Of a stretch of 64,000 nt of DNA, positions 1-64,000 are shown one piece after another. This DNA is from Blepharisma japonicum (taxonomy: Eukaryota; Ciliophora; Heterotrichea; Heterotrichida; Blepharismidae): assembly GCA_949751835.1 (NCBI GenBank), contig CATKHK010000032.1, positions 124,001-188,000 on the forward strand, read 5' to 3'. A model generated the notes under the pieces. The model did not search any database, was not told the origin of the DNA, and saw nothing but the letters and a program-made list of their open reading frames with translations. A program made the position numbers and the translations under genes. The first letter of the stretch is position 1. Each line of letters opens with the position of its first letter.

Positions 1-651
1 ATATAACTGCTCTATAGCTTTTTCATAACTTTTACAATCAAAAATGGCAGCCGTATCAGGCATAGCTTTTTTAATACTAAGTCGGGTTTCACCATCCAAA
101 TTTGAAGTTTCTAAAAAGCATATATTTTCAGGATCACTTGTAGCTAATAGTAGCAAGTCAGCTGGGACTTCCTCCTCATTTTTAACAATTATGATGTGCC
201 CTACCCTGACCTGCATCCATTTCTCTCTAAAAAATTCCCCTCTTTCTTCACTCCATACAAGAATATCTTTAGTATTTACATGGGAGTCGCTTCTCCTTTT
301 CAAAAAGTCTGCTAAGGCGTCATGCATTAAGGTCAGGATCAAAACAATTACAAAAATAGCTGTTGTTGACAAGCTGACATATGGGGATAAATCATACGGA
401 ATATATTGAAAAAGGGTAATTATTAGGTATCAGATATTACCAAGTCTCTGAAATTGCTCAAATAAATTCATTTGAAAAAGAGTCAGATAGGTATACTTGT
501 TTGTACTTATTTTATTATCAGGAAACACATTATTTTTATACCCTTGGCCACGGTAAATTTCAATTTCTCGCATATGAGCCTTGGAAGTATCTTTTTTAAA
601 TGTTGTAGTGCCTGGCTTGTAAGTATAATTTGCACTCAATGGAGAAGTCAT
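1..651 (-). CDS. P4-type phospholipid-transporting ATPase, N-terminal part (runs off left edge)
   Basis: This is the first 217 residues of a P4-ATPase flippase, the family that moves phospholipids to the cytosolic leaflet. Near residues 47-70 it has the P4 signature KYTYLTLFQMNLFEQFQR. Then comes the first membrane hairpin (GNIWYLI..., where W is TGA), the MHDALADFLKRRSDSHVN stretch typical of the loop after M2, and the actuator-domain motif NLDGET. The catalytic DKTGT and nucleotide-binding parts lie outside the window. The start is the ATG at 649-651. No intron is needed in this part. It is head-to-head with the small gene at 750, 98 bp away, so the two may share a promoter region. The family call is firm; the subclass cannot be told from this part. 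Confidence 0.9.
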
Positions 652-749
652 AAATCTATTATAAAATATTAATCAATGGAATCAATGCATATTTTGTATT
701 TTTTTGCTAAGAGTAGCTTATTATTTCTGAATGATCGAATAAATATTTT

Positions 750-1211
750 ATGAAATCAATAGCAGGGATTTTTGAATCGTCATTAGACAATTTTGAAAGA
801 GAAAAACCTATATGCAACACGCCTTTAAAGGTGGAAATGAAACCAAGTCCAATAAGAATAAATAAATTTGAATTGCTTAAAGCAGATAAAAATTTCTTGA
901 ATTCTAAGAGATCGTTAAGAGCTGCAACCGAAAGAATACCAGCAATGACTCAGAGAAGCAAAAGCGTTAACCGATTAAATGTAAGAGATATTGATATAAT
1001 TGACATCCCCAGATCTGAGACGGAGAAATATTATTTGTCTGTAATATCAGCTTTAAATACCGACATTCACAGACTTAATTATATCCTCGAAGCCAAAGTA
1101 AGCCATATTCAGGACAAAGAAGTCGAAATTTTAAAAGAGCAAGGCAAAATCCAGCAAAGCCGATATAACGAGTTATTGCAAGAACTTGCGAATAAAGTAT
1201 CCTCTATATAG
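750..1211 (+). CDS. Unknown 153-residue protein with C-terminal coiled coil
   Basis: I do not recognise this protein. The open frame runs from ATG at 750 to TAG at 1209-1211. The N-terminal two thirds are basic and polar with many Ser, Arg and Lys (for example SKRSLRAATERIP). The last 50 residues (from SETEKYYLSVISALNTDI) look helical and coiled-coil forming. There is no signal peptide or membrane segment. It diverges from the P4-ATPase gene and lies 88 bp before the NDUFB7-like gene. Codon use matches neighbouring genes, so I consider it real, but no function is proposed. Confidence 0.65.
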   Translation: MKSIAGIFESSLDNFEREKPICNTPLKVEMKPSPIRINKFELLKADKNFLNSKRSLRAATERIPAMTQRSKSVNRLNVRDIDIIDIPRSETEKYYLSVISALNTDIHRLNYILEAKVSHIQDKEVEILKEQGKIQQSRYNELLQELANKVSSI

Positions 1212-1299
1212 AATACAGAAATCACAAGTTTACTCTCTACAAAATTCCCGAAAATAGATAAAAAATAAGTCTTGCTATAAGAAAAATGTAATAATTAAT

Positions 1300-1563
1300 A
1301 TGGAACGTGACTATTTTCCTATTTCAGACAAAGAAAAAGAAGAATTAGATAGACTGGAAATAAGTTATAGGTGGAGAGATAGCTGCTTGCCACAGAAAAA
1401 AGAAGAAAAATTATGTAAAATGCAGCACAAATATTTTTGGTTTTATTATTGCAAAGAACAGATTAATGCGTGAAAGAATTGTGAAGCAGATAGAGAAAGA
1501 GAAATAATGAAGACCCAAAATTTCAGTCTTCCGCCAATTGAAAAGAGAAAATTATTTAATTAG
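1300..1563 (+). CDS. Twin CX9C protein, NDUFB7-like mitochondrial complex I subunit
   Basis: This 87-residue protein runs from ATG at 1300 to TAG at 1561-1563, and reading TGA as Trp is required (NAWKNCE). It has two perfect CX9C motifs: C-LPQKKEEKL-C and C-KEQINAWKN-C, the CHCH fold of intermembrane-space proteins oxidised by Mia40. The run RDSC...CKEQINAWKNCEADRERE, followed by a charged tail, matches the layout of NDUFB7 (B18), where an acidic-aromatic helix precedes CKQERHDWDYCEHRD. As expected for this class, there is no N-terminal presequence. The twin CX9C call is strong; the choice of NDUFB7 over another CHCH protein is an inference from the second helix. Confidence 0.75.
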
Positions 1564-2037
1564 TGATTAATTTACTACAAAATTCTTAGGATATTGAATT
1601 TACTTAAGGGAATTAATAATTGATTGTTTATTTTAATCATTTCTGTTTTTAATTATATTCTTTGTACAGAATATTTCAAATTTCAAAAAATTGAAAGATA
1701 CTTTCTATATTTCTTATCATTCACACTATTTCATAAAATTTTACAAGAAGTCCTCATTTATGCGAAAAGCTTAAAATGCAAAATCCATATTGCATATATG
1801 ATTCTTAGATTTTATCTATCAAAAGGAATTATAGTATCATAAAATCCGTCTTTAATACTTAAGTCTTATATCAGAAATATAATTTCGCAAATTCTTAAAT
1901 AAAATTTAAATATCATTATTTTCTTCTCCCTTTATCAGGCAATTCTAATCATCATTTCTTCACAATCCCTAGCTTCCCCGCATCTTCTTTGTCAATAATA
2001 TTTACCTCATGTTTTCTTTCATTTCATATAAGTAATT
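1564..2037. other. Spacer with no supported gene
   Basis: This AT-rich stretch of about 470 bases contains one 72-codon frame (1624-1842) that begins with TTG and has a biased F/I/K/Y composition, which I take as chance. The pyrimidine-rich run at 1918-2030 just before the kinase gene is probably its 5' flank. I see no RNA gene or repeat. Confidence 0.5.
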
Positions 2038-4767
2038 ATGGAACCTCAACTAAATATCCAAGGAAGGGCATTTAAATTAGAACAACAGCTTTCCAATGAA
2101 GAATTTGTAGCTCAAGACAAAAATTCAGGCCTGAAATACTTGCTAAAATATATTAAATCCCCGAGCCCTCAAAGAATCAAGCTTCTCAAGAACGAAATTC
2201 GAATCCTCCGAGAACTAAATCCCCACCCAAGCATCATTACTTTGCACTCTGCAAAGGAATCTGAAGGCTCCTATTTATTTCTATATGAGCATTGTGAGGG
2301 CGGCTCCTTACAAAACAAAACAGTCCAAGATCCTTTAAAAGCATTATCTCAAATTTCCTTAGCGCTCCAGCATATGCATCAAAGAAGCATCCCAATAATC
2401 CACAGAAATATAACACCTTATAATATTTTATGTCAAGGTGATGAGTATAAGGTAACTGGCATGGAATCTGCATCAGAGCAATACACAAGTTTGACTGATT
2501 TAGATTTATTTAATAGGGACACTGAGCTACTACAAATCAGTGATCTCAAATGAAGAGCGCCAGAGCTGATAGACCCAAACCCTCATTACATTATTGACAA
2601 TAAAACAGATATATGAGGACTAGGGATGGTATTTTATTACATGTTATTTGGAATTTCTCCATTTCCTGACCTGAAATCGCAACAAGAAGGAGTGTGAACA
2701 ACGCCTCGAGAAGTAAGTTGAAAAATAAGAGAACTGCTACAAGTCATGTTGAACCCAAATCCACTAAAAAGAGCTGATATTTATTCTGTTTTAACTAAGT
2801 TAGACGAGCATAATCCTAACCAAGACTCTCACTCCTGCTCAATATCCTGCTTTCCGAAAATTTCTCCATTTTCAAGATTAAAATCAAAAAAATCCACCCA
2901 AGGCCTAATACAAAATGCATGCTCAAATAATTCTTTACCACTAAAAGAAATCTTTTCAAAAAAGCTAGTGGCAAAGGTCTGGGCAAAGCCAAAAAAAATT
3001 AATAAATTTTATGCAGAAATGCTAAGGCTTCAAGGACTTGATAACCCTCAAGTAAGGTTAAAAGCATTAACATTGCTTTTAATTTACTTACAAGAAGGGC
3101 CATTATATGTATATCAAATCACACCTGGCGCCCTAGAAGTTTTGCATTATATAGAGTCTTATTGTTCTGTAAGGCCAGGCCATCCACTTAAATCAGATTT
3201 TTTTAGAAGGGTCACAAATTCATTTGCTGCAGCCATAAAGCAAAAATATTACGTTACCAAGTCTAATATTGGCAGCTTTAACGGACGATTTGTGGTAAAT
3301 CATGAAAATGGGCAATTTAATAGCCAAGTTGATATGCTGCTTATTGATGATTTACTGTTTTATTGGCAATCCTTAATAAAAATTCACGAAATGCTTGCGA
3401 CTGGTTCACATCTTGAAGCTATCTGTAAATCAATCAGAATTTTGCTTATAAATGAGCAGCAAAAGCTATTAGAAATAATAAGCCCTTGCATAAAAAAATT
3501 ATCACTATCTTCTCAAAACAACGATTTATCTAGAGAGTTCAATAAAGCCTACTTTAAAGCTAAAACTTTATTTGAAATTGACAACACTGAGATCCCTTTA
3601 AACCCTATCCCTACCTCAGAAATCCCTGAAATCTTAATAGACGACCCTATTTATGAATCTTCTAAAAGCAATGTTCCAATCGGAGAAATCCGCCGGCAGT
3701 CTCAAAATTCTCCATCCTCAAGCTCTTCAAGTTCTGACTCCTCAGAGGAAGATTTTCAGCTTGACCAGCAGCCTCTTCCAAGGTTTTCTTCAGTCCAGTT
3801 GCAGCCAGCTATAATAGAAACTCATTATTCTACTGCCAGATGTGAGCATTTAACAACAGTCCATGACTATGATTTAATTGATTTATCCCAAGATCGTATA
3901 GAAAAATTCACCAACCATCTTAATGAGCAATACAATTCTTGGCTAATTGACATAAAAAATGTCAGGTGTATGAGACAAATAGGCAATGGCAGCAGTAGTG
4001 AGGTCTGGCTTGGTCTTTATCAGAAAACCTTTGTGGCTGTGAAAAAGCTGAAACATGCAGAAAAACAAAGCATAAAAGAATTCGGAAGAGAGGTGAGCTT
4101 GCTAATAAAGCTGAGACACCCAAATTTAGTACTTTTTATGGGAGCTTATATAGGAGAAGACCAGCTTTGTGTGTTGACTGAGTATTGTCAGGGAGGGGAT
4201 TTATTTCAACTTCTGCATAAACGGAAAGATATTTTTATTTCGTGGGAGCAGAAACTTAAAATTTGTCATGATGTCGCGGTTGGGATGAATTATTTGCATT
4301 CCAACAATTATATACACAGAGACTTAAAATCACTTAATTTGCTATTGGCATCTCCATTATTACGTCCTACTGATTCTGTGACTGTAAAAATCAGTGACTT
4401 TGGGCTATCCAAAGAGTTCAAGTTTAACGGGTTTATGACAGGACAGCTAGGAACTTGCCATTGGATGGCTCCAGAAGTGCTAAGTTCTTCAGATTACTCT
4501 CTAAAGGCTGACATTTATTCATACGCAATTGTAATGTATGAGATCATTACAAGAGAAATTCCTTATAAAGGACTATCACATGATACAATAAAAGAAAAAG
4601 TGTTAGGACAGCATCAAAGACCTGACATGTCATTAATACCACCAAGCTGCCCGAAAGCACTGGAAAAACTAATGGCAATGTGCTGGAGATCTGACCCGAA
4701 TAAAAGACCTCATTTTTCAGTCATCGTGGATATACTCAACTCAATAGAACTGCCTAAATCTCAATAA
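2038..4767 (+). CDS. Two-kinase protein: NAK/AAK1-like pseudokinase, ANTH-like middle, TKL-type active kinase
   Basis: A single 909-residue frame appears once TGA is read as Trp (2551-2553 is the W of KWRAPELID). Residues about 8-255 form an AAK1/GAK-type (NAK) kinase domain: HPSIITL, YEHCEGGSL, MHQRSIPIIHRN, WRAPELID, DIWGLGMVFYYMLFG. The catalytic Asp of HRD is Asn and DFG is replaced by TGM, so it is a likely pseudokinase. Residues about 304-497 are helical, with RLKALTLLLIYLQEGP resembling the ANTH/ENTH signature. After a Ser/Glu-rich linker (about 560-600), residues about 638-905 form a complete TKL/Raf-like kinase: VAVKKLK, HRDLKSLN, SDFG, MAPEVL. NAK kinases act in clathrin coats, so a membrane-traffic role is inferred. 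The ANTH assignment is the weakest part. Confidence 0.85.
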
Positions 4768-4792
4768 TGTAACTATAAATAAATTTATTAAA

Positions 4793-5224
4793 ATGATTAT
4801 TTATGATTTTTACATTTTCAACAACATAGGAAACTGCTTATTTTATATAGAACTCAAAGGACAGAGGTCAGAAAACAAAAGAGAAAACAAGCAAAAACTT
4901 ATGTTTGGGCTTATATACACCCTGAAGTCCTTTTGCCGCAAATTTTCCCCAGAGCCTATATCTGTGAGTCCATTTACAAGCTATGTGACCGATTCTTATA
5001 AGCTGCATATATTAGAAACACACAGTGGCCTGAATTTTATTATGATTACTGATACAAATGCTCCTGACCAAACTAGCTGTCTAAGCTATATCTACTCAAA
5101 CTTATTTTCCCCATTTGTCCTGAGGAATCCATTTTACGAGCCTAAAAAGCCTATTTCTTCAGCAGTTTTCAGACAAAAATTACTAGAGCATTTCGATACC
5201 TTAGACAGTTCAAGAAAAGCATAA
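4793..5224 (+). CDS. BET5: TRAPP complex subunit TRAPPC1/Bet5
   Basis: This 143-residue longin-fold subunit belongs to the TRAPP tethering complex and GEF for Rab1/Ypt1, which acts in ER-to-Golgi traffic. The family pattern is followed along the whole length: MIIYDFYIFNNIGNCLFY at the start, KLMFGLIYTLKSFCRKFSP, SYVTDSYKLHILETHSGLNF, and a C-terminal IYSNLFSPFVLRNPF block. The length matches Bet5/TRAPPC1 (about 145-160). The gene starts 25 bp after the stop of the two-kinase gene on the same strand, and its own ATG at 4793 is the expected family start. It has no introns. Confidence 0.92.
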   Translation: MIIYDFYIFNNIGNCLFYIELKGQRSENKRENKQKLMFGLIYTLKSFCRKFSPEPISVSPFTSYVTDSYKLHILETHSGLNFIMITDTNAPDQTSCLSYIYSNLFSPFVLRNPFYEPKKPISSAVFRQKLLEHFDTLDSSRKA

Positions 5225-5283
5225 GAATAAAATAATTATTTATTAAAAATTAATATTTTACACAGATTTATTAGAAAGAACTT

Positions 5284-7195
5284 TTAGTTAGTGCTTCCTT
5301 CTGTAGCAAATGCTGGATAAGTGTTCTGGACATTTTCCCAGGTCATTTGGCTAAATACTAATTTTTGTATAACTTTACCGACATGTTCAACAGGCATCCT
5401 TACCTGAGTCATGCTTAAAGTTTCTCTAAGAGTTACTGTATGGTCGCTAACCGTTTGAAAATCAACTGTGACTGCAAAAGGAATCCCAATTTCATCACAT
5501 CTAGCGTATTTCTTCCCTATTGTAGTTGAGGAATCATCGACTTCACATGACAACCTCTTCCTTTTGATGACTTCTTTTAGCTGGTCTACAAATGGGTCGA
5601 ATTCAGGGTTCTTTGAGAGAGGAAGAACACAACATTTTACAGGGGCAATGATGGGAGGAATATATAAGTAGCTTCTAGCCTCTTTTACGTTGGTTCTCTC
5701 TCTGAAGGCGTGTTCCAAAATGGAATAAATAATTCTTCCAATCCCAAATGAAGGCTCAATTACAGATGGATAAAAGGTTTCTTGTGACACTGACTTTTGA
5801 GTGACTTCTGGCTTGATCATATCCCTTGTCAATTTAAAGGATTCTTCTCCTATTTTTAGCTCATATTCGCCTTGCTCTTCTATAGCATGTTTAATGCTTG
5901 CTTTTTCCAACTCAGAAAGCTCTTGGAATTTTGCCAAAATTAATTGATTTTTTGCTTTAAAAGCACCACCCATCACCCCTTTATTAGGCTTCATATCAAT
6001 ATAATCCACGATTCTTGGCTGTGGATAAGTTTCAGCTGCCAAAAGATTTTTTTTTGATTTTTCTGCATGCTTAGTCAAATCATAGCAGCTTCTATCTGCA
6101 TGGCCAACAACTTCGACCCACCCTATTGATAAGAGGATTTCAGCATCCCAACAGTCAGACGAATAATGGGCCATTTCATCTTTCATATGCTGTCTAAATC
6201 TGATACCTTCTGCCCTAATTCCACAAGCTCTTAAGAATAAATAAGTTCTGGCCATGAAATATGCTAAAGTCTGGTTATTGATGATTTTTCTTGTCACAGC
6301 TTCTTCTAATGTGATATAAATAGGTGGCGCCTGCAATTCTTGCTGTTCTTGCCCGAATAGAGGTATGACCATTGCCCCAACATTTTGGAACTTCGGGTGA
6401 TCTTTGTTGCTTGGATTTACAAAGTACTCGATTTCTGCCATCGTAAATTCCCTCACCCTCAAAAGCCCATCTCTCGGTGAAATTTCATTCCTAAACCCAA
6501 GTCCGATCTGTGCTACTGCAAACGGGAGTTTATTCCTATTATAGTCATATAAGTTCTTAAAATTCACAAAAATCCCTTGTGCTGTTTCTGGCCTTAAAAA
6601 CCCTTTTTGTCTCCCAGAAGGTCCAATCATAGTCCCAAACATCAAATTAAACGGTTTAGGATACGACAGTGGCCTACCACTCCCTGGACATTTAATTCCA
6701 AATCTATTGAAAATTTCATGCAACTGTTCTTCCTTATACGTGTCAGCTAAAGATTTTATTTTTCTGCATTCTTCTTTGACCTCTTCTGTGGTGTCTTTAT
6801 TATTGATGAGTTCCTTCATGCTTTCTACTAGCAGCTTGTCAGCTCTCCAACACCTGTCGTCTTCTTCATCTTTAACCATAAAATCTGTGAACTTCGCTAC
6901 ATGTCCTGAAGCCTCTAAAACGATTTCTGGAGTCAAATTGGTCCCAGCCAGCTCTAACATGTCTTCTTCTAGTATAAAATGCTGCCTCCAGAGGTCTTCT
7001 ACCTCGCGTTTAAGGGCACATCCGGGTGGGCCATAATCATAGAGACCGCTGATTCCACCATAAATTTCAAAGGAAGGCCTAAAAAAGAACCTTCGACGTA
7101 ACAGATCTTCAATAACTGGTCTATGGGAGGACAAGAATGACTCAAGCTCACCTTCTTTCTATAATAGAACTTACCAGTTCTTCTTGACTGTTCAT
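5284..7195 (-). CDS. GARS: Glycyl-tRNA synthetase (class II, eukaryotic type)
   Basis: This enzyme charges tRNA-Gly in the cytosol and, in many eukaryotes, in mitochondria. The reading is exon 1 at 7175-7195 (MNSQEEL), a 16-nt intron at 7159-7174 (GTAAGT...TAG), and exon 2 at 5284-7158, giving 631 residues. Class II motifs are present: motif 2 FRNEISPRDGLLRVREFT and motif 3 PSFGIGRIIYSILEHAF. The N-terminal RRRFFFRPSFEIYGG and GLYDYGPPG are typical of the dimeric eukaryotic/archaeal enzyme, and the C-terminal anticodon-binding domain begins near PPIIAPVKC. No WHEP domain or clear presequence is seen. It lies 74 bp downstream of TAF10 on the same strand. Confidence 0.96.
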
Positions 7196-7269
7196 TTTAT
7201 AAAGCCCACAGAAAGAGGGGAATTTTTGCATGGCTTTACGGATTAGCATATGTTTATTATAATAGAGTA

Positions 7270-7608
7270 TTATTGGTTACCTAAAGGTTTGTCAGCATAG
7301 TACAGGGGCTTTTCTACTTTGACACCCATTGTTTCTAATGCACCGGCTAAGTCAGGCATCGTAAGGCAGAGTCTTTGGTCTTTGTTTTTGGAGCTTAGAG
7401 AGGTGACAGGCTTGCCGGGGATGATGTCGAGGACTTCGTTGAGAGTTTCTGTAAGGAATTGTTGGACTGCAGCTGCAACGAGCTTGCTACATGTGGGATC
7501 TGGAGAGTAGAAGCCTTTGGTTTCGAGAATTTTGGAAACGTACTCAGGAGGTATCACTAAGGCACTTTTGCTAAGAAGCTCTAAAAACTCTGAATTTGGG
7601 ATGTCCAT
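7270..7608 (-). CDS. TAF10: TFIID/SAGA subunit TAF10
   Basis: This 112-residue histone-fold protein is the TAF10 subunit shared by TFIID and SAGA. The layout fits TAF10: a short lead (FLELLSKSALVIPPEYVSK), then the histone fold (GFYSPDPTCSKLVAAAVQQF, LTETLNEVL), a basic loop (SKNKDQRLCLTMPDLAGAL), and the ending MGVKVEKPLYYAD, which corresponds to the human ending YGINVKKPHYFT. The ATG at 7606-7608 is used. It lacks the long N-terminal extension of metazoan TAF10. The head-on neighbour upstream is the PNP spacer. Confidence 0.9.
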   Translation of the reverse strand: MDIPNSEFLELLSKSALVIPPEYVSKILETKGFYSPDPTCSKLVAAAVQQFLTETLNEVLDIIPGKPVTSLSSKNKDQRLCLTMPDLAGALETMGVKVEKPLYYADKPLGNQ

Positions 7609-7872
7609 TATTCTTCAGAAAATTACAAATTACTAAAAACGATACACAATGGGCCTAATTATAAGCAATTAATAATATTAATTTTTGATGTTCTTTGAGG
7701 AAATCAGTTATTACAAATAAAATTTGCTGAGATATATGTAAGTTCCTCTTAACAAGATTCCGAAAACTGCGAGATAGCAGATCTCAAGATATTCTATGAG
7801 TCAAGTAATGAATTTTTCAATAGATAGGTAGTGATGAACAATCTAACTAGATTATTAACAGCAAGGAGAAAG

Positions 7873-7960
7873 GATCGCATTAAGAGGTAGAATTACTGAT
7901 ATCTATTTACGAATTAAAAACTTGTGAGGGATTCTCTCCATGGTATTCCTTATCTCCCAG
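7873..7960 (+). pseudogene. Relic of a PNP 5' exon segment
   Basis: About 88 bases here align nearly gap-free with the start of the intact PNP gene (about 8256-8355). Shared blocks include AATTACTGA, TATTTACGAATT, AAAACTT, AGGGATTC and ATTCCTTATCT, and I judge roughly three quarters of positions identical by eye. The copy is not open: its equivalent of the PNP frame has stops, and similarity fades on both sides. It lies about 390 bases upstream of its parent on the same strand, suggesting a partial tandem duplication that decayed. Confidence 0.75.
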
Positions 7961-8159
7961 GCTTAACTAATTTTAATTACATATTACTTTGCTTCACTTT
8001 TAAATTGAATTTGATATCATTAAAGCTCCTTTTCAATTAAAACCTAAAACCTTCCAATATTTTAAAAATATTTCTCTAAAAGCTCTCATTATATATATAA
8101 ATTCAAAAGTTTTGCAACTTCACAAAAAAAAACTAAAATTAGTTAATAATTATTTTAAT

Positions 8160-10580
8160 ATGGCTGACTCTTTTCCTTCCACAACCTCCCAGTTATATAA
8201 CGCTCTAAAAATTAGTTCCGAATATATTCTTCAGAGGTTGCCTAAAGCAGAAGTCTCGATCATATTAGGAAGCGGAATTACTGAATTTTATTTACGAATT
8301 GAAAACTTACAAGGGATTCCTTTCCACGATATTCCTTATCTTCCAGTCCCAACAGTATCAGGCCACAAAGGGACTTTATATCATGGCACAATCCATGGAA
8401 AACCGATTTTTTGTTGGGGTGGAAGACTTCATGGCTATGAAGGGTATAGTAATTTTCAGATTTCTTATATAGCCCATCTCAGTGCATTTTTAGGCTGCAA
8501 TACTTTGCTTATAACCAATGCTTCTGGCTGCTCAATGCAAGGTGTTAAGCCTGGAGATATTGTCCTTTTAAAAGACTATATAAAGCATTTTGGTAGAAAT
8601 CCTTTAGACACAGGTCTCCATAATCTTTTCACTGAGCCACATTCAAGCTTTTCATTTGACGAAGGTCTCAGAAAATATGCAATCCAAATAGCAAAAAGAT
8701 TGCCAAATATCACCGTCCATGAAGGAACCTACTTTTGGGTTAGAGGCCCATCGTTTGAAACACCTTATGAGGTGGAAAGTTACACAAGTTTAGGAGGAGA
8801 TTTGTATGGGATGAGCACTGTACCAGAAATTCTGGCTGGACAAGCTCATGGGATGAGAGTATTAACAGCAGCAGTCGTCACAAACTTGGCAGCAGGGCTC
8901 GTAAAGGATGAAATATTGACCCATGAGCTTGTAAAAGACACTATTGCGAGGGTGAAGAATGAAATTGAAGAATATTTTATGCAAATTTTGTCAGAGCTGC
9001 CACCATTTGAAGGAACTATTCAGACAGAATGGATAAATGACGTAATACCTAGAGTCTTACATCAAGGGAGAATTGAAATTACTGAAGAGCAGGTTAGGGT
9101 TGCAATAAGATGGCTACGGCAAATTAATGAAGGCAGGCCTAGCCCTTCTCTAGCTGTTGTTATCAACAGTAAACAAAAATTCAGCCTCTCAGAGCTCCGA
9201 AAGGTGTACTACTCAGAAATCCCTAACTTCCCTCAAGTTTCCTACGCATCCCGACAAGGCTATCTTCTCATTGGCAATTTAGCCTCTACAAACCTTATTT
9301 ATCTCATAAATTCAGACTATGAAGGACTAGAAACTTATGAATCTTATTTTTTAATAAAAACCTTAATAGGTTTTGGCATTACCCATTTACATTATATATT
9401 CCCAGTGCTAAATCTTGGTAAAAGTGGGATTGTAGGAGTTGACGACTATTTTAGTTTTCATATAAAAGGATGTGCAGAAGGGTCAAATAATGATGCTGTC
9501 AGGATTACTTCGATAGGAAATCATAGTGTCATGGTTTTTCCAGGGCCAACTTTGCCGACTGCTGCTGAACATGAGGTGGCGAGGAGGCTGAATTTTGATT
9601 TGGTCAGTATTGCGTCGACGTCTATATTGAGTGAAGCTAGTAATAATGGGCTGACACATTCTGCAAGCTGCTATAACTGCAACTTTAAGGAAGATTCGTT
9701 GACAAATTCTGAGGTTATACAAGCTTTGAGTTTAGGTTTGTTTAAAAATTCAAGTGAGCCGCTATTATGGTTTCCAAGCTTATATCATAGAGATGAATTT
9801 TCAACGTTTAACCATACTTTAGAATCTCCTCAGGACTTAGAACTTGTTGCAGCAGAAATAAAATCAGCTTTTTCTCCTCTAGCTACCATAGTAGTTTCAG
9901 ATACTCTAGGTGAAAGATTATTAGCCCATTTCCAAGTAACAAAATCCTACACTTTAGGTCCTTGGTTTCCTCAAACCTTGCATTTTACCTCAGAAAACCT
10001 TATGATAATTAAAGGATCCCCTATCCTTCGTCATGGTGACAAACACCACAAAATGCTTTTCCCTGCATTTTTATCAAATTTATTGAAAATTTCCAAAATT
10101 TTCATATTTGACGAAGTTTCAACCTGCAATGAGCATATTCAGCTTGGCAGCTGAATAAAAATTACCCATCAATGTGGACTTGTTTTCTTCAATCCACTAT
10201 TTGGTCCTAATATAAATCATTGGGGTGTTAGATTCCCTGACATGAGTGCTGCTTTTTCTTGGAATTTAGACTGGAAATCTGCATTATTGGCACATGGAAT
10301 TAATTGCGAGGAAGCAAGACTTGTATATACTGCAAGTGAAAGAGAAGCCCATGGGAGAGCTCTAGCTAAGGTCGGAAATATATTAGGTGCTGGAGTATTA
10401 GGAAAATCTGGGCAATATTCAGCAATTATAACTCAGCATAAACATTCTGAAGAAGAGCCAAGAAAAGTTTTGTATCTTGGATATGTTAGTTATGACCCAT
10501 TAAGAGACCAAAACGCAAGTCAACCATCAGATGAGCATTTTATCGCATTAAAAGAGTTAATAATAAATAATCTCAATTAG
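8160..10580 (+). CDS. Purine nucleoside phosphorylase with three tandem PNP-fold units
   Basis: This 806-residue frame starts at ATG 8160 and reads through TGA (Trp) near 10153. Unit 1 (about 1-285) is a complete trimeric-type PNP: LGSGIT phosphate loop, SGHKGTLYHG, GRLHGYEGYS (the His and Glu of human positions 86 and 89), NASGCS, GPSFETPYEVESY, LYGMSTVPE, and VVTNLAAG. Asn after Thr in VVTN favours 6-oxopurine nucleosides (PNP) over methylthioadenosine (MTAP). Unit 2 (about 300-560) keeps the fold but is eroded: GPTLPTAAEHEVARRL, SIASTSILSEASNNG. Unit 3 (about 590-806) retains NPLFGPNINHWGVRFPDMS but lacks the GRxHxYEGY site. One active and two structural units in one chain would mimic the usual homotrimer. 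Confidence 0.9.
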
Positions 10581-10597
10581 TTTATTTAATTTTAATT

Positions 10598-13500
10598 ATG
10601 CAAATCGATAATTTCAGAAACTCAGACAAGTCACCTGACACTTCCCCATTAAACGCCAGGAATTTTTCAAATGAAAATTTAACGGAATTCTCTTCAAGTC
10701 CTTTATTAGTCCCTTTAAGGACCAAATTTAGATCATCTCGAGTCCGAGAAGTAAACGGATGACGAAAACAACGGCCAATTGAAGAGGTAAAAAATGAGCT
10801 TTCAATTGGCTCAAATCTACCTTATCAAGTCCGCAGTAAAAGTGAGATAAATAAAGCACCCCGATATCCTCATCATGAAAAGCTGCCGAGGATAATAGAT
10901 GTCCCAAGGACGAAACATAATTCAACAAAGCAACAAAAATATGTATCATTTGTCCCTGGAGTCCTGCATGAGTTTCCTTTAGAATCAATGGCGTCGTTTG
11001 GAAGTGATGATCATAGAAAATCAGTAGAAAGTGTACTGTATATGTCGCCTAAATTAAATAGAGAAAACTCAGTCCCGGCACTGTCAAGAATAAAGGACAC
11101 GAATTTTAAAATAGCTCCTCAGTTGTCAGATATTGAAAGCTCTTACCCTAAAGAATCGATAGATTCTGGAGACATCACAAGCTATATCACAAAAATTCAA
11201 AACATCAGTTCACTTGAAAGCCAGAGAGCTAGCGACTCAAAAAAGCATTTAAAAGAATTTAAAGAAACCCCTAGGATTATTTATTCACCTAAAAAAGTGT
11301 CAAGAGAGCCTGGAAAGTTATCATATGTAGAATTATACCCATTTTCAGAATATAACGAATTTATTCACGAAATTCATCAAAAATTCCCTGGGCTTCACAT
11401 AGACATTTTGTCAGCAAAATTCAAAAATCAAGAACTCCAAACTTCTTTTATGGACGAAATTGAAAAATCTGCGAAAGAAGAACTATTTCATGCTCTTTTT
11501 GATGGAAACTTAAACCAAGAAACCTCTTTTGAGCTTCACCAAGACAAAGCGACTACGTTATTAGATTTATTTTTAAAAGCACTTCTTAAAGGGGAAATAA
11601 AAAATAAAAAAGACGCCCAAGATTTTGTGGATTCCCAAATACAGTCAGGAACTCTAATAGAAAGAGACTCAATAAGCCCAGCCAAATCTTCTAGTGCCAG
11701 AAGACAGTCGAAATACATATTGACTCAACCCAAAAGTATTTCCCCGAATGAAGAAAATATTGTTATAAAAAGCCCAGAGCCAGAAAGAGAAAAAACTGCA
11801 CCTAAAATTTCAAGAAATTCTTCTATTAATAACCAAGTGTCTATTCAGCCTAATGTATCTGATTTATTAAATGTAGAAATTAAAGAAGATATATCAATAG
11901 AAGAAGCAAAAACCGTAAGGAGAAATAGCTTGGACAGTGTTGAAAATTTTGAAAAAAATATAGCTGAGCTTGAAAAAATAAAGGAAAAACATAAAAGTTT
12001 AGTCCCAAATAAGCCAAAGCTGGAGAGTAAAGAAGAAAATAAAACCCCAGAACTTCCTCAGCTTAATATTGAAGGACAATCTATTAGTTTTGAAAGGCGC
12101 AGTGACGAATCTAGAGATTCAGAAAAAAGACTTGTTGGGCTTTCTACTAATAGATCACAGTCAAGTTCCAGCCCTCTTGCAAAACATCGGCGCATTGACA
12201 GTGCATCAAATTTAGCAGATACTTCTGCTGAGTCCAAAAATTTAAATATTTCTGTGCTTGGAAATATAGCTCTTGAAGAAAATAATTCAAAATTTTTGGT
12301 TTTGCCTACAATAAAAAGCGAACAAAATACCCCAGCTGCAGAAAAAAAAGAAATTCCAAAATTTGTGGAAAATGTGGATAGGCTTCAAGTTAGCCCTGGT
12401 AAAGCTTCAAAACGCTCTGATAAAGAGATACTTAAATCTGACTCTAGCACAAGGTCAAAATCAGTTAAAAAAAAGGCAGAATTTAGCCAAAAAAGTGCGG
12501 TTTCTTCTCCTACAAAGAAAAAAAACGTAAAGCAGCCGTCAAGATTAAAAACGTCGAAAAATGAAGAAGGAGAAAAAAATAAAAAAAATGAAGGTGAGGA
12601 AACAAAAGAAAACATAAAAGCAATTGATAAATTCATAAAGAATTTTACAGGATCTTTACTAAGTTTAGTACAGCAAGTGAAAGATGGTATGTTTGAAGAG
12701 CATATTTTTGCTGAAAAAGAGCCAGAAGATGAGACTGAAGAAAGTAACGATAAACAAATCATAGATAATAGCATCTCAGGAATAGTGGAAACTGAAATTA
12801 GTGTAAACAAAGTAGAAGGAAAGGAAGCAAAAGTAAAGACTAGGAAAACAGTTAAGAAAAGAACACCTAAGCCAGCAGCTAAAAATAATGAAGAAATACA
12901 GAATAAAGAACTAAAAGAAGAACATCCAAAAGAAGAAGCAAAAGTTATTGAGCAAGAAGTAATAGAGCAAAATGGAGAAAAATCTTCAAAAATAAAACAT
13001 GAACCAAAAGCAAAAAACCCAGAAGATGCTAAAAAACGACCATCTCAATATTTTACTAAAAAACGAGAAAATATCCCTATTAAACTTCTAAACAACTCAA
13101 AACCTCATCCAACAGACTCTTCAGATGGCGAAGTAGAATATGACACAAGCCAAGAAAAAGAAAGTCCAAGCCGGTCTCCGATATCCTCCAGTGCTTCCCC
13201 TGTCCACAAAATCACAAACCACGCTGAAGAGCGTGAAAAGCGAAGCGTTGAATATGAGCTAAAACACATGAATTTGATGAGCCAAATGGCCAAAGAGCTT
13301 TTAGTCTCCCAAAAAGCAATCCCAAACACATCAAACCTACTAAACTCTGCTGGCTCAGAATTTTTTAAAAATATCACAACTGTAAAAAGGACTGATAGGC
13401 AGCCTATTATCCCACAGATTACTGAAGAATATATATCAGAAGATGAAGAAAATCCATGGGAAGAAGAAAGAGATGTTGACGAGGAGCTGGAAATTATGTT

Positions 13501-14158
13501 CAGGGACAAAAAAACAAGTGTCAAAAAATTCATGTTTGCGCCACCTATACAGTATAGATTTCCACAGAAATATGATTTAGCACAGGAGGTTAATTTGAAT
13601 GAAATAGCAGTTTCCAATCAAAATGTAGACCCAGAGATTATGGAGGCTCATTTAAGTAAACAAAAATTTTTAGAAGACACTATAAAAATAGCTGAGTATA
13701 AAGATTATGCTAAAAAACAAAAAGGTCTTTTATACGTGGTAAATATCAATGAAAAAGCCCCTGATGAACAAAAACGAGAATGGAGAAGAGACTATGAAAA
13801 AAAGAAAAAACGCGAAAAAGAGAGAAGAAGCAAAACAAATTCATCTGGAATTACACTAAGAGGGAAACCTAAAATTACATTTAGTGGACTAGAAGAGTCA
13901 AAAGTAGAGAAAAAGCGCAGAATGCTTCAGGCTTCAAGATCTATCAGCTGTAGTGATATAGAAATCATAAAAAGTGGAGGCGCATTAGATGTAAAAAATG
14001 AAATGGAAGCGAAAGAAAGAATTTATTGTAGGCTGAAAGGAGTTTTTGATCTTAATTCACTTAGAGGAGAATTTAGAGAAAGAAGCTGGATTCCAAGTAA
14101 TTTCAAAGAAAATGTAGAGAGAATAAATTCTGTATTACAGTTTCCTACATGTCGTTAA
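10598..14158 (+). CDS. Large disordered, Lys/Glu/Ser-rich protein of unknown function
   Basis: I do not recognise this 1186-residue protein. The start is ATG at 10598, and one TGA (Trp) near 10759 joins the first 130 residues to the rest. Residues about 240-380 may be folded (PFSEYNEFIHEIHQKFPGLH, then ALFDGNLN and LLDLFLKALLKGEI). Residues 380-950 are low-complexity, with many Lys, Glu and Ser and basic blocks such as VKTRKTVKKRTPKP. Near the C-terminus, about 970-1060, a more ordered block occurs (ISEDEENPWEEERDVDEEL, KKFMFAPPIQYRFPQKYDLA), followed by KKKKREKERRSK. No catalytic motif is visible. A cytoskeletal or chromatin scaffold is possible, but that is a guess. Confidence 0.75.
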
Positions 14159-14195
14159 TTAATTTTTGGGTAATTTAAATTGCGTATTCTTGAGT

Positions 14196-14609
14196 TCATT
14201 GTTGAGCGATCTGAATGAATTGATTTTTATCATTTTTAAATAGATGAGCGCCTAGTCCACAGCAGGAAACTGGACTTTTTAAATTTTCCCACAAAATTTG
14301 TAACAAATCCTCAATTTTGTATTTTGGACTCCATTCACCAAAAACAACCTCACAGCAGATTCTTCCTGATTCTCGAACTGCTGGATGATATATTTTGGTC
14401 ATGAAATAAATCTTTGGATTCTTAAAAGGATATTGAACTGGAAGTTTAATTAAAACATAAAAGATACCACCTTGATAAGGCGTATTTTCAGGTCCTTCAA
14501 TCATTCCTCAGTGCTTAAAAAGATCATTTTCATATGGCTGATATGAAATATGAGTCAAATTTTTACTGTTTAGTGTTCTCAGTTCAGAATTAATCCGTTT
14601 TGCTGCCAT
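14196..14609 (-). CDS. Ubiquitin-conjugating enzyme E2, UBC4/5-like, atypical active site
   Basis: This 137-residue E2 core starts at ATG 14607-14609 (MAAKRINSELRTL, the usual E2 helix 1); TGA encodes Trp in FKHWGMIEGP. The beta-sheet motifs GGIFYVLIKLPVQYPFKNPK and KIYHP are clear, and the catalytic Cys follows in GRICCEVV, with a second Cys beside it. The oxyanion Asn of the conserved HPN tripeptide is Ala here (HPAV). In canonical E2s that Asn supports isopeptide formation, so activity may be altered or act on other nucleophiles. The C-terminal helix is short. The gene is tail-to-tail with the large disordered protein gene, 37 bp apart. Confidence 0.88.
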
Positions 14610-14761
14610 TTATACTAAATATATTTAATTGAAAATTCTAAAATTTTTTAGCTTTTCCTCTCTTAAAGTTTCTATCGAAAGCTTCAGTTTTTAATTTTAC
14701 GAAAAACTAATTATCTAAATATTCACCTTGCTTCTTTCTTTACCTTTATATTCACATTATT

Positions 14762-15403
14762 CTATTTAAATAGTGGAGAAAGCGTTATAATCGAAGTCCC
14801 TGATAATCCTGATCTTTGTTTATTAGAGCTCGTGCTCGACCTTTTTGTCAAAATTTCAGTATGAAGCCTGATATTTCTCCTTTGAAAAGAAGCATTATTT
14901 TGTCTCTTTGGCGCTACTGTATCAATAGGTTTTAATTTCCCTAAAAAAGAGCTCCTTGACCTTGCCAGAGTAGAATGGAAGCCTTCCCTGCTCCTTATTT
15001 CATACTCATCGTTCATTTTTAAAGTCAAATTTTTCTTCTTTTTCATAATTCCTCTTCGTGAGGGAGAATGATGGACTGCTTGTGGGTGCATATCTCAAGC
15101 ATATTGCTCCCCTGTATATAAATCTGTACAAACTCCATTTAAATCGTATCTTTTTATGAAATAATTATTGCTGCGGTTTGATCTTCCATCAATTTGGCTT
15201 CTATGTAGAAATTACGCTTTAATTACACTAAATGCAATATCTTCTAGTTGTTTTACTGAATTTGACGCATAAAGCAAAGTATCTTTAGAGCTTGAAAATT
15301 CAAAAATTTGTATGATGTCACAGAATCTTGCTTTCTGTTTTTTATTCGTTTCAATTGTCTCAACGGGTCTTTGCTGCAAAAAGTACATGTTTTTCGTTTC
15401 CAT
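14762..15403 (-). CDS. Unknown basic protein, two exons
   Basis: Exon 1 is 15216-15403 and exon 2 is 14762-15200, joined across a 15-nt intron at 15201-15215 (GTAATT...TAG), giving 208 residues. TGA is Trp in EQYAWDMHP. The N-terminal 60 residues (FCDIIQIFEFSSSKDTLLYA) could be a small fold; the rest is basic and Ser-rich (SPSRRGIMKKKKNLTLK, STLARSRSSFLGKLKP) and probably disordered. I recognise no family. The exon join is supported by the intron size and borders and by the long open frame on both sides. Confidence 0.65.
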
Positions 15404-15564
15404 ATTATTTATGTAGTTGTAAGATTATATGTCAACAGAGAGAATTCACATAAAATTCATTCAAAATAATCATTAATTAATTTGTAAGCTTATTTTTGAA
15501 AATAAAGATATTTTTTTCTCTATCTAAAATTTGCATATTAATTATCCACATTAATTAACTAACT

Positions 15565-17133
15565 ATGACTACTTTGAAAGGATCTTATAGGATTATAAGA
15601 CCTCTTGGGTCTGGAACTTTTGCGAAGGTTAAACGTAAGTTTTAGTCAGTTGGTGAACATTTAATCACTAATCAAAAAGTTGCAGTGAAAATAATAAAGA
15701 GAAGCTTGATATCTGAACAACATTTATATAGAAAAATACAAAGGGAAATAAAAATCCTCAAAATACTTCATCATCCTCATATAATAAAGCTTTATGATGT
15801 TATTTACACCGAAAAAGAAATTATTTTGATTTTAGAGTATGTTTCTGGTGGAGAGCTATATACACTGATTGAAAAAGGAAGGCTGCAAGAGCCTGAAGCA
15901 AGAAAATATTTTCAACAAATAATTTCAGCTATTTCTTACTGTCACCAGCGAAGGGTCACACATAGAGACATTAAGCCAGAAAATCTTTTTTTAGATGAAG
16001 ATTCAAATATAAAAATCGGGGATTTTGGATTATCAAATATCATAAGAGATGGTGTTTTTTTCAAAACCGCTTGTGGATCACCAAATTATGCAGCCCCAGA
16101 AGTCATTGCTGGAAGCCGCTACTGTGGCCCTGAAGCTGACGTATGAAGTATAGGTGTAGTTCTATATGCATTATTAGCTGGCTATCTTCCTTTTGATGAA
16201 AACAATATTTCTTCGCTTTTTTCAAAAATCAAAAGTAATTGATAAACAGATGCGAAATTTGACATGCCTCATCATTTTTCAAGGCAAGCCAAAGATTTAA
16301 TCAAAAGAATGATAACTGCGGATCCAGTGTCACGAATTTCAATAATGCAAATAAAAGAACACCCTTGATATAAAACTGAGTTACCTTTGCATTTGTCTAT
16401 TACTGATTTAAATTTAGATTCAATTGATAACACTGAATTACTATCAATATATCGAGCTTATAGATTTCATAGTGAAATTGATGAAGAAATTTTAAATAAT
16501 TGTCTGGAATATACAGAATTACAAGAATATGCAAATGATAAAGAAAGTATTAAGAAAAATATTATTAGAAGGAAATATGACCCATGTTCTGTCACTTATG
16601 AAATTCTTTTAAATACTAAGCTAAGAGAAAAAAGAATTGGGCTTGATAAAAGTAAAATAGAAATAAAACCGACTTTTAAAAATCCTCGGTCATTTATGAT
16701 CGCTGAGCCAGGGATTGAAAATATGGAAAATTTTATTTACTTGGGGCAAACTAACCCTACAAATGATACTATAAGTGAGCTTCATAACTGAAGCTATTGC
16801 ATCAGGACTAAGAAAGAACCCTATACACTGATGTGCTTATTATTTAATTCTTTTAGAGAATTTCAATTAGAATGGAAATTAATAAGCAATTTTAATATAA
16901 GGGCAAGATCTGTGGGATACCAAGTTTTCATTGATAGGCTGGCTGACCAAAAGCCTATATCGCCTATTATGTATGGGAAAATTATTAAATTTGATATAGT
17001 CATTTATAAAGTAAGTGATATTTAGTACGGAGATAGTTTTGCTCTAGATTGCTTACTATTAGAAGGGCAAACAATGGTATTTTTGGATACAGTTATATAT
17101 CTGCACAATAAACTTAATAATTTGGTAGATTAA
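15565..17133 (+). CDS. AMP-activated/SNF1-type protein kinase, catalytic alpha subunit
   Basis: This 507-residue Ser/Thr kinase senses cellular energy as part of a heterotrimer. Three 15-nt introns are placed at 15635-15649, 16235-16249 and 17011-17025. Each contains or ends in an in-frame stop, and removing it restores family sequence (AKVKLGEHLITNQKVAVK; SKIKNAKFDMP; YKYGDSFALDC). The kinase domain (1-255) has GSGTFAKV, VAVKII, HRDIKPENLF, DFGLS, and the activation loop KTACGSPNYAAPEV with the conserved Thr equivalent to Thr172. DVWSIG uses TGA for Trp. A UBA-like helix region follows (about 275-330). The C-terminus (about 420-507) ends LDCLLLEGQTMVFLDTVIYL, like the AMPK alpha KA1-type domain that binds beta and gamma. 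The alternative is another CAMKL kinase, but the tail favours SNF1. Confidence 0.93.
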
Positions 17134-17211
17134 TATAAAATAATTAATGACAAAGAAAATTACAATTTTCCATGTTAATTGTTGTATATTGACGTAATTT
17201 ATTGACAAATA

Positions 17212-18276
17212 TTAATTATCATTCAAAGAAATCGCTTGTGATGCGTTATCATGAACGGTTTCCACATGCGAAGTCGTGATTTTATACTTTCTCTTTATAA
17301 TTTTATTTTTTTCAACATCTTCACTACTCATACTAATCTGCATATATGAAGGTAGTGAGCAATTAGTATCTTTTTCTCTGGGCAATTCTTTAGCAAAATC
17401 ACAGATTTTAGGCTTTTTTTCTATTAAGTCATATTTAACTGGGTAGTTTGTTTCAGGAGTTGGATCATCATTTTTAAATAGCTCTTCTCTTTTTGGCATT
17501 TTTTCGAATTTAATTGATTTCACCAATTTTGGCATAATTTTTTCTTTATTTGGCACATATTCAGGTTGATACTCAGGAATATTAAAAATCTCTGCCCTGG
17601 GGCTGTATTTTCTTATGTCTGGAGAACTTGTTTTTCTATTTAATTCTTACACAAATTTACTTGTAGAATCTTCAGAAAAATCAGCTGAGTTAAATCTTGA
17701 TCTATTAATAAAATCGCGAAGTCCGTCAAAAATTGGTTTCCTTTCTAGTTGTTTATCAAAGGGAATCCCATTTATTTTTCTCTTTTTCTTTTTAGTTTTT
17801 GGCTCAATTACAATTGATCTTTCAGTTACGAATTCTATTTTTGTTGGTCTCTTATTTTTTGGTATAGAGTAAGCAGCTTCATGCTTGTGAACTAATGAAT
17901 AATTTATCTCATAGGCTCCAAAAGTCCTGCATCCTTCTTCTGATATCTAGATATATGGTACATTAAATACAGAAAAATGAGATCTATCAGGAGCTTTGAA
18001 AACTGCAGATGGACTTGGTTTTTGCGGTTTTTGCTGCTGATATGGTTTGATATTCTTGATATAAATTACTGATATTAATTTTTCGAGATCTTCGCCTAAG
18101 AATTTATGCTTGCTTTTAAAATTGAGATTTGACTCACTTAGTGACTTTAATAATTCTTGTCTAGCTGTAACTTTAGGACGGTTTGATAAGATAAATTCTT
18201 TATCTTGTAAGATTTTAAATCTCTCCAAACTACTTTTGCCAGCCCTTGAGAAAAACTCGTGGTTACTTGGGTGCAT
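17212..18276 (-). CDS. Unknown basic protein, three exons
   Basis: Exons are 17962-18276, 17661-17946 and 17212-17645, with 15-nt introns at 17947-17961 (GTACCA...TAG) and 17646-17660 (GTAAAT...AAG). This gives 344 residues. The first intron has a less usual 5' site and the second ends AAG rather than TAG, but both keep the frame and remove stops. The protein is Lys/Ser/Pro-rich with scattered helical segments (EDLEKLISVIYIKNIKPY) and a basic motif KTKKKKRKING. No known domain was recognised. It starts MHPSNHEFFSRAGK at ATG 18274-18276. It converges with the AMPK gene (78 bp between stops). Confidence 0.65.
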
Positions 18277-18473
18277 ATTTTTATTCCATTTCTGAATATA
18301 GAATGCTTCGCCTTAATAGCATGCTAGTGTCCTATTTAAGAAAATCATTGAATATTCATTTAAAATATATTTAAATATAGGGAATAAAGTATTTAAAACT
18401 AAATAAATAATTTTGATAATTCTTTTTATAAATTCGACAATAAAATCTTTCGTTAAGAAATTATTGATAAAAT

Positions 18474-18740
18474 ATGGGGTTGTTTACCTACGCAAGACAG
18501 ATATCACGTGCAGTGTATGCTTGCAAAATGCCAGCAAAGCACTTTTCCACCCAAAAAGTTAGAATGGCTCCACTTATACCGCTCCAGTCCTCAAATTTCT
18601 TGATAAGCACACCTTTTAATTGCAATTCATTCTCAATATCAGGGTCTTCTTTAATCGACTCTAGCGAAGAAGATGAAGAGAAAGCTGTTGAATCGAGTAT
18701 TTCAAACCTTGATACTGGAAATACACAAGCGATGAAGTAA
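18474..18740 (+). CDS. Small unknown protein, possibly mitochondrial
   Basis: This 88-residue frame starts at ATG 18474. The first 32 residues are basic, amphipathic and free of acidic residues (MGLFTYARQISRAVYACK, HFSTQKVR), which fits a mitochondrial presequence. The rest is Ser-rich and ends acidic (SSEEDEEKAVESSISN). No family was recognised. It sits in a 540-bp interval between two minus-strand genes and has a normal stop (TAA at 18738-18740). Coding status is likely but not certain. Confidence 0.5.
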   Translation: MGLFTYARQISRAVYACKMPAKHFSTQKVRMAPLIPLQSSNFLISTPFNCNSFSISGSSLIDSSEEDEEKAVESSISNLDTGNTQAMK

Positions 18741-18818
18741 AGTTAAAATCTTAAAGAACCTTATAAAAGTTTAGACTAGAAAATTGTCTTTATATCCACT
18801 ATTTGAATAAACATAAAA

Positions 18819-21800
18819 TTAATTACCTTCAGACTTCTTTTCGAATTGAATTACTGGTCTATTGCGGTTTGATGGGCTATTTGTCCTAAATGCAAAAAGT
18901 GGAGGCTTTGGACTTGCTTCCCCTGTTGTAGAGCTACCTGGAGTTTTTTGGCCTGTTTGATCTGAGGAAGATTTTTCTTTAGAAAATTCTTCAAATGTGA
19001 TCCCTGCTTGCCCAAATAAAGAAGTAGCGCCTTGTTTAAATTCTTTAGTCCCCTCAGCTCTCCTCATGAAATTTCCTGATGCCTGTCTTCGACTACCTTT
19101 ATCAGCTCGAAGCTTTTCGTTTTCTCTTAAAAGCAGCTCTTTTCGCTTTTCCAAAGCTTCTAATGAGTCAAGTGCTTGATTTTTTTGAGAAATTAAATGG
19201 TCTTTTTCCATGCTTCATTTAGCTCTTTCTTTTTCTAAGTCAATAAAAAGTTGACTTCTCTGCTGCTCGGATTCTTTGGCACGTTTTTCATACTCAGAAA
19301 GTTTGGTTCTCAGTGAATTTATTTCAGAATTGAATTTTTCTTGCCATTCTTCAATTCTTGTATCCCTGTCTTTTTTAGTATTATCTAATTCGTTAAGGAT
19401 TTTTATTTCATTTTCTGTTAATTCTTGCAGACGCTTCTCCATATTTCCAGATTGAGAATTTCTCCCACGTTTTTCAAGTTCAATTTCTTCTCTTAAGCTT
19501 CTGATTTCTTTTTCTTGATTTTTTACTTTTTCTGTTAAATCTGATGTGGTTGAAGCATGATTTTCTTGCATATCTTTAATTTGTGAGGAGTATCGTGACT
19601 CTATTGAATCAATCATCGTTTTATTTGCAATTTCTTGTTTTTCTCTATCCAATGCTTTTTGTTTCTGAAATTGTTCTATAGTTGCTTCGAATTTTTTTTG
19701 AAATTCTGCAAGATTATTTTTTTCTTGATCCCTTTGTTGCATTAAAAACGAAAATTTATTTTCCCATAAAATCCTTTCCCTTTCTGCTGCAGAAGTTCTT
19801 TCTGCACTATCTTTTTCAATTTCTTGTATGCGAGTCTTCAATCTTTCATTTTCCAGTTGAATTCCCATCATACCAGTATTTTCATTGTCTTTTTTCCCTT
19901 TAAGCTGTATTTGTAAATTTTCTATTTCTTGTTTGTATTGTTTTTCCATATCATTTTTCTTCATATCAAGGTTTACCAGTTTTTCAGATAGTACTGCTTT
20001 TTCTTTTTCTAGGCTACTGATTTGTTTTGAGCTGCTTGTTGCTATATCTTTGAGCTGTTTTTTTCTTTGTTCTAGTTTTTCTTCAAGATTTTCTTTTACC
20101 TGTGTAAGTTTTGCTATTGTAGAAGACAGTTCTTGGCCTGATTCATCTTTTAAACTTTTTACAGTTTCACTATATTTATCTTCGGCATCATGCAAAGATT
20201 TTTCAAGCTCTAAAATTCTTTTTGCTTTAAATTCGCTATCTTGTTGTGCTAAAGCCATTTCTCGTTTTGAGTCACTTTTCTTTTGATTTAATTCATCAGA
20301 TATTTTTTGATAAGCAATTTTTAGGTTTTCTAGCCTTTCAGTGATAATTTGCTTTTCTTTTTCATAGAGAGATTTTGTGTCTTCTAGCTCAGCTTCTTTA
20401 TTAGAAAGCTGAGACTCAAGCTGGTCTTTTTTGAAATTTAGAGATTCTAATTCACGTTCTCTTGTACTAATATCGTTAGCTTGTTTTTCTATTTTTTCAA
20501 GTAATGCATTTCTTTCTGATGTAAATTTCTCTTGCAGCTGCTCTATTGCTTGAGAATTTGCTTTTTGAATATTTTCTAAATTTTCTTTAGTTTCTTTTAG
20601 AACTTTTTCTAAAGTTTCTATTTTTTGTGTATCTAAGCCAGACTGGTGAGTAAGCATATTTACTTGTTCTTTGTAATATTCTTCTAATTCATGCATTTCA
20701 TCTTCTTTGGCTGTCAATTCTTCATCAAAGAGGTCTTCATTTTGTCTTATTCGGTCTTCGTATTCTTCACTCATAATTTTGTATTTTTTGTCAGATTTTT
20801 CTTTTTCTTCTTTTAGTCTGAATTCAAGCCTATTTTTTTCTTCTTCATAAAATATTTTAAGTTGTTGATAAGATTGCTCTGCTCTTAGATTTCCAGCATG
20901 AACTTCTTCGCCATGTTTTGACTTAGTTTCTTCTAATTGATTTTCTAATGCTTTTATTCGTTTTTTGAATTTTTCTTCTGCATCTTGTATAGATGAATTC
21001 ATTTTTTTTAATAAATCGCTGACTTGGTCTTGAAGCTGAGTTTTTTCATTTAATAAATTTTCAATATCTTCTTGAAATTGCATTTCTTTTTCCGCCCAAT
21101 TTGATGTGTCAATTTTTGATTTTAATTCAAGTTCGTTGCATTTTTGAATAATTTCTTCAAGCTGCTGGCTTAGCCTTTTACGCAAATTATCATTTTCAAT
21201 TTCTAGATTTTTTGTGTCATCATAGTATTGTTTTTTTAATTTTGCAAGCTGAGTTTCAGCTTCTTCAGAATTTACTGACGTTCCTGCTTGTATGGACCTT
21301 ATCATATTTTCGTGCTGTTTTCTTTCATCCTCCAACTGTTTTTTAGACTCCTGCAAATATTGTTCAGCAAATTCTAGCTTCTGTGCAAGTACAGCATTTT
21401 CTTTTTGCCATTGTACTAGTGAAGATTTATAATTCTCATCAACATTTTGATATTTTTTCTCAAAATCTTCAGCTTTATTTTTCATTTTCTGTAAACTTAT
21501 ATCATGCTCTCTATTCGAATCATTTATTTTTTTCTTAAATTCATTATCTTTCCTATCAAGTTTTTGCTTAAAATTTTCTATTTGCAGTGTCATCTCGCTA
21601 ATAATTGATTTATTCCTCATTTCGCTTTCTTCTAATTCAGCTTTTTCTCTGTCAAATTCATTTTCTTTTTCTTCATATTCTCTTTCAAGCTCATTAAATC
21701 TTTCAGATTCTGAGTCAAGTCTTGATTGATAAAATTTCAATTGATTTTCGTATCTTGATTGCAAATCTTTTATAGAGAGATTGTGGTCTTTTTTCTGATT

Positions 21801-23780
21801 TTTTAAATCATTCATGGTCTCTTTTTCTCTCCTTCGCGATTCTTCTAAATTTAATTCCAAATATTTTATTTTTTGGTCAAATAAAGCTTTTTCTTCTTGG
21901 AAATCAGCAACCTGTTGGTGGAGAATTCTTTCCATTTCTTTCATTTTTTCTTCATATTCCCATACTTTTGTATTTGCGTTTTCAAGCTGCTGGGAATTTT
22001 CTGTTCTGACGTTTTTTAAAGCAGACCTCATTTCTTTATCCAAGCTGTCTCTTTCGCTTTTAAGTGACAAAATTTGTTCTCTCATGCTCTGTTCTTTTAC
22101 TGTAAGCTCCGCTTTTTCTGCCTCCATTTTTGTGATTTTCCTCTGAAATTCATCACGCTCCCTAGCGAAATCTTCTTTAGTTTCTTTTATATCATTTTCC
22201 AACTGTGATATTTTTTCTGATTTTGTTTGAATGACCATATCAAGTTCATTAGAAGTCGTTTTTAGAAAAAAATCACTTGTACATGATATTTTATTCATAC
22301 AGAAATCTAATAACATTTCTCTACGGGCTGGGCCTTCAGGACCATGCTCTAAAAAGAATTTTTGAAAAGATTTCATACTTTTGTCATAATCAATAAAATA
22401 TTTAAATTCTCCTTTTCGTAGCTTTAAGTCTATAATTGAGTAATTATCTGTTAAAAATTCTGTCGCTTTTCTTTTAGTTTCTAGCTCATTGTCACTTTTA
22501 ATAGAATAATATTTTTCTTGCAAGCTTTCTTTAAGCTGCTTTAAATAATTTATTTTTTCGTCACCTATAGCTTTAAGCTCGAAATGTTCTAAAGCGGCTT
22601 CTTTAGCTTCTTTGTGGATAAGTTTTAATTCTTCTTCACTGATTGGAAATCTATTAGAAATGCTGCTTGTTAGTATTTTTTCATAAATATCTTGCGCATT
22701 CTGTAAGCTTTTTGTGCACTCAGTTTTGCAAATATAAATCCAAGCATTTTCCACATTCAACGCTTCTCCATGGTTTATTGCTTTTATATAAGCTTCTACC
22801 AAATGTGTAAGCATTTGCCCATTAATAGCTTTCCCATTCACAGTCTTTACTTTGCATTTCCCTAGAATTTTTTTCCTTGCAGAAACAATTTGCTCTACAA
22901 ATTCTAGCCTTAAATCTTCGAATTCTTTTTCTTTTAAATTTTCTATGTCTTCATCATTATCCGTTGGTTTTACCAAAGGGCAACAGTCTCTTTCTTTAAA
23001 AAATTCTTTGATAAATCTTCTGGTTTTATTTTTATTATCAACTGAGCTCGAAGCGCCTTTTTGTGGCTGTAAAGATAATTCTAGGTACTCTTTAGATGAA
23101 ATTAGATCACCTTCTGAGTTAATTAACTGTGAAGAAAAATCTCTGACCACCCACAAAAAAGTTGGGAAATGTGGCTGATATTCTTCAAGGCAGATTTCTT
23201 CAGTCTGTTGAGCTTTGATTTTAATTTTTTTTGGCAGGCTTGATATAAAAGAAAGGTTTTCTATAGCGTTTTCATCGATAGAGCCAAATGAGTTATAAAT
23301 AAGATAAGAACTTAATAGGGTTGTCAGTGAGAAAATTCTTGTATCATGCTCAGTGTCCTTACCAAAATTCTTAAGTCCTTCAGTATCTATTAAAACGACG
23401 CTGCAGGTTTCACCTTCTGAGGTAGTTCCTGTCAAGGGCCTTCCCCAAACCCAAACTCCTTTAGTGCAAGGACTTGAAGATGCAGCGATATTAAATCCAT
23501 TTTTACAGTTGAGCAAAACTCTGTTTAAAAAGTAAGATTTTCCAGTTCTATTCATACCTGTAATTGCGACAATAGAAATTGGCGCCGATAGTGATTTTAA
23601 AAAATCCATTGCAACATCATTGATTGAATATTTTGCGATTTCTTGGTTATATGCGAGAAGCGGTATGGCTTCATCAATATATTGAAATTTCATCATACTG
23701 TCGTTCATAGATATAGGTGAATCTGGCCTTGAGGACTCATAAGTCTCTACGTAGCGAAAAGAGTGATTTCTTTCATCCAT
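18819..23780 (-). CDS. Guanylate-binding-protein (GBP) family GTPase with a very long coiled-coil tail
   Basis: This 1653-residue protein starts at ATG 23778-23780 (MDERNHSFRYVE), and TGA near 19214 (Trp) joins the main frame to its last 130 residues. Residues about 50-300 form a GBP/atlastin-type large GTPase: P-loop GMNRTGKSYFLNRVL, switch SPCTKGVWVWG, DTEGLKNF, and WVVRD, the GBP guanine-binding motif. A GBP-C-like helical part follows to about 520 (ALNVENAWIYICKTECTK, EHGPEGPARREMLLDF). Residues about 540-1560 are nearly continuous heptad coiled coil rich in Glu, Lys and Gln. The tail (about 1560-1653) is Gly/Ser/Pro-rich. Human GBPs are about 590 residues, so the tail is unusually long. 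Long GBP-coil proteins are known in protists and plants. A membrane or cytoskeletal tether is an inference. Confidence 0.92.
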
Positions 23781-24279
23781 TTGATTCTGAAATTTTATAT
23801 TTACATAGGATAATTTTAGATTAAATAATATAGAAATGATTAAATTAAAACTTAAAAACAAAAAATAAATTTTTAAAGAGGCTAAGGAGGATTTATATTG
23901 GAAAAACAAAATTATGGAAAGCTTTATTTAAATTTATTTTTTAATGAGGAAAGACGGATTTATTACTCAAAAAGTAGCGATTTATATTGGAATTAAAACT
24001 TTCTAACTGATTTTTTACCTTTGCTATTTAATAAATAAGTATACTGATATTTAGGAGCTTCATAAATGGAATAGATAGATACTGCAACCTATAATAAGTT
24101 TGTATTGAATATCTTAATATAAGATAGAAAGTTAAAAAATAAAAAAACTAGAAGGCAACTTTAGACTCAAAATTAGGTATCAAAATAATTTAAGTAACAA
24201 AATTAAACATAAAATTTTTAAAATAAATAAATCAAGTTTCTAATTTAAATTATAAAATTCACCATAAAGTATTCGTTAT
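23781..24279. other. Spacer between divergent genes
   Basis: This AT-rich interval of about 500 bases lies between the divergent GBP gene and the small membrane protein. A short direct repeat, GATTTATATTGGA, occurs at about 23890 and 23970. The GBP frame stays open upstream to about 23909 but lacks an ATG there. I see no gene, RNA or hairpin that I can support. Confidence 0.45.
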
Positions 24280-24579
24280 ATGATAAAGATTAGCAAAATG
24301 GTAATACTTTGCCTTCTTCTTATATTACAAGCTTCAGCACAGGGAGGAATAACCTCAAATAGCGACGAAACCAACATTCTGCATTCACCTTGGAAGTGAC
24401 TGGCAGATCTCCTTGTGAATTATCCAGCTATTTCAACAATTTTATCTGTAATAGTCCTAATGACTCTTTTTTTCGTAATTTCAAGCTGCAAAAAACGCTG
24501 GCAAAAAGAATCTGACGTCAGAATATTATTGTGTTCAAGATCACTTAATAAAAAAGAAAAGAAAAGCCTTTTGGGTTAA
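24280..24579 (+). CDS. Small type I membrane protein with signal peptide
   Basis: This 99-residue protein is split in standard-code reading because TGA encodes Trp at WKWLADLL. It starts at ATG 24280 and ends TAA 24577-24579. Residues 1-20 form a classical signal peptide (MIKISKMVILCLLLILQASA, cleavage likely before QGG). A short lumenal segment follows, then one membrane span (AISTILSVIVLMTLFFVI), then a basic cytosolic tail of about 30 residues (CKKRWQKESD...LNKKEKKS). I recognise no family. The signal peptide plus stop-transfer span plus positive-inside tail makes it a convincing real gene although it is short. Confidence 0.7.
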
Positions 24580-25233
24580 AGCATAGTAATCAAAAGTTTG
24601 TTTAACATAAACTTGATATCCTTTCTATTCGCTTCATAATAACGTGTTAAAATTTCAGGGTGGCTAAGAAATAATTTAGTTCAAACCTATGGTAAACCAA
24701 AGTCAGTTTCTGAAAATTAATACTGACTGAACAAATGATTTGTTAAACGCAAATTCCTTCAAAATGTTTAGAATATCTTGAAATTTGCCCTCAGGCTTTC
24801 AATTTTTCTTAGTAAAAACTTGATATATAAGCATAGAAGATTGATCTGCAACTATCAAATAAAAATACAACAGCCACATATAGCATTAAAGGGTTATATA
24901 AGTGTTTTCTTTATCTTAATTGTGTAAGTTGCTATCAAGCTGAATATTTTTGATTTACACTTTTTAAATAATAAATCTCTGTCAATTTTTGACTAATCAT
25001 CTATCTTCAATAAAAAGCCAACAATCATGCTCCTTTTATAATGCTAGAATCTATTCTCAAATTTTTCTGGATCATTTCTCACCAAACAATTTCCAATTAA
25101 AAATCTAAAATCATTATCTTGCATTTTTCTCTGTCAATCCACACATTCATCCATTATTTTCTTGTCTTATTCTTCATCCCTATTTCCTAATCTCTCTAAA
25201 AAATCTTTCTTCATATTCCAAATAAAAATTCAT
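24576..25233 (-). pseudogene. Decayed host gene with a RUN-domain-like end
   Basis: On the minus strand this spacer reads as protein-like segments broken by several in-frame TAG/TAA codons and at least one frameshift, with no 15-nt intron that could remove them. From a possible ATG at 25231-25233 come MNFYLEYEERFFREIRK, then MDECVDWQRKMQDNDFRF with NDPEKFENRF, then HYKRSMIVGFLLKIDD. A longer open piece includes NWKPEGKFQDILNILKEF. The last piece, in another frame, reads LFLSHPEILTRYYEANRKD. The R-W-L-N then L-YYE spacing is like the RUN domain, but that family call is tentative. No full protein should be annotated here. Confidence 0.5.
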
Positions 25234-25381
25234 TTTTATAATAACAAATTAGAAATTTAATGGTAATCACTTTAATAATTACTCATGTTTGCAAAATGGT
25301 TGATCATTTAAATCTTCGAATTCTGTGTGGAAAATAATTGCAAAAATTTAATTTCCTCTGATTCATATCTATTATAAAAAT

Positions 25382-28258
25382 ATGAACGTATTGAATGATC
25401 TTCTCTTTGCAGGCAGCAGACCTGAGTTCCCAGATCAGCAGCGCTATTTGGAGATTTGAAGCACATTTTTGGACAATTTTCGCAAAGTGATGCGAAGTAT
25501 GGGATCTTTCCTAATTGAAATTATTCAGAGTTTTGATCAATACGGCAAATCGATCTCAAAAAGTGGAAAGAACTTAATTTTTCAATTATCTAAACTAGCT
25601 ACAAAAAATAACATGAATTTAGCAGAATGTATGAAAGCTTTTGGAAACTACAGCGATTTGATTGGGAATATTTATATAAAGAGCTCACTTTCACTAAATA
25701 GTATGATTATGCAACGGGTTAGCAAAATCTCTGAAGATGCTGCCCAATTTCGAAAAAAGATGGTTGATGAAGCACAACAAGCTATGAGAGATTTAAGCCA
25801 AGCCAGGTCAATTTATGGGAAAATTAAGGCAAAATATGATAAAGCGTTAAAAGAAAGAGAATCCACAATTTCTGCATATAAAAAAGTAAAAAATGATCCA
25901 AATACAAACTACCAACTTGGAATTATACAAAGATACAAAGAAAAAGCTAAAACCTCCAAAAAAGAACTTCTAGAAGCTCAAGGGTGCTTAGGGGAGTACA
26001 TGAATACGGCAGATCAAAAGCATGAATCATTAGAAAAAATTTTAGCATTATCTAATTCGCAGATCGTGGAACTAGAAAAAGAATCCATGCAAGTGCTGAG
26101 AGGATTAATAGAATCTATTATTTGTATGATAAAAAACATTTTGGTGCTAAAAAAAGAGCAATTGGATACAAGAATTGATCAATCAGCAGAGTTGGCAAAT
26201 ATTACACTTGATTTAATGGTGCAATCTAAAGATAATGAATTAAGAAGTACAAATCCTATAGAAAATTTAACTATGAAATTAGAATCTCGACTAATGTCTT
26301 GTGACGATAGAGCCAAAGTTCTTAAAGCATTTCGGACTTATTTATATGAAATCTGCTCAAGCGATGAAATTTTTGGAAAAACGCTAGAAAAAATAGGAAG
26401 AGGTCTTACTCTTTCAGATATAATTGCCAAAAAAAAAGAGTCAAAATCATTATGGCTCTCATTCAACACTATGATTCTAGAACTTTCAAAAGTCCATTTA
26501 AATAACTGCAAAGAAATTAATAGAGCAACAGGAGAACCTATACAAAACTTAGTAATTTTCCAAGGAAATTTATGCAAAAATTTGCAATCAATTGTACAAA
26601 AAACCATAAGAGATCATTCTATTGTGCAAGAAGAAGGACTAAAAGAATTCGAAAAAATAAAAAGAGCTGACGACAAAGCTCAAAAAAAAATCCAAGAAAT
26701 TCGTGAAAGGATCCAAACTTCAATACAAAACACGGAGCATCAAGTTTTAAGCTCTTTAGCTGAAAATTCGAACCAAGAAGCATCTCAGCTGCAGTCTTTA
26801 AAAGCAATTTTGTCGAATTTATATAAACTAGACAGCCAATTAATTGATTTTTTACATGAAGCTATCGACAAAGGTACAAAGATTTTTGAAAATTTAAATA
26901 TTGAGGATGATTTCAAAGATGTCGTTTTATATGAAATTCAGCCCCCAACTGATAGAGCTATGGATATACAAACCCCAGCACCACATCTAGAGACAGAAGA
27001 AGATATAAAAGAAGGAGAAGGCAAAGCTGAAGATAATGATATTTTTTCTAAATTTCAGCTGCCATTTGGGTCGATGTTTGTGGAAAGTTATTCATGTGCT
27101 TTTTCACAGAAAATTCTTCTGCAGGGGAGGATGTATATAACAACAACTCACATTTGTTTTCATTCTTATTTCAATTCTACCACAATTTTTGGCAGAGAAA
27201 CTTTAATTGCAATTCCACTAAAAGAAATTAAAAAAATTGATAAAAAAGTCCATGGACTAGTATTTGATAATGCTTTAAGTATTGTTACTGATACTAATGA
27301 ATTTGTATTTGCTTCGTTTTTCTCTAGAGAACAGGTAAAAGCGACCATTGAAAATTTATTAAAAATGAACAAACCAAAATATAAAGAAATTACAGAATTT
27401 AAATGTGAATTTAAAATAGAAAATAGACCTTCAAGATTAGAACTGGGAAAATTAATGCGAAAAGTTGACGCTAAAAGCAATATTAATTCAAGCCAAATGA
27501 AGCCTAATTCTCTCTATAAACACATTGTTATAGAATCATTAGAATTTGAAGTTTCCGCACAAAAAATTTTTGAGCTTTTATTTTCCGATAATTCCAAAAA
27601 TTTTATGCTAAAATTTCTTGGAATGAGGGGTGACACTGACATAAATATAACCCAATGGACACCGCCCCCTCCTAATTTTTACCAAAATATTCCAGGAGAT
27701 GCCTGAAATTATTCCTCTTCAAGGACCGTTGACTACACACACCCAGTAAAAGAAAGAGTAATGATGATGCCAAAAACCTGCAAATGTAAGGAAAGCCAGA
27801 CTATTTATTTTGTTTCTAATTCAGAATTTATTTTTGAAACTGAAATTACAACTAGTGGGGTCCCTTTATCTGATTGCTTTGTAGGGCATTTTAGGTGAAA
27901 AGTGATAGGAGACCAAAAGGTAACAATGCAGTCTAGCACTGGGATGGAATTTGTAAAGAGCACAATGTTTAGAGGAAAAATCGAGTCTGCAGGGACTAAA
28001 GAAACGAATGAAGTTACAAAAGATATTTGGCTGCCACTTGCAAGAAATGCGGTTAAGGAAAGCTTAGGACAAAAAGTTGATGAAATTGAGGTGAAACCAG
28101 CTGTAAAAGAAGAGGAAAAAGGAAATAATAGTATGCAATATATTCAATATGTGATGATTGGAGTACTGCTGATTGTGCTGTATAGGTTTTGGTCAAGAAT
28201 TTGTAGCCTGGAAAAAGAAGTGGCAACTTTAAACGATAAACTTGAGCATTACATTTAA
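25382..28258 (+). CDS. F-BAR-like, GRAM and VASt domain protein with C-terminal anchor (Lam/Aster-like)
   Basis: This 958-residue frame runs from ATG 25382 and needs several TGA codons as Trp (LEIWSTFLDNF, DAWNYSSSRT, HFRWKVIG). Residues about 20-270 are a long helical F-BAR/BAR-like region. A second helical part follows to about 500. Residues about 554-660 form a GRAM domain (ILLQGRMYITTTHICFHS, IPLKEIKKID). Residues about 690-885 form a VASt/StART-like domain (ITQWTPPPP, TVDYTHPVKERVMMMP, DCFVGHFRW). One membrane span lies near 920-937 (YVMIGVLLIVLYRFW), followed by a short tail. Lam/Ysp and GRAMD1 proteins with GRAM-VASt-TM move sterol at ER contact sites, and yeast Lam1/Lam3 also carry a BAR-like part. 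Sterol transfer here is inferred from that architecture. Confidence 0.88.
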
Positions 28259-28374
28259 AAATTATTCTGCCAAGTTTATAGGCACAGAAATACTCATTGA
28301 GGTAAAACTAAAGCCAAAATTGTTTTATAATTGTAAGCTTATATTAATCGTAAAAATCTAATATTTCTAGATAA

Positions 28375-28989
28375 ATGGAATTTGAGAATTTTGCTGACAT
28401 CGAAGAGAAGCGCTCTGACGTGTTCGAAGTCCGCTTAGAAGAAGCCTTAAAATTCAAAAACCTTGGCAATGACTTTTACAAGAACAATGACTTATTTAAT
28501 GCTGAATATTTCTATCACGTTGGCCTATATCACATAGATTTTGACCAATTACAGTGAAATTTTGAGCTGATTGATAAGCACAGAGAAGCAGTCCTTGAAA
28601 TAAAAAATCCAATTTGCCTTAACCTTGCAATGGTTCGTATAAAACTCGAAAATTATCGAAAAGCCATTGACCTCTGTAATGAAGTTTTAAAAGAAGACAA
28701 AGAAAATGTCAAAGCATTCTATAGAAAAGCTTTAGCTTATAGAGGCTTACGCTTGTTTGAAGAAGCTTTTGAATATGCATCCAGGGCTTTTAAAGCAAAC
28801 CCTACCGACACAAGTATTAGAAGCTTAAAAAAAGAAATCAGAGAATTATTGAAAAGAGATAGGGCAAGATCCGACAAATTTTGGAAAGGGAAACTTCTAC
28901 CCAAAACTAAAAAATTTTCACTTTTCAGGGCCTTAAGCATACGCAACCCTTTAAATCTTCATTTTAGGGTATTTCCTTTATTATTTTAA
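28375..28989 (+). CDS. TPR protein resembling the TPR half of FKBP/AIP co-chaperones
   Basis: This 204-residue protein, with TGA as Trp at 28555-28557, holds three TPR-like helix pairs: EALKFKNLGNDFYKNNDLFN, CLNLAMVRIKLENYRKAIDL, and AFYRKALAYRGLRLFEEAFE followed by NPTDTSIRSLKKE. The order, with a long first loop, is like the C-terminal TPR domain of large FKBPs that binds the EEVD tail of Hsp90/Hsp70, but no PPIase domain is present. The extreme C-terminus (RALSIRNPLNLHF...) is hydrophobic and less conserved in look. The start ATG at 28375 lies 116 bp after the VASt gene. Confidence 0.78.
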
Positions 28990-29005
28990 TTATCTATAGT
29001 TATAA

Positions 29006-29872
29006 ATGCAACAAACGAATAATAAAACTAAAAGAAAAAAATCAAGTAGCTCTACGTTGCCAAGCCTGACACTTGCTTTAGATTTTGGGAAATCTACAGA
29101 TCCTTCAAAAATCAAAGAAAAAGTATCATTTCTTAACCGAACTTTATATAAATCAGAAATTATGCATGATACACTTATACATCTTGAAAGATCAGCATTA
29201 AGAGGGGAAGGGATTGAAAAACCTGAGCCAAAATCACCAATTAGACCGCCTAAAAAATCAAACGACTTAGCCGAAAAACTAAAAGCTGAGCACAGCCCTG
29301 GCTTTGATGGCACCCAAATACTGAAACTTCCTAAAATGACTTATGGGAGACATAAAACCTATAACGAAGAGCCGGAGTTTGTTAATAAGCATTTTGTGAA
29401 TAAAAACAGAATAAGTTTAAGTCCAGAGCACTCTAAAGAATACAGCGAATTAAATAGAAAATTCAGAGCTTATAAGAAGAAAAATGATGGAAATAAAATT
29501 GCAAGCCCGAGAAATACAAAAAGATGAGGATCTGTTGATTTGGAAGTTTATGACATGGACTCAGGATTTTTAGTATGTAATAAAGAGCAGCAAGTAGTAG
29601 ATTCCTATGAAAATACAAGAAATCAAATTAAAGTGATTTACCAAACTTTTAGAAATATTGATGATGAAAGACTAGAAAGAAAAAAGTGGCTCGAAAGAAA
29701 CCGAGAACTAAAGCTAAAAGAAGTAGAATTAATGAAAAGGCTTCACCCTACCTCTCGACTAGACTCTGATGTGTCTAGAATCTACATAACTAAATACAGC
29801 CCTCTATTTGACCACTCAGAATCTGCTCAAACCACAAAACCTATACTTCATAAAAAATTCAATTTTCCTTAA
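29006..29872 (+). CDS. Unknown basic 288-residue protein
   Basis: The frame is continuous from ATG 29006 to TAA 29870-29872 when TGA at 29525-29527 is Trp (KRWGSVDLE). The N-terminal half is basic and Pro/Ser-rich (KRKKSSSSTLPSLTLAL, PKSPIRPPKKSND). The C-terminal half has a helical stretch with many charged residues (NTRNQIKVIYQTFRNIDDER, KKWLERNRELKLKEVE). There is no known domain, signal or membrane span. It lies 16 bp after the TPR gene and 30 bp before centrin, all on the plus strand. Confidence 0.65.
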
Positions 29873-29902
29873 TTTAAATGGCAAATTTCTTCATAATTTT
29901 AA

Positions 29903-30406
29903 ATGGCATCAAGCTTAAGAAGACCACCAGCAAGAGGAGTCAAAAAAGGCCGCACTGAGCTGACAGAAGAGCAAAAACAAGAAATTAAAGAAGCGTTTGA
30001 CCTTTTTGATACAGATGGGTCTGGAGCAATTGACTCAAAAGAGCTAAAAGTCGCCATGCGCGCCTTAGGATTTGAACCGAAGAAAGAAGAAGTGAGGAGA
30101 ATGATTGCAGAGATCGACAAAGATGGATCAGGGACTATAGAATTCCCTGAGTTCCTCGATATGATGTCGACGAAAATGGCGGAAAGAGACCCACGTGAAG
30201 AAATTCTTAAAGCTTTTAAACTTTTCGATGATGACGGGACAGGAAAAATTTCTTTCAAAAATTTGAAAAGAGTCGCTCGAGAATTGGGCGAAAATATGAC
30301 TGACGAAGAATTAATGGAAATGATTGAAGAAGCTGACAGAGATGGTGATGGAGAAATCAGTGAAGAAGAGTTTTTAAGGATCATGAAGAAAACTAACTTA
30401 TTCTAA
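29903..30406 (+). CDS. Centrin
   Basis: This 167-residue EF-hand protein belongs to basal bodies and contractile fibres. Four EF-hands are visible: [12 protein letters not shown] (EF1), [12 protein letters not shown] (EF2), [12 protein letters not shown] (EF3) and [12 protein letters not shown] (EF4), all with Asp at position 1 and Glu or a polar residue at 12 (EF3 ends in Asn, so it is weaker). The centrin signatures [17 protein letters not shown] and [19 protein letters not shown] are present. The N-terminal tail of about 20 residues ([17 protein letters not shown]) is basic. It lacks the usual terminal aromatic Tyr/Phe-rich extension beyond KKTNLF. Heterotrichs have many centrins in myonemes and basal bodies. 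Confidence 0.95.
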
Positions 30407-30443
30407 TTATATTAAATCAAAATTCAATAAGAGTTCCAACAAA

Positions 30444-30872
30444 TTAAAATAAAATACAGCTGCTTTTGTCTTTTTTGGGGGTATTTTTGCATTGATGCTG
30501 ATCATAATACCTATGACTTAAACAAATTCTTTGACTACATGAATTACATATACAGGAATTTATCTCAGTGAGAACTGTTTTACAATTTGTAACTGGGCAT
30601 TTTATTCCTTGTTTTTTAACACAGTATCCTGATGTGAAATGCCGATCTCATATAACATTTGGGTCTATATTTGGATAAAGAGTAATTCCCATATCACACA
30701 TAGGGCATTTTATTACATAATTTTCTCTTGGAGGGTAGGGGCAGCTATGATCTCTTTGTGTCCTGTGCTTTTTACAAAATTTTTGCCTGCATTGTTCGCA
30801 CTCAAATGGTAGAAAATCTTGCTGTCTACAAGTTTTAACAGAACAATGCGCACCAAGGTTGACGAAATCCAT
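30444..30872 (-). CDS. AN1-type zinc finger protein (ZFAND2-like, two fingers)
   Basis: This 142-residue protein has TGA as Trp at PNVIWDRHFTSG. AN1 finger 1 is at residues about 8-45 (HCSVKTCRQQDFLPFECEQC then FCKKHRTQRDHSC). AN1 finger 2 is at about 90-130 (CPVTNCKTVL, CNSCSQRICLSHRYYDQHQC). MDFVNLGAHCS matches the ZFAND2A/B start MEFPDLGKHCS, so I use ATG 30870-30872 rather than the ATG 18 bases upstream. ZFAND2 proteins work with the proteasome and p97 under arsenite or proteotoxic stress. The family's C-terminal UIM and CaaX parts are absent here. Confidence 0.88.
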
Positions 30873-30987
30873 TTTGATAATTATAAGCATATGACGTGTC
30901 TATAAGTTTTTATTATTTTTTTAAATTCTCTTATTATGTATTTTAATGAAATTCCCATATTTTGTAGCTTTACCATAATAAATTATA

Positions 30988-31932
30988 ATGATAAATATTA
31001 TGGATATTATCAAGAAATTCACTAAGACTATTGAACAAATTCCAAATGCAATTTTAGGATCACTTTGCTTGGTAGGTATTTATAAATCAATAGCATTCTT
31101 TAAAGGACTAGCTCAAATATATTACGAATCTTGGCAGAGTTGTATAGATTTCAAAAAAAGATATGGAAGTGACTCATGGGTCTTAGTAACTGGTGGCGCA
31201 AATGGAATTGGAAAATCGTGGGTTGAAAGCTTTGCTAAAAGAGGTTTCAACGTAATTATTCTTGACATAGATGAAAAAGCTCATGAAGTTAAAGAAATAA
31301 TTGAAAAAGAATTCAATGTTAAAGCACATTCAATTATATGTGACTTGACTGACCAAGAAGCAATTTCACAATTAATATACCAAGTTAAAGGTTTTGATAT
31401 TTCTATCCTCGTCTGCAATGCAGGTGTCCATCATCATGGAGACGTCTCTAAACAACCCCCAGAAAGCATTATGAAGCTCATAAATGTAAATATCATTAGC
31501 ACAACCCTAATGATCAAAACATTACTCCCTAATTTATTTTACAGATCCCAAAAATCTGCTATAATAATAATGTCGTCTAGAAGCGGCTTTGCTAGTTTCC
31601 CCTATGCCTCTGTATATGCAGCCACAAAGGCTTATTTAAGAATTTTATGTATGTCGTTTTACCAAGAAGTAAAAGAGAAAATTGATATTTTGTGTGTCCA
31701 GCCAGCAATAGTTAGCACCCCTATGACTAAAAATATTAAGGTAGGCGGGATTATTTGTTCAGCTGAAGACTGCGTAGAATCAGCAATCACATCGCTTGGA
31801 CGCAGAGTAGAAACCTGCAGCACAAAGGCTCATAAGCTAGTGGATTGGTATATAAGTGGGATGAATCTTGACGAAAAAGCTGAATTTTCAGCAAATATGA
31901 TAAGAAGCCAGTTCAAATTGAAAAAACCATAA
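30988..31932 (+). CDS. Membrane-bound short-chain dehydrogenase, 3-ketoacyl-CoA reductase/HSD17B12-like
   Basis: This 314-residue classical SDR has an N-terminal hydrophobic segment (residues about 20-42, IPNAILGSLCLVGIYKSI), as in ER-bound 3-ketoacyl-CoA reductases of fatty-acid elongation and HSD17B3/12. Cofactor motif TGGANGIG (about 69-76), the NAG motif in VCNAGVHHHGD, catalytic Ser in IMSSRSG, and the YAATK active site are all present. The region after, CVQPAIVSTPMTKN, fits the family. Substrate cannot be decided from sequence alone: very-long-chain 3-ketoacyl-CoA or a steroid. Confidence 0.88.
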   Translation: MINIMDIIKKFTKTIEQIPNAILGSLCLVGIYKSIAFFKGLAQIYYESWQSCIDFKKRYGSDSWVLVTGGANGIGKSWVESFAKRGFNVIILDIDEKAHEVKEIIEKEFNVKAHSIICDLTDQEAISQLIYQVKGFDISILVCNAGVHHHGDVSKQPPESIMKLINVNIISTTLMIKTLLPNLFYRSQKSAIIIMSSRSGFASFPYASVYAATKAYLRILCMSFYQEVKEKIDILCVQPAIVSTPMTKNIKVGGIICSAEDCVESAITSLGRRVETCSTKAHKLVDWYISGMNLDEKAEFSANMIRSQFKLKKP

Positions 31933-31966
31933 ATAATAGGATTTCCTTATAATAATTTCTTATTAA

Positions 31967-33517
31967 ATGGCAACAGAGTACCTGACTGAAGTTTTTCAGC
32001 TTTCAAAATCCAACCCAAAAGCAATAAATGCTGTACAGTTTATATTACAAAAAACACATAGTGATCTCATATCAAGCCCGATAGTCCAAGCAATGAGAGC
32101 TCCTCGGGTATATTTTATATAGAAATCAAGCCTAAATAATTTAATCTCAAAATTGCATTTAAAATCACAAAATGATGAAAGAGAAGAGCTGCTTCGGAAA
32201 GAAAAGCTTAAAGAAGCCAAAACGCAAAAAAGAAATCTTCAGGAGCAGCTTATCTCAATCCAAGAATCGATTCGAGCACTAGATGAAATTGATGAAACCG
32301 CTGACCAAGCGAATAAAATTAATCTTCAAAATTCAAGAGTGCGAAGAGAATACTTAGAAATGGAAAAGAAAAAATGTGAAGAAGCTGCCATGCTTGCAAG
32401 AAAGTTTTATTTGGAACAAAAACGTCTGCAAAAGAAATGGAACAAAAAGCTAAAAGAAAGAGATCTGATGATAGAAGAAGATTTAAAGGCAAAGCAGCAA
32501 GAACTGGAAGCTGAAAAACTTCGCAAAGAGGAAGAATACAAAGAATATCTCGAAAGAATGCAGTTAAAAAAAGAAAAAAGGCAACAAGAGCTTGAAGAAA
32601 TGAAAAAATTAAATTCCTACTACGAAGAAATTAAAAAGAAAAAGCCTTTATATGTAAAAATCGAAGAAAAATACAAAAGCGAATACGAGATGCCAGAACT
32701 CGAAAAAAGAAAAGCTGAGCTTGCCAAGAAAAGAATGATGCATCAGCCCGTCAAACTTGAAGAAATTGCTGAGCACGCCAAATGGTATGACACTATTAAA
32801 CATGAGCAGCAAAAAAAAGTCGAAAGGGAGCAGTTATCAAAATTACTTGACAGCCAAATTAGGCTAAGTGAGACCATGAGGAGCTCCTGAAGTGCAAGAA
32901 TTCTTGAACACGATAAATTAGAAAAAGAAGCCCAAGAAGCTCAAAGAGAAGAAAGGCTAAAAATGATTGAAAAGAAAACAAGATATGCAGAACTCGTAAA
33001 AGAAATGTTCCAGCCTTCAATAGATAGAGCTAAGCAGCTCGAACTACAAGAAAGGATCGAACAACAAATAAACCCACCAAAACATAAAATATCAAAAACC
33101 ATTGAAAATACGTTGGCATATAACAGCCCTGTTATTAAATGGAAGCCGGTTCTAAAAAAACCTAAGGAAAAAGAAGAAGCTAAAAAAGAAGTCAAAGTCT
33201 TTGATTATTTAGGACATATGAGGAAGGTCAGAGAAGACCAACTGAATGAACAAAATACTGATAATTTAGATGTTGACTGGGAAAATGATATACATTCAAA
33301 CCTCCCTGCTGCTGAAAAAGCGAAAAGAATTAAAGCAAAAGCCGATAAACTAGAGAAAAAATCTAAAAGAAAAGAAATGGTTTTCAGGTCGAGCATGCCT
33401 GCAAATCTGAAAGCAATTAAGCAAAGTGAAAGTGTGGATAATTTATTGATTAATTCCATAAAGGCAAAATTGGCTGTTTTGGAATATACTGGGAATAATG
33501 AAGGTTATAATTATTAA
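31967..33517 (+). CDS. Charged coiled-coil protein, two exons
   Basis: Exon 1 (31967-32107) and exon 2 (32123-33517) flank a 15-nt intron at 32108-32122 (GTATAT...TAG), giving 511 residues; TGA at 32888-32890 is Trp. Residues about 60-330 are a near-continuous Glu/Lys/Arg coiled coil (EELLRKEKLKEAKTQKRNLQ, KLRKEEEYKEYLERMQLKK), like trichohyalin/plectin-homology proteins of cilia. The C-terminal part has more ordered patches (FDYLGHMRKVREDQL, NLDVDWENDIHS) and a basic end. The family is not known to me. A ciliary or cytoskeletal structural role is a guess from composition. Confidence 0.75.
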
Positions 33518-33551
33518 AAAATCGTTAATTAGTAAGTTGTTATATAATTAA

Positions 33552-33851
33552 ATGGGCTGCTGCAAATCAAGTATCGAAAAAGCAGAATTCTTACTGCAGG
33601 AACAAAAAATAGTAGAAAGCGAAATGACTACAGGCTGCGATTCTCCGAATTTTAAATACTTGCAAAATAATGAAGCTGATACCCAAACTACACCAAAAGC
33701 GATGGAAACTCCCAAGTTTGGAAAATTTACTTTTAATTTCAATGAAGATATAAACGAAGAAAAAGAAAATTTTCGAATTGATAAGAGAAGAGACTGTGGC
33801 ATAAAAAAATCAGGAAAAAACTTTAATAGAAACACACAAAAACGTAATTAG
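33552..33851 (+). CDS. Small protein with an N-myristoylation and palmitoylation motif
   Basis: This 99-residue hydrophilic protein starts MGCCKSSIEKAE: Gly2, Ser6 and Cys3-Cys4 fit dual lipidation by N-myristoyltransferase and a DHHC palmitoyltransferase, which would anchor it to the plasma or ciliary membrane. The rest is polar, with a Thr/Pro patch (ADTQTTPKAMETPKFGKF) and a basic tail. There is no known domain. The lipidation signal at an otherwise ordinary ATG (33552) supports both the start and the gene being real. Confidence 0.65.
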   Translation: MGCCKSSIEKAEFLLQEQKIVESEMTTGCDSPNFKYLQNNEADTQTTPKAMETPKFGKFTFNFNEDINEEKENFRIDKRRDCGIKKSGKNFNRNTQKRN

Positions 33852-34272
33852 TGCACATATTTTAACATTTTAGGAAATTTATTTTAATATATTCTTTTAT
33901 AATTACTGCTATATTCTGTAGTAGAAACTATAAGAATTGTTATATAATAGTAAACAGCTGTTTAAATATTTTGATATAATAAAAATTTAATAATGTGTAA
34001 AAAATTTATAAAATATTATGATACTGTAGAAGATTAAATTAAATATATGTTAAGGTATAATGTAATGGCAATTGGCATCTTAATATTTAATAATAAAAAA
34101 TAATCTAATTCTATTACAAATTTTTATAGAAGTAAAATAAAACTTCAGAGCTAGTAAATCAGCTTATCTTCAATAATGTATCATTAAATTAACGAAAAAT
34201 TAAATATATCAACATTTTTGAATGGTAATATCCCATTTTACGACATATCAGAAAATTAGATGAAATTTTAAT
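33852..34272. other. AT-rich spacer, nothing supported
   Basis: This is one of the most AT-rich parts of the window, about 420 bases with runs of TAATAA and TTAAAT. I see no open frame of meaning, no intron-joined frame, no repeat and no RNA on either strand. Confidence 0.5.
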
Positions 34273-34890
34273 ATGATAGAAGATAAAGATACGCCACTCG
34301 AACCAGAAGAAAACGTATCATACCGAGTTGAAACCCAAGAAAACACTGAGCAAATAAATAGTGAAAACCTCAGTCCCAATGCCCAGAGAATTACTAGCGA
34401 AACTGATGAACTTACTTTTCAACCTATTTCGCTTGATCATCCTTTAGATTTCAAGCAGAAATCCCAATGCAGTGCTGTCTACTCCTCGATAATAGGCTAT
34501 GCAAAATTCACCAGATGATATTCTGTCATCGACTGCTTGATCTGCTTGATTTTTCTGATCTCTGAATTTTACTATCTCGTTTTACTTATTTTTGTTCCTA
34601 TTATAGGCTATTTAGCAGGATACCATTTAAATAAGCTGCTTCTATTAGGATACATTGTATATGAAGTAATTATCTCAATAATCAGGGTTTTGATTATTCC
34701 AATTTCTGGTTTTTTATTATTCAAGGTGCTGACGACTATGACTGTTATTTTCACATTTTTTATTGTGCTATTTTTGATTAGGTTTTATAGGCATTTAGGG
34801 AAAATTAATGAAGAAGAAAAGCAAGAAATTCATGTGCTTTTGCATAAGCGGATTAAGTCCCATGAAATCCCAAAAAAAGATTTTAATTAA
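34273..34890 (+). CDS. Multi-span membrane protein of unknown function
   Basis: This 205-residue protein, with TGA as Trp at about 34516, has an acidic polar N-terminus of about 80 residues (LEPEENVSYRVETQENTEQ) and then about four closely packed hydrophobic spans: IDCLICLIFLISEFYYLVLL, FVPIIGYLAGYHL, LLLLGYIVYEVIISIIRVL with ISGFLLFKV, and TVIFTFFIVLFLIRFY. It ends in a short basic tail (EIHVLLHKRIKSHEIPKKD). Nothing identifies the family. The paired spans and tail resemble small reticulon- or PRA1-type ER-shaping proteins, but this is only a resemblance in layout. Confidence 0.65.
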
Positions 34891-35019
34891 TAAAAATTTT
34901 GCTATTATAAGCTAATAAGTAATAATTCATTGTGCTATTATTCAATTATCTCCATTAATCATCTATCGCCAGAATTTCGTAAAATTTTTATAAGAGTAAT
35001 TTTCATTGATAATAATCAT

Positions 35020-36339
35020 ATGAAGGAATTAATTGTGACTCTAATCGTATCAATTTGTTCTGCTCAGTACTTGAATTTCTTTGTGGTGACTGATATCCAC
35101 TATGATATTGCTTATCAGCAAAATTATAGCTATCCTTATCTTTGCCACTCTGTTGGCATTGATGGCGAAAAATTTAATCCAGTCCCAACTAACGATACAG
35201 CTCCTTTAGGAAGGTATTATTGTGACTCTCCTTTAACGCTGGCAGCTCTGACGTTTCAGCAAATGAAAGCAGTTAACCCAAACCCAGATTTTATTTTACT
35301 TTTAGGAGACTCTGTCGCCCATTTTACTTCAACTTTATTAAACCAACAAGGTGTTTATGACAAACAAGCTGATGAAAATTTGGTTTTATCCACATTTACT
35401 AAAGTAACTCAGCTTTTTACTCAATATTTCCCTAACACTCAGCTACTCCCTGTAATTGGAAATAATGACGGCTTCCAAGACTATCAAATTCCTGAAGGTG
35501 TAGAAGGCACTGACTACTTAAAATTCTTATATAAGCTCTGGAGCCCTCTAATTGGATTTATGACAGATACTTTTATGAAAGGTGGATATTATGCCAGCAT
35601 AACTAAAGGTGGGCTGAATTTTATTTGTTTAAATACAAATTATTTTAGTACTCATATAAAACTCCCTCTAGTTGAAGCTGATGAACAATTAGAATGGCTT
35701 AGAAGCCAGTTACAAGCAAACCGAGCAAAATCTATCATAATTATGCACATTTCTCCGGGGGTTTCTATATATGGAAAAGGAGATCCAGATTGGGATAATG
35801 ATTACGTTACGAAATTTTTATCAATTGTAACAGCTTTTCAAAGCAAAATTTCTTATATTTTTGCAGGGCATTACCATTTTGGATTTTTTCAAATAGTCCA
35901 AGGAACTCAGCTTTCTATAATAATCCATCCTTCGGTGTCTCCATTTTTTGGAAATAATCCTGGATTTAGATATTATACACTTAATGGTGGCACTCAGGAT
36001 TATGTAGACTATACTTATGATTTAAATCAGACAGGCTGGTATACTCATAGATTTTCTCAAATGTATAATTTGGATACATTTAATTTTACTAGTGTTTATA
36101 GCATGCTGTCGAAAAATTTTACTATGCTAAATCAATTTTTAGCAAGATCATATGGATTAGATGTGGAGCCAGGGATCACTAATGAATATGTATGGAATCT
36201 GTCACTGGGATTAGATTATAACACCCAGCAGTCCTTAGGAAGATCTGTCACTTTGTGCTCTATGCAAAATTTGGTGTTTAACGATTTCAAAAAATGTATA
36301 GGAAATGTGAGAGGACTGTTAAGAGGCAGAAATCATTAA
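35020..36339 (+). CDS. Secreted or lysosomal calcineurin-like phosphoesterase, ASM-like/endopolyphosphatase-like
   Basis: This 439-residue protein starts at ATG 35020 with a signal peptide (MKELIVTLIVSICSAQ). Metal-site motifs of the metallophosphoesterase fold follow in order: VTDIHYD, LLLGDSV, VIGNNDGFQDY, IIIMHISPG and FAGHYHFGFF. The arrangement and C-terminal helical extension fit the acid sphingomyelinase-like (SMPDL3) group. The third motif is GNND instead of GNHE/GNHD; this variant is, to my knowledge, found in endopolyphosphatases of the same superfamily. Substrate could be a nucleotide, a phospholipid or polyphosphate. The frame continues upstream to 34930 but without ATG. Confidence 0.87.
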   Translation: MKELIVTLIVSICSAQYLNFFVVTDIHYDIAYQQNYSYPYLCHSVGIDGEKFNPVPTNDTAPLGRYYCDSPLTLAALTFQQMKAVNPNPDFILLLGDSVAHFTSTLLNQQGVYDKQADENLVLSTFTKVTQLFTQYFPNTQLLPVIGNNDGFQDYQIPEGVEGTDYLKFLYKLWSPLIGFMTDTFMKGGYYASITKGGLNFICLNTNYFSTHIKLPLVEADEQLEWLRSQLQANRAKSIIIMHISPGVSIYGKGDPDWDNDYVTKFLSIVTAFQSKISYIFAGHYHFGFFQIVQGTQLSIIIHPSVSPFFGNNPGFRYYTLNGGTQDYVDYTYDLNQTGWYTHRFSQMYNLDTFNFTSVYSMLSKNFTMLNQFLARSYGLDVEPGITNEYVWNLSLGLDYNTQQSLGRSVTLCSMQNLVFNDFKKCIGNVRGLLRGRNH

Positions 36340-36365
36340 TTTTATAAAAATAATTATAATTACAG

Positions 36366-37484
36366 CTACTCAAAAGATGATCATTCTCTATCGCCTTCAA
36401 CTATATTTTCATTAAAATCTAAAAATGGTTTAACTTCGAGTACTTTCATACTTAAATCAGTTTCATTGATTTTGCATTTATATAAATTTCCATCTAAATT
36501 TGCGACACAAAATTCTTCATTATCCACGAAACAAGCAAGTGGCCCAACGCTAATTGATAAAGGGCAAGTTCAAGTGATGTCAGGATTTAAAGTTAATTTT
36601 GAGGTACTTCTTTCATATTGGAAATATGTGGGGAGATATTTACTAAACATCCCACTTACTGAGCTGCTTTGAGGGTTTGCAAGTCTTCATAGATGAATAG
36701 TAAATCTATTGCTTGTTGCTATTAAATATTTATTTTCAGGGCTAAAAGTGATTGATGAAATCAAGGCTGGATTAGTTCCCCTGCGCAGTTCATGTAATAC
36801 CTCAAGTGTATTGCAATCGAAAACTCTTATAATAGTGCCTTGCTCGCTAGCGCTTGCTCCATAAGTTCCTGAGTAATCTAAGCTTAAATGAACTACTGGA
36901 TTTTCATGAATAAGTGCTTGCTTAGTTTCTCTAGTTTCGAAATTTGTAATTTTTATATATCCTGGATTCATATCTAGCGTAGCAAGTATAAATTTGTCTT
37001 TATCATACGAGCTTGCCGCAACACCTTTTTCATTATCACAAGTAGGTATAGAAGCTATAGGTCTTAAAGAGTTCAATAAATACACATAAGTCTAAATATT
37101 TTTTACAATTTTTTTCAGAACAATAATACAGTGATCTTTTCTTAATAAAATATTTTTAACTTCTGATCGAAATCGTGCTTCTGTTTTGATTTCACCGTCT
37201 TTTGCATCTCAGAAGTAGACGATATTCGGAGGATAACAAGAGTTTATAGAGCTTCCTGAAATGCAAAAAAGCTGGCTTTCAAACATTTGGATTAGGGTGG
37301 AAATCCCTCCAGGAAAATGTAGTGCTGTTTCTGAATCATATCGGAAATTGATCTTGGCATCTTCAAGACGAATAACCCTAAACCCTTTTGTAGTACCGAC
37401 TGAGAGGAGAGTGTTGATATTTCGCTCATTTGGCTGATTAAAATTAAGTCTCAGGATCCTGTTTCCTATCTCTTCTGAGCTCAT
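36366..37484 (-). CDS. PROPPIN beta-propeller, WIPI/Atg18 family
   Basis: Exon 1 (37107-37484) and exon 2 (36366-37091) are joined across a 15-nt intron at 37092-37106, giving 367 residues. TGA is Trp at several sites (FWDAKDGE, IHLWRLAN, ITWTCPLS). The family's phosphoinositide-binding motif appears as LRRG in HELRRGTNPALISSITFS (canonical F/L-RRG). The start NTLLSVGTTKGFRVI and the blade IVLKKITYVYLLNSLRPI are typical. WIPI proteins bind PI3P or PI(3,5)P2 at autophagosomes and endosomes. Whether this is the WIPI1/2 or WIPI3/4 type is not clear. Confidence 0.9.
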
Positions 37485-37650
37485 TTTATTTATTATATAA
37501 ATAAGGCATCAAAAATTTAAGAATTCTATATATTTAATGAATTGTTATAAATTCTAATATAAAAAATTATAGGAAGTAGAAAACTTATTTAATAACAATA
37601 TAAATTTACTAGATCTTATTTAAGATTAATCATAACTAATTTCTCGATGA

Positions 37651-40600
37651 TTAATTTTCTTCACTTTCTTCTTTTTCAGAATTAGATGAAAACGACGAAT
37701 TCGAGCTTGAATTGCTATCAGACGATGAGCTTCTTTCTCTTTTTTCCTCTAGAATTTCTTCATCTACGCTTGAATACAGCAAAGCTCGAATTTCATCAAA
37801 CCCATAATATACCTGAAACTGCGACTTCGGGGCATTTTGTGCTGCAAATTTGGCTTCTTGTATTGCATCTTTTAAGAACTTGTTATCAGTTTTCCTTAAA
37901 ACGACCCCTCCAAATCCTGCAGGCCCAACTGGGGTGGTTTTCATTATTGTGCTTGGGGTGATTTTTGTATTTAAAATGCTTTGTCTTCTTTGGAAACCGC
38001 CCATCATAATTGAGCCTCTTTTTTCTCCTTGTCTTATAATAGAGGTCCTTCTTTCTATTTGTACTTCTCTGTCTTTTTGTTTTATATCAGACTCTAAGGT
38101 TTCTATTTGGACCTTGGCTCTATTTAACTCGCTTTCTAATACAAGCTGCTTAGATTTAGTGGCAACTAATTCATTATTTTTTTCTTCAAATAGGCTGGAA
38201 ATTCTTTTCTTATCAGATAGTGCGATATTTAATTTATTTTCAAATTCCTCTACTTCTTCTCTTAGCTGCTTTTCAGTGTTTAGGCATTCTTGTTTTATTT
38301 TAGTTTTTTCTTCTAATAACTGCTGATATTGGACTATTTGTTCTTCTTTAATCTTAGTTAAAGTTTCATTGAGGACAGTGACTGATTGTTTTAGCTGAGA
38401 ATTTTCTTGAGAAATTTTTTCGAAATTTTCTGTGAACTCGACTTTTGCCTTTTCTGCTTGCTCAAGAACGGCTTTGTTTTCTTCTTGGCTTATTTCTAGC
38501 TCTTTTAATCTTGCATTAATTTTAGCTTTTGACTGTTTTTCTTCAACTAATTCTTTGACGATTTTGTTATATTTTTCATTGACTGTTTTTAATTGTGCAG
38601 CTAATTTTTCTTTTTCTTCAGCCTTAATTTCTTCATTTTTCCTAGCTGAATCTATTTGAGCCATAAAAGTTTTTAGCTGAGCTCCTAATGCTTGTTTTTC
38701 TTCTTTTGCTCTATTTAAACTTTCCTGGAAATGGCTGTTCATTTCTTGTATATAGTTTTCTCTTTCCTGAATCAGAGCTTTATCGCTAATATTTTGATTT
38801 AATAAAGACCTCAACGACTGAATTTCAGCAACTGACTGCTTTACTTCAGCTTGAAGGCTGAAATTTTCACTTCTTATAGCTTCTTTTTCCCTATTTGAGT
38901 TATCAATAGATTCTTTCAAGCTTGCTTGGAGCTTATTAATTTGATTTTTAGCATCATTTAGCTGTTTTTTCAGATTTTCATTTTCTTTTTGAAGTTTTTC
39001 TATTTGGTTAATATATTCATCCTCTTTATCTTCAATTTCAAATAGTCTTTTATGGAGATCTTCATTATTTTTTTCGGTTTCTCTATATTTTCCTTCTATC
39101 GCTGCTTTTTCTTCTATTAAAATTTTTATTTGGTTTTTCAGTTTCTCATTCTCATTATCTGCTTGTGATCTTTTTTCTATTTCAGCTTGCAAATTATTTT
39201 CAGCATTGTTAATTTTATCTTTTATAAGGTTCTCTTGTGCTAACAGCCTGTCTCTTTCTTGAGTAACTTCAATAGATTTTTCTTCTTGAGTACTAAGATC
39301 AGATTTTAGATTAGTGATTTTTCGGGCCATTGAATTGTTTTCTTCTGATAATTGAATTATTTTGCCTTGATTTTCGTGGTTTTCTTTTTTAAGATTTTCT
39401 ATTATTTCTTCATAGTGGTTTCTTTGCTGTTCATTTTGAGATGTTAATTTATTTACTTGCTCATTGGCTTCATCAACTCTATCTTTATATGAATCAACTT
39501 CATCTCTAAGTGATAGCATATCCCCTCCATGTGTTTCTTTTTCCTCAGCCATTTCCACTTGATGTTGCAACAATTCAATCTGTTTTTGAGAAGCAACTGA
39601 CAAGGTTTCATATTTTATTTTCAATTCTTGATACTCCACTGACATATCCCCTTGCAATAGTACTTCAGTCCCAGAATCTTTATCAATTAGCATTTTCTTC
39701 AGCCTTTCTATCTCCAGCTTTAACTGTTCAACCAAAGCTTCCAGCTCTTCAGCCGATCTTTTTACATTACTTTTGGCACTATTTTTAACCATTTTAGCAC
39801 GTTCAGCAAACTTCAGCGTCCCTACAGTCTCTTCAAAGTGAACTTTTCTCATAGACCCCGTACATACAAGGGCAGTTTTTGCATTTCCTCCTAAAGACTC
39901 TTTAAGTATTTGGGTAAGTTTGCTTTCTCTATAAGGTACATGAGTTTCATTTTTACTAGTCAAAGCTTTGATGCATCTACCTAAGGTAGTCAAACTCAAA
40001 TTGATTTTTTGAGCTTCTTTTAAAGCCTGCCCAGTTGCCCCTGTTTTGCTTAATTTCTCACTACCTGCCAAATCAACCAGATTCAATCTTGATGATTTAC
40101 TGCTCCCATCAGCCAAAGTCTGGTCCACCGAAATAATAAAAACTGTATGAGATCTACTACTTCTTGCATTCTGCCCAGTAGCACAAGTAATCCTATTAGC
40201 CGTCGCTATAGAAATTGCATCAAAAACTTCTTCAGGCGTTGTAATGCATCTTTCAAACAGCCCAATTACTGACATACCCTGCCCCACAAATTCTCTAATT
40301 TTTAGATTTGTATTGGGAGGTGAAGTAAGAATATCATTGATAGCTTCATTATAAATTTCTATATAACTGACCTTAATAGTAAATTGGGTGCTTTTTTTAA
40401 CACCTTGCTCGACTAAATCAAATATATGAAAAGTGCTTCTTGGGATAATTCCAAAGAGTTCTTGAATGCTTTCAGGAATTTCGTTTTGGTTTACCAGCAC
40501 CTCTGTTACTTCTTCTGGGCCAAGCATTGAGAAGGTTTTCCCTGAACCACTTTGTCCGTAAGCGAATATTGTACTGTTATAGCCGTCCATAAAGCTGTCA

Positions 40601-40791
40601 ACAATTTTTCGGGACGATGAATCGTATAATTCCTCTTGAGTTTTGTCTGGACCTAAAATGGCATCAAATGCATAGATATGGTCTTTTTTGTCGTTTTTGA
40701 GAGTCGTGGGGGTAATGGTTCAGTTAACGAAGTCTTCTGCGTCACCTTTTTCATTCGCTCGAAAGCGGAAAACTACATTGACGGATTCCAT
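37651..40791 (-). CDS. Kinesin with N-terminal motor, kinesin-1-like
   Basis: This 1046-residue protein starts at ATG 40789-40791 (MESVNVVFRFRANE), 67 residues upstream of the first in-frame standard-code Met because a TGA (Trp) lies between. The motor (1-335) has the P-loop GQSGSGKT near residue 79, switch I NARSSRSH, switch II DLAGSE, and the neck-side LKFAERAKMVKN. Residues about 340-900 are coiled coil. The tail is basic, then Ser/Glu-rich (SSSSDSNSSSNSSFSSNSE). The motor sequence resembles conventional kinesin-1. The coiled coil lacks an obvious light-chain-binding or IAK tail motif, so the subfamily is provisional. Confidence 0.93.
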
Positions 40792-41390
40792 ATTATTCTC
40801 TTGGAGAGAGTTATATAAATTTAATGTAAATATCAGCAATTGATGGAATTTTGGGAAAAAAGAGATTGGGATTAAGTAGTAGAAAATATTGGAGCAGATA
40901 TATAGAATTATAGTGGGAGAATAAATAAGATGAAATTTTTTATTTTAATTTTTGGGTTTGGGAATTGAATTTATCTATTTGTGAGAATATTGATGTTTCT
41001 TTTAATGTAAGCAATTGTTAAATTAAAGCAAAAATAATTAAAATTATATCTATTTATATTTTTGTAAAAGATAAATTTACAAAAATTCATAAATTCGGAC
41101 CAAACATTTGACTTGATAGCCCAAGATAAGAGTATTAAAACCTTTAAATTCTTACTGATCTTACAGCCTATAATGTATAATTTCATTAAAATTATGCATT
41201 TTTCAATATTAATTTTCATTACTTCAATTTTTTAAACGATAAGCAATCATAAATTTACTTGATAAAAATAAAACTCAAAGAAATACCTGAAGGCGCTTTT
41301 TAAAGAATTTTGGTATATGAAATTTATTTAATATTGGCGCCATTTTCTTAATTATGCGGCTATTCTTCGATTGAATATAATAAAATTTAA
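40792..41390. other. Divergent spacer between kinesin and CKS1
   Basis: This 600-base spacer holds the 5' flanks of two divergent genes. A minus-strand frame of 82 codons (40971-41219) has strongly biased I/K/N composition and I reject it. The only notable element is the TTGGCGCC site at 41334-41341 near CKS1. Confidence 0.5.
41334..41341 (+). promoter_or_regulatory. E2F/DP-like palindromic site before CKS1
   Basis: TTGGCGCC lies 50 bases before the CKS1 ATG in otherwise very AT-rich DNA. E2F/DP factors bind TTTSSCGC-type sites, so this fits cell-cycle control. A similar TTGGCGCG precedes MCM2. Function is inferred only. Confidence 0.4.
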
Positions 41391-41675
41391 ATGCCTCATT
41401 TTCCTAACGAGATCGAATATTCAGAAAAATACAACGACGATGTGTACGAGTATAGGCACGTGCATCTGCCTAAAACGACCTTTAAGAAGATGCCAAGAGG
41501 AAGACTTTTATCAGAGAGTGAATGGAGAGCTCTAGGTGTTCAACAAAGCCGAGGATGGGTTCACTATGAAATTCATAGGCCAGAGCCTCATGTTCTCTTG
41601 TTTAGAAGACCTTTAGGGACTGATCCATTGACCGGGTTAGCACCTGCAGCACATCACACTGCAAGTATTTATTAA
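41391..41675 (+). CDS. CKS1: Cyclin-dependent kinase regulatory subunit CKS1
   Basis: This 94-residue protein binds CDKs and phosphorylated substrates, driving multisite phosphorylation. The family signature runs along nearly its whole length: [54 protein letters not shown]. Key residues for the anion-binding pocket are there (the Arg in EYRHV, and Ser-Arg-Gly-Trp), and the hinge HxPEPH, which controls strand-swapped dimers, is present. The end (AAHHTASIY) is slightly longer than human CKS1. It has a likely cell-cycle promoter element 50 bases upstream. Confidence 0.96.
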
Positions 41676-41869
41676 GAATAATTTATATATTACACAAAAC
41701 ATATTTTATAAAATTTCAAATAATGAAGAATTTTCTAATAAAAATTCATATGTCAAAAAATTGAGGTTTTTATGATTTAAAGAAAAATCTGAAGAATGAT
41801 TATTGTGGAATTATAAAATGGGCGTTATACTGCTTAATAAAGTTAATAATTGGATTAATTATGCATAAA

Positions 41870-42388
41870 TTACTCATGTATAAGAAAAGCAGAAGAAATA
41901 ACTAGGAAAACACCTAAAGTAATTTCAATGAATTTCTCTTTGTCTGTTTTCTGCTTATCAGGGATCATATGTGATGGTAAATCACTGACATTTATGACGA
42001 TTTCTTCTTTTTTCCTAGGCTCAGGATATTTTCTTGCTAAAATACTTGGTTTATTTACAAATTTTTTTTCTTCAATTTCATCTAAATTTTCTGATTCAAG
42101 CGAATTATATATTGATTCTTCAGTAGATAAAGCTGACCGAGTCATTTGGTTATATTTCAATAAAGCTTCACAATCATCTCCTTCTAATGCAGGATTTTGA
42201 CTGCTTTTAGCATCTGCAAAGCTAGCAGCTTGAATTTCACTGTCTAATTTTAGATTAACACAAGAGTCTTCTTGTCCTTTTGGTATATTAATTTGAATAG
42301 CTTCATTTTCCTCAGCAGTCTTTAAACCATGATCAATATCCATTGTTAGATTTACAAAAAACTTATTATTTTTAACAATATTATTCAT
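41870..42388 (-). CDS. Tail-anchored protein of unknown function
   Basis: This 172-residue acidic, polar protein ends in a single hydrophobic segment (EITLGVFLVISSAFLIHE) at the extreme C-terminus, the layout of a GET-pathway tail-anchored protein with the N-terminus in the cytosol. The cytosolic part contains KKFVNKPSILARKYPEPRKK and a VIINVSDLPSHMIPDKQKT-like stretch just before the anchor. It lacks the heptad pattern of a SNARE. No family was recognised. The first ATG is used (42386-42388); a second Met 15 residues in is possible. Confidence 0.65.
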   Translation of the reverse strand: MNNIVKNNKFFVNLTMDIDHGLKTAEENEAIQINIPKGQEDSCVNLKLDSEIQAASFADAKSSQNPALEGDDCEALLKYNQMTRSALSTEESIYNSLESENLDEIEEKKFVNKPSILARKYPEPRKKEEIVINVSDLPSHMIPDKQKTDKEKFIEITLGVFLVISSAFLIHE

Positions 42389-42467
42389 TATCCAAATGAA
42401 TAAGTAAACAAATGTTTTTATTTTTTCAAAATAAAATTTATATTAAATAATTTCAGTTAATTAAGAG

Positions 42468-45083
42468 CTATAAATCATAATCTTCCTCATATCTCCTTGA
42501 AAGCGACCTCTGACCACTTCCAGATCTTAGTCCTGAAGACGATCCTTCATAGTTGTCGGCCCTTTCAAATCCAAAAATTGGTATTTCTGATACTAGTTTT
42601 CCTATATCAAGAAGCCCAGAATCTTGAACTCCTGAATCATTTTTTTGATACCCAAAATAATTTCCACCAGGCCGAGAATCATATGAACTTTCATATTCTC
42701 CACCATCTATCATCTCATCATAAAAATTCTGATTAAGTTGCAGCTTTGGCTTTGGATTTTCTTCAAAAATTTTGTCCATTTCTTCTGAGAGATCTAAAGA
42801 TTCTTGCTCATTTGCATGCTTTCTAGCTTCTTCAAGCCTGTTAAAAGCGCAAGACCCTGTTTTCGGTGTCAAAGTTTTTTGGGGAATTTTTGATTTTTTA
42901 TTAAAAACGTCAATAGTTTTTGGCTTATCAAGGATAAGCCTTCTGGTTTCTGCTCTTGGGGTTTCTTGGACGTTTGGGACTAATCCTGAGCTAAATTCTT
43001 CAAAAGACCCAAATCTTGGTACCCCCATTTCTATTTCATAGACGGGGGTGACAATTTCATTCTCATAAGGCTCTGATTCTACATCAGACTCAAAATGTTC
43101 AGAATAAGTCTCGTCTATGGATTCTTCTTCAAATTTATTTTCTTCAATTTTTGGTTGGATTACAATTTTTACAGGCTCCATTTGGCTTTTTCTCAGCTGG
43201 AAAAATTCAATATTTGAGGGTAATGATTCATCATTTGCTTCTATATTTTTTAAATTTTGTATTGGGATTTCTTTATAAGCAGGATTAGGAATTGACATTT
43301 TTGGTAAAAAATTTGGGATTTCAGGTGTAAAGCTGGGTTTTTCAACAATTTCTGCTGTTTTTGGCAATTGTGTACTTTCATATAAATGCAAATTTCCCCA
43401 ATTCATATCAGTTGGGACAAATTTACTATGTCCTCTTAATGAGCTTTCAAACACTTCTGGCTCTTGTGGTGCTAAAATATGAAGATAATTTGTCTGAATC
43501 GGATTTACATCAATAAGATCATCAATTTTTGGGCCATAGTTTTGAAGATCTGGCTTAGGAGTTTGTGCTTCATTTGTATAATAAGGTAGCTGGTAGCTGA
43601 CCGCTGCATATACTCTTTGATTATTCATAGGGTCAGCTTGATAAGTTTGTGGTCTCGACCATGCAGAATTAGGTTGTACCAAAGGTGCAAGATTTGGCTG
43701 GACTAAAGGTGCAGGATATTGTGCAAGAGGAGCTTGATAAGGATTCATTGGACTTTGTATTCTTAGCATATTTATCATATTTTCAATTTGTTTTTCTCTT
43801 TCTTTCAGCATCATTTCTTTCATTTCCAGCATGCATTCTCTTGCTTTATCTCTTTCCTGCTTTATTTCTTGTATTTCTTTTAAATAAGACTCAGACAAGC
43901 TTTGATTAGTCTCGGGCTGCTGCGAAATAAACGAATTTTGATTTTGAGGACTCGGAGAAAAATTTATTCTTGGTGATGGAAATTCAGGAAATTGCTGAAT
44001 TTCTCTGTTATCAAATGAATTTTCACTGATTTTTGGGTGATATGTTTCTTCACCACCTATTGACTTATGCTTTATAAATTCTCTATATCTTTCTGCATGT
44101 GGATGTTCGTCGCTAGGTTTATTTGGATCAATTGTTTTTTGTCTTCTTATTGATCTATCTTGAGATTGATCAGAAAATTTCATCTCATATCTGACGTCTT
44201 GCATCTGTGTGAGCTTTTTTTCTTCTTCTTTTCTGCGCCTGTTTTCTTCTATTTGTTTTTGAAGCTCTTCACGATATTTTTGTTTTTTGTTTACATCAGA
44301 AGGTGGCTGAGAATGAAAAGGATCGGGAGCTGGGTCTTCAATTAATGGGAATTGTTTTTGTTGCTGCTTTTGGGAAATTTGATTTAATAGATCTTGCTTG
44401 TATTGATTTTTGTCAAATTTGTTATAGTTTGAAGGGGGAAGAGAATTTTCGAATATAAGATCATTTGTGCTGTGGCTTCTTGCTGAATGAATTTCAGTTC
44501 TATTAGGTCTTGTGCCAATTCTGTCAGCTGGCTTTCTAAATTCTTCATTTTTGGTTAAAAATTCTTTGGGCTTATTGTTTAGCATTTCTTGAAAAATTTT
44601 GTCCGCGTAATCTTGCCTTTCTCTTGGAATTTCATCTCTAAAAGGTCCTTGGTTTTTAGCTAAACTTTGATTTAAGTTCCCATAAATTTGTTCAGGATCA
44701 AATTTCTCTTGCAATGAGCTTACATTGCTTCTTGGGGTTGCTTGCATATTTGGGCCATTATAGATCGAATCAAGCCCAGCCATTCTTCTAGTACGTTCTT
44801 CAGCTCTTAATCTAAGTCTTCTATCTCTTTCATTCTCATATACATTTTTATCTAAATAAGAGCCTTCACTAGCCTGATTATTCGAAAATAGCCCTAAACC
44901 TAAGTCTCTTTTCCTTTTTTCCAGTTCATCTCTTTTATTTCTAATAAAATTTCTCAATTGCAGATCTAAACTATTTTTGTTTTTCATTTCATAATCATTT
45001 AGCATATCTTCTTGCTTAAGGATTTCTTCTAAAACTTGTTGCTTCGCATAATATTTTATCTTATCGTCGCTTATTTCATTCAT
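42468..45083 (-). CDS. Long disordered protein with CCDC66/CSPP1-like motifs
   Basis: This 871-residue frame has no TGA or intron. Two segments have the repeated pattern Y-x2-x-L-x2-QI-x2-K/N-x-x-x-K: NQYKQDLLNQISQKQQQK (near residue 225) and KYREELQKQIEENRRRKEEE (near 275). These resemble the CCDC66/CSPP1 motif of centriole and axoneme microtubule proteins. The N-terminus (NFIRNKRDELEKRKRDLGLG) is helical. A Pro/Gln-rich stretch near 450-480 includes APLVQPNLAPLVQPNSAWS, a two-copy repeat. The rest is Pro/Glu/Ser-rich. A ciliary role is an inference from those motifs. Confidence 0.72.
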   Translation of the reverse strand: MNEISDDKIKYYAKQQVLEEILKQEDMLNDYEMKNKNSLDLQLRNFIRNKRDELEKRKRDLGLGLFSNNQASEGSYLDKNVYENERDRRLRLRAEERTRRMAGLDSIYNGPNMQATPRSNVSSLQEKFDPEQIYGNLNQSLAKNQGPFRDEIPRERQDYADKIFQEMLNNKPKEFLTKNEEFRKPADRIGTRPNRTEIHSARSHSTNDLIFENSLPPSNYNKFDKNQYKQDLLNQISQKQQQKQFPLIEDPAPDPFHSQPPSDVNKKQKYREELQKQIEENRRRKEEEKKLTQMQDVRYEMKFSDQSQDRSIRRQKTIDPNKPSDEHPHAERYREFIKHKSIGGEETYHPKISENSFDNREIQQFPEFPSPRINFSPSPQNQNSFISQQPETNQSLSESYLKEIQEIKQERDKARECMLEMKEMMLKEREKQIENMINMLRIQSPMNPYQAPLAQYPAPLVQPNLAPLVQPNSAWSRPQTYQADPMNNQRVYAAVSYQLPYYTNEAQTPKPDLQNYGPKIDDLIDVNPIQTNYLHILAPQEPEVFESSLRGHSKFVPTDMNWGNLHLYESTQLPKTAEIVEKPSFTPEIPNFLPKMSIPNPAYKEIPIQNLKNIEANDESLPSNIEFFQLRKSQMEPVKIVIQPKIEENKFEEESIDETYSEHFESDVESEPYENEIVTPVYEIEMGVPRFGSFEEFSSGLVPNVQETPRAETRRLILDKPKTIDVFNKKSKIPQKTLTPKTGSCAFNRLEEARKHANEQESLDLSEEMDKIFEENPKPKLQLNQNFYDEMIDGGEYESSYDSRPGGNYFGYQKNDSGVQDSGLLDIGKLVSEIPIFGFERADNYEGSSSGLRSGSGQRSLSRRYEEDYDL

Positions 45084-45114
45084 TTATATTTATAGTTTTA
45101 AAAATTTCAATGAT

Positions 45115-45552
45115 TTAGCTTAGACTAGTGCTGGCGCTAAAAATTTCATCGATTTTAGCTTGGATTAATACCTGTGTGCTTGAAATTTCTACTAGCTCAG
45201 AAAAATGAGAATTCACTTCAATCACAAGAGCTAGAATTGAATTATTTGGCAAATCATATAGACTAATCCCAATGTACTTACCTTGAATATGAATAGGCTG
45301 GCTTTTAGTTAGCCCGGTGATCGCCATAATTTTGCGGTATTGGTGCTTGATTGACGAAATTTGATATAAAAGCGCATCTACTTCAGCTCCAGTTATGTCT
45401 TCACGGTTATGAAGACTTAAAACTTTGCCATCTTCTTGGATAAATGTAGCCATCCTTAGGCTGCCTTTTTCAAATAAATTTTTAATTTGGTTGAGCTTCT
45501 CGTCCATTACATCGCTCTTCTTTTTTGATTTTCCTAAGCAGAAACATTTCAT
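45115..45552 (-). CDS. Possible roadblock/longin-like small protein
   Basis: The 145 residues start MKCFCLGKSKKKS, with two early cysteines that could be lipidated. From residue 32 it reads like an alternating beta-alpha roadblock/LC7 fold: MATFIQEDGKVLSLHN, then helix VDALLYQISSIKHQY, strands ITGLTKSQPIHIQGKYI, ISLYDLPNNSILALVIEV, and helix TQVLIQAKIDEIF. Roadblock proteins regulate small GTPases and dynein. The assignment rests on pattern only. It is head-to-head with the Asterix gene 97 bp away. Confidence 0.55.
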   Translation of the reverse strand: MKCFCLGKSKKKSDVMDEKLNQIKNLFEKGSLRMATFIQEDGKVLSLHNREDITGAEVDALLYQISSIKHQYRKIMAITGLTKSQPIHIQGKYIGISLYDLPNNSILALVIEVNSHFSELVEISSTQVLIQAKIDEIFSASTSLS

Positions 45553-45649
45553 TTTAAAATTTCATTCTGAAGTTATTATTTATCAAAAAATTAACTAATT
45601 TCAGTTGAAAGCTAAAAATAAGCAAGCTATAAATTAAATCATAATAATA

Positions 45650-45964
45650 ATGGATCAAACACAAAAAGAAGCTCCAAAGAAAATAAAAATTTTTTATCGT
45701 GAAAATGAAGAGCCTTCTGAAAGTATCAGAGAATATTTTCCATTTGTAGCTCTACTGCTTTCTATGCTAGGATTTTATTTCAGGACTATTATACTTTCAT
45801 GGATCGGAATAATTTTCTTTTTGTTCAGTCTTACCCAAATATCTAAAGAAAACACAAGTAAAGCTCAATTAATTGCGATATTTTTGCTATGTGCAATTAG
45901 TTTATGTGCAAATTACGCAAATATTTTTGTGGCTCAAGACCATCAATCTTTGGTTTCTTTCTAA
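45650..45964 (+). CDS. PAT complex subunit Asterix (WDR83OS-like)
   Basis: This 104-residue protein has the Asterix layout: polar N-terminus, then three hydrophobic segments (REYFPFVALLLSMLGFYF, IILSWIGIIFFLFSLTQI, LIAIFLLCAISLCANYANIF) with the SLTQISKENTSKAQ loop between two of them, equivalent to the human SFANSRSSEDTKQ loop. Asterix pairs with CCDC47 in the PAT complex, an ER chaperone for multi-span proteins at the translocon. The similarity is mainly in layout and the loop, so some doubt remains. It is followed 50 bp later by PIG-V, another ER membrane protein gene. Confidence 0.75.
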   Translation: MDQTQKEAPKKIKIFYRENEEPSESIREYFPFVALLLSMLGFYFRTIILSWIGIIFFLFSLTQISKENTSKAQLIAIFLLCAISLCANYANIFVAQDHQSLVSF

Positions 45965-46014
45965 TAAGATTAATAACAAAATTTAGATTAATAAAATATT
46001 TTTAATTTATAAAA

Positions 46015-47325
46015 ATGAATATACTAAGAACAGCATTCGGAATGAAGGTTTTTATATTGGTACTTTCAAATGCAATGAACTATTTAATTGAAGATTATGA
46101 TGACAGTATAACCTTAGTAAGCCATATTCAGAAAGGGAGCCACATTCCAAATTCCCTAATCGGAAAACTTTTTGCAGGTCTCGCTAGATGAGATTCTTTA
46201 TTTTTCCTTCAAATTTCTCATGAAGGCTATCTTTATGAAAAAAATCATGCCTTTTTCCCTTTATATCCTTTGCTAATTCGATATCTAGCCAAAATATTAT
46301 CACCTTTACTATTTTGACTCTCTATAGATGATCTTCATTTAATTTCAGGAATTTTTATATCTTGGGCAAGCTTTATTTTTGCAACTTATTTTCTTATTAA
46401 ACTTGGGAAAAAGATTCTAGGTGATAAAAAATATTCTAAATGATGTGGGATGTTATTTATCATAAATCCAGCGACGATTTTTATGACTGCAATGTAAATT
46501 CTATTTAGATGTACAACATCGCTGTTTTCTTTTTTATCTATTGCTGGAATTTATTTTTTATATAGAAATGTTAGCTGAAATCATGATAAAGCAGCTTTTA
46601 TTATGCCAAACTTTATAGATAAAGCAATTTCTTGTGGGTTTTTTACATTAGCAACAGCAGCTAGATCTAATGGATCATTTTTGTTTGCTTTTCCATTGTG
46701 CTTTGCAGCGAATTCTCTATTCTCAAATTATTTGAAAAAAACATTGAATTTTAAAATATTTTTCAAAGAAATTTTTTCCTTAGGATTATTTGGAATAATT
46801 CAAATTTCTCCTATTATTATTTTCATTTTCTATGGAGCAAGTATATATTGTACTGGACAAGTGCAGAGCCCATATTGTTCGAAATTATTTCCAAATATTT
46901 ATAGCTATGTCCAAGAAACATATTGAAATGTCGGATCATTCAGATATTGGGAAGCCAAACAAATCCCTAATTTCTTATTAGCATCTCCTATGCTGTATAT
47001 TTCAATCTGTGCTTGCTTCTCATATATAAAGCATGATTACAAAAGATTTTTCTCATTTTCTTCAACAAAATCCACAAAAGATTCGCATGAATTTCTCAAT
47101 AACCCTTTATTACTTCCATTTATATGGTATTGACTATTAAATATTTTTATTATAACTTTTATAGCAAATATTCAAATAGCTACTAGAATTTTAGCATCAA
47201 ATCCTGCATTTTATTGATATATTGGCGAAGACATTTATGGAAAGCATAAATGAGTTATCTATTTTTTCATCATATACATGCTAGTTGGGACTTCTTTTTT
47301 TGCTAATTTTTATCCATGGACTTAA
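46015..47325 (+). CDS. GPI mannosyltransferase 2 (PIG-V)
   Basis: This ER multi-span enzyme adds the second mannose to the GPI anchor. Exons 46015-46493 and 46509-47325 surround a 15-nt intron at 46494-46508, giving 431 residues. Family motifs are strong: AGLARWDSLFFLQISHEGY with the W from TGA at 46189-46191 and the catalytic-site Asp, AFFPLYPLLIRYL, the lumenal stretch NPATIFMTA, ATAARSNG, and the C-terminal block ASNPAFYWYIGEDIYG and TSFFANFYPWT. About 10 membrane spans are seen. Many Trp here are TGA, so a standard-code reading fragments it completely. Confidence 0.92.
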
Positions 47326-47503
47326 AACAAATGACATCATCTGCAACTAATTTATCAATTATTAAATTTCAATAATAATTATATAAAATACGCTGGATAA
47401 TTACTTGAATACACATTTATTAGTAAAGCTTGGAGAATCAATTCGTTTTAGCATCTAATCTCATTAATTAATTATGAAATTTCACTAAAATTTAGACTTG
47501 ATA

Positions 47504-48589
47504 ATGGTCATTTTTCAGCGAATTGGAACTGAAGAAATAAAATACGAATTGAATGTCACAATTCATTACGTTTCTGCTAAATTCACAAATCAAGGTCTCA
47601 TAAAAGTTACTGCAGAAAGAGGCGGCAAACTTTCAGAAACCCAACCAATGCAATATGACTCTTCTAAAGAAAAAGCAATTTTTGAGTATCCTTTAACATT
47701 TATCATAACAATGTTTAAGAGAGGTGAAAAATTTTTAAAGAAAGAAATAACCTTTAGAGTTTATGAAATGATAGGAAATAAAGGAATTAAGAATGGAAAA
47801 GCACAAATTGATTTCAGTGAGGCTGCAACTTATGGAATACAAATATCGAAGACACAGCTTGTATTAAGAGGATGCAGTGATAAATCAGCTTATATTTGTG
47901 TCAGCTTATACCTAGAAAAACATGATAAAAAACGCACCGAATCAGAACCCACAGGAGATATCTCAATGCAAACTCCTGTCGTGAATGTTAGAAATAAATA
48001 TAAATCTGCAACAGATTTATCAGATATAATAGAAAACTCCAATAAAGAAGAAAAAACAAGAAGAAATACCCACGCTCTTGAAGCTTATAAGTCTGAAAAA
48101 AAAGAAAAATTCAGATATTCACACAATATAATCCCGAAGAATTATGTCAGAAAAAGGTTTTATAGTTTAGAAGATGGGAATATTGATTTAATAGAAGAAG
48201 AAAAATACAGCGAAGAAGCTCAAGATAATGAAAAAATAAGGACACAGTCTGAAGCTTATGTAGACTCTGATGAGATAAATAATGTGTCGACTGAAGAATC
48301 AAAATCTGAAAAAGAAAGTAAAAAAGATATATTCAAGGATTTAGGAATCACAAAAGAAAGTATTATACACCCTAAAGATTCATTGGTAGACTCTGAAGAT
48401 TCCAGCTCAGAAGAAGAGCCTGTACAGCTGAGTGCAGAACTTATTGAAAGCATAAAGCACCCAGCTTCGACGATGTCAAATGTGACACCTAATGAAATGA
48501 GCAGGGATGACATAATTTCTCAAAAAGAGTCATCTGCTGGACTGATAAAAGGGAAAGGCCCATGCTGTACTGCCTGTAGTTTATTTTAA
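47504..48589 (+). CDS. N-terminal C2 (NT-C2) protein with C-terminal CaaX-like motif
   Basis: This 361-residue protein starts at ATG 47504; the frame reaches two codons further to a TTG. Residues about 1-150 read like an NT-C2 domain, the membrane-binding beta-sandwich of EHBP1 and EEIG1: KYELNVTIHYVSAKF, LIKVTAERGGKLSET, IFEYPLTFIITMF, FRVYEMIGNKGIKNGKAQID. The middle is disordered, acidic and Ser-rich (SEDSSSEEEP). The last residues, CCTACSLF, end in C-S-L-F, a possible prenylation box, with further cysteines available for palmitoylation. Two independent membrane-binding devices at the ends suggest a peripheral membrane scaffold. Neither is proven. Confidence 0.72.
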   Translation: MVIFQRIGTEEIKYELNVTIHYVSAKFTNQGLIKVTAERGGKLSETQPMQYDSSKEKAIFEYPLTFIITMFKRGEKFLKKEITFRVYEMIGNKGIKNGKAQIDFSEAATYGIQISKTQLVLRGCSDKSAYICVSLYLEKHDKKRTESEPTGDISMQTPVVNVRNKYKSATDLSDIIENSNKEEKTRRNTHALEAYKSEKKEKFRYSHNIIPKNYVRKRFYSLEDGNIDLIEEEKYSEEAQDNEKIRTQSEAYVDSDEINNVSTEESKSEKESKKDIFKDLGITKESIIHPKDSLVDSEDSSSEEEPVQLSAELIESIKHPASTMSNVTPNEMSRDDIISQKESSAGLIKGKGPCCTACSLF

Positions 48590-48688
48590 TGTTTTAATTA
48601 TAAACAAAAATTCCTAATATTATTTCTTAAATAAATATCAAAAAATCCATCTTATTTTAACTTAAATTTCTATACTATAAATCCTAAA

Positions 48689-49384
48689 ATGTCGCTTAGC
48701 GCCAGAATTAGTGAAAAGATTTGTGGCTTCCAATACTTGCAAAATAGTCTAAAAGTCTTAGAAACTGATGGCCACTTAGATGTGCTACACAATGTTTTTG
48801 GAAATATATATCGTTCAAAGGAAAATCGCAGAGATGAGTTCAAAGAAAGCCTAAAAATTATTGTAAATAACTTGATTGATATACTGTGAAAAGAAAGTCT
48901 TAGAAATGAAGACGAAATATATCATACTCCAAGCCCAAAAAGAAACGAAATTTCTAAGTCACGTTCTACAACTGCTTTTAATACAGAAAGAACCACATAT
49001 CGCCAAATTTTATCAGCAAAAATCCCAACAAGCTGCAGAAAGGCACCTTTAGATCACTTTGATGTTGTGATTCCTAGTGAATCTCGAACCCCAAAGCTGT
49101 TACAACAAAGAGATAGTAGTCCGTTAGCAAATCAGAATAATTCATTTCAACTTATTTCAGATTTTGGGTATCAGCCAGGTGCAGCTACTTTTTCTAAGGC
49201 AGATAGAAAAATTAATGAGGTAAAAACATCAACTCCTGGCCCAGGCTCATATGAAATAAGGCAGCTAAATAGATCGCCCAGTGCTCTGATGCCTCGTGCT
49301 ATAAGACGAACTGATAACAAAACTCCAACCCCATCTCCTGGGGATTATAATCCCCTTGTTCGGTTTTTATCTAAACGATTATAA
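48689..49384 (+). CDS. SHIPPO/STPGR-repeat protein
   Basis: The 231 residues include TGA as Trp (IDILWKESLRN). The C-terminal part has repeats typical of sperm-tail PG-rich (STPGR/SHIPPO) proteins of ciliary microtubules: STPGPGSYEIRQL and TPTPSPGDYNPLVRF, plus a variant near QPGAATFSKADRK. The N-terminal 70 residues are helical (FKESLKIIVNNLIDIL). STPGR proteins lie inside or on doublet microtubules, and several are luminal MIPs. It lies 320 bp upstream of MCM2 on the same strand. Confidence 0.78.
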
Positions 49385-49704
49385 AGGTACATTTATTTCA
49401 GAATGGTCTCTGCTAATTCAATTCCCCCAATATCGTCTAAATTTTAAGTAATTCTAATTATTTAGACCAATAAATTGTATTTCATTACAAAATATTAATT
49501 AAATCACCTCGCAAATTTTTTGTAGGCTTATTTTATAATTTTCCAAATTTTGCCTTAATTTTTATCAATTTTTAGTCTTTATCATTAATTCCCAATTAAA
49601 ATGTCTTTTAACGTTCATTTCAGCCCAAAACCATAACAATTCTTGAAGATTGTCATTTCCCTCAGTTGGCGCGTATTAATATTTACTAATAAATTAGGCG
49701 GCAA
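49385..49704. other. Spacer upstream of MCM2
   Basis: These 320 bases have no gene. They contain the TTGGCGCG site and, closer to the start, GGCGGCAAATG. The rest is AT-rich. I see nothing else. Confidence 0.5.
49666..49673 (+). promoter_or_regulatory. E2F/DP-like site before MCM2
   Basis: TTGGCGCG lies about 32 bases before the MCM2 ATG; the GC-rich core stands out in AT-rich DNA. E2F/DP regulates MCM genes in animals and plants. It matches the TTGGCGC of the CKS1 upstream site. Function is inferred only. Confidence 0.4.
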
Positions 49705-52353
49705 ATGGTATGATCTATGTAGTCTGACGAACCTTCACAAAAGCGTAGGAGAGAGGCTGAAAATTCTGATTCAGAGGCTGAGGAAGAAAACGTAATTGAC
49801 GATACTTCTATTCAAGGGAGCGATGAAAGTGGAGAAGACCTTGAAGAGAACATGGAAGCCGACTATAGGGCAATTCCAGAGCTAGACACCTATGAAGAAG
49901 AAGGAATTGACGAAGCAAATTACTCAGATATGGACACTGACGCAAGAATGGCTGCAGAAGAAGAGCTAAAACAACGTGACATGTCAGATCAAATTGGACG
50001 TGGACGAGGACCAGCAGCTTTCTATCTAGGAGAGCTAGAAGAAGACATGAATATGGCCCTTATTTCACGCCACCGTGCTTTGCAAAGAAATTTAGCGACA
50101 GGGATCGAAGCGCTGAGCATAGAAGATGACCCAGAAGAGCTTGCACTGGACTTTGAAGACCCAAAAGGCAAACTTTCGAAATGGATTCAAGAGCCACGTA
50201 CCCATCGTTGGATACGCAGAAATTTCACTAAATTTTTACTAGAATTCAAAGATGAGCATGGGAACGAAATTTACCACCAAAGAATCAGAGAAATGTGCTC
50301 TGACAATAAGCAAAGCTTAGAAATCAATTACGACCATATATCAAAAGTAAACCCCACCCTCGCTCTTTGGATAGCTGATGAGCCACAAATAATTCTCCCT
50401 CTCCTCAATGAAATTGCATTTGAAATGGTAAAAAAACAGTTCCAAGAGTATTCCAATATTTTCGAAGAAATTTATGTAAGGATCAGAGAACTGCCGATTG
50501 GAGACCATTTGAGGAACTTAAGGCATCATCACTTAAATAGGCTGGTAAAAGTAAGAGGAGTGGTCACAAGAAGAACTGGGGTGCATCCTCAGCTAAAAGT
50601 TATGGTGTTCTACTGCAATAAATGTGGAGAGAAAAAAGGACCAATTTATCAAAATTCTCAAAATGAAGCTGATATAGGCATTTGTGGAAGCTGCCAAAGC
50701 AAAGGTCCGTTTACTCTGGATTTCGAAAGCACCATTTATAGAAATTACCAAAAAATCACTTTGCAAGAAACACCAGGCTCTGTTCCACCTGGTAGAGTTC
50801 CTAGACATAAAGAAGTAATTTTGCTTGCTGATTTAATTGATATTGCAAGACCAGGAGAAGAAGTTGAAGTCGTCGGAGTTTTTACCCACGTTTTTGATTA
50901 CTCCTTAAACGTAAAACACGGTTTTCCTATATTTTCCACGATAATTGAAGCAAATTCGATTATTCGTCAAAGCGAAACTTCAACAGAAATTTTAACTGAT
51001 GAAGACAAATTCGAAATCAGAAATCTGGCAAGAAATCCTAATATTGGGAAAATGATAGTAGACAGTATTGCACCTTCTATATATGGTCATAAATTCATAA
51101 AAACGGCTTTAGCAATATCTATGTTTGGAGGAAATCCTAAAGATATAGGAGGAAAACATAAAATCAGAGGTGACATTAACGTCCTGGTATTAGGTGACCC
51201 TGGAGTTGCAAAATCCCAATTTTTGAAATATGTGCTGCAGACGTCCCCACGCTGTGTTTATACAACAGGTAAAGGAGCGTCAGCTGTAGGTCTGACTGCA
51301 GGAGTACATAAAGACCCAATTAGCAAAGAATGGGTACTCGAAGGTGGAGCTTTGGTGCTGGCTGATAAAGGCTTATGTCTAATTGATGAGTTTGATAAGA
51401 TGAATGACCATGATAGAACTTCTATTCATGAAGCAATGGAGCAGCAAACCATTTCTATATCCAAAGCAGGGATTGTGGCCACTCTACAAGCCAGATGTGC
51501 AGTTATTGCTGTCGCAAATCCTGTTAAAGGAAGATATGACTCTTCAAGGACTTTTTCAGAAAATGTCGATTTATCTGACCCAATTTTGTCTCGTTTTGAT
51601 ATTTTATGTGTGGTAAAAGATGAGGTTGATTTGGTTCATGACCATTCGTTAGCTACACATGTTATTAATTCACATATAAAGAACCATCCAGATAGCTTAA
51701 TTATAGCTGAAGATTTAGAAGATTCATATTTACCATCAGATCTTCCACAAACTTTATCACAAGATAAGCTTAAAAAGTACATTCTTTATGCCCGCCAATA
51801 TGTGCATCCTCAGCTATCAGATCTGGACCAAGAAAAAATCGTCAGGTTTTATTCTGAATTAAGACAAGAAAGCCAAAAATCAGGGGGTATTGCAATTACT
51901 GTCAGACATATAGAAAGCTTGCTGAGAATTGCGGAGGCTAATGCAAGAATGCATTTGAGAGACCATGTGAGAGAAGATGATATTGATATGGCAATTAACA
52001 TGCTTTTAGAAAGCTTCTTACAGTCACAAAAGCATGCAGTTGCTAGACAGCTGGGAAGAAGGTTTAGCAAATATTTAAGAAGAATAAATGAAGAAGGAGA
52101 ATTATTGTTCCATTTGCTTAATAAGCTTTTCAGAGATACCATAAGAATGCAGCAATATCGTGTAAATATCGATTTATCATTAGCTTTGAGCATGGGAGAC
52201 ACACAAGCAAGAAATGTTGCAGTCCCTCTTGACCAGTTTGAAAATGAAGCAAGAGAGTATGGAATTCATGACCTTACAGGATTTCTAAGTACCAAAATTT
52301 TCCAGGACAATTTCAATATCCAAGGCAGACAAATTTATAAGAAGACTTTTTAA
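49705..52353 (+). CDS. MCM2: DNA replication licensing factor MCM2
   Basis: This 877-residue subunit is part of the MCM2-7 helicase. The start ATG at 49705-49707 is directly followed by a 15-nt intron at 49708-49722, and exon 2 begins with codon 2 (SDEPSQKRRR). The acidic N-terminus (SDSEAEEENVIDD, PELDTYEEEGID) suits histone binding as in other MCM2s. The zinc finger is at about 298-325 (CNKCG then CGSCQ). The AAA+ domain has Walker A GDPGVAKS near 492, Walker B CLIDEFDKM, and the arginine finger LSRFD. The C-terminal winged-helix part ends IQGRQIYKKTF. HLNRLVKVRGVVTRRTGV is MCM2-specific. It is the second gene here with an E2F-like upstream element. Confidence 0.97.
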
Positions 52354-52393
52354 TTAAAATAATAAATATGCATCCTCTTGATTTAATATTAAA

Positions 52394-54019
52394 ATGTGGA
52401 GGTTTGGGCTTGCAAGCTTATCAGCATGCGCTGCAGGATATCTTGGCTATGACTATTACACTCGCACTGCTCTCCCATTTCCAGCTCTCACTAAATGGCA
52501 GGTTGAGAACTCTGATGCTTTTATCATCTATGTTCCTCAAGAAAAAGAAAATTTCCTAGATCGCTTAAAAGAAATTAATTTTCCTGTTTACTACCTATCT
52601 AAAGATAAAGAACCCTCATCATTAGGACTTACATTTAATGATAATTCAAGCTCCCTTTATTTTGTCCGCAAAATAGGCTCACGTCTTGTATACACTACTC
52701 TTGAGCTCCCAGAAAAACTTAATAAATGGCTTGGTTTCTTTACTCAGCCTGACATCAAAATTTCTTCTTTAAAAGAAATGGAAAATCTGCTAAAATCACG
52801 AAAAAAGCAATATTTTCTAGACAGCATTGTAGCTGCATATGTGCCAGAAGGAAATGCTGAATTAGAAAAGAAATGGCAAGATTTAATCCATCATTTGCAA
52901 TTTGATGACCAAATGAGCAATTTAATGTATTCTTACGCTTCACCATTTTTTAAATTTGTGAGAATTACTGATAGAGAGACAGCTGAAGAGCTTGGGCTGA
53001 TTTCTGGAGAAAATGAGTTTATAGTGCAAAGGATCAGAGATTGCAGAGGATGGTTTCATTCGAAAAAACCAAAATCCGCATATGTCGATATTAACAGCTT
53101 GAGAAATTACATTGAAAATACTCTTAAAGAAGACTTCAAAATCAATGCCCATTCTATGCAGCTAAAATTAAAAATATTTTTTGATAAATTTGTTTTAGGC
53201 GAAACAAATAATCCAGCCAAAAAACAATTCACTGATTTAAAAGAGCTTGCCTTAGAAATGGCTAAAGTTGATCCTTTAATTCTTCCTTTATGGACTATTA
53301 AAGATCTACAGATGACAATTCCAAAACTTGCCCAGCATCTTCTTACAAAAAATGCAAAAATTTTAGTTATCAGTATAAATAAAGACCATGAAGAAAATGA
53401 CTTGTCAGATTTGCAAGCAGTAATGGGGCAGCTTAGGCTTGAAGAATTTGCGAGAAATCATAAAGATGTCCTGGTGATGGTTGGGTGTCCTAAAATTTTG
53501 TATCATGTGCCTATTAGAGATATATGCATATACCACCTTGGGCCTGTAGAAGTTAGACTGCTTACAGTTAATGAGAATGTGGTAGAAAAAGCTGCAATTT
53601 TGGAAGAAGGAATGAGCTTAGATGATTTATTGAAAACTGAGGAGCCTTATTTTGAAAGGAGTTTGCCGAAGACTGAACAAGTTGCAGAGGTTTTGTCTAG
53701 AAATGATATATATGAAAAAGTCATAAAACCAAATGATCAATGCTATTTTATTATGAATTGCTCAAGACACTGCCCAGCATGCACCTACCAAGACCCCTAT
53801 TTCCAACTTGCAGCTAAAAACAGCAAAAGATGCAATTTTGGTAAATTTTACGTTTCCAACCAAAACCCTCACTTTAAGTCTCCTAACGCCACTCCAACTT
53901 ACCACTTATGACTCCCAGGCAAAAATGAGCCAATAGTTTACGAAGCCAGAAAGCATGGATTAGCTCCTGAAAATTTCTTAGGATTTATTGACACACATTT
54001 AGATCAACCTAATCCTTAA
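52394..54019 (+). CDS. Membrane-anchored protein with thioredoxin-like CPAC domain
   Basis: This 541-residue protein has TGA as Trp near 53909, which adds 36 residues past the apparent stop. The N-terminus ([20 protein letters not shown]) looks like a mitochondrial or signal-anchor segment. The middle (30-440) has no family I can name; it may contain degenerate thioredoxin-like repeats ([30 protein letters not shown]). Near residues 455-541 a thioredoxin-like end is clear: [20 protein letters not shown] with CxxC as CPAC, then [20 protein letters not shown] and FLGFIDTHL, the usual end helix. A disulfide-handling role in mitochondria or ER is inferred. Confidence 0.72.
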
Positions 54020-54083
54020 TATTAAAAATTTGCTTAACCCAGCCTTAATTTTTCTCATTTCCAAATCATTTGCAGTTCTAAAA

Positions 54084-54515
54084 ATGGTGAAGCACAACAA
54101 TGTGGTTCCCAATGCACATTTTCACAAGGACTGGCAGTCATATGTAAAGACTTGGTTCAATCAACCAGCACGCAAACAGCGTCGACGCAAAGCAAGAAGC
54201 TTAAAGCTGGCAAGATCAGCCCCAACTCCTCTCAAAACTCTAAGGCCGATTGTTCATGGTCAAACATTGAGATATTCCGCCAAAGAAAAACAAGGAAGAG
54301 GGTTTTCTCTTGAAGAACTCAAAAAGGCTGGACTTACCGCTCAGTTTGCAAAGACTATTGGAATCAAGGTTGACCACAGACGCAGAAATAAGAGCGCAGA
54401 GACACTACAAAAGAATGTACAAAGGCTCGAGCTTTTTAAGTCAAAACTCACTCTTTACCCACTCAAAGCAGGAAAACCAAAGAAAGGATTAGTTAATGAC
54501 GCAGTCAGTGCATAA
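54084..54515 (+). CDS. RPL13: Large-subunit ribosomal protein eL13, short form
   Basis: The 143 residues from ATG 54084 match the N-terminal two thirds of eL13: [99 protein letters not shown]. It stops just after KKG (LVNDAVSA). The animal protein continues about 65 residues in a C-terminal helix. I find no 15-nt intron or TGA leading to such an extension. The short upstream open frame (54030) starts with TTG and is ignored. Confidence 0.93.
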
Positions 54516-54598
54516 ACCTAATAGCTTTCCTCAATAAGTTTTTTAATAAATCAATATTTTCTTATGGGAAAGCTTAATTTAGCTTATCATTAATTTAA

Positions 54599-55861
<1,263 letters not shown>

Positions 55862-55887
55862 CATTTTATTATATTATAACTCATTAG

Positions 55888-56949
55888 TTATTCTTCAAAG
55901 CCTAACTCGAAATCGATTAATATTTCTGGCCCCAGGCTGCATCCTGTTAGTTCTAGTGGCTTTTCTGTAGAAAAATTCCCTGGCCATATTCTGGAAGGGT
56001 GTATTTTATCCCCAAGCAAACTTAATTTTTTATACGCACAAGCTACTAGTTCAGAACAAAAATACCCTTCTTCAGAGCCTGGCTCTAAACCTTTGCTTTT
56101 TTTGAATATAGCTTTAGCTAGTCTATATTTTTTTCCAGACACTTCTGTTATAAATTCTGCAGTTAAATCTAAAAATTGATCAGTTCTCTCAGTATTAAGT
56201 TTTCTATAAACAAGTCTAGTATACAGCAAATGCCATTGATATCTCATAAAATCTTCCCACAAAAGCACTTGGACTCCAGTTTGGCTTGTAGATTCAAGTA
56301 AAGCCACCTGCTCATCTTGTAATTTTAATAAAAACGCTACATGGTCATATTTACTTCCTGTGACAGCTCTTTGCATTTTTGCTGGTATTGACTTGCTTCT
56401 AAACAGCAGGACGTCTCCAGTCTGTACAAGGTCCCTGAATCTATCATGGCTAATCCTCGGGTATCTTCAAAATTCTTTTTTTATTGTAACCATATACTTT
56501 TGCTGCTTAAACCCTTCTGAAGTTTTTATATGCTTTTTAAGGGCGTCAACTCATTCCCTTATTTCTCCAGCTGTGTTCCCTTTGAGTCTAAAGACTCTTT
56601 GGGAGCCTAAAGGCTTTAAGACCAGTTCTTGAGGGGTTTCTGGGTTATCAACATTGATATCTACTGTTATTTGGTTGAAATTTATAGTTGCTCGGGGTTG
56701 CTGGTCATGATCATTGTTATAGTAATAAAGGACATGGTTTTTTAATACAAAATACCTTCATTGTCAACGCTTAATAAGATGTGTGGATTTCTTACGGAGC
56801 CATCCTGCTTTAACGATAAGTTCTTCTTCTCCTGAAGATGAGCTGGAAAATGAGATTGATCTTAAATCATTTAAGTCTGATTGAGTGTCAGAATCAGTTT
56901 TTCCAAGATTTTCCTCTTTTGAAGTGCCAATATGAGGGTCACTATCCAT
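55888..56949 (-). CDS. PH domain fused to a permuted papain-fold (NlpC/P60, YiiX-type) hydrolase
   Basis: The 353 residues run from ATG 56947-56949, with TGA as Trp at several points (KRWQWRYFVLK, EWVDALKK, FWRYPRI). Residues 1-45 are acidic and Ser-rich. Residues about 50-150 are a PH domain (VKAGWLRKKSTHLIKRW, VFRLKGNTAGEIREW). Residues about 185-345 fit a circularly permuted papain-like fold: TGDVLLFRSKSIPAK, catalytic His in KYDHVAFLL, RLVYRKLNTERTDQF, and catalytic Cys in GYFCSELVACAYKK. The family (YiiX/Orthopox G6R-like, LRAT relatives) acts on lipids or amides. PH targeting to phosphoinositide membranes suggests a lipid substrate, by inference. Confidence 0.8.
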
Positions 56950-57099
56950 AACTTAATAAATTTCTAAAAATATATTCAGCGATTTCCATTTAAATATGTT
57001 GAAAAAATCTGTTAAGGTGTTGTTATATTTGCTAAAATTACTATTATTATAGTTTTCTTCATAATATAGGTATCTCCAAAATAATCAGGACTACTTTTT

Positions 57100-57909
57100 T
57101 CAAACCTGATTAAATTTGCTATCACAAAGTATTTTAAATTCTTCATATGATCCAAAAAAGATCATACCTCCAATCGTGATATATGCTAATCTAATTTCCC
57201 ATCCAGTCCATAGCGCTTTTATCCCTTCTTTTTTGTATATTAATTTAATACTTTGTATAAAGCTGCTATAAATACCCTTTCCACCATCAGTCATCAATCT
57301 AGTTTTTACTACATCGATAGGTGTTGTTATATATGCAGCCACAGCTCCAGCTATTGCTCCATCAATTAAATGCTTATGGAGCCCCATTTCTAGCCCTAAA
57401 TAGTCTGAGCTTTTCAAATGCTCATATAAAACAATTTGTAAAGTCTCAAATGGGACCTCTCGAAAGATCATGGGTATCAAACCGGCATATAACCCAAAAA
57501 GTCCTTGCGTCCTCACTATTTCTAGAGGAGCGTTGATAGCGTTTCGATGCATTCCAGTTTGCATTTGCTGCTTTATTAGTTCGAAAGGGTTTCTCATTAC
57601 TGATGCACAGAAGCTTCCAAAAATTCCTGCGTATAAATTTATAGCAGTTTGAGGGATATTTATTATATTTGATTCTAAAATATGTTTTAATGTGCAATAG
57701 CTCGCCCAAAATGTAGCAGAACAAGGAAAAGATGCCGCCACTGCTCAGCTTAATCCTTTAAAAAATTTTATATTTTTGGATTGAATACTAGCCTGTGCTT
57801 GAAGTCTTGTTTTTAGTGTGTCTAAAGGAAATAATGTAATTTCTACTGCACATCCTGCAAAGCCTCCAGCTATAAGTGATGTATAAAATGTGCTAAGAAT
57901 ATCGGTCAT
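57100..57909 (-). CDS. Mitochondrial carrier, S-adenosylmethionine carrier-like (SLC25A26/Pet8)
   Basis: This 269-residue carrier has three repeats, each with the PxDxxK-type signature: FPLDTLKTRLQ, RNPFELIKQQMQ (PFE variant, like Pet8 PAEVVKQ), and TTPIDVVKTRLMT. ATG 57907-57909 lies 56 residues before the first standard-code Met, with TGA as Trp at GLSWAVAAS. The start LIAGGFAGCAVEI, the short length, and FREVPFETLQIVLYEHLK (Pet8: MREIPFTCIQFPLYEYLK) all favour the SAM carrier, which exchanges cytosolic SAM for S-adenosylhomocysteine across the inner membrane. Confidence 0.88.
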
Positions 57910-58041
57910 ATTTTTCAAATAAATATATCGTAATTTATACGGGTAAATAAATAAGTTTTTATGAAAAAAAAATTAAATAAAATATATTTTTGTGAGAGAA
58001 AAATATAATTAAAAAGAAAATTATCAAATTTAAAATACGGA

Positions 58042-59088
58042 TTAGGATCTATGTGTCATAGGCAGAGCAGAATGACATGATGAAGTTCGATGAAGTTTTA
58101 AACCGGGAGTCGAATTAATAGAGAAATCTGTGGAGATTCTTTTACTGTGAATTCTTTTTGCGATGCTTAGCTTTTCTGGCGATATAGATTGTCGAGAATA
58201 AACCGGCAGTAAATTTACAAATTTTTCATTTATATTTCTATGATGCTCATAATGGAGTAATGGTCTTAGTCTTTTTTCCAACTGCGTCACTTCTAAGCAC
58301 TTATCTTCATATTTTGATTTAAAATATGATATATGAGTCTCATTTTTTCCTTGAAAATCCGTACCACTCATTGCTGCATTATAAATTTCTTCTGAATTAA
58401 TTTTAATTACTTTTATTTCCTCTTCTTTTTCTTTCAATTTCAGTTTTAGCTGATTTTTTTTATTTTTTAATTTTTCTATTTCTTTCTTTAAATTTTCAAT
58501 TAATTTTACATCAAATTTGATAGACTTTTTCAGGGTGTTAATTTCATTGATAAATTTGATTTTTTCATTAAATTTTATGTGGGTCTTTAAATCTTTATTA
58601 AAAATAATTCCACTATCATTCTTGGGAACTTTATTTATGTCAAGTGATTCAAGATCGCGAATTTGGATTATATCGTTTAATGTAGAGTTATCAGCTTTTA
58701 GGTTTTCTATGGTTTCTTTTGTTTCTTTTTCATATCTTAAATGAGATTTTTCAAGCGTTTTTAGCTTTGATTCTGTAAATTCAAGCCCTTGTTTAAGCTG
58801 ATTTTCTAGATCTGTATGAAAATTTATACTTTCTTTCAGCTGAGAAATAGTGGCTTCATAAGTAGTTATATCAATAAGGCTTGATGAATTTATATTTTTG
58901 AGTTTTATGTACATGGTAAGATGCTTGGATATTTCTTTAAGTGTTTGAGATGGAGAAAATGAGTGAAATTCTTCAAGTTTTTGATTATAGATATCGTGCT
59001 CTGCTTTAGATTTATAATAATCTTTGAGAAATGAGGAATATATAGAAGAAATTTCAAAGGCTAATTGTAAATTTATTGGATCCTCCAT
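58042..59088 (-). CDS. Coiled-coil protein of unknown function
   Basis: This 348-residue frame runs without TGA or intron. Residues 85-300 are mainly coiled coil (LKTLEKSHLRYEKETKETIE, LIENLKKEIEKLKNKKNQLK), with a basic and Ser-rich tail (RQSISPEKLSIAKRIHSKR, LHRTSSCHSAL). The start is ATG at 59086-59088. It resembles cytoskeletal or ciliary coiled-coil proteins in general only. It is divergent with the small secreted protein gene, across a spacer of about 470 bases. Confidence 0.68.
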   Translation of the reverse strand: MEDPINLQLAFEISSIYSSFLKDYYKSKAEHDIYNQKLEEFHSFSPSQTLKEISKHLTMYIKLKNINSSSLIDITTYEATISQLKESINFHTDLENQLKQGLEFTESKLKTLEKSHLRYEKETKETIENLKADNSTLNDIIQIRDLESLDINKVPKNDSGIIFNKDLKTHIKFNEKIKFINEINTLKKSIKFDVKLIENLKKEIEKLKNKKNQLKLKLKEKEEEIKVIKINSEEIYNAAMSGTDFQGKNETHISYFKSKYEDKCLEVTQLEKRLRPLLHYEHHRNINEKFVNLLPVYSRQSISPEKLSIAKRIHSKRISTDFSINSTPGLKLHRTSSCHSALPMTHRS

Positions 59089-59559
59089 TATGGTATTAGG
59101 GTATTAAATTAATGTAATTTATAAATTGTAAATTGTAATTACTATTAACTATTAAGAAAATTGGCTTTATTAATAGCAAATCTTAAAATTTTACTAACGT
59201 TTTTTGTACAAAATTATTACCAATATTCATTAATTCATATTAATTATTTTTTATTAATTAATTTACATCTTATAATCATTTTTTTAAAATAATTAGCTCG
59301 TGAACTTCTTAATTTGACGAATGTTCAACTTATAATCAAGCTTCCCCTTTAACTTATATGCAAATATGGCGGAAATTATTTTTAACGTTAATCTGCCGTT
59401 AGCTGATAATGCACCTATTCAATTATTCACTTAAAATCCTAAAATCATTTACTTTCTGCTTGCAAAAACCCACTGATTTAACTAGTATTTTCATTTTTTC
59501 ACTTTTAACTGCCATTACAAAGATTTAATCTCCATAATACATATTGTTATAAATTAAAA
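59089..59559. other. Divergent AT-rich spacer
   Basis: No gene or RNA is seen. A GGCGGAAA sequence at 59368-59375 resembles an E2F half-site on the reverse strand, but alone it is weak evidence. The rest is low-complexity AT. Confidence 0.45.
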
Positions 59560-60057
59560 ATGCTCAAGTTATCATTCTTAATCCTCACAATTGCTCTAGC
59601 ATCAGCAGACCGTCCTAAGATATTTAAGAGCCAATTTTTACAAGAAATCAAAGATTTTGAGACAGCTTTAAGAGAAAAATCTGGGCCTATGGTCGATCCC
59701 CCAGCTGGGCATGGGCTACCTGAATTTTCAGATATTCCGTTAAACTTGGAACCAGATCAATTAAAGGCAGAAATTAAAGCTTGGAAACTAGCAGAGCAAG
59801 CTGCAGAAACAGAATTTTATGAACAAACAAATCAAGCAATAGCTAAAGCACAAGCCAAAAAAGACGATTGCCCTTATAAATATACAACTCAAGAGGAAAT
59901 AGAAGAATGCCAACAGAAAGCACAGCTTGAAATTGAAGCAATTGAGAATATGGTCAGTGACTTACAAGGCTCACACTCCAATGAAGAAGAAGCTTTTGAT
60001 GAAGCAATTGAAGCAATCCTTACTTATCGTGAATTGAACAACGACATTGAAATCTAA
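59560..60057 (+). CDS. Small secreted acidic protein
   Basis: This 165-residue protein has a signal peptide (MLKLSFLILTIALASA). The mature part is acidic and rich in Glu, Ala and Gln and mostly helical (LKAEIKAWKLAEQAAETEFY, QLEIEAIENMVSDLQG). It has only two cysteines in the mature part (CPYKYTTQEEIEEC), at a spacing that could form one disulfide. I recognise no family. The ATG at 59560 is the first in frame. A secreted, lumenal or extrusome product is possible. Confidence 0.72.
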   Translation: MLKLSFLILTIALASADRPKIFKSQFLQEIKDFETALREKSGPMVDPPAGHGLPEFSDIPLNLEPDQLKAEIKAWKLAEQAAETEFYEQTNQAIAKAQAKKDDCPYKYTTQEEIEECQQKAQLEIEAIENMVSDLQGSHSNEEEAFDEAIEAILTYRELNNDIEI

Positions 60058-60079
60058 TTAATTTTTCTGAATTTATGAA

Positions 60080-60465
60080 AATTTTATAATAAGTTATGGA
60101 TTTTCTTGCTTTTTATTATGCCTGTTTCTCGCAATATGAGTTTATTTGATGCATATATTGTTATGCCATAAAAATGCTAACCTTTCTATTAGGAGCATGA
60201 TCTAAACATTTATCTTTTAGAAATCCATAATCAGCAATATAAACCTTTATGGCATTTTTCCCAAGCCGATCAAGATTTAATATCTTTGTGCAATAAACTT
60301 TTACCATGAAAATATTCAAGAATTGATAGCATTTGAACAACAAAACTGTTTTGAGTGAAAAGGATAAGGATGAGCACAATATAAGCCATGAAGGATAGAT
60401 CTAAGTAATCTATAAACATTATGCGAAAATCTCATTCTACACCATATCAGTAGATTAAAATATAT
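60080..60465 (-). pseudogene. Casein kinase 1 relic
   Basis: On the minus strand, five protein segments in different frames follow casein kinase 1 in order: IYWYGVEWDFRIMFIDYLDL (family: IYWYGxEGDYNxLVMDLLGP), then FSLKTVLL, identical to the CK1 motif, then QMLSILEYFHGKSLLHKDIK (family: QMxSRxEYxHxKxxIHRDIK), then LGKNAIKVYIADYGFLKD (family: LGKxxxxVYIIDFGLAKK), then GITIYASNKLIL (family: GTARYASINTHL). Frame shifts lie between segments, and the catalytic and DFG positions are altered. It is a non-functional host gene copy; whether the 5' end remains upstream is unclear. It lies in the spacer before the cyclase. Confidence 0.85.
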
Positions 60466-60752
60466 ATATAAATTAGCAAATTTAACATTTTGATGAGGTG
60501 TAATTTAGTAGGCATAAAATAATAAGATAATTAATAATTCCTTATAGCAGGACTATAGATATCAAATGAATGTAAAAATATATGGGTTGAAAAAATAAAT
60601 ATTTATTTATTTTATTAAATAATTTGAAATTATATTAAGTCTTATAATTCAATTGGAAAGACAATTCAGTATCTTTCTGCCATCAAAATAAACTTATTTT
60701 CCCTTCTTAGCAATTTTCTCTCCCTTTTCACTCATTTATTCCATTAATAAAT

Positions 60753-63170
60753 ATGATTGCTCCAGTGGTTTCTCGCCAAGGCTCCTTTCAAGAGATGAAA
60801 GACATCGAAGGCCCATCCATATATCCAGCTGAAAACCAAACTACTTTTTTCAACAACGATACAGATCGGGATCCCCCAATTGTGATTCCCAAAATCCCCA
60901 TTCGTGAAAAAGTAATTCAATTCCTCGACTCCTATTTCATGATGGCTTTTATGGGAATTTTAGCAATTTACACGCTATTTGGTGATGACATCCGGTCTTC
61001 ATCCTTCCCCAAATCAGCTGATGAAACTTTCTTTGCAATAGCCACAGCTTGTTTTGCTATTTTCAGCTTAGAATTCCTCATATGCTGTGCATGCAAGAAA
61101 GACTATCTTTTTTCCTTTTATTTTTGGCTAGATTTAGTTTCTACTATTTCTTTAATTCCTGATATAGGATGGATGTGGGACCCTATTATAGGAGTTGAAG
61201 ATGATGATGATGATTCTCAGAATGAGTCCATGTACAAACAAGCAAATCAGCAGTCAAGCGTCGCTAAAAGTGCTACCAAAGTACTAAGGATTGTAAGACT
61301 TATCAGACTTATCAGAATTGTAAGACTCTATAAAAACGCTTCAGCAGCTGTAGAAAAGCATGAATCAGACAGTGAAGATGAAGAAGAAATCATAATACCC
61401 AAAGAGTCACAAGTTGGGAAGCAGCTCAACGATTTGACGATAAAAAAAGTTATTATCATTATTTTGTGCTTGCTTTTTATACTCCCACTTTTTGACACTG
61501 AGATGTGGACAACTAAACAAACAAGCTGGGATTTTGGCATTCAAGAAATAGAAAAATTTAAAGATGAGCCTGAAAACGTATATACAGTCATTAATAAATA
61601 TATTTCTTTTCATGAAGATGATGACAGACCTATAATTTACTTCATTCTTGTAAATCCTCAGCTGAAATTATTTTACAGCTGGTCTACTACAACTCTAGTA
61701 GGCTCTTTAAGGTATTATGAAAAGCATTTTGCGACTGGAGATTTCTCAGTAGCAGTCTTTGACTTAAGATATGACACTAAATTTGCTGCAGAACTAAACA
61801 TGTATCAGACACTTTTTATATGTATTGTACTCACGCTTGGAATTATTTATTTTTCTAAAGATGCAGATGTACTGGTGATTAAGCCGATTGAAAAAATGGT
61901 CCAAAGGGTGTATGCTATAGCTAGTAACCCTATTACAGCAGGCCACAAAAGGCATGAGTCTGCTTTTGACATCATAATGAAGCAAAATAAAAGATTTTTG
62001 TGTTTTAAAACTAATGAAAGCGACGACAAAGCAAAATTCGAAATTGCGTTATTAGAAGATACCATTATTAAAGTTGGTGTTTTATTAGCACTTGGCTTTG
62101 GAGAAGCTGGAGGAGATATCATAGCCTCAAATATGCAAAGAGATAAAGAATTGGAGCTTGTAAAAGGAAATAAAATAGTTGCAGTCTTTGGATTTTGCGA
62201 TATCAGAAACTTCACAGATTCTACTGAAGAACTTCAAGAATCTGTCATGATTTTTGTCAATGAAATCGCTAGAATTGTCCATACAATGGTTGACACTTAT
62301 CATGGAGCTGCTAATAAAAATATTGGTGATGCATTTTTACTGGTATGAAAATTTTCAGAAAAAGATTTTAGCGTAATTGATGGGAAAATTCAGCCGAACC
62401 CAGAGTCGTCAAAGGCAAAATATATACCTGATTTAGCATTATTTTCATTTTTGAAAATTTTGGCCAAAATAAATAAAGACCCTGTTATTCTTAAGTATAG
62501 GGAACATACCAAGCTGAATTTAAGAATGCCAAATTATGAAGTGAAAATGGGTTTTGGACTGCATATAGGTTGGGCTATTGAAGGAGCAATTGGCAGCCAA
62601 TTTAAAATTGATGCAAGCTACTTATCACCCCATGTAAATATGGCATCAAGATTTGAAGCTGCCACAAAACAATATGGAGTCCCACTACTTTTTAGTGGGA
62701 CTTTATATGACTACCTCAGCCCAAATGTGCAGACTTATTGCAGACATATTGATACTGTCACTGTTAAAGGAAGTATCCTTCCTATTAGAATTTATACAAG
62801 TGACTGTGATTTTTCTGAGTTAACACCTTCGAAGGGAAGGGAAAGAACTAAACAACAGTCGAGGCATAAACGAAGAATCCTAGAAAGAAAATTAGAAGGC
62901 GGATCTATGAAGTCTTATGAGCTTTATGAGCTTTCTAAAGAAATCCAATCGATGAAAAAGCCGTTTACAAGGGAATTTTATGGAGCTTTTGCAATTGGAA
63001 TGAAGGCATATATTGAAGGGCGTTGGAATGACGCAAAAGAGAAGTTCGAAGAATGCTTAAAAATCAAGCCAAGAGACGGACCTTCACTTACCTTGCTAGG
63101 GGTCATGTCAGATTCAGATTTTGAAGTCCCAAATGATTGGAAAGGGTTCAGAGTTTTAACTGAAAAATAA
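60753..63170 (+). CDS. Voltage-sensor-linked class III nucleotidyl cyclase
   Basis: The 805 residues include TGA as Trp near 62346. The N-terminal part holds an ion-channel-type voltage sensor: S1 SYFMMAFMGILAIYTLFG, S2 FAIATACFAIFSLEFLICC, S3 SFYFWLDLVSTISLI, and an Arg-rich S4 RIVRLIRLIRIVRLYK near residue 180. A further span (VIIIILCLLFILPLF), an extracellular segment of about 110 residues and another span (TLFICIVLTLGIIYF) follow. The cyclase domain begins near residue 460: metal site FGFCDIRNFTDS, NIGDAFLL, and HVNMASRFEAAT. A TPR-like C-terminus follows (EGRWNDAKEKFEECLKIKP). Ciliate adenylyl cyclases with a voltage sensor are known in Paramecium. ATP versus GTP cannot be decided safely. 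Confidence 0.87.
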
Positions 63171-63295
63171 GGTTTATATATCCTATTTTTATTATTTATT
63201 TTTCTTTAAATATCCCATGATTCTCTTTAATTAATTATTTTGTCATTTTCACTATCTTTTCATTTATCAACATTCGCCTTCCATTTCCATAAAAT

Positions 63296-63724
63296 ATGCT
63301 TATCTACCTAAAGGGCTTGGAAAGCCTCCAAGCATATGAGTTCTCCCCAGATACAAAAATAGAAGAAATCATAAGCAGTGCAGAATGCGACAGTCTTCAA
63401 TGGTGTGGACGTGCCTTACGCTCAGAACTTACCCTTGCAGACTATGGCATCACAAGTGAAAGCACTTTGGAAGCTTTATTAGCCCTAGAAGGAGGAAAAA
63501 GAAAGAAGAAAAAGAAAGTCTACACCACCCCAAAGAAAAAAGCCCACAAGAAAAAGAAGGTCAAACTCGCCGTTCTGAATATTTATAAGGTAGACAAGAG
63601 CGAAAAAGTCACCAGGACTAAGCGTGCCTGTGAAAAATGTGGGGCTGGGACTTTCATGGCAAAGCATTTCAATAGACATTACTGTGGAAAATGCCACGCG
63701 ACCCAGCTGTTCTCACAAGCTTAA
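63296..63724 (+). CDS. RPS27A: Ubiquitin-like/eS31 (RPS27A) fusion with highly divergent ubiquitin
   Basis: The 142 residues begin with a ubiquitin-like unit of about 67 residues ([40 protein letters not shown]) that ends in EGG, directly followed by the eS31 part ([28 protein letters not shown], and zinc finger CEKCG...HYCGKCH). The Gly-Gly end is where de-ubiquitinases would cut. Most ubiquitin surface positions differ; Lys48 and Lys63 equivalents and the Ile44 patch are not evident, so this unit likely serves folding or assembly only. The ribosomal part is standard. Confidence 0.92.
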
Positions 63725-63768
63725 GGAAATAGATATAATTTAGGATTTTTATGAAAAATATAGTAGGC

Positions 63769-64000
63769 TTAGAATCGTTTTAATTTAGATTGAATAAGTG
63801 AACTCAATTTAAGCAGCTGCTTAGAATAAAGAGGTGTAAGAGAACTGCTATCAATGGATTCCAATGCTTCTTGGACGTGGATTATGGTTTCAAGTGGCAA
63901 AAGTTCTTGAATTTGAGCTGCCGATCTTTTTGGAGATGAAAAACCTGAGGATGCTGATGATTCAAGAGAGCTTATTGAGCTGTAAAAAAGCCCAGGATTT
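63769..64000 (-). CDS. C-terminal end of an unknown protein (runs off right edge)
   Basis: These are the last 76 residues of a minus-strand frame ending TAA at 63769-63771. The visible part is Ser- and Leu-rich: SSISSLESSASSGFSSPKRS, then a helical end (LLPLETIIHVQEALESID, YSKQLLKLSSLIQSKLKRF). There is no recognisable domain. It is convergent with the RPS27A gene, 44 bp between stops. Confidence 0.55.
   Translation of the reverse strand, partial: NPGLFYSSISSLESSASSGFSSPKRSAAQIQELLPLETIIHVQEALESIDSSSLTPLYSKQLLKLSSLIQSKLKRF

Follow-up and report, generated by a model that had tools for sequence, protein, structure and literature searches.

A Blepharisma japonicum gene predicted to join a NAK-type pseudokinase, an ANTH-like domain and a TKL kinase in one chain, and its relatives in heterotrich ciliates

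Introduction

Kinases of the NAK family and proteins with ANTH domains act at clathrin coats. A locus in a 64-kb stretch of the Blepharisma japonicum genome (45.2 Mb; the stretch is hereafter called the window) raises the question of whether both can be built into one polypeptide together with a second kinase of a different group. The initial annotation described this locus as a single chain made of a NAK-type pseudokinase, an ANTH-like part and a complete TKL kinase, and proposed that a coat-bound pseudokinase recruits or controls the attached active kinase. In the literature that we searched (titles and the beginnings of abstracts), no published description of a NAK-ANTH-TKL protein was found. 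A preprint on the Stentor kinome (Reiff and Marshall 2017), whose title announces novel domain architectures, might list Stentor members. In the excerpted text of a survey of ENTH, ANTH and VHS domains, the term kinase is used solely for lipid kinases (PMC3473312).

Results and Discussion

A single open frame encodes the whole chain

The gene and its parts lie in the window as follows.

2038..4767, + strand: whole gene, a single 909-codon open frame plus TAA (TGA read as Trp); a 911-aa homologue in B. stoltei, 97%
2038..2811, + strand: NAK-family (GAK/AAK1/BIKE-like) pseudokinase domain, aa 1-258 (phmmer and a profile of the genome's own seven NAK domains)
2893..3582, + strand: ANTH-like all-helical domain, aa 286-515, phosphoinositide motif absent (Pfam, family profile, model, motif check)
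3583..3927, + strand: linker, aa 516-630, with pLDDT <50 at 526-615 (AlphaFold model)
3931..4752, + strand: TKL-group kinase domain, aa 632-905, complete catalytic set (Pfam, RAF/CTR1 matches, alignment)

Under translation table 11 this stretch is broken at TGA into two open reading frames (2038-2553 and 2746-4767). With TGA read as tryptophan, four such codons (W172, W193, W220 and W228) fall within a 909-aa frame that is closed by TAA at 4765-4767; an in-frame TAA at 2029-2031, seen by eye, lies three codons before the ATG. We adopted the tryptophan reading because other kinase genes of the same genome also carry in-frame TGA and because W193 falls on the Trp that kinases conserve in their DxW motif. 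The resulting protein has the order NAK kinase (1-258), ANTH (286-515), linker and TKL kinase (632-905). The chance that two adjacent genes were read as one, or were joined in assembly, is vanishingly small: the standard code does split the stretch in two, but the splitting codons are TGA, and five paralogues share the same chain, as do proteins of B. stoltei and Stentor and one protein taken from a transcriptome. We therefore rejected this artefact. That last protein, P0017, is a relative from another source and carries all three parts in one chain, where two separate transcripts had been raised as the alternative; the single chain claimed by the initial annotation thus stands. Identity to the B. 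stoltei homologue is high in every part (NAK, 98.4%; ANTH, 97.8%; linker, 95.7%; TKL, 98.9%).

The same domain order recurs in paralogues and relatives

A search of the B. japonicum genome with the TKL domain returned six matches of at least 273 bits (C32, which is the gene studied here, C7, C66, C132, C16 and C70), and in all six genes a NAK-ANTH part precedes the TKL kinase. The next match, at 176 bits, is C30 (L024:1463-3757, + strand), which was considered as a further member and set aside: it is an RCC1-like protein (by eye) that ends in a TKL kinase and has neither NAK nor ANTH, and among TKL kinases outside the family it is the closest relative. The NAK-ANTH pairing is kept in seven of the genome's own genes. 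One of these seven, the following protein, has no TKL kinase.

L007:1435-3108, + strand: 558-aa NAK-ANTH protein that lacks TKL, at C4 (alignment, profile A2)

The NAK domain of L007 keeps all five catalytic residues, with HMD for HRD and an intact DFG. Its residues 301-540 score 117 bits against the profile of the family's middle region (A2, described below), and no Pfam ANTH match was found in the second half of the protein. The genome further encodes a stand-alone NAK kinase (L026, at C37) in which the P-loop glycines, HRD and DFG are all present.

Beyond this genome, relatives were identified in B. stoltei (P0003, P0004, P0015) and Stentor coeruleus (P0018, P0075), along with P0005-P0007, P0014, P0016, the transcriptome entry P0017, P0074 and P0076-P0078. 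They come from three protein searches, each scoring about 8000 candidates, in which family members made up 5 of 6 matches, 5 of 60, and 5 among the 120 listed of 171. Matches outside the family were set aside by their coverage, mostly of the kinase part alone, and by their Pfam columns, and the sequences of P0008, P0066 and P0097 were inspected. We aligned the family in 20 rows (A1), leaving out P0074, whose matched part is 100% identical to the C132 protein. An ANTH region lies between the two kinases in all 18 rows that have an N-terminus. Since six genes of one genome and homologues elsewhere share the order, it is neither a one-off nor a product of chance; judged from these sequences, NAK-ANTH-linker-TKL is a protein family, and the named sources in which it has been seen so far are heterotrich ciliates.

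The N-terminal domain resembles GAK, AAK1 and BIKE and has lost catalytic residues

The following positions of the N-terminal domain bear on its catalytic state.

2146..2148, + strand: retained ATP-site Lys37 at the VAIK position (family alignment)
2401..2409, + strand: HRN instead of HRD, aa 122-124 (translation, alignment)
2458..2466, + strand: GME instead of DFG, aa 141-143 (translation, alignment)

With aa 1-258 as a single phmmer query, the best matches were GAK, AAK1 and BIKE (4e-19 to 4e-18), followed by twitchin (5e-17) and ULK1 (2e-14). A profile built from the genome's seven NAK domains ranked the same three kinases first (GAK, 2.9e-50; AAK1, 5.5e-50; BIKE, 3.4e-48), the next being GCN2 (2.3e-38) and STK16 (3.8e-38). 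An extra helix that ends the activation segment marks the NAK family; a helix is modelled at that place (154-164), yet pLDDT is below 50 at 150-166. A kinase domain that has lost at least one of the VAIK Lys, the HRD Asp and the DFG Asp is classed as a pseudokinase. Two of these three are lost here, and the domain is, by its sequence, a NAK pseudokinase, as first annotated from its likeness to AAK1/GAK, its HRN and its lack of DFG. The pseudokinase has been kept, since the NAK domain is so nearly identical in B. stoltei.

The NAK kinases AAK1, GAK and BIKE (BMP2K), with their presumed link to clathrin coats, are thus the closest known counterparts of this domain; the protein studied here differs from them in lacking the catalytic aspartates, in its degenerate P-loop and in being continued by an ANTH domain and a second kinase. 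Another parallel is Trypanosoma AAK1L1, which the part of its report consulted here presents as a putative NAK pseudokinase, with HRN in salivarian trypanosomes and DFN for DFG in orthologues (PMC10952953). According to the same excerpt it is mostly under negative selection, and a T. brucei null mutant shows altered cargo uptake (PMC10952953). AAK1L1 therefore offers a precedent for a NAK pseudokinase that has a role in uptake, although the excerpted report describes neither an ANTH domain nor a second kinase in it (PMC10952953).

Catalytic residues vary in the NAK domain and are constant in the TKL domain

The C-terminal kinase carries the following catalytic motifs.

4315..4323, + strand: HRD of the TKL kinase, aa 760-762 (translation, alignment)
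4396..4404, + strand: DFG of the TKL kinase, aa 787-789 (translation, alignment)

Residues 632-905 match RAF and CTR1 (from 3.6e-46 on) and retain K669, E685, D762, N767 and D787, in agreement with the complete TKL kinase that had been proposed. The domain resembles the TKL kinases RAF and CTR1, with their full catalytic set, and differs from them in being joined behind a NAK-ANTH part. An NCBIfam scan of three family members brought up nothing but kinase models from bacteria and archaea, all far short of their cut-offs.

The TKL set K, E, D, N, D is complete in all 20 rows of the alignment. For the NAK domain we counted 18 rows, because P0005 and P0078 lack the N-terminus; the Lys is kept in 16, the Glu in 18, the HRD Asp in 6, the Asn in 11 and the DFG Asp in 7. 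The full NAK set of five is retained in three rows (P0012, P0013 and P0016), so that the pseudokinase state is not a fixed trait of this architecture, though none of the three has a normal glycine-rich loop. Residual activity of the NAK domain in the studied protein, which would make it a dual kinase, is very improbable. Lys37, Glu53 and Asn129 are retained in it, and the three relatives with all five residues lend the idea some support, but both the HRD Asp and the DFG Asp are replaced and the P-loop is shortened and has lost its glycines.

Trees were computed for the NAK-ANTH part (19 rows) and the TKL domain (18 rows); their deep parts have long branches and are only partly resolved. Four groups are common to both: the clade of the studied protein, C66/C16, P0016/P0017 and C132/C70/SteCoe_32. 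SteCoe_35373 (P0018) groups with C66/C16 in the NAK-ANTH tree only (92/92). The minimum number of changes on the tree is two for the HRD Asp, three for the DFG Asp and three for both present versus any lost, a count that is blind to gain versus loss. Repeated loss of the NAK catalytic residues would be the simpler reading, since P0016 and P0012/P0013 retain the set beside altered relatives. The family offers a natural series: one kinase domain differs in catalytic state along the tree, with three changes or more, and the other keeps its catalytic residues in every row. This makes it testable how a catalytic domain becomes a binding domain once a second kinase shares its chain.

The middle domain is ANTH-like and lacks the known phosphoinositide motif

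The studied sequence alone does not prove an ANTH domain, because it scores 12.2-12.7 bits with Pfam ANTH, below the cut-off of 21.5; the family evidence does. Two paralogues exceed the cut-off (C66, 36.1 bits; C16, 25.5 bits), and with E up to 1 Pfam ANTH was found in 10 of the 13 family sequences given (best, 2.1e-11). At that threshold it was not found in full-length P0018 and P0007, and P0075 reached just 13.4 bits. A precomputed PF07651 assignment is present on 4 of 15 family members among the protein-search matches listed (P0014-P0017). We built a profile of the middle region (A2) from 13 of the 20 rows, leaving out near-copies and fragments and not including L007. Against the PDB it found yeast-type Sla2 (7.6e-7), HIP1R (7.9e-4) and CALM/AP180-type structures (0.08-0.45), and ANTH proteins account for 10 of its 11 matches with E up to 10. 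Weak matches of the middle region to MLH1 and others (E 0.02 and worse) were dismissed as chance because the family profile found ANTH instead. When the family was compared in hhalign with four of the genome's stand-alone ANTH proteins, the result was weak (2% probability, E 0.024), against 0.1% and E 0.49 for a control with the NAK profile.

ANTH domains are all-helical, with about 10 helices. An AlphaFold model based on 16 sequences (mean pLDDT, 74.3; pTM, 0.40) has ten helices in 287-514; a single-sequence structure model (mean pLDDT, 33.7) was discarded. In a Foldseek search with the whole model, the best 50 of 1999 matches were all kinases, behind which the ANTH region is invisible. The model and the family profile, with the two paralogues above the Pfam cut-off, bear out the ANTH-type middle that had been suggested and speak against an unrelated fold. 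Sla2/HIP1R and CALM/AP180 are the known proteins that the domain resembles, both in profile matches to their ANTH structures and in its ten-helix model. The family differs from them in lacking the phosphoinositide lysine motif, and no ANTH protein with flanking kinases was found among them.

The ANTH phosphoinositide motif has the form K-x(about 9)-[KR]-x-[KR]-[HY]. At its place in the domain it is absent from all 20 family rows and also from L007, so that phosphoinositide binding through the known ANTH motif, which the initial annotation had implied, finds no support here. P0007 comes nearest (Lys, then NRKH) and still does not fit the pattern, and P0011 has a pattern match elsewhere in the domain. 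The motif is present in all four stand-alone ANTH proteins of this genome that exceed the Pfam cut-off; in one of them, L010, it was confirmed as KATYHGDNDPPKEKH, a separate earlier pattern match in L010 being due to chance. The ENTH-like match C18 (19.6 bits, below the cut-off) was not used as a motif control. The lysines that hold the phosphoinositide in CALM are K28, K38 and K40, according to the part of the source seen here (PMC8648300). The net charge of the first 60 domain residues is +7 to +10 in the clade of the studied protein and -2 to +3 in the C132/SteCoe_32 clade. Another lipid surface on the ANTH-like domain is possible, since the domain start is still basic in the former clade.

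These observations bear on a reading in which the NAK-ANTH part has left the world of clathrin and phosphoinositides and binds proteins elsewhere, for example at the cortex or secretory organelles, with the TKL kinase signalling there. Such a non-coat scaffold is consistent with the loss of the motif throughout the family beside its presence in every stand-alone ANTH protein counted, with a domain start that is basic in the clade of the studied protein but not in the C132/SteCoe_32 clade, and with coat motifs that are weak and clade specific (see below). It is less easily reconciled with the coat-family origin of both N-terminal domains, which are paired in seven of the genome's own genes, or with the clathrin-box matches in part of the family, and we consider it rather unlikely.

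The linker varies in length and carries scattered coat motifs

One coat-like motif was located in the linker of the studied protein.

3874..3885, + strand: LIDL(S), aa 613-616, clathrin-box-like, last place not acidic (alignment, motif scan)

LIDL[ST] is kept within the clade of the studied protein as a box-like sequence that lacks the final acidic residue; outside the last ANTH helix, the linker of the studied protein has no strict clathrin box, LIDLS ending in Ser. We scanned 12 representatives, hand-picked from the 20 rows so that near-copies and fragments were left out, with linker limits set by hand. Of the 12 linkers, 7 contain strict clathrin boxes, where 0.88 would be expected (0 of 5000 shuffles, a chance value that applies to these seven). 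We counted 4 of 12 instead because the boxes of P0002, P0009 and P0006 sit where the last ANTH helix ends; the four beyond it are LVDIE in P0007, LVDFD in P0016, LMGFD in P0012 and LINLD in P0077. DP[FW] was found in 2 of 12 linkers against 0.25 expected. Among the 12 representatives, the linkers of P0010, P0018 and P0013 contain none of the tested motifs, and that of P0011 has DPW and WxxF only. The coat motifs of the family's linkers are suggestive only.

JAK-type chains combine a pseudokinase and an active kinase. By analogy, the NAK pseudokinase could hold back or switch on the TKL kinase in cis, with the ANTH domain setting where and when it is released. The tandem of pseudokinase and kinase in one chain fits this idea, as does the conservation of the pseudokinase (98.4% to B. 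stoltei), but between the two kinases stand an ANTH domain and a linker of about 115 residues, and the intervening ANTH domain is a constant of all 18 rows. As cut here, the linkers span 78 to 292 aa, a spread that does not resemble a fixed interface, and at a pTM of 0.40 the model fixes no arrangement and offers no sign of contact between NAK and TKL. The kinase groups also differ from those of JAK. We regard control of this kind as clearly unlikely.

A docking module that may carry an active kinase

Our preferred reading, to which we give about even chances, is that the NAK-ANTH part docks on coat or cargo and carries the active TKL kinase on a flexible tether. The NAK pseudokinase and the ANTH domain together would form a docking module for coat and cargo partners, such as adaptor subunits, clathrin or other trafficking proteins. 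Docking would proceed through protein surfaces and would involve neither phosphotransfer nor the classical PtdIns(4,5)P2 motif. The linker would then tether the TKL kinase at this site, where it could phosphorylate nearby coat or cargo proteins, and the recurrent loss of NAK catalytic residues would fit a division of labor in which catalysis has moved to the TKL domain. As for potential partners, clathrin heavy-chain repeats occur at two loci of the genome, seven at each, and the adaptor mu-subunit family is matched at six places; the clathrin propeller (PF01394) gave no match, and its controls were equally empty.

A docked and tethered kinase of this kind would mean a switch of kinase group at the clathrin coats of giant ciliates. 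We also propose, much more tentatively and as something that probably goes too far, a history in which heterotrichs fused a NAK kinase to an ANTH domain and a RAF-like TKL kinase and then handed catalysis over, leaving the NAK domain in several lineages as a pure reader of coat or substrate and the TKL domain as the coat kinase. If such a handover took place, clathrin traffic would gain a second, RAF-type kinase input. According to the excerpt consulted, gene silencing is available for Stentor (PMC4019465).

Neighboring genes in the window

Several other genes of the window were characterized by eye. The open reading frame directly downstream (4793-5224, + strand) resembles the TRAPP subunit TRAPPC1/Bet5, likewise a trafficking protein, and a P4-type ATPase-like start (1-690, - strand) runs off the edge of the window. 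An 806-aa protein (8160-10580, + strand) seemingly consists of two purine nucleoside phosphorylase-like halves, and in one of 1653 aa (18819-23780, - strand) a very long coiled coil comes after a GBP-like GTPase. Near the far end (60753-63170, + strand), an ion-channel-like part is fused to a nucleotide cyclase-like part.
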